Notes under the pieces: model-generated
The model's input: the letters and a program-made list of their open reading frames with translations, nothing else
What the model was told of the DNA's origin: nothing
Databases searched by the model: none
Shown: one piece after another, positions 1 to 20,119 of the stretch
Layout: each line of letters begins with the position of its first letter
Numbering within the stretch: position 1 is the stretch's first letter
Origin: a virus
IMG/VR virus record: IMGVR_UViG_3300010885_064439
Span: 1 to 20,119 of that record
DNA length: 20,119 bases
Direction: 5' to 3' (one strand)
Position numbers and translations under genes: made by a program

Positions 1-74
1 GTGATGCAAGCGGTGTTCAAACTGTTACATCACACGGAACTATAACACAAACTTCAACAATAAAACCATTTTAA
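1..74 (+). CDS. C-terminal end of an upstream virion protein (partial)
   Basis: The reading frame starting at base 3 is open from the window edge to TAA at 72-74 and encodes about 23 residues, beginning DASGVQTVTSHG and ending STIKPF. The Thr/Ser/Val-rich composition matches the other structural proteins here, and the other two frames read less like them. The remnant is too short to assign a family. It is probably the 3' end of another late structural gene, because the next gene has its own late promoter 20 bases downstream of the stop. Confidence 0.55.
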   Translation, partial: DASGVQTVTSHGTITQTSTIKPF

Positions 75-93
75 TATATTAATCGTAATTTAC

Positions 94-101
94 CATAAAT
101 A
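94..101 (+). promoter_or_regulatory. T4-type late promoter box (CATAAATA)
   Basis: CATAAATA matches the T4 late promoter consensus TATAAATA at seven of eight positions. It lies in a 91-base gap between genes, as do the other boxes of this set. In T4 this -10-like box is read by the phage sigma factor gp55 with no -35 element. Here the box lies 64 bases before the ATG, whereas the other boxes lie 18-22 bases before theirs. The transcript would therefore have an unusually long leader. Confidence 0.65.
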
Positions 102-165
102 CCTTTGTCGTTTAAGACTACGGTTAGCCAGCCGTTGACCTAGAACGTCACATAAGGAGAATAAA
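102..165 (+). other. 5' leader of the 166-822 gene with possible weak hairpin and strong ribosome binding site
   Basis: This is the predicted untranslated leader downstream of the late promoter. Bases 122-127 can pair with 135-140 (GGTTAG with TTGACC, including two G-T wobbles) to form a small hairpin. AAGGAG at 154-159 is a good Shine-Dalgarno sequence 6 bases before the ATG and is the strongest in the window. The hairpin is weak and may mean nothing. Confidence 0.35.
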
Positions 166-822
166 ATGGCAAAATTTAAGATTCAAAAGAGTGCAACAGT
201 AAACCAATATTTCGATGCTACAAACGTTATTGGTGGTACTGGTGGTCTAACAAGCATTAGTGGTAACCAGATTCGTCCAAACGTTTATATTAGCGGTGCA
301 AGTGCTGCTGGTTATGGTTCAATTCTTAATCAAAAAGGTCGTGCAAAGTTTCTTGTAACAAACGGTACACAAACTGGTCAATGCACACTTGTTAACGTTC
401 CAAATGCAAACTTAACTTCAACACAAATGAGTATAGGTGTTGATACCGCAGTAATTACATATGCTAACGTTAGCAATGGTGGTATAAGCAGTAGCTCAAC
501 TTATGCTTATGTAATTTATCAAACTGCAAACGTAAGTGGTCCAAAAGCACCAGGCGCAGGTGATTACCTACGTGGCACTGGTCTCAATGGTAACGTTGTA
601 GTCAACACAGTTACTGCAAATACAACTACTGGTCAATCAAATGCAAACGTTTCACTTGGTCAAACACAAACTGTTGCAAACACCAATAGCGTAGCAAGTA
701 TATACAGTGGTGGTTATGCAGCACGTTTAACCAACAAGTTTGTTCAAGATTTTAGTGGTCTTGAATATCAATGGACATTTAGTAACCCAACTTCAACAAC
801 TGTTCGTATTCCTGGCGCTTAA
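166..822 (+). CDS. Virion structural protein (T4-like cyanophage type), own transcription unit
   Basis: This is a 218-residue protein with no signal peptide or membrane segment. It is rich in Asn, Ser, Thr and Gly. Recognisable parts are a segment near residues 54-65 (ILNQKGRAKFLV) followed by 'GQCTLV', and a C-terminal segment with 'ARLTNKFVQDF' and a final 'TTVRIPGA'. This layout resembles small conserved virion proteins of T4-like cyanophages whose exact position in the particle I cannot state. The gene has its own late promoter, a strong AAGGAG ribosome site and a strong terminator, so it is transcribed alone. Its Asn codons are mostly AAC (15 of 22), unlike the AAT-preferring neighbours. 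Both points fit an abundant virion protein. The family match is from memory of the motifs, not a search. Confidence 0.8.
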   Translation: MAKFKIQKSATVNQYFDATNVIGGTGGLTSISGNQIRPNVYISGASAAGYGSILNQKGRAKFLVTNGTQTGQCTLVNVPNANLTSTQMSIGVDTAVITYANVSNGGISSSSTYAYVIYQTANVSGPKAPGAGDYLRGTGLNGNVVVNTVTANTTTGQSNANVSLGQTQTVANTNSVASIYSGGYAARLTNKFVQDFSGLEYQWTFSNPTSTTVRIPGA

Positions 823-844
823 TAATATTCAAAATAGCAAATAC

Positions 845-873
845 AATAGCAGCCTACGGGCTGCTATTTTTTT
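845..873 (+). terminator. Strong rho-independent terminator
   Basis: A perfect 10-bp stem (AATAGCAGCC at 845-854 with GGCTGCTATT at 859-868) closes on a TACG tetraloop. The C-G closing pair makes this the very stable cUACGg type. The T-run is seven bases (867-873) and partly overlaps the stem end. It starts 22 bases after the stop of the 166-822 gene and precedes the next late promoter by 15 bases. Confidence 0.93.
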
Positions 874-888
874 ATAAAAACACCTTCG

Positions 889-896
889 TATAAATA
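889..896 (+). promoter_or_regulatory. T4-type late promoter box (TATAAATA)
   Basis: This is an exact match to the T4 late consensus. It lies 15 bases after the T-run of the terminator and 19 bases before the ATG at 916, with an AGGA ribosome site (903-906) in between. It likely drives 916 through 3121. Confidence 0.85.
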
Positions 897-915
897 TTTG
901 GTAGGATTTTCGTAA

Positions 916-1653
916 ATGGCAAGCGTAAAACGTGTAACTGGTGCAAATGGTTTATTAGGTCCATGGGACGTTTATAGTAATGTCGTGACCATTCATGGTA
1001 ACTTAACTGTATTAGGTAATACATCTTCTATTAATACCAGCAATGTTAATGTTGCTAATGCTTATATTATTATAAATGGTGGTGAAATTGGTGCTGGTGT
1101 TACAAATGGTAACAGTGGTGTTATCATTGATCGTGGTAGTTTACCAAATGCTTATTGGGTTTGGGATGAACCTACAACATCATTTCGTGGAACTATAAGT
1201 GGTGCTTTAGCAAGAATAAGCGCGGCAACTCCAATAAATCCAAGTGATGTGATAACAAAAGGTTATCTTTCAAACGTTGGTGGAACTGCTGGTGGTAACG
1301 TTACAGAAGTGCAATTTAATACTGCAAATTTATTAAGTGGCAGTCAGTATTTTACTTTTAATAATGGTAACTTAAAAGTTTATAACACTATTATTGGTAA
1401 TGGTAATGTTACTACAAGTGGAACAAATCAAGACCTTGTATTAAGTGCTAATGGTGCTACTGGTTATGTTACAATTGATGATGTACTTAAGATGACTTAT
1501 CAATCAGCACCAACCAATGTGGCAAGCACAGCATTTTTATACTCAAATACAGCAGGCGTTGGAAACAGTGGACTTTTCTTTGTAAACAATGCTAACAATG
1601 ATGAATTACTTGCTAAAACAAGGGCAGTTGCACTGTCACTAATTTTTGGATAA
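916..1653 (+). CDS. Fibre-like virion structural protein, paralogue A
   Basis: This is a 245-residue protein. The N-terminus reads VTGANGLLGPWDVYSN, followed by a 'GNLTVLGNT' strand. A segment at about residues 50-93 carries 'GVIIDRGSLPNAYWVWDE' and is found in related form in three other places in this window. 'DVITKGYLSN' at about 112-121 resembles the 'VNKxYVD' motif common in phage fibres. The C-terminus reads DELLAKTRAVALSLIF, a hydrophobic ending of a type seen in T4-like cyanophage virion proteins. The next gene encodes a paralogue that aligns end to end with it. A role in the tail fibre or baseplate periphery is an inference; no T4 gene name applies. Confidence 0.85.
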   Translation: MASVKRVTGANGLLGPWDVYSNVVTIHGNLTVLGNTSSINTSNVNVANAYIIINGGEIGAGVTNGNSGVIIDRGSLPNAYWVWDEPTTSFRGTISGALARISAATPINPSDVITKGYLSNVGGTAGGNVTEVQFNTANLLSGSQYFTFNNGNLKVYNTIIGNGNVTTSGTNQDLVLSANGATGYVTIDDVLKMTYQSAPTNVASTAFLYSNTAGVGNSGLFFVNNANNDELLAKTRAVALSLIFG

Positions 1654-1657
1654 ATGA

Positions 1658-2398
1658 ATGGCTGTTGTAAAAGTTATCACAGGCGCAAATGGTTTATATG
1701 GTCCATGGGACATTTATGCAAATAATGTAACTATTAATGGTAACATTGCTGTAGTTGGAAATATTGCTTACTTTAATGCTTCTATTACATCTGTTGGTAA
1801 CAATTATATAACAGTTAATACTGCTGAAACTGGTGCAGGTATTACTGGTGGAAATGCTGGTATTCTTATTGATCGTGGTATTTCACCTAATGCTTTCTGG
1901 ATTTATAATGAATTATACGCATCATTTACAGGTAATATTTCAGGCATACAACGTATACAAGCTGCTAATCCAGTATCAAATAGTGATGTTGTAACTTTAG
2001 GATACTTTAGTAATTCAAGTGCTGGTGCTTCTGCCGTTGGTCCAAATGCATCTGTGCAATATAATCAAGGTGGTGGATTATTGTTAGGTAATGCTAATTT
2101 TACTTACGATAATACAAATCTGAATGTATATGGAACACAAATTGCAAATGCAAAAATTACAACTAATGGAACAAATCAAGATTTGCGACTATATGGTAAT
2201 GGTGCAGGTGTAATTTCTATAAGCCAAAGTCTTAAATTTAATTTTAAAAATCTGTCACCAGCAAGTGTAAGTAATAGTACATTGTTATTTTCTAATACGG
2301 TTGGTGGTGGCGGAACTGGTTTGTATGTGGTAAATAGTAATGGCGGTAATGAACTTATTGGTAAAACCAGAACCATAGGTTTTTATTTAATGATTTAA
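1658..2398 (+). CDS. Fibre-like virion structural protein, paralogue B
   Basis: This is a 246-residue paralogue of the preceding gene product. The same blocks occur in the same order: 'ITGANGLYGPWDIYAN', 'GNIAVVGN', 'GILIDRGISPNAFWIYNE', 'SDVVTLGYFSN', 'TTNGTNQDLRL' (paralogue A has 'TTSGTNQDLVL') and a C-terminus 'NELIGKTRTIGFYLM'. The start ATG is 4 bases after the upstream stop, with only a weak ribosome site, so translation is probably coupled to the gene before it. The pair most likely arose by tandem duplication. Many synonymous and amino-acid differences show the event is old. The two may form a heteromeric assembly. Confidence 0.85.
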   Translation: MAVVKVITGANGLYGPWDIYANNVTINGNIAVVGNIAYFNASITSVGNNYITVNTAETGAGITGGNAGILIDRGISPNAFWIYNELYASFTGNISGIQRIQAANPVSNSDVVTLGYFSNSSAGASAVGPNASVQYNQGGGLLLGNANFTYDNTNLNVYGTQIANAKITTNGTNQDLRLYGNGAGVISISQSLKFNFKNLSPASVSNSTLLFSNTVGGGGTGLYVVNSNGGNELIGKTRTIGFYLMI

Positions 2399-2408
2399 GG
2401 AATTAGAG

Positions 2409-2717
2409 ATGGCAATTACAAATACAGTTTTAGGAACAGCAGCTTCTGCAATTTATACAAGCAGTGGCACCAATGTTGTTAGCCTACTTTATTTTTGCAA
2501 TACAAGCGGCAGCACAAAAACAGTAAACCTATATCTTGTTCCAAGCGGCGGCTTTGCTGGCAATAGCACAGTTGTTTATCAAAATTATGCAATCACAAGC
2601 AGTGATACACTTGTAGTAAGCACTGAAAAGATTGTTTTAAGCAATGGCGATGCAATTTATGCAAACGCAAATGCGGCAACAAGCATCACTTCAACAGTAG
2701 GATATTTTACACTATAA
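2409..2717 (+). CDS. Small beta-sandwich-like virion protein
   Basis: This 102-residue protein starts at an ATG 7 bases after AAGGA (2397-2401). The sequence alternates short beta-strand-like stretches: 'VVSLLYFCNTSGSTKTVNLYLVPSGG' (in parts), 'STVVYQNYAI', 'DTLVVSTEKIVLSNGDAIYANA'. This pattern of 'YF.Nt.g...tvnlY.vP.GG' followed by 'dtlvv.tEkivL..GD.I' is familiar from small phage structural proteins of unknown location. There is no signal peptide or membrane helix. The stop overlaps the start of the next gene (TAATG), so the two are probably translated as a coupled pair. Confidence 0.8.
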   Translation: MAITNTVLGTAASAIYTSSGTNVVSLLYFCNTSGSTKTVNLYLVPSGGFAGNSTVVYQNYAITSSDTLVVSTEKIVLSNGDAIYANANAATSITSTVGYFTL

Positions 2718-3121
2718 TGGCCAGACTGCTTAAAAATCCAAAATTAGATGGCAGCGCAGCAATCCAATTACCATTGGGTGCAACCAGTGATCGTCCACTT
2801 AATCCAGTTAATGGACAAATTCGTTATAATACTGACTTGCAGCGTTTTGAAATTTATTATAATTCATGGCAAAGCATTGCTATTCTTGGCAATGTTACTA
2901 TCCAAAAAGATTTATTTACTGGTGATGGTGTTACTACTTCATTCACTTTAAGTTATACTCCACCAGACCAAAACAGCATTCTTGTGTTCGTTGGCAACGT
3001 TGCTCAAAATCCAGGCGATGCATTTACACTTGCTGGCGCTGTAATTACCTTTGCTAATCCACCGCCTGCAACCTATAGTGTTGTTGTTTTCCACAAGTTT
3101 AATTCAACTGACGCCAATTAA
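2717..3121 (+). CDS. Small virion protein with 'IRYNT' and 'FTGDG' modules
   Basis: This is a 134-residue protein. Residues about 19-51 form the segment 'LPLGATSDRP..P..GQIRYNTD...FE.YYNSW', typical of phage fibre proteins. Residues about 66-127 form the segment 'LFTGDGVTTSFTLSYTPP', then 'ILVFVGNVAQNPG' and 'ITFANPPP'. The same two modules appear inside the much larger proteins at 5142-6869 and 12853-16626, and the second also in 16651-17214. This gene therefore looks like a free-standing version of that module pair. The start overlaps the previous stop by one base (TAATG), and an AGGA lies 15 bases upstream. Confidence 0.82.
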   Translation: MARLLKNPKLDGSAAIQLPLGATSDRPLNPVNGQIRYNTDLQRFEIYYNSWQSIAILGNVTIQKDLFTGDGVTTSFTLSYTPPDQNSILVFVGNVAQNPGDAFTLAGAVITFANPPPATYSVVVFHKFNSTDAN

Positions 3122-3127
3122 AATATA

Positions 3128-3135
3128 CCTAAATA
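3128..3135 (+). promoter_or_regulatory. Late promoter box (CCTAAATA)
   Basis: CCTAAATA lies in a 32-base gap, 18 bases before the ATG at 3154. It carries the CTAAATA form, which resembles late promoter variants described in T4-like cyanophages. ATACCT (3125-3130) and AGGTAT (3143-3148) form a 6-bp inverted repeat. In a transcript starting upstream of the box it could pair over the AAGG ribosome site (3142-3145), so translation from read-through RNA might be weaker. That last point is speculative. Confidence 0.65.
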
Positions 3136-3153
3136 TCTTATAAGGTATCATAA

Positions 3154-5142
3154 ATGGCTGTAATCGGTAAAATCGGTGGAAGTATGCTCAAAGATAATCT
3201 TCTACGTTATAACGTAGATTTGATTATCGATGGCAATTTGATGTATTATGATACCAATAATCGTCGTGTTGGTATCCTTAACAATACACCAGGCAATACT
3301 TTTGTTGTAAATGGCACAACTACTTTAGACAATGTTTTTATAAGTGGTAATACTGTTGCAGCTACAACAGGTAATCTTTTTCTTTATAGTTATGCTGGTA
3401 ATATTGATGCAAGTAATCAACGTATTGGTAATCTTGCAGCACCAGTTTATAGCAATGATGCAGTAAACAAAGCATATGCAGATAATATTAGTGCAACCGT
3501 AATTGGTAATGCAATTATTTTAGGATCAAACAGCACTGGTCAATTAGTTTCTAACGCAGTAACTCTTACTACTACAACAACTGTTACAAATGGCATTGCA
3601 CAACTTAACCAAGTTTTAGGCAAACTTGTTCCGCCAGCACCAGGTAATTTTCCAAATAGCAGTGCATTAAGTTTAAGTGGATTATCTACAATTGGTCGTA
3701 TGACTAACTTTACTCAAACTGATAATAGTGGTTGGGGTAATTTAAGTGTTGCTGCTGGCACAAGCGTAACAAGTGGTATTCGTGCTGCAACCATGACAAC
3801 CAATACTTTTTCTCGCCAAGGACCAGGTGATAGTGGCAACGTTCAAGTTATCGTAAATGGTGTGGCTACTGGTTATCGTGTTATGGCACCTGGCAATAAC
3901 AATAACGGAACCTATGGTCAACTTATTATTACACTTAACCAAGATTATGGTCCTTTAAGTGGTAGTGCTAGTGGATTTTGGAGTAGTTTCAGTGCACAAG
4001 GAAGTGGTTCTAACGCTGCTGCTGGTTGGAATCAGGTTTACTTAACCGATAGTGCTGGTGCAAATGCCAACGCAGTAAGTTGGTATTATGATAACAACAA
4101 CGTAGGTGCACCAACTTGGAGCAATAGCAGTATTGCGCTAACAACAAACAGTGCAACATTTAGTTCTACTGTTCCACATCTTAACAGTAGTTCAGTATGG
4201 AGACTTGTTGGTAACGTAGCAAAATTAAGTGGCGATACCTATTATACAAGTGACACGTTTATTACAGGCAGTGCTGGTGGCGCAATATCAACACCAAGTA
4301 GTGTTACATATAGTGCCGCTGGTGTTACAACACCACTTGCTCGTAATGCTTATGTGAGTAGTGGTAGTGCATATTTTACAACAACTGCTGCTGGTGTTGC
4401 TGGATTTGGCAGTAGTAGCGGCGCACCAAGCATGACTGTTTTCAACAGTTATAGCAGTGCAGCACAATCTTTTTCACCTGGTGTTACGGTTCTTTATAAA
4501 ACTGGAACTACTACGCAGATTGAAGAAACAAATATAACAAACAATCTTACAGGAACACCAAGCACATTTCGTATTGCTAATCCTGGTTCTACAGATACAC
4601 CAGGTTATAATGGCAGTGAAGCCGCATTTAATAGTCAAACTGGACCATTTTATACATATGATGCAACTGTTGTTGCGGCTGTTCTTAAATTTGATCAAAC
4701 AAACTATAGCACAGGATATCAACCAGTTGGTCCTAATTTAAGTGGACAAGGTTCAAACCAATATTTTACATTTAAATTTAGTAAATCTGCAGTCAGTAAA
4801 TTTGATATTATTTTCAGCGGAACTATTGCTGGTTTATGGGTAGCATTGCCAGGTTCAACTCTTGATGCAACAAGCACACTTAATGGATGGTTTGATTTAT
4901 CAACTGCATATGCAGGCAGTGGTAAACCTGGTGCAAACACTGGTGCTGGTGGTAATGGTAGTAATGGTGCTGCTTTGGGTGGAAATGCTCCACTTAATAG
5001 TGCACAAAGTAACAAAGCAGTTACTGCTACATTTGGAACTGAAAGTAGCACAAATAGCACTGGCAATGAAATTTATGTTCGTATTAAGTTAACAAGCGGT
5101 CAAAGCGTGACTGCTCTTACTATAGGAGCAGCATCACACTAA
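3154..5142 (+). CDS. Large fibre-like virion structural protein
   Basis: This is a 662-residue protein. The N-terminus 'GKIGGSMLKDNLLRYNVDL' followed by 'NRRVGILNNTPG' is a signature of conserved T4-like cyanophage virion proteins. A short 'GTTTLDNVFISGNT' strand repeat follows, then 'NDAVNKAYADN' (about residues 102-112), the 'VNKxYVD' fibre motif. The long middle (about 150-560) is Ser/Asn/Gly-rich and beta-like with no motif I can name. A Gly/Asn-rich linker (about 590-625) precedes a C-terminal strand 'EIYVRIKLTSG'. There is no chaperone domain or enzyme motif. Its stop overlaps the next start (TAATG). It probably belongs to the baseplate or side-fibre assembly, but its position is not known. 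Confidence 0.85.
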   Translation: MAVIGKIGGSMLKDNLLRYNVDLIIDGNLMYYDTNNRRVGILNNTPGNTFVVNGTTTLDNVFISGNTVAATTGNLFLYSYAGNIDASNQRIGNLAAPVYSNDAVNKAYADNISATVIGNAIILGSNSTGQLVSNAVTLTTTTTVTNGIAQLNQVLGKLVPPAPGNFPNSSALSLSGLSTIGRMTNFTQTDNSGWGNLSVAAGTSVTSGIRAATMTTNTFSRQGPGDSGNVQVIVNGVATGYRVMAPGNNNNGTYGQLIITLNQDYGPLSGSASGFWSSFSAQGSGSNAAAGWNQVYLTDSAGANANAVSWYYDNNNVGAPTWSNSSIALTTNSATFSSTVPHLNSSSVWRLVGNVAKLSGDTYYTSDTFITGSAGGAISTPSSVTYSAAGVTTPLARNAYVSSGSAYFTTTAAGVAGFGSSSGAPSMTVFNSYSSAAQSFSPGVTVLYKTGTTTQIEETNITNNLTGTPSTFRIANPGSTDTPGYNGSEAAFNSQTGPFYTYDATVVAAVLKFDQTNYSTGYQPVGPNLSGQGSNQYFTFKFSKSAVSKFDIIFSGTIAGLWVALPGSTLDATSTLNGWFDLSTAYAGSGKPGANTGAGGNGSNGAALGGNAPLNSAQSNKAVTATFGTESSTNSTGNEIYVRIKLTSGQSVTALTIGAASH

Positions 5143-6869
5143 TGGCTATTACAGACTTACAAAAAACCGACTATCTTTGGAAAAAAGTTGGGTTTAACGT
5201 TGCTAAAACTGATTATGCTAATGCTAAAAGTGCAAGTAATGAAAGCATTGCAAGTCCTCTTGTGTTACGTGCTGATTCTATATGGCAACAAAGTAGCAGT
5301 ATTCCATCAACAATTCCTGCAGCAAATACAAGCATCATTACAGTTTATAACGACACTGCAAATACAACCGTGCAAGCTACAAATGACGGAACTGCCCAAA
5401 CAAACCGAACATGGCTTACTGGCTTAACCAATTGGATTGATTCAAGTTTTGGTTCAACCTATCAAGTAAAAGTTTATATTGCAAACACTGGTTGGTATAA
5501 TGCACAAACAAGCGGCACCCAAGTTTTTGCTGATGGTAGTGGTAACCAAGATGAATGGTTCTTTGACTATAGCAGTGGTGTGCTTAACTTTATGGGTAAT
5601 AATTTACCCACTTATGCAAACCTAACTCCTATAAGTTTTAGCGGCAAAAGTGTTTATGTAAGTGGCGCAAGATATACAGGTCAAACTGGTTTAGCTACAT
5701 TTGTAACTCCCGTTACATTTAACAATGTTGCTGTTCATAATGGTAATTTATATGCTAATATTTTTCAAGCAAATGGCAATGCAAGTGTTACTGGTAATCT
5801 CTCTGCTGGTAACTTATCTACTGTTGGAAACGTAACAGCAAATTTTTTCTATGGAAATGGATATACATTAACTGGTGTAAACCTTTACGGAAATGCACAA
5901 GTTGCTGCTTATCTTCCAGTTTATGGTGGAAATATAAGTGCATACAATATTAATGCTAATTTAATTACAAATAATATAGTAGCAACAACATACAACCCAA
6001 ATATTAATATTGGACCATCATATCAAGGTATTGTTGCTGTTAACAGTAATACTGCTGTTCTTATGCCAATTGGAAATTCTTCTAATTATCCATCATATTC
6101 TATTGCAGGTATGATGCGTTGGAATAGTGACCTTGGGTATATGGAAGTTTATAATGGTACACAATGGACTGGTATTGAAACTGGCAGCGGCGGTATGGTT
6201 ACCAGTGATATCTTCAATGGTAATGGAACACAAACACAATTTACTTTAAGTCAAAATAATACAACACAGGGTACATTTGTAAGCATTAACGGTGTTATAC
6301 AAATTCCATCAGTTAGTTATACTGTTAGCGGAAATGTCCTAACGATGGTTGAGGCACCAGTATCAACTGACGTGATTGAAGCACGTAGTGTTACTGCAAT
6401 CTCACAAGTTGCTGCTATCAAGAACGGTAATGCAGAGTTGTTGGCGACTACTGTAAATGGTGTTCCAACTATTGAAGCATTGCTTAATAATTTAACAGAA
6501 TTTTCTATTGATAACGCAAATACAAATGTTAATAATACCCTACAATTGAGTAGTGGTATTGTAGCAAATGTTAGTAATATAACAGTCAATACAACAACCA
6601 ATATAATTGATAGTTTTAGTCCATCACTTTATAGAACAGCAAAGTATTTGGTAAGTGCTACCAATACTACAAGTAACTATTATCAGTCAGCAGAAGCAAT
6701 GATTGTTCACAATGGTTCAACTGCAAATATCACAACTTATAATGTTGTAGCAACAAACGCACAGTTTTTTACACTATCAGCTAACATTTATAGCGGTAGT
6801 GTAAGGCTTTGGGCAACCACGACAGCTAACACAAACTTTAAAGTCAGCAACATTTACATACCAGTATAA
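5142..6869 (+). CDS. Large fibre-like virion structural protein with shared C-terminal domain
   Basis: This is a 575-residue protein. The N-terminal part (about 1-180), starting 'DLQKTDYLWKKVGFNVAKTD', resembles a conserved cyanophage virion protein. At about 232-245 sits 'NFFYGNGYTLTGV', a fibre motif common in this phage group. Residues about 308-343 form an 'IRYNT'-like segment (here 'MMRWNSDLGYMEVYNG'), and about 356-418 the 'FNGNGTQTQFTLS' module with 'INGVIQIPS'. Residues 490-575 form a C-terminal domain (starts DSFSPSLYRTAKYLV, ends with 'IYIPV') that recurs at the end of the 12853-16626 product. The start overlaps the previous stop by one base, and AGGAG (5124-5128) lies 13 bases upstream, so coupling is likely. 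Confidence 0.86.
   Translation: MAITDLQKTDYLWKKVGFNVAKTDYANAKSASNESIASPLVLRADSIWQQSSSIPSTIPAANTSIITVYNDTANTTVQATNDGTAQTNRTWLTGLTNWIDSSFGSTYQVKVYIANTGWYNAQTSGTQVFADGSGNQDEWFFDYSSGVLNFMGNNLPTYANLTPISFSGKSVYVSGARYTGQTGLATFVTPVTFNNVAVHNGNLYANIFQANGNASVTGNLSAGNLSTVGNVTANFFYGNGYTLTGVNLYGNAQVAAYLPVYGGNISAYNINANLITNNIVATTYNPNINIGPSYQGIVAVNSNTAVLMPIGNSSNYPSYSIAGMMRWNSDLGYMEVYNGTQWTGIETGSGGMVTSDIFNGNGTQTQFTLSQNNTTQGTFVSINGVIQIPSVSYTVSGNVLTMVEAPVSTDVIEARSVTAISQVAAIKNGNAELLATTVNGVPTIEALLNNLTEFSIDNANTNVNNTLQLSSGIVANVSNITVNTTTNIIDSFSPSLYRTAKYLVSATNTTSNYYQSAEAMIVHNGSTANITTYNVVATNAQFFTLSANIYSGSVRLWATTTANTNFKVSNIYIPV
6609..6866 (+). repeat. Shared C-terminal domain, copy 1
   Basis: These 86 codons encode a domain with the pattern DSFS..(L/A)(Y/F)R..KY.VS..., then Q.AE.MIV, N.(T/S)..I.TY.VV, F...AN, and a final I(Y)IP. 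The same pattern closes the product of 12853-16626. The similarity is clear in protein but diverged in DNA. Confidence 0.75.
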
Positions 6870-6885
6870 TAAGTGGCTATTACTG

Positions 6886-6893
6886 CATAAATA
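6886..6893 (+). promoter_or_regulatory. T4-type late promoter box (CATAAATA)
   Basis: CATAAATA sits in a 44-base gap, 20 bases before the ATG at 6914, with a CGGAG ribosome site (6901-6905) between. It is the last clear late promoter before 12826. It may therefore drive the whole block from the S74 fibre through the adhesins to the ketosynthase. Confidence 0.75.
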
Positions 6894-6913
6894 TTCCTAA
6901 CGGAGTCCAATTT

Positions 6914-8776
6914 ATGTCTTATACCATTACCTATGCAAATGGTGCTAATTCAATCGTTATTGCCGATGGAACGGTAGATAACAGCACAAGTCTCTCACTT
7001 GTGGGTAAAAATTACCCTAATTATGGTCAATATCTTGATCAAAATTTCCTTTACATGTTGCAAAATTTTGCAAGTGGTAGTCAACCAAGCAATCCAATTG
7101 TTGGACAAATTTGGTATAATACTACAAAAGGTGCGCTGCAAGTATATAATGGCGTAATTTTTAAGAATATCGCAAGTGCAACTAATAGTTCTACTGCGCC
7201 AACTAGCAGTGTTGCTGGTGATTTATGGTTTGATAGTGCTAACCAACAACTTAATGTTTACAACGGAACGGGTTGGGTTACTATTGGTCCACTTGGTGGT
7301 GCTGGTCAAGTTGTTAGTGAAAGTATTGTTGATACAGTAGCTGGCAGTCATGATGTTATCAGTATGAAGATTAATAATACTCGTTATGCTATTTTAAGCA
7401 AAGATGCAACATTTACTCCTTCGGTTACAATCAGTGGTTTTAGTACTATCTCACCAGGATTTAATATTGCTTCAACTGCGTTTGTAAGCAACAATAAATT
7501 TGTTGGACAAGCAAGTGATAGTGCAGCACTTAATGGTGTTAGTGGTAGTTCGTTTATGCGTAATGACCAAAATACTGGAACAGTTGGTATTTTGAGTGTT
7601 ACAAATAACAGCGGCATTAATATTGGAACAACAGGACAAGGCGCATTTACTGTTTATAGCAATGAACTTCGTATGGATAATACTCTTAACAATGGTATTA
7701 TTCGTTTAAGAACACGTAACGGCAGTGGTAGTGTAGTTGATGCACTTGATATTCTTGCCAATGCTGACGTTCAAGTTAATGGTAACCTTTTTGTTCTTGG
7801 TAATCTTGACGTTACAACAAGCAATGAAACAAGTATCATATATGGAACTGGTGCAGCTTACAATACAACAAGTGGTGCTTTTCAGGTTGTTGGTGGTGTA
7901 GGTATTGGTGGTAACGTAATTGTTGGTGGACCAAACAACGCATTTACTGGTAACGTTTATGTAGGTAATCTAATTGCTAATGGTAGCAGTAACAATGGTA
8001 ATGTGTATGCAAACTATGTCAATGCTGGAACTATTGGTAATGCTGGTGCTACTCTTTATGGAACACTTAATTTTAATAGCAATTCACAAACAAATATTAC
8101 AACAATTGGAACACTTACTGCTCTTCAAGTAAGTGGTTCGGCTGGTTTTGCAAATGGAACTGTTACTTTTAATCCAACAAGCACCTACAAAGTTATTCTT
8201 GGCAATGTTGGCAACGTTCAAATTGCTGGTGGAAGCAGCGGTCAGGCTCTTATTACCGATGGAAGTAGTAACTTAAATTGGTATACAATTCCAACTCCAG
8301 TGAGCGGTGGCGGAACAGCAGGTCAACTTGCAATTTATACAAGTGCTTCTAACCTAGCCGCTAATAGTAAAGTTACATTTGATAATGCAAACTTGAGTGT
8401 AACTGGTGGTATGCTTGCTACACAAGATATCGTTGCTTACTATTCTGACCAACGACTAAAAACAGATATTGTTGAGATACCAAATGCACTTAATAAAGTT
8501 AAAGCAATTCGTGGTGTTACTTACCGACCAAATGAACTAGCATTTACAATGGGTGTAGGCGACAACAATGAGCATATTGGTGTATTAGCACAAGAAGTTT
8601 CATTGGTTGCTCCACAAGTTATTAAAGCTGCGCCATTTGATATTGCAGAAGATGGAAGTAGCAAGAGCGGTGAAAATTATTTAACTGTTCAATATGACAA
8701 ACTTGTTCCTCTACTAATTGAAGCAATTAAAGAATTAAGTGCAGAGGTAGAGGCATTAAAAGCACGAGGTAGTTAA
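6914..8776 (+). CDS. Tail fibre protein with C-terminal S74 intramolecular chaperone domain
   Basis: This is a 620-residue protein. Residues 1-130 carry two segments of the 'P..GQIWYNTT...LQVYNG' type (about 82-101 and 117-142), a common N-terminal region in phage fibres. The middle is beta-rich, with 'SGAFQVVGGVGIGGNV' at about 321-336. The last 110 residues form a peptidase S74 domain (endosialidase-type chaperone). They contain 'YYSDQRLKTDI' with Ser511-Asp512, 'HIGVLAQEV', 'YLTVQYDKLVPLL' and a closing helix 'EAIKELSAEVEAL'. Members of this family trimerise, help fold the fibre and then cut themselves off at the Ser of the SD motif. Cleavage here would be before Ser511, leaving a mature protein of about 510 residues. 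The S74 assignment is firm; the place in the tail is inferred. Confidence 0.92.
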   Translation: MSYTITYANGANSIVIADGTVDNSTSLSLVGKNYPNYGQYLDQNFLYMLQNFASGSQPSNPIVGQIWYNTTKGALQVYNGVIFKNIASATNSSTAPTSSVAGDLWFDSANQQLNVYNGTGWVTIGPLGGAGQVVSESIVDTVAGSHDVISMKINNTRYAILSKDATFTPSVTISGFSTISPGFNIASTAFVSNNKFVGQASDSAALNGVSGSSFMRNDQNTGTVGILSVTNNSGINIGTTGQGAFTVYSNELRMDNTLNNGIIRLRTRNGSGSVVDALDILANADVQVNGNLFVLGNLDVTTSNETSIIYGTGAAYNTTSGAFQVVGGVGIGGNVIVGGPNNAFTGNVYVGNLIANGSSNNGNVYANYVNAGTIGNAGATLYGTLNFNSNSQTNITTIGTLTALQVSGSAGFANGTVTFNPTSTYKVILGNVGNVQIAGGSSGQALITDGSSNLNWYTIPTPVSGGGTAGQLAIYTSASNLAANSKVTFDNANLSVTGGMLATQDIVAYYSDQRLKTDIVEIPNALNKVKAIRGVTYRPNELAFTMGVGDNNEHIGVLAQEVSLVAPQVIKAAPFDIAEDGSSKSGENYLTVQYDKLVPLLIEAIKELSAEVEALKARGS

Positions 8777-8778
8777 TT

Positions 8779-9426
8779 ATGTCAACACCAGGCGTGCCAG
8801 GCGGTGCACTACCTTTTAGCGGTCCTCTTGATTTAGCTACAATTAATACAGAGTTTGGTTTAGGAACAGACCTTACCCAGTATCATGGCGTGCGATGGTA
8901 TTATGATGGTAATCTTACAACTGGTTTATTTGGTGGTAGCACCATTAAAATAAGCGACTTCTATGGCAAACGTGCAACTGATCCCGCAAGTGCTGGTGCA
9001 TATTTTGCAAATACTGCTGGTAGCGGAACTACTAATTCACCATTATACCGTAATACTATCACTATAGAAATATGGGGTGGTGGCGGAAGTGGTGGCAGTG
9101 GTAACGGCGGTGGTGGTAGTAAAGGCGGTGATAGTAATGTGTTAGGTGTTACTGCAGGTGGTGGCAGTGGTGGTGGTGCGGGTAGTATTCCTGTCCCCCC
9201 TCCACCAGTTGATGTTGCCGTTAATGGGCGTGGTGGAAGAGAACTTGACCAATCTGCTTACCAAGTTGGAAGTTCAACCGTGACTGAATTTAAAGATTCA
9301 AGTGGGCGTGTTGTTGGTCAAGTAACACAAGATACATTGACTGGTCAAGTTCAAGCTACACAGGGACAAACTGGTCCATATGGAACAGATGCCACCAGAC
9401 AAGGTGGCAGTGAGCCAACATATTAA
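8779..9426 (+). CDS. Glycine-rich adhesin-type protein, N-terminal half of a possibly split gene
   Basis: This is a 215-residue protein. The N-terminus 'INTEFGLGTDLTQYHGVRWYY' (about 21-42) followed by 'IKISDFYGKRA' is a known phage adhesin and tail-tip anchor pattern, repeated in the gene at 9803. Residues 92-132 begin a Gly-rich domain ('ITIEIWGGGGSGG'), which then stops abruptly. A Pro/Gln/Thr-rich stretch 'IPVPPPPVDVAVNGRGGRE' and about 60 more hydrophilic residues follow, ending 'GGSEPTY'. That tail is unlike the rest of the cluster. The next gene continues the Gly-rich theme in the same reading frame, with only TAA (9424-9426) and seven codons between. GAGG (8766-8769), inside the end of the previous gene, serves as ribosome site. 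Role inferred: host receptor binding at a fibre tip. Confidence 0.82.
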   Translation: MSTPGVPGGALPFSGPLDLATINTEFGLGTDLTQYHGVRWYYDGNLTTGLFGGSTIKISDFYGKRATDPASAGAYFANTAGSGTTNSPLYRNTITIEIWGGGGSGGSGNGGGGSKGGDSNVLGVTAGGGSGGGAGSIPVPPPPVDVAVNGRGGRELDQSAYQVGSSTVTEFKDSSGRVVGQVTQDTLTGQVQATQGQTGPYGTDATRQGGSEPTY

Positions 9427-9429
9427 ATA
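9422..9429 (+). promoter_or_regulatory. Possible weak late promoter (ATTAAATA)
   Basis: ATTAAATA overlaps the TAA of the 8779-9426 gene and lies 18 bases before the ATG at 9448. That spacing is the same as for the clear late promoters. It departs from the consensus at the first two bases. It would support independent expression of the downstream small Gly-rich protein. Confidence 0.3.
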
Positions 9430-9447
9430 GATATTGGAAATAAAAAA

Positions 9448-9801
9448 ATGTCAAATGGTAATGGCGGCGGCGGCGGAACAATAAATGCAAACCCTAAACC
9501 AAGTATTGCAAACCCTGTTGCCTTTGTTTTTTTAAATGGCAACAATGGTGTAAACGGTTCTACTGCACAAAATAATAGCGCAACTAATGCAAATGTTGGT
9601 TATGGCGGCGGCGGTGCTTCTGCAAGTAGTTCATATGGCAGTGCAACTGGTGGCAGCGGAGGAACAGGTGGGTATGTTAAGATTACATATGGACCTGGTC
9701 AAATACCATACAATACTTTGATAGCATACTCACTCGGAGCAGCTGGAACAGGTGGAGCAACCTCTGGCGGACCTGGTGGAATAAAGATTACTTGGACTTA
9801 A
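9448..9801 (+). CDS. Small glycine-rich adhesin-type protein, possible C-terminal half of a split gene
   Basis: This is a 117-residue protein without the 'INTEF...FYG' anchor of its neighbours. It opens directly into Gly-rich sequence ('NGNGGGGGT') and carries 'GYGGGGASAS' and 'GGTGGYVKITYGPG'. It ends 'GGPGGIKITWT', the usual way such Gly-rich phage adhesin domains finish. It is in the same frame as 8779-9426, separated by one stop. GGAAA (9436-9440) lies 7 bases before ATG and could act as a ribosome site. Three readings fit: a separately made partner that completes the upstream protein's Gly-rich fold, a stop-codon readthrough extension, or the relic of one gene broken by an in-frame insertion. 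Confidence 0.72.
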   Translation: MSNGNGGGGGTINANPKPSIANPVAFVFLNGNNGVNGSTAQNNSATNANVGYGGGGASASSSYGSATGGSGGTGGYVKITYGPGQIPYNTLIAYSLGAAGTGGATSGGPGGIKITWT

Positions 9802-9802
9802 A

Positions 9803-10624
9803 ATGACAATAGGTTTAACTGGTAAACTTGCCCTTAATGCAAATATTAACACTGAATTTCAATTAGGTAATGCTATATCAGCTTATCGTGGTATTCCTTA
9901 TTATAAACCTTCAACCACTACTTTAGGAAATTTTGATACTACAAATTTAAATTTTAGTGAATTTTATGGAACACAAAATAAATCTACTGTAAATATTACA
10001 ATTTCATCTGACACTAAAAATTATACACTTAATCCAGCGGCTGTGACTGGTTATGTATCTGGGTTTACAACTGTAAATCTTACAATAAACAGTGGAATTT
10101 ATGTAGGTAGTAGTTCTACTGGTTCTTATGCTATGACCATAACTGGGTTTACGACTGGTGATGTTATTAATCTTATAAACAATGGTGTTATTATTGGAAC
10201 TGGTGGCAATGGCGGTGATGGCAATGGCGGCGCAGGTGGCAGTGGTAATCCTGGTGGTAATGCACTACTATTACAATGTGCAGTAAACATAACAAACAAT
10301 GGTACTATTGCTGGTGCTGGTGGTGGTGGCGGTGCAACTGATGGCGGTTCAACTTATGGTAGCTGTCTTGGTGGCGGCGGTAGTTTCAATGGAACTGGTG
10401 GTGGTGGTGGTGCTGGTTATGATCCTGGCAGTGGTGGCGCTAATGGCGGTAGTGGTGGAACACGAACTGCTGGCGGTGGTGGCGGAGCCAATGGCGGTAA
10501 TCCTGGTCAAGATGGTGCAACCAGTGGAAACGGTAGAGCAGGTGGAGCCGCTGGTAAATATATTACAAATAAATCCTATGCAACGTTTTTAGTTACGGGA
10601 ACGTTGCTTGGAGGTTATTCTTAA
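9803..10624 (+). CDS. Glycine-rich tail tip adhesin
   Basis: This is a 273-residue protein. The N-terminal anchor 'INTEFQLGNAISAYRGIPYY' with 'LNFSEFYGTQ' repeats that of the 8779 gene. Residues about 72-128 are beta-like, followed by 'LINNGVIIGTGGNGGDG' and 'NITNNGTIAGAGGGGG'. This 'NNGtI.G.GGGGG' pattern is typical of phage receptor-binding tips that form a sandwich of polyglycine helices. About 100 Gly-rich residues follow, then a short closing segment 'YITNKSYATFLVTGTLLGG'. The start is one base after the previous stop (TAAAATG). By analogy with T-even gp38-type adhesins, it probably contacts the host surface. The family resemblance is by motif only. Confidence 0.86.
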   Translation: MTIGLTGKLALNANINTEFQLGNAISAYRGIPYYKPSTTTLGNFDTTNLNFSEFYGTQNKSTVNITISSDTKNYTLNPAAVTGYVSGFTTVNLTINSGIYVGSSSTGSYAMTITGFTTGDVINLINNGVIIGTGGNGGDGNGGAGGSGNPGGNALLLQCAVNITNNGTIAGAGGGGGATDGGSTYGSCLGGGGSFNGTGGGGGAGYDPGSGGANGGSGGTRTAGGGGGANGGNPGQDGATSGNGRAGGAAGKYITNKSYATFLVTGTLLGGYS

Positions 10625-10633
10625 GGAATTAAA

Positions 10634-10996
10634 ATGGATACACTAACTGTAAAAGTTCATGAATATAATGAAGAAAACCATAGCTTGATTGTTAGTTTTA
10701 CAACTGATGCAAGTGATATGAGCGTTGATGAAAGTGAACGTTATAGTTTTGATATTCATAATTATAACCCAAATGATTTAAGCGATGCGCTCGCACAAAT
10801 TGCAAGACAAGGTGCAGTAATTGCGCATCAAAAATATCTTAAAGAACAAAGTAAAAAGAATGAAGAAGTAGTAGCTGCAGCTAAAGCTGAAATTGGTAAA
10901 GTTTATAATTTTCCAATTGGTGATTTAATAAATGTAACAACTTATACATCCCCAAATGGTGATGTTGGAAATATGACAGGCATCACAATTCTATGA
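10634..10996 (+). CDS. Hypothetical small acidic protein, possible fibre/adhesin chaperone
   Basis: This is a 120-residue protein whose ATG lies 6 bases after AAGGA (10623-10627). It begins 'VKVHEYNEENHSLIVSFTTD', has an acidic Asp/Ser/Glu-rich patch and a helix-prone stretch (about 50-90) with 'LSDALAQIARQGAVIAHQKY' and 'KKNEEVVAAAKAEIG', then ends hydrophobic. Its composition (charged, helical) differs sharply from the Gly/Asn-rich fibres. I do not recognise the family with certainty. Its position directly after the adhesin genes would suit a fibre assembly chaperone or a small virion protein. It has no acyl-carrier-protein 'DSL' motif. The stop overlaps the next start (ATGA), so the two are coupled. 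Confidence 0.78.
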   Translation: MDTLTVKVHEYNEENHSLIVSFTTDASDMSVDESERYSFDIHNYNPNDLSDALAQIARQGAVIAHQKYLKEQSKKNEEVVAAAKAEIGKVYNFPIGDLINVTTYTSPNGDVGNMTGITIL

Positions 10997-11586
10997 GTGT
11001 TATTACAGGCAATACAATACATATTGCTAATTTTCCTATGCAACTTGCCAAAGTTACTATGACTCAAGCAGGTGATTCAATCACACAAGATTTTCCATAT
11101 GTTGGTATATCTAAAGAAGAATTTATTTCACGTCATGTTCTTGCAAGTGGTTGGCTCACAATCGACGGTTATCTTAATGGAGAAAACGTAGGCACAGAAC
11201 TACCAGAATCTCCTTACATTTCACGATTACGTTATGGTGTAATCATAACTCCAAGTGGAACATTTAACATTGATAGTTGTGTATCTACTGCAACTGAAGA
11301 TAATACAAGTTTTTATTGTATACATCCTGCTACTCAAAGAGAAATGATTAACAATGCTCTAAACGATGCAGTGCGAGATAAAGTTTGGCGTATACCAAGT
11401 GGACAACCACTTCGTTTAAGAACAGGTAGATATTATTTTTCCAATGTTGATTTAGAAATAAATGGTCAAATACACAAAGCATTTGAACCTATTGCTTGTG
11501 TTTACAGAGAAGCTGATGCAACACCCGCTGTAGATGCTGCTATTGCTGAATTTTGGATCGAAAAAGTTTTTATTTCAAAACAGTAA
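10993..11586 (+). CDS. Hypothetical protein between adhesins and ketosynthase
   Basis: This is a 197-residue soluble protein of mixed composition with no signal peptide or membrane helix. Visible stretches are 'IHIANFPMQLAKVTMTQ', 'DFPYVGISKEEFISRH', 'ISRLRYGVIITPSGTFNID', 'WRIPSGQPLRLRTGRYYF' and a C-terminal helix-like end 'AIAEFWIEKVFIS'. It is not Gly- or Asn-rich like the fibres and shows no enzyme motif I can name. It overlaps the previous gene by four bases (ATGA) and sits 15 bases ahead of the ketosynthase gene. It may be a minor virion or assembly protein, or a partner of the ketosynthase; the sequence does not decide. Confidence 0.78.
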   Translation: MSVITGNTIHIANFPMQLAKVTMTQAGDSITQDFPYVGISKEEFISRHVLASGWLTIDGYLNGENVGTELPESPYISRLRYGVIITPSGTFNIDSCVSTATEDNTSFYCIHPATQREMINNALNDAVRDKVWRIPSGQPLRLRTGRYYFSNVDLEINGQIHKAFEPIACVYREADATPAVDAAIAEFWIEKVFISKQ

Positions 11587-11601
11587 TTCTTAAATATCCA
11601 T

Positions 11602-12804
11602 ATGAAATCAAATATTGTTGTTAGTGGCATGGGTTGTATAACCGCATGTGGCGTTGGGGTTGATGCGTTATGGAATGCAATACTAACAAACACAAGTGGA
11701 ATACATGAGTTTCAACATGATTATCATGTTGGAAATAAAGTAAACATTGCTGCAAAAATTAAAAATTTAAATCATCTTGAACATTTTTCAAGACAAACTC
11801 GTATAGATTTATTTGCTGCATATGCGGCGATAGCTGCACGTGAAGCAATTTCAGAAAGTAAAATTACACAAGAAATTTTAAGTGATAGCAGAACAGGAAT
11901 AGTAATCGGCAATGGTTTACCTGGTGCAGAATCAATATGCAACATAATAACCAGATTAGTAGAAAAATCTAACAAAAAAGATATTTTTACTGTTCCAAAA
12001 GCAATGACAAATGCAGCTATAAGTTACATTTGTATTGAAAATAAAATCTATGGTCCAAGTTATCCAATTGGTTCAGGTTGTGCCGCTGGCAATCAAGCAA
12101 TTGGTTTAGCATTTCAACTTATACGTGCAGGTATAATTGATCGTGCAATCGTTGGTGGAACAGAGGCAACTATTCAACCATATGTTATGCGAGCATGGGA
12201 ATATATGAATGCATTAAGTTTAACTGGTAGTAGACCATTTACTGCTGATAGAGATGGTGTAGTTCTTGGCGAAGGTGCTGGCATTTTAGTAATTGAAAAA
12301 GAAGAAGATGTGTTATCAAGAGGTGTAAAACCACATGGACGTATTCTTGGACACTCAAATACAAACGATGCTTTTCATTTACTTCAACCTGATAATATAG
12401 GATTGGTTAAAGCAATGCAAGGTGCAGTTGAGGATTCTGGTTTAAGTTTTGTTGATATTGATTATGTAAATGCACATGGTACTGGCACTGAACTAAATGA
12501 TAAAAATGAAATATCTGGTCTGCGTAAGGTATTTGGTTCACACGCTGATTCACTACCAATATCTTCTACTAAACCAATACATGGACATATGATAGCTGCA
12601 ACTGGTGCAGTTGAGACAATTATCACAATTAAAGCTATGCAAAACAGTTTTGCACCGCCTACTATAAACTTTACAAATCCAGACCCAGAATGTGATATGG
12701 ATGTAATTCCAAATGTTGGTCGTAAAATGAATATCAATTATGCTTTGACAAGTAATTTTGCATTTGGTGGAATTAACTCCTCGTTGGTTCTTGGCAAATA
12801 CTGA
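11602..12804 (+). CDS. Beta-ketoacyl-ACP synthase (FabF/KAS II-like condensing enzyme)
   Basis: This 400-residue protein aligns along its whole length with the FabF/FabB family, which condenses acyl groups with malonyl-ACP to extend fatty acids. The N-terminus 'NIVVSGMGCITACGVG' matches the family start. Cys160 in 'GSGCAAGNQAIG' is the nucleophile, and 'SRPFTADRDGVVLGEGAG' (210-227) is canonical. His292 in 'NAHGTGTELND' and His329 in 'STKPIHGHMIAATGAVE' complete the triad, with Lys324 also kept. 'SNFAFGGINSSLVL' closes the fold. E. coli FabF is 413 residues with C163, H303 and H340. Small departures are Gly instead of Ala before the Cys, and AFGG for GFGG. No Shine-Dalgarno sequence precedes the ATG. 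Base composition matches its neighbours. No ACP, malonyl transferase or reductase gene is in the window, so it would rely on host ACP. Confidence 0.95.
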   Translation: MKSNIVVSGMGCITACGVGVDALWNAILTNTSGIHEFQHDYHVGNKVNIAAKIKNLNHLEHFSRQTRIDLFAAYAAIAAREAISESKITQEILSDSRTGIVIGNGLPGAESICNIITRLVEKSNKKDIFTVPKAMTNAAISYICIENKIYGPSYPIGSGCAAGNQAIGLAFQLIRAGIIDRAIVGGTEATIQPYVMRAWEYMNALSLTGSRPFTADRDGVVLGEGAGILVIEKEEDVLSRGVKPHGRILGHSNTNDAFHLLQPDNIGLVKAMQGAVEDSGLSFVDIDYVNAHGTGTELNDKNEISGLRKVFGSHADSLPISSTKPIHGHMIAATGAVETIITIKAMQNSFAPPTINFTNPDPECDMDVIPNVGRKMNINYALTSNFAFGGINSSLVLGKY

Positions 12805-12825
12805 CCTTTAAAATATAAAATCTCC

Positions 12826-12833
12826 TATAAATA
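12826..12833 (+). promoter_or_regulatory. T4-type late promoter box (TATAAATA)
   Basis: This exact consensus lies in the gap after the ketosynthase gene, 19 bases before the ATG at 12853. It starts a new unit covering the 1257-residue fibre and the 16651-17214 gene. Confidence 0.85.
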
Positions 12834-12840
12834 TAGTTGC

Positions 12841-12845
12841 GGGAG
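12841..12845 (+). promoter_or_regulatory. Ribosome binding site GGGAG that fixes the start at ATG 12853
   Basis: GGGAG ends 7 bases before ATG 12853, an ideal distance. A TTG codon directly upstream (12850) is in frame but would sit only 4 bases from the site, so the ATG is preferred. Confidence 0.75.
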
Positions 12846-12852
12846 TTTTTTG

Positions 12853-15800
12853 ATGACAACGTATGCTTTAACAAGGATTCGTAACAACCAAGTATATAAT
12901 AGCGATATCTATGCTGATGCAAAAGTTGTAGCAAAGTCAATAAGTGGTGGTTTATTAAGCGATAATTTTACATATGTTGGTAATATGACCATTGGAAACC
13001 TAACGGTTAATGGTAATACAACCACTCTTGATACTACAAATCTTGTTATTGCTGATCCAATGTTTAGCATTAATCGTAATGCTACTGGTGCGCCTTCGTT
13101 TGATCTTGGTATTGTTATGGGTCGTGGTAGTGCTACAAACGTAGCATTTATCTGGGAAGAAAGTTCACAACAATTTCAATTACAATATACAACACAAAGC
13201 ACAAGTGCAACTACTTTTGGTGTAATTAATAATAGTGGTTATGCTAACTTGCAAGCATATGGTGGTAAATTTAATAATACCACAATTACAACAAGCACAG
13301 TAACAAATGATATTGTAGCAAATACCAAGATTTCTGGTGGAACAATTGATAATACTGCAATTGGTGCATTTAATCCTAATACTGGTGTTTTCACAACAGT
13401 TGTAACACAAAGCAATCTTTACAGTGGCGGTAATCTTGTTGTTGCAAGCTCAACTGGTTTAAGTGGCATAAGCACTACTGTTGGTGCATTAGTTGTCAGC
13501 GGTGGTGCTGCAATTGGTGACGGTTTAAATACAAGTGGAACCGCTCAATTTGGTGTTGGTAGCGCTAATTATGTACAAATAGTTGGAACTGGCGCAGGCG
13601 GATACGGTGTTATAAGAGCAGGTGGTGAAGCTACAAATGGTTTAATTATAGCTGGTGGTGGAACTGGTAATATTGTATTCAATGCCGCTGGTAGCGCAAC
13701 TGTTGATACTGCTACAAATTTTAAAGTTTACAATGCAGTTCAATCAGGCAATCCAAACTATTTGATAGTAAGTGGTGCAGCAGCAGGCAGTAGTCCTGTA
13801 TTAGCATCTGGTGGAACTGATACTAACAGCAGTATTAACATAAGTCCAAAAGGAACTGGTAATGTTCTTATTACATCCACAACTTCAGCAACTTCACAAA
13901 CAACTGGATCAACTGTTATCAAGGGTGGTCTTGGTGTTGCTGGCGACATTTATGGTAATATATTCAATGGAAGCACAGTTTATGCTGGCACGATTGGTAA
14001 TACTGGTGCTGTATTCAGTGGTGCTACAAGCACACTGACTGGTGCAAGTCAAGCAGCAAGTTTCACAACAAGTGGTGGTGGACAACATATTGGTTATATA
14101 ACTGGTGCTATTGGTGCAAACACACCTAATACTGGTGCATTTACGACAGTTACAACAAGCGGCGCTATTACTGCTCAAGGAACAATAAGTGCTCCATCTA
14201 TAAATGCTGGTACTATTGGTAACACTGGTGCCGCACTTACTGCATCAACTGCAACCCTAACAGGCACAGCAAACTCTTATGGCGCTGGTCAAGGTGCTCT
14301 CCAAATTACTGGTGGTTTCTATGCTGGTGGTGATTCTTATATTAACGGCAACTTATCAATAGCAGGTAATCTTACATCTATTGGATATAATGAACTTATC
14401 GCTAATGCTCCGCTGCTGTATCTATCAGTGGGTAGTATTTCAACTTATAACTATGAATTAGGTTTTTATAGTCACAAATATGATGCGGCGGTAGGTTATA
14501 ACCATACTGGTCTTGTAAGAAACCATCTTGATAATGCCTGGTATTTGTTTAGCAATATTCGTACAGAACCGACTAATACAGTTGATCTTGCAAACGCAAG
14601 CATAATTTACGACACATTAAAACTTGGCAATGTTATTGCTTTAAGTGGTAATGCTTCTACTTCTACTACAACGGGTGCTATTGTTGTAAGTGACGGTGGT
14701 GGTCTTGGTGTTGGTGGTAACATTTACGCTGCCGCAATTCAAAACACTCCAATTGGTAACGGAACTGCATCTACGGGTGCATTTACTACACTTACAACAA
14801 GCAGCACAATCACATCACAAGGAACTATCACTGGTGCTGGACAGATCATTGGTTATCTTACTGGTGCAATTGGTGCTAACGTTCCAAATACTGGCGTATT
14901 TACAAGTCTCGTAACTACAACAAGTGGTGGAAATGGCAATGTTTATATTGGCGGTAACCTAATTGTTACTGGAAACATTAATGCTATTACCGCAAATATT
15001 TATACACAAGGCGGTATATTCTATGGTGCCGCAACTACTGGATTTAATGCACTATATGCTGGTCAAACTGGTTACACGCCACTTGCACAAACACTTGTCC
15101 AAGTTAGTGGTAATTATAACGGCTTTGTTCAATTAAATCAACAGAATACAAATAACGGTTCAAGCGCAAGCACAGACTATATTGCAACAGCAAATAATGG
15201 TAGCGATCAAGACACTTATATTGATATGGGTATCAATAGTAGTGGTTATGTAAATGCTACATATGGGTTGCAAGCTGCAAATGATGGATATCTTTATGTT
15301 GCTGGTAATACAACGACAGGCGGTGGTAACCTTGTAGTTTCTACTACTACTGCAAACGATATTATATTCTCACTTGGTGGTATTGCCACTGCAAATGAGT
15401 TCGCTCGTATGAGAGCAAATACAAACAGTTTTGTTATTAGCAGCACAACTGCAAGCACAACTACTAACACGGGTGCAATGCAAGTTCGTGGTGGTGTTGG
15501 TATCACTGGTGATTTAAATGTTGGTGGTAATATTAATGGCACTACAGCAAAGAATGTTCCAACAATTTATGCAAGTAACATTTACCCATACGCTAATGCG
15601 GGTAATATTAATCTATACACTCAACTTAACACCAATCTAACGGTTAATAGCAATCAACTTGTTGCAAATCTTATTGTTCATGGTAATGGTGCAGCGGGTT
15701 ATCAAAATCTTCTTGTAACTAATGGCGCAACTGGACAAGTTGGTATTAAAATAAACCCAAGTAGTATGACTGGTAATGCCAGTTTTATTATTAACTCTAC

Positions 15801-16626
15801 CGACTCTATGCTTCTTCCAAAAGGAACAACTGGTCAACGCCCAAGTAATGCAACTGGTGGTATGATTCGTTATAATACTCTTACTAACCAACTTGAATTT
15901 TACAATGCGGGCACAGCAAGTTGGAGTGGAACGGGTTCTGTATTCACAATTATAAGTGATGACCAATTTACGGGTGATGGCACAACCACTAACTTTACAT
16001 TAAGTCAAAGTGGAACAACTAATTCAACTTTAGTTTTCATTAACGGTGTTTCACAGTTGCCATTATCTGCTTATACTGTAAGTGGAACAACACTTTCATT
16101 TACAGAAGCACCGCTTAATACAGATATTATTGATGCTCGTGTTGCTACAACAACAAGCACAGCTACATCACTTTCAGCAGGCACAAGTGCGTTTGAAATT
16201 ACAGACACTGGTGGTGCAACTGGTAATATCCATGGTTATGTAAATGGTAGTGAATATCGTTATATTGCAAATGCTGGTGTGGGTGGTAGTAACTATTTTG
16301 GTAATGGTTTAAGCACTCTTGCAAGCAATGTAAGCTGCACTGCAAATGTTCCAACTGTTATTGATTCATTTAGCACAACAGCATTCCGTGGTGTAAAATA
16401 TGTAGTTAGTGTTCAGGATTATAATAACTATAAATTCCAGATGGCTGAAGTTATAATGGTTATTGGTAATGCTAATGCAAGTATACAAACTTATGGTGTA
16501 GTAACTTCAGGCGGAAGTAGTTTCTGCAATTTCTATGCAAACGTAAGTGGAACAACAGCCAGACTTTATGCCAACAGCAGCGTGACAAGCGTTGCCAAGG
16601 TTCAACAAATTTATATACCATCATAA
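12853..16626 (+). CDS. Very large repetitive tail fibre-like virion protein
   Basis: This 1257-residue protein is the longest complete gene here. The N-terminus reads 'TTYALTRIRNNQVYNSDIYA', then 'GNLTVNGNTTTLDTTNLVIA' and 'GIVMGRG...AFIWEES' (about 46-110). A diverged second copy of this last module is at about 501-570 ('LGFYSHKYDAAVGYNH...AWYLFSNI'). The shaft has five 'TGA..V.GG.G..G(D/N)' units (from about 209, 350, 479, 605 and 871) and four 'IG...PNTG.FT(T/S)' units (from 169, 420, 633 and 673), as in many phage fibres. Near the C-terminus come the 'GMIRYNTLTNQLEFYN' segment (about 985-1025), 'FTGDGTTTNFTLS' (about 1038-1097) and the shared end domain (1171-1257). There is no S74 chaperone, so folding must rely on another domain or protein. 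Confidence 0.88.
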   Translation: MTTYALTRIRNNQVYNSDIYADAKVVAKSISGGLLSDNFTYVGNMTIGNLTVNGNTTTLDTTNLVIADPMFSINRNATGAPSFDLGIVMGRGSATNVAFIWEESSQQFQLQYTTQSTSATTFGVINNSGYANLQAYGGKFNNTTITTSTVTNDIVANTKISGGTIDNTAIGAFNPNTGVFTTVVTQSNLYSGGNLVVASSTGLSGISTTVGALVVSGGAAIGDGLNTSGTAQFGVGSANYVQIVGTGAGGYGVIRAGGEATNGLIIAGGGTGNIVFNAAGSATVDTATNFKVYNAVQSGNPNYLIVSGAAAGSSPVLASGGTDTNSSINISPKGTGNVLITSTTSATSQTTGSTVIKGGLGVAGDIYGNIFNGSTVYAGTIGNTGAVFSGATSTLTGASQAASFTTSGGGQHIGYITGAIGANTPNTGAFTTVTTSGAITAQGTISAPSINAGTIGNTGAALTASTATLTGTANSYGAGQGALQITGGFYAGGDSYINGNLSIAGNLTSIGYNELIANAPLLYLSVGSISTYNYELGFYSHKYDAAVGYNHTGLVRNHLDNAWYLFSNIRTEPTNTVDLANASIIYDTLKLGNVIALSGNASTSTTTGAIVVSDGGGLGVGGNIYAAAIQNTPIGNGTASTGAFTTLTTSSTITSQGTITGAGQIIGYLTGAIGANVPNTGVFTSLVTTTSGGNGNVYIGGNLIVTGNINAITANIYTQGGIFYGAATTGFNALYAGQTGYTPLAQTLVQVSGNYNGFVQLNQQNTNNGSSASTDYIATANNGSDQDTYIDMGINSSGYVNATYGLQAANDGYLYVAGNTTTGGGNLVVSTTTANDIIFSLGGIATANEFARMRANTNSFVISSTTASTTTNTGAMQVRGGVGITGDLNVGGNINGTTAKNVPTIYASNIYPYANAGNINLYTQLNTNLTVNSNQLVANLIVHGNGAAGYQNLLVTNGATGQVGIKINPSSMTGNASFIINSTDSMLLPKGTTGQRPSNATGGMIRYNTLTNQLEFYNAGTASWSGTGSVFTIISDDQFTGDGTTTNFTLSQSGTTNSTLVFINGVSQLPLSAYTVSGTTLSFTEAPLNTDIIDARVATTTSTATSLSAGTSAFEITDTGGATGNIHGYVNGSEYRYIANAGVGGSNYFGNGLSTLASNVSCTANVPTVIDSFSTTAFRGVKYVVSVQDYNNYKFQMAEVIMVIGNANASIQTYGVVTSGGSSFCNFYANVSGTTARLYANSSVTSVAKVQQIYIPS
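13477..15535 (+). repeat. Five diverged 'TGA..V.GG.G..G' units within the 12853 fibre
   Basis: The units start near 13477, 13900, 14287, 14665 and 15463, each about 20-25 codons long. One further unit lies in the S74 fibre at about 7859-7926. They are spaced irregularly and are conserved in protein rather than in DNA, so they are shaft modules and not a tandem DNA repeat. Confidence 0.6.
16363..16623 (+). repeat. Shared C-terminal domain, copy 2
   Basis: These 87 codons start 'DSFSTTAFRGVKYVVSVQD', continue with 'FQMAEVIMVI' and 'SIQTYGVV', and end 'QQIYIPS'. They are homologous to 6609-6866 at the end of another fibre gene. It is probably a common trimerisation or attachment end. Confidence 0.75.
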
Positions 16627-16650
16627 TAGCCAACGGGGAGATATGGAACT

Positions 16651-17214
16651 ATGGCTAATAGTTATTTTATAGTACACAATGGTCTGCAAGTAGGACCACT
16701 TACAATTGATGCGGTAACTGGTAACATTACTACTACTGGAACAATTACCAGTCAAAACACAACTGAAGTTTTTGGCAATGTTTATGCTGATAACTACTAT
16801 TTTTCTAATAGCCAATCAATTTCATCAGCATTTTCTGCACCTTATGATTTAGATGATATTAGTCCTTATACTGATAGTGTTACAAATACATTTAATTTAA
16901 CTTATAATCAAGCAAATGTTTCAGTTGCAAGCCCATGGAATCTTACTGTTGCGCTTAATGGATCACTACAATCTGCTTTCCAATATAATAATGAAGTTCT
17001 TTGGCAGAGTTTTATTTTAAGTGGTAGTAAAGGGTATACTGTAATAAACAATTATTGGCCAAATGGCTCTGTTCAAAGTGGACCACTGATTAAATTTGCT
17101 GATCCACTTCCAAGAGGCACTCAAGTTTTATTAAGGTCTTTGTCTGGAAGTTATATTCAATCAGCAAAAATTTATCCATTCAAAGCAGTTGATATTGTTC
17201 TTGGCGCAGACTAA
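16651..17214 (+). CDS. Small fibre-like virion protein
   Basis: This is a 187-residue protein. The N-terminus 'YFIVHNGLQVGPLTIDAVTG' leads into 'NITTTGTITSQ' and 'VYADNYYFS'. The C-terminal two thirds look like a distant copy of the 'FTGDG' module: 'VTNTFNLTYN', 'NLTVALNGSLQSA', 'GYTVINN', 'LIKFADPLPRGTQVLLRSL'. It ends 'AVDIVLGAD'. GGGGAG (16635-16640) lies 10 bases before the chosen ATG; an upstream ATG at 16643 is out of frame. It sits 24 bases after the giant fibre gene with no promoter between, so it is probably co-expressed and may act as a partner or cap of that fibre. Confidence 0.82.
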   Translation: MANSYFIVHNGLQVGPLTIDAVTGNITTTGTITSQNTTEVFGNVYADNYYFSNSQSISSAFSAPYDLDDISPYTDSVTNTFNLTYNQANVSVASPWNLTVALNGSLQSAFQYNNEVLWQSFILSGSKGYTVINNYWPNGSVQSGPLIKFADPLPRGTQVLLRSLSGSYIQSAKIYPFKAVDIVLGAD

Positions 17215-17253
17215 AGCAATATAAGCAAAATGATAATGAATTTAACCAAGCTA

Positions 17254-17261
17254 CATAAATA
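17254..17261 (+). promoter_or_regulatory. T4-type late promoter box (CATAAATA)
   Basis: CATAAATA lies in the 69-base gap after 17214, 22 bases before the ATG at 17284. An AAGAGGA ribosome site (17271-17277) is in between. No terminator hairpin is visible in this gap. Confidence 0.75.
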
Positions 17262-17283
17262 CATTTAAACAAGAGGACATACG

Positions 17284-20119
17284 ATGTCAAGAACAGTTAT
17301 TTTAGACCAATATTACACATTTACACCATCTACACGCACTATTGTAATTAATAAGAATATTCCACGTGAACGTATTATTATTATTACAAACGTAACGACT
17401 AACACTGTCATTTATAACTTTAGTGATAATAGTTTAACTGCCACCGCTTATACAATTACTTCTGACAGCACTGGTCAAAATAACTATACAACGATTACTC
17501 TTAACTACAACACAGTTGCAATGAGTTCAACTGACAAGTTGCAGATTATCACTGATGAATATGAACAAAAGTTTACACCAAGTGAAATAAACACTGACCC
17601 TGTAAACAAGTTTAGAACATCACAACCACAAGCATTGATCGATACCGACTTTGAATATGGCGCACAGTCAACCAAGTGGGAATCACTTTCTCTTATTAAC
17701 AATCGTCCTTTTGCATATAACAACCCATACAATACACAAGCATACACTGATATTAGTGCTGTTGCTGGTAGCAGAACAATTACAGTTTCTACTACTACAC
17801 CACCAGCATTGGGCAGTGTTGTATTCGTTCAAGATACTATTTTTTCAGGTGCCGATGGTCTTTATGTCGTTGATTCGGTTTCTGCTAATACAAACTTTAC
17901 TTACACAGGTAAATTTACATACACAGGCACAACTGGCAGTATTAACAACAGTGGTGTTACTGTTATCTATAGCGGTAAACAGTTTGCAAACGCACAAATA
18001 CAATTGTCAAACATCAACCAAGTAAGCAGCAACTTATTGGTTGTAACTACTGTTGTTCCTCATGGTTTAAGTTTAGGTAACGAAATTGCTATTACTGGTG
18101 CAAATGCTACAACTCCACCAAATGGTAGTTGGACTGTAACAACAGTTCCTAATGCTACTGCATTTACAACTTATGTTGGCAGTGCGCCAGGTAGTTATAT
18201 TAACACAAGTAACACATTGGTTATTAATACAACTGCTAATAGCAGTGTTGCTACTTGCACTAACACTTCAAACGTGTATGTTGGACAATATATTCAGCCA
18301 ACAACTGGTATTCCTTTTGGAACATATATTACTGCAACATCAGTTAATGCTAACATAACATTAAGTCAGCCAGCTAACGCAACTGCAAGTAGTGCTACAG
18401 TGACTGTTACTGCTAATATGTTTATGCGTCCACCAGGTCAAACAGTTCACCGTGCTTTCGATGGTGGTGTTCAGTTCAGCACAAACGCACAAAGCCATAA
18501 CCAACAATATGTTCGTCAAACTCGTCGTTATTTCCGTTACCAAAGTGGTAAGGGTATTCAGATGAGCACTGGTACTATTTTTAAACCAAACTTTAACGTT
18601 GATCAGCTTACTGCAAGTGCATTAACTGCTGGTAGCACAGTTACTGTTGTTACAAAACAAGCACATAACGTAAATCCAGGCGTTACAATCACAGTAACTG
18701 GTGCAAACGAAACTGGTTATAACGGTGCGTTTACCGTTACTGGTGTTAAAGATGCTTATACATTTACATACACACTTACAAATGCAGTGACTGCAACAAC
18801 AGCAAGCGGACCAACAGTAGTAAGTGTTACTGGTTGGTATAATGCAAGTGTGCGCACAGGTATGTTTGATAGTCAAAATGGTATTTTCTTTGAATTTGAT
18901 GGTCAAACACTATATGCAGTTCGCCGTAGCAGCACACAACAAATCAGTGGTTTTGTTAGCGTCAACGCAGGTAGCAGCACTGTTACTGGTCAAACAGTAA
19001 ATGGCGTAAGCACACTATTCAGCAAGCAATTAATACCAAATGATTTCATCGTTATTAAGGGTATGAGTTATCGTGTTGTAAACATTGCAAGTGATACAAG
19101 TTTGACTATCTCACCAGCATTTCGTGGAACAGCAAACCTAACTAATGCTATCGTAAGTAAGACTATTGATCTTAAGATTCCACAAAGTTTATGGAATATT
19201 GATCGTTGCGATGGAACTGGACCAACTGGATATAATATCAATCTTGCTAAAATGCAAATGTTCTATTTGGATTATAGCTGGTATGGTGCAGGTTTTATTC
19301 GTTGGGGCTTCCGCACATCAGATGGTAACGTATACTATTGCCATAAACTTGCGAACAACAATTATAACTATGAAGCATATATGCGCAGTGGTAACTTGCC
19401 AGGCCGTTATGAAACACATACTTTTGCAAAGTATGGTATTTTAACACAAAGCGCAGCGAGTGGCGATAACGTAATATATATCAGTGATTGGGCTGGTTGG
19501 CCAACAAGTGGTACTGCTGTTATCAGAAATGCAACTCAACAAGAATATGTAAACTATACTGGTGTATCTCAAGCAGCAACACTTACAGGCACGCTAACTT
19601 ATGGTAGTAGCACCGTTACTATGACAAATACAAGCGGTGTTTCTACTGGACAATACGTGATTGGAACTGGTATTCCAAGTGGCACATATGTTATAAGTGT
19701 TACTACAAATACTAACATTGTATTAAGCACAAGTGTAGTAGCAAATGGGTCACAAACACTTTACTTTGGACCATCACTAACTGGTGTAACTCGTGCACAA
19801 GCAGGCGGCGCACTATCATTCACGCTTTCTACAACAAGTAACGTTATCACAGGTGCAAGCACAAGCGGTGTTCAAATTGGACAATATCTAACTGGTGTTG
19901 GTATTCCACAGGGCACATATGTTGTGAGTTTTGTTGCCAATACAAGTGTTACATTAAGTCAGTATCCAACCTCAAGTGGTGCACAGACTATAACATTTAA
20001 CCCAATGGGTATGAGTAGTGGTCAAACTTGGACTTATAGTGCAACTGCGCCTATTGCAGTTGAAGCACATAGTCCATCATTTGCACCAACCATCAGTCAC
20101 TGGGGAACCAGCGTGATTA
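17284..20119 (+). CDS. Very large virion structural protein, 3' end outside the window
   Basis: The frame is open from ATG 17284 to the window edge, giving 945 complete codons. The N-terminus reads 'SRTVILDQYYTFTPSTRTIV'. From residue 392, 'FDGGVQFSTNAQSHNQQYVR' and 'FRYQSGKGIQMSTGT' begin a block that I recognise as strongly conserved in a large T4-like cyanophage virion protein. It continues with 'MFDSQNGIFFEFDGQTLYAV', 'KGMSYRVVNI', 'RCDGTGPTGYNINL', 'YSWYGAGFIRWGFR' and 'YMRSGNLPGRYE'. Two modules with 'HGLSLGNEIAITGAN' and 'HNVNPGVTITVTGAN' lie at about 250-299 and 452-504. Three 'GQY..G.GIP.GTYV' modules are also present. A baseplate or tail-fibre-base role is plausible. The start is set by AAGAGGA 6 bases upstream. 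Confidence 0.88.
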   Translation, partial: MSRTVILDQYYTFTPSTRTIVINKNIPRERIIIITNVTTNTVIYNFSDNSLTATAYTITSDSTGQNNYTTITLNYNTVAMSSTDKLQIITDEYEQKFTPSEINTDPVNKFRTSQPQALIDTDFEYGAQSTKWESLSLINNRPFAYNNPYNTQAYTDISAVAGSRTITVSTTTPPALGSVVFVQDTIFSGADGLYVVDSVSANTNFTYTGKFTYTGTTGSINNSGVTVIYSGKQFANAQIQLSNINQVSSNLLVVTTVVPHGLSLGNEIAITGANATTPPNGSWTVTTVPNATAFTTYVGSAPGSYINTSNTLVINTTANSSVATCTNTSNVYVGQYIQPTTGIPFGTYITATSVNANITLSQPANATASSATVTVTANMFMRPPGQTVHRAFDGGVQFSTNAQSHNQQYVRQTRRYFRYQSGKGIQMSTGTIFKPNFNVDQLTASALTAGSTVTVVTKQAHNVNPGVTITVTGANETGYNGAFTVTGVKDAYTFTYTLTNAVTATTASGPTVVSVTGWYNASVRTGMFDSQNGIFFEFDGQTLYAVRRSSTQQISGFVSVNAGSSTVTGQTVNGVSTLFSKQLIPNDFIVIKGMSYRVVNIASDTSLTISPAFRGTANLTNAIVSKTIDLKIPQSLWNIDRCDGTGPTGYNINLAKMQMFYLDYSWYGAGFIRWGFRTSDGNVYYCHKLANNNYNYEAYMRSGNLPGRYETHTFAKYGILTQSAASGDNVIYISDWAGWPTSGTAVIRNATQQEYVNYTGVSQAATLTGTLTYGSSTVTMTNTSGVSTGQYVIGTGIPSGTYVISVTTNTNIVLSTSVVANGSQTLYFGPSLTGVTRAQAGGALSFTLSTTSNVITGASTSGVQIGQYLTGVGIPQGTYVVSFVANTSVTLSQYPTSSGAQTITFNPMGMSSGQTWTYSATAPIAVEAHSPSFAPTISHWGTSVI
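18223..20001 (+). repeat. Three 'GQY(I/V/L)..G.GIP.GTY' modules in the 17284 protein
   Basis: The copies lie at about 18223-18411, 19582-19770 and 19810-20001, each about 63 codons. Each holds a Thr-rich strand, 'GQY', 'GIP.GTY' and a closing 'LS' strand. Copies 2 and 3 are nearly adjacent. Copy 1 is more diverged ('GQYIQPTTGIPFGTYI') and lies upstream of the conserved core. Confidence 0.65.

Follow-up and report, generated by a model that had tools for sequence, protein, structure and literature searches.

Jumbo phages of the T4 superfamily carry, at the end of a tail-fibre operon, the gene of a complete beta-ketoacyl-ACP synthase (KS) that, judged by its sequence, belongs to a specialised-lipid lineage of Alphaproteobacteria whose members are paired with their own acyl carrier protein (ACP). 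The gene was found in the window, which is the whole 20,119-base stretch of the virus record IMGVR_UViG_3300010885_064439 analysed here. We see an even chance that the phages carry it as late cargo and that it is an active, elongating KS, which would use a carrier of the host and alter acyl chains during assembly. To our knowledge, little is known about phage control of host lipids beyond scattered virome annotations.

The KS gene is a resident of a jumbo-phage group

Counterparts of the KS with 72-96% identity occur in eight more IMG/VR contigs, and the gene order is the same in all nine contigs: S74 fibre, adhesins, A3, A2, KS, and giant fibre (Table 1). A sequence-only reading of the window had placed the KS between adhesin genes and a giant fibre gene on the same strand. 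This is correct, with the two small genes A3 and A2 also lying in between. The adhesin-like genes at window positions 8779-9801 have C-termini that vary highly among otherwise similar contigs (200-385 aa), as would be expected of receptor-binding tips. Resemblances among the tail genes point, as a first guess, to alphaproteobacterial hosts such as Caulobacter or Brevundimonas.

Table 1. Features of the tail-fibre operon in the window.
Feature	Position	Strand	Remarks
Long tail fibre with S74 intramolecular chaperone	6914..8776	+	basis of the host-phage tree
gp38-like tail-fibre adhesin, glycine-rich	9803..10624	+	
A3, 120 aa	10634..10996	+	99 N-terminal residues conserved with or without KS; C-terminal tail differs
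A2, 197 aa, all-beta, cupin-like	10993..11586	+	
TTAAATA, T4-type late-promoter motif of KS	11590..11596	+	5-nt gap to the KS ATG
Beta-ketoacyl-ACP synthase (KS), 400 aa	11602..12804	+	KS domains, catalytic residues, synteny in 8 other phage contigs
Intergenic stretch, right edge of the cassette	12805..12849	+	
TATAAATA, late-promoter motif of the downstream fibre gene	12826..12833	+	followed by a GGGAG ribosome-binding site
Giant fibre-like protein, 1,258 aa	12850..16626	+	ATG at 12853 a better start than the TTG at 12850

A metagenomic contig with a bacterial-type metabolic gene in a structural operon raises the question of whether the locus is an assembly chimera or a host gene captured recently. 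Several findings speak against both. The junctions recur in nine contigs, and the KS DNA is identical in two of them (L004 and L005) that come from two different metagenomes. The pairwise dN/dS among the phage copies is 0.07-0.26; in other words, the KS is under purifying selection. Its GC3 (0.150) falls within the range of neighbouring phage genes (0.13-0.19) and far from that of its bacterial kin (0.60-0.70). Finally, in the tree the phage copies form an old clade on a long, phage-only stem, unlike a recent host copy without phage relatives. The shared locus, the dN/dS, and the phage-like GC3 together exclude chimerism and recent copying from a host, with next to no probability left for either.

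A complete relative, G003, is 338,435 bp long with ends identical over 123 bp. It encodes homologues of T4 gp17, gp18, gp20, gp21, and gp23, together with a DNA polymerase of family B, one tmRNA, and about two dozen tRNAs, a gene content that identifies it as a T4-superfamily jumbo phage. The tmRNA gene lies near the end of the contig (L018:330-694) and is marked by an ARAGORN asterisk (permuted type), with the tag ANDNAPVEMRLAA. Two other regions of G003, 42-51 kb and 199-209 kb (L019, L020, L027, L028), hold sugar-nucleotide epimerase, GDP-mannose dehydratase, C-methyltransferase, and radical-SAM/SPASM genes, possibly a glycan-modification set.

An intact active site behind an altered docking face

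The earlier claim of a complete, full-length condensing enzyme held exactly: the open reading frame encodes both KS domains (Pfam ketoacyl-synt, 5e-38 for the N domain and 4e-30 for the C domain), which with the Cys-His-His triad and the lysine place it in the elongating KS superfamily. Cys160 (the nucleophile), His292, Lys324, and His329 stand where they were first read and are unchanged in the nine phage copies. Solved FabF structures align with the protein end to end (1.5e-81). The description as FabF-like was right as to the full KS domains, but FabF itself is too specific a name. The NCBIfam fabF model (TIGR03150) gives 375 bits, which is under its equivalog cut-off of 493.75, so the protein is FabF-like and not FabF proper.

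The phage KS and FabF (KAS II) are both full-length two-domain enzymes with a C-H-H plus K site and a Phe gate, and they are 33-38% identical across their whole length. The FabF gating residues Asp265, Phe400, and Asn404, whose roles have been described (PMC7138838), are retained as Asp256, Phe388, and Asn392. However, the gating loop around Phe388 reads AFGG in the phage KS and its bacterial lineage and GFGG in FabF, and the phage KS is without the insertion that FabF has before the RPF motif. The ACP-docking residues differ as well. At the positions of FabF Arg127, Lys128, and Arg206, the phage group to which the window belongs (group A) has N/H, K/S/T, and N/G, respectively, and the second docking site (FabF Lys65/Lys69) carries a 2-residue deletion. 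The basic residues equivalent to Arg127/Lys128 and Arg206 are retained by the bacterial kin and by a second group of phage KSs (group B), whereas they are lost or variable in group A. Because the catalytic and gating residues are kept and the docking residues are altered, the carrier of the enzyme is uncertain, and group A KSs may not use a standard ACP. An AlphaFold model built from nine near-identical sequences reached a pLDDT of 35, and therefore no structural claim is based on it.

Could the protein instead be a decoy or a structural protein that sequesters host ACP, or that acts by its fold without catalysis? The phage has no other pathway gene, and the docking residues are altered, both of which suit such a role. 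However, purifying selection has left the catalytic and gating residues unchanged, and an ACP trap would be expected to keep the docking patch, not the active site. Sequestration of ACP, one of the roles first proposed, is thus very unlikely. An altered or relaxed carrier preference would fit the kept active site and the changed docking face better than a trap.

A lineage paired with its own ACP

An IQ-TREE tree of 55 KSs places the phage copies inside an alphaproteobacterial clade (L076, L168, L169, L176) with a support of 100/100. This clade is split from FabF references with a support of 100/99, and the phage KS falls outside housekeeping FabF in both trees that were built. Across 297 genomes from the order to which L076 belongs, housekeeping-type FabFs score about 245-255 bits and specialised paralogues up to 386. 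The KS of L076 is 45% identical to the phage KS, and the ACP-paired KSs of Alphaproteobacteria (G009/L076, G051, G079, G100) are 42-45% identical to it and share its AFGG loop and the motifs AHGTGTxLND and STKPIHGH.

The gene neighbourhoods are different. In the bacterial kin, an ACP gene lies directly upstream of the KS, often with a MaoC/HadB dehydratase, and some clusters add reductase, GNAT, and serine palmitoyltransferase (SPT)-like genes. In contrast, the phage KS stands alone in a tail operon behind a late-promoter motif. It had been claimed that no other fatty-acid gene is nearby, and this is true of the window. No ACP (PF00550) was found in the window or in any KS-positive contig searched, neither ACP nor MaoC (PF01575) was found in G003, and no SPT was found in the KS-positive phages. 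A PF00155 match in G003 is weak and partial and lies beside sugar genes.

The bacterial neighbourhoods suggest one specific service. The phage KS could work for a sphingolipid-type (SPT) pathway of the host with the dedicated ACP of that host, giving more or different long-chain bases and ceramides; the outer membrane would then be altered in a way that serves assembly or lysis or keeps rival phages out. The pairing of the closest bacterial KSs with ACP, the SPT-like, ketodihydrosphingosine-reductase (KdsR)-like, and HadB/MaoC genes beside several of them, which give the clusters a sphingolipid-type appearance, and the AFGG loop common to the lineage all favour it. However, the SPT-like matches (NF047599, 456-458 bits against a cut-off of 500) and the KdsR matches score under the NCBIfam cut-offs, and L076 and L178 show no SPT beside the KS within the stretch read. 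The phages bring no SPT, ACP, or MaoC of their own, and the ACP-docking face of group A is altered. We consider this service unlikely, though not far-fetched.

Nodulation KSs offer a further comparison. The plasmid matches nearest to the phage KS are NodE-type KSs. NodE/HsnB, the rhizobial nodulation KS, is 37-38% identical to the phage KS, and neither has the FabF insertion. NodE is likewise a lone specialised KS, but it has a dedicated ACP, NodF, whereas the phage KS is on a different branch and its phage is without an ACP. KS matches in a "phages" collection (29-38% identity) were mostly unannotated or unverified and were judged likely bacterial contamination; they served solely as FabF references.

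A phage-borne KS as such has precedent. The genes fabF, fabG, and acpP have been reported in Rhodobacteraceae prophages (PMC8224337), and fabF, fabG, and fabZ in deep-sea viromes (PMC10653327). In the prophages, the genes make up a host-like fabG-acpP-fabF set, unlike the lone non-FabF KS described here, which has a late-promoter motif, occurs in a T4-type jumbo phage, and is shared by nine contigs. A literature search on FabF in jumbo phages found nothing, and no description was found in the literature searched of this KS lineage, of a late leaderless tail-operon cassette, of repeated acquisitions, or of the P22-like family described below.

KS and A2 form an exchangeable cassette

Seven sister contigs (L059-L065) have the same operon without the KS. 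Where such a contig extends into the fibre gene, a counterpart of A2 is followed by about 40 nt and then by that gene with the same late-promoter and ribosome-binding block; the contigs L059 and L060 stop inside A2 or immediately past it. Among the KS-positive contigs, the A2 proteins are 67-98% identical, but they are only about 28% identical to their counterparts in the KS-negative ones. A3 changes between the two kinds of contig mainly at its C-terminal tail, and the left edge of the exchanged segment lies at about 10919-10993. In the tree of the S74 fibre, the KS-positive phages are not monophyletic, as the KS-positive L008 groups with the KS-negative L061 and L062 (100/99; AU p 4e-95). 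The strict co-segregation of the A2 type with KS on such a tree indicates that A2 and KS travel together or were co-lost. By these comparisons, A2-KS is a recombining cassette at the end of the operon. The KS also has the marks of a cargo (moron) gene, being present or absent between collinear relatives and having its own late-promoter motif.

What A2 does is less clear. Its predicted fold is all-beta and cupin-like (pLDDT 86). The closest structural matches are uncharacterised phage proteins (TM 0.65-0.70), and bicupins match weakly; the PDB matches are cupins with a TM of at most 0.5, and below 0.5 in most. A metal-dependent cupin enzyme was considered and rejected because of these scores and because no HxH motif is conserved, and a structural role is therefore equally likely. 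A predicted-structure relative of A2 occurs in Prochlorococcus phages P-HM1 and P-HM2 and in uncultured phages. Neither A2 nor A3 has sequence relatives among deposited phages.

A late promoter and a predicted leaderless message

The gene had been described as late, and the T4-type late-promoter motif directly upstream of it agrees. The arrangement TTAAATA-N5-ATG precedes all group A copies of the KS, with no Shine-Dalgarno (SD) sequence. Further evidence comes from G003 (L018-L034), whose genes include one for a late sigma factor of the gp55 type (1e-78). In this genome, the spacing between TAAATA and the start codon has a bimodal distribution, being 4-7 nt in 30 ORFs and 13-28 nt in 44. The short class (30 of 358 ORFs) far exceeds the 3.5 expected from shuffles, whose maximum was 10, and an SD sequence is present in 3% of it versus 77% of the 13-28 nt leader class. 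The short class thus has the appearance of leaderless late mRNAs. It includes the gp17-like terminase gene. In the T4 late block, the distance is 9-73 nt, mostly 24-28, with an SD sequence, and a leaderless class was not seen. If the geometry is that of T4 promoters, the KS message would begin right at its AUG. Thus, the motif and the sigma factor support the late-promoter assignment, and the KS mRNA is predicted to be leaderless.

Other phage lineages with KS-fold enzymes

Group B KSs (L208, L209, L211, L220, L225) are 45-49% identical to the window KS and form its sister clade (95/89) inside the alphaproteobacterial 100/100 clade. Their genes adjoin glycosyltransferase, RNR, or glutaredoxin genes outside tail operons, and the late-promoter motif is absent upstream of them. 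Group C KSs, such as that of the 221-kb T4-like G315, are about 37% identical and nest with Rhodobacteraceae KSs, and their separate acquisition is supported by an AU test (p 0.0002). The T4-like group with an independently acquired KS comprises L207, L212-L214, L216, L221, L222, L226, and G315, and its KS adjoins dCMP deaminase, methyltransferase, and NTP-transferase genes. A PF00155 match in G315 was considered as a sign of a phage-borne sphingolipid pathway and rejected, as the protein is a 5-aminolevulinate synthase (559 bits). This phage 5-aminolevulinate synthase, above cut-off, lies at L290:12945-14141 (G315 172945-174141).

A more distant KS-like family, phrog_35856 (about 370 aa), is found in MW202545 and 51 IMG/VR contigs (n=52, P22-like; loci L072:14623-15723 and L229-L279). 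Its Cys, His, Lys, and His residues are invariant in all members that cover those positions. The gene sits in the virion block, in a conserved order between a tail-stabilisation gene and ejection-type genes.

Such placements bring up a role in the virion itself, in which KS and the co-inherited A2 would make an acyl group or transfer it onto a tail or adhesin protein. In its favour are the co-segregation with A2, which a purely metabolic role leaves unexplained, the predicted late, leaderless expression inside the tail operon, the remodelled docking face, and the P22-like family. However, no acyltransferase partner was found, the KSs of groups B and C are away from tail genes, A2 resembles bicupins only weakly, and the A2-KS linkage may merely mark recombination breakpoints. 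We regard this role as improbable. Equally improbable is a broader version, according to which several phage lineages independently took KS-fold enzymes into late or virion blocks (the A2-KS cassette and the P22-like family) to acylate a virion or envelope component, with carrier recognition rewired and the KS serving assembly or entry and not host fatty-acid synthesis.

A proposed late-acting cargo enzyme and its significance

Since groups B and C hold their KSs elsewhere, the tail position of the group A gene is not proof of a tail function; it probably reflects late timing and recombination. The earlier suggestion was that the enzyme may act during virion assembly. The late motif and the common location in related phages agree with this timing, but confinement to assembly, although possible, is not required because sister operons lack the KS and group B KSs lie outside the tail region.

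The reading that we prefer, a late-acting elongating enzyme, can be put as follows. A mobile cargo gene would encode a catalytically competent KS of the alphaproteobacterial ACP-paired lineage and would ride in the exchangeable cassette at the end of the tail-fibre operon. Its own gp55-type promoter would switch it on late, as a leaderless mRNA. The enzyme would then condense acyl chains with malonyl units on a carrier protein of the host, and the length or type of acyl chains in the membrane, lipid A, or sphingolipid-like lipids would change during virion assembly. We infer that the KS is active, draws on a carrier of the host, and affects host lipids. The product of a lone KS is a 3-ketoacyl chain, which needs a reductase and a dehydratase, here those of the host.

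The KS can be traced to a bacterial lineage, its active site is intact, and it is conserved in a group of jumbo phages, borne on a cassette, and late-timed by its motif. Other T4-like phages have acquired a KS independently at least once more, and many P22-like phages carry a distant KS-like family. That unrelated phages also carry such enzymes suggests that phages repeatedly take control of host fatty chains. The leaderless late-promoter class in turn bears on late-gene translation in these phages. Whether a single condensing enzyme reshapes lipids in infection or is part of virion assembly is a question that can now be approached directly.
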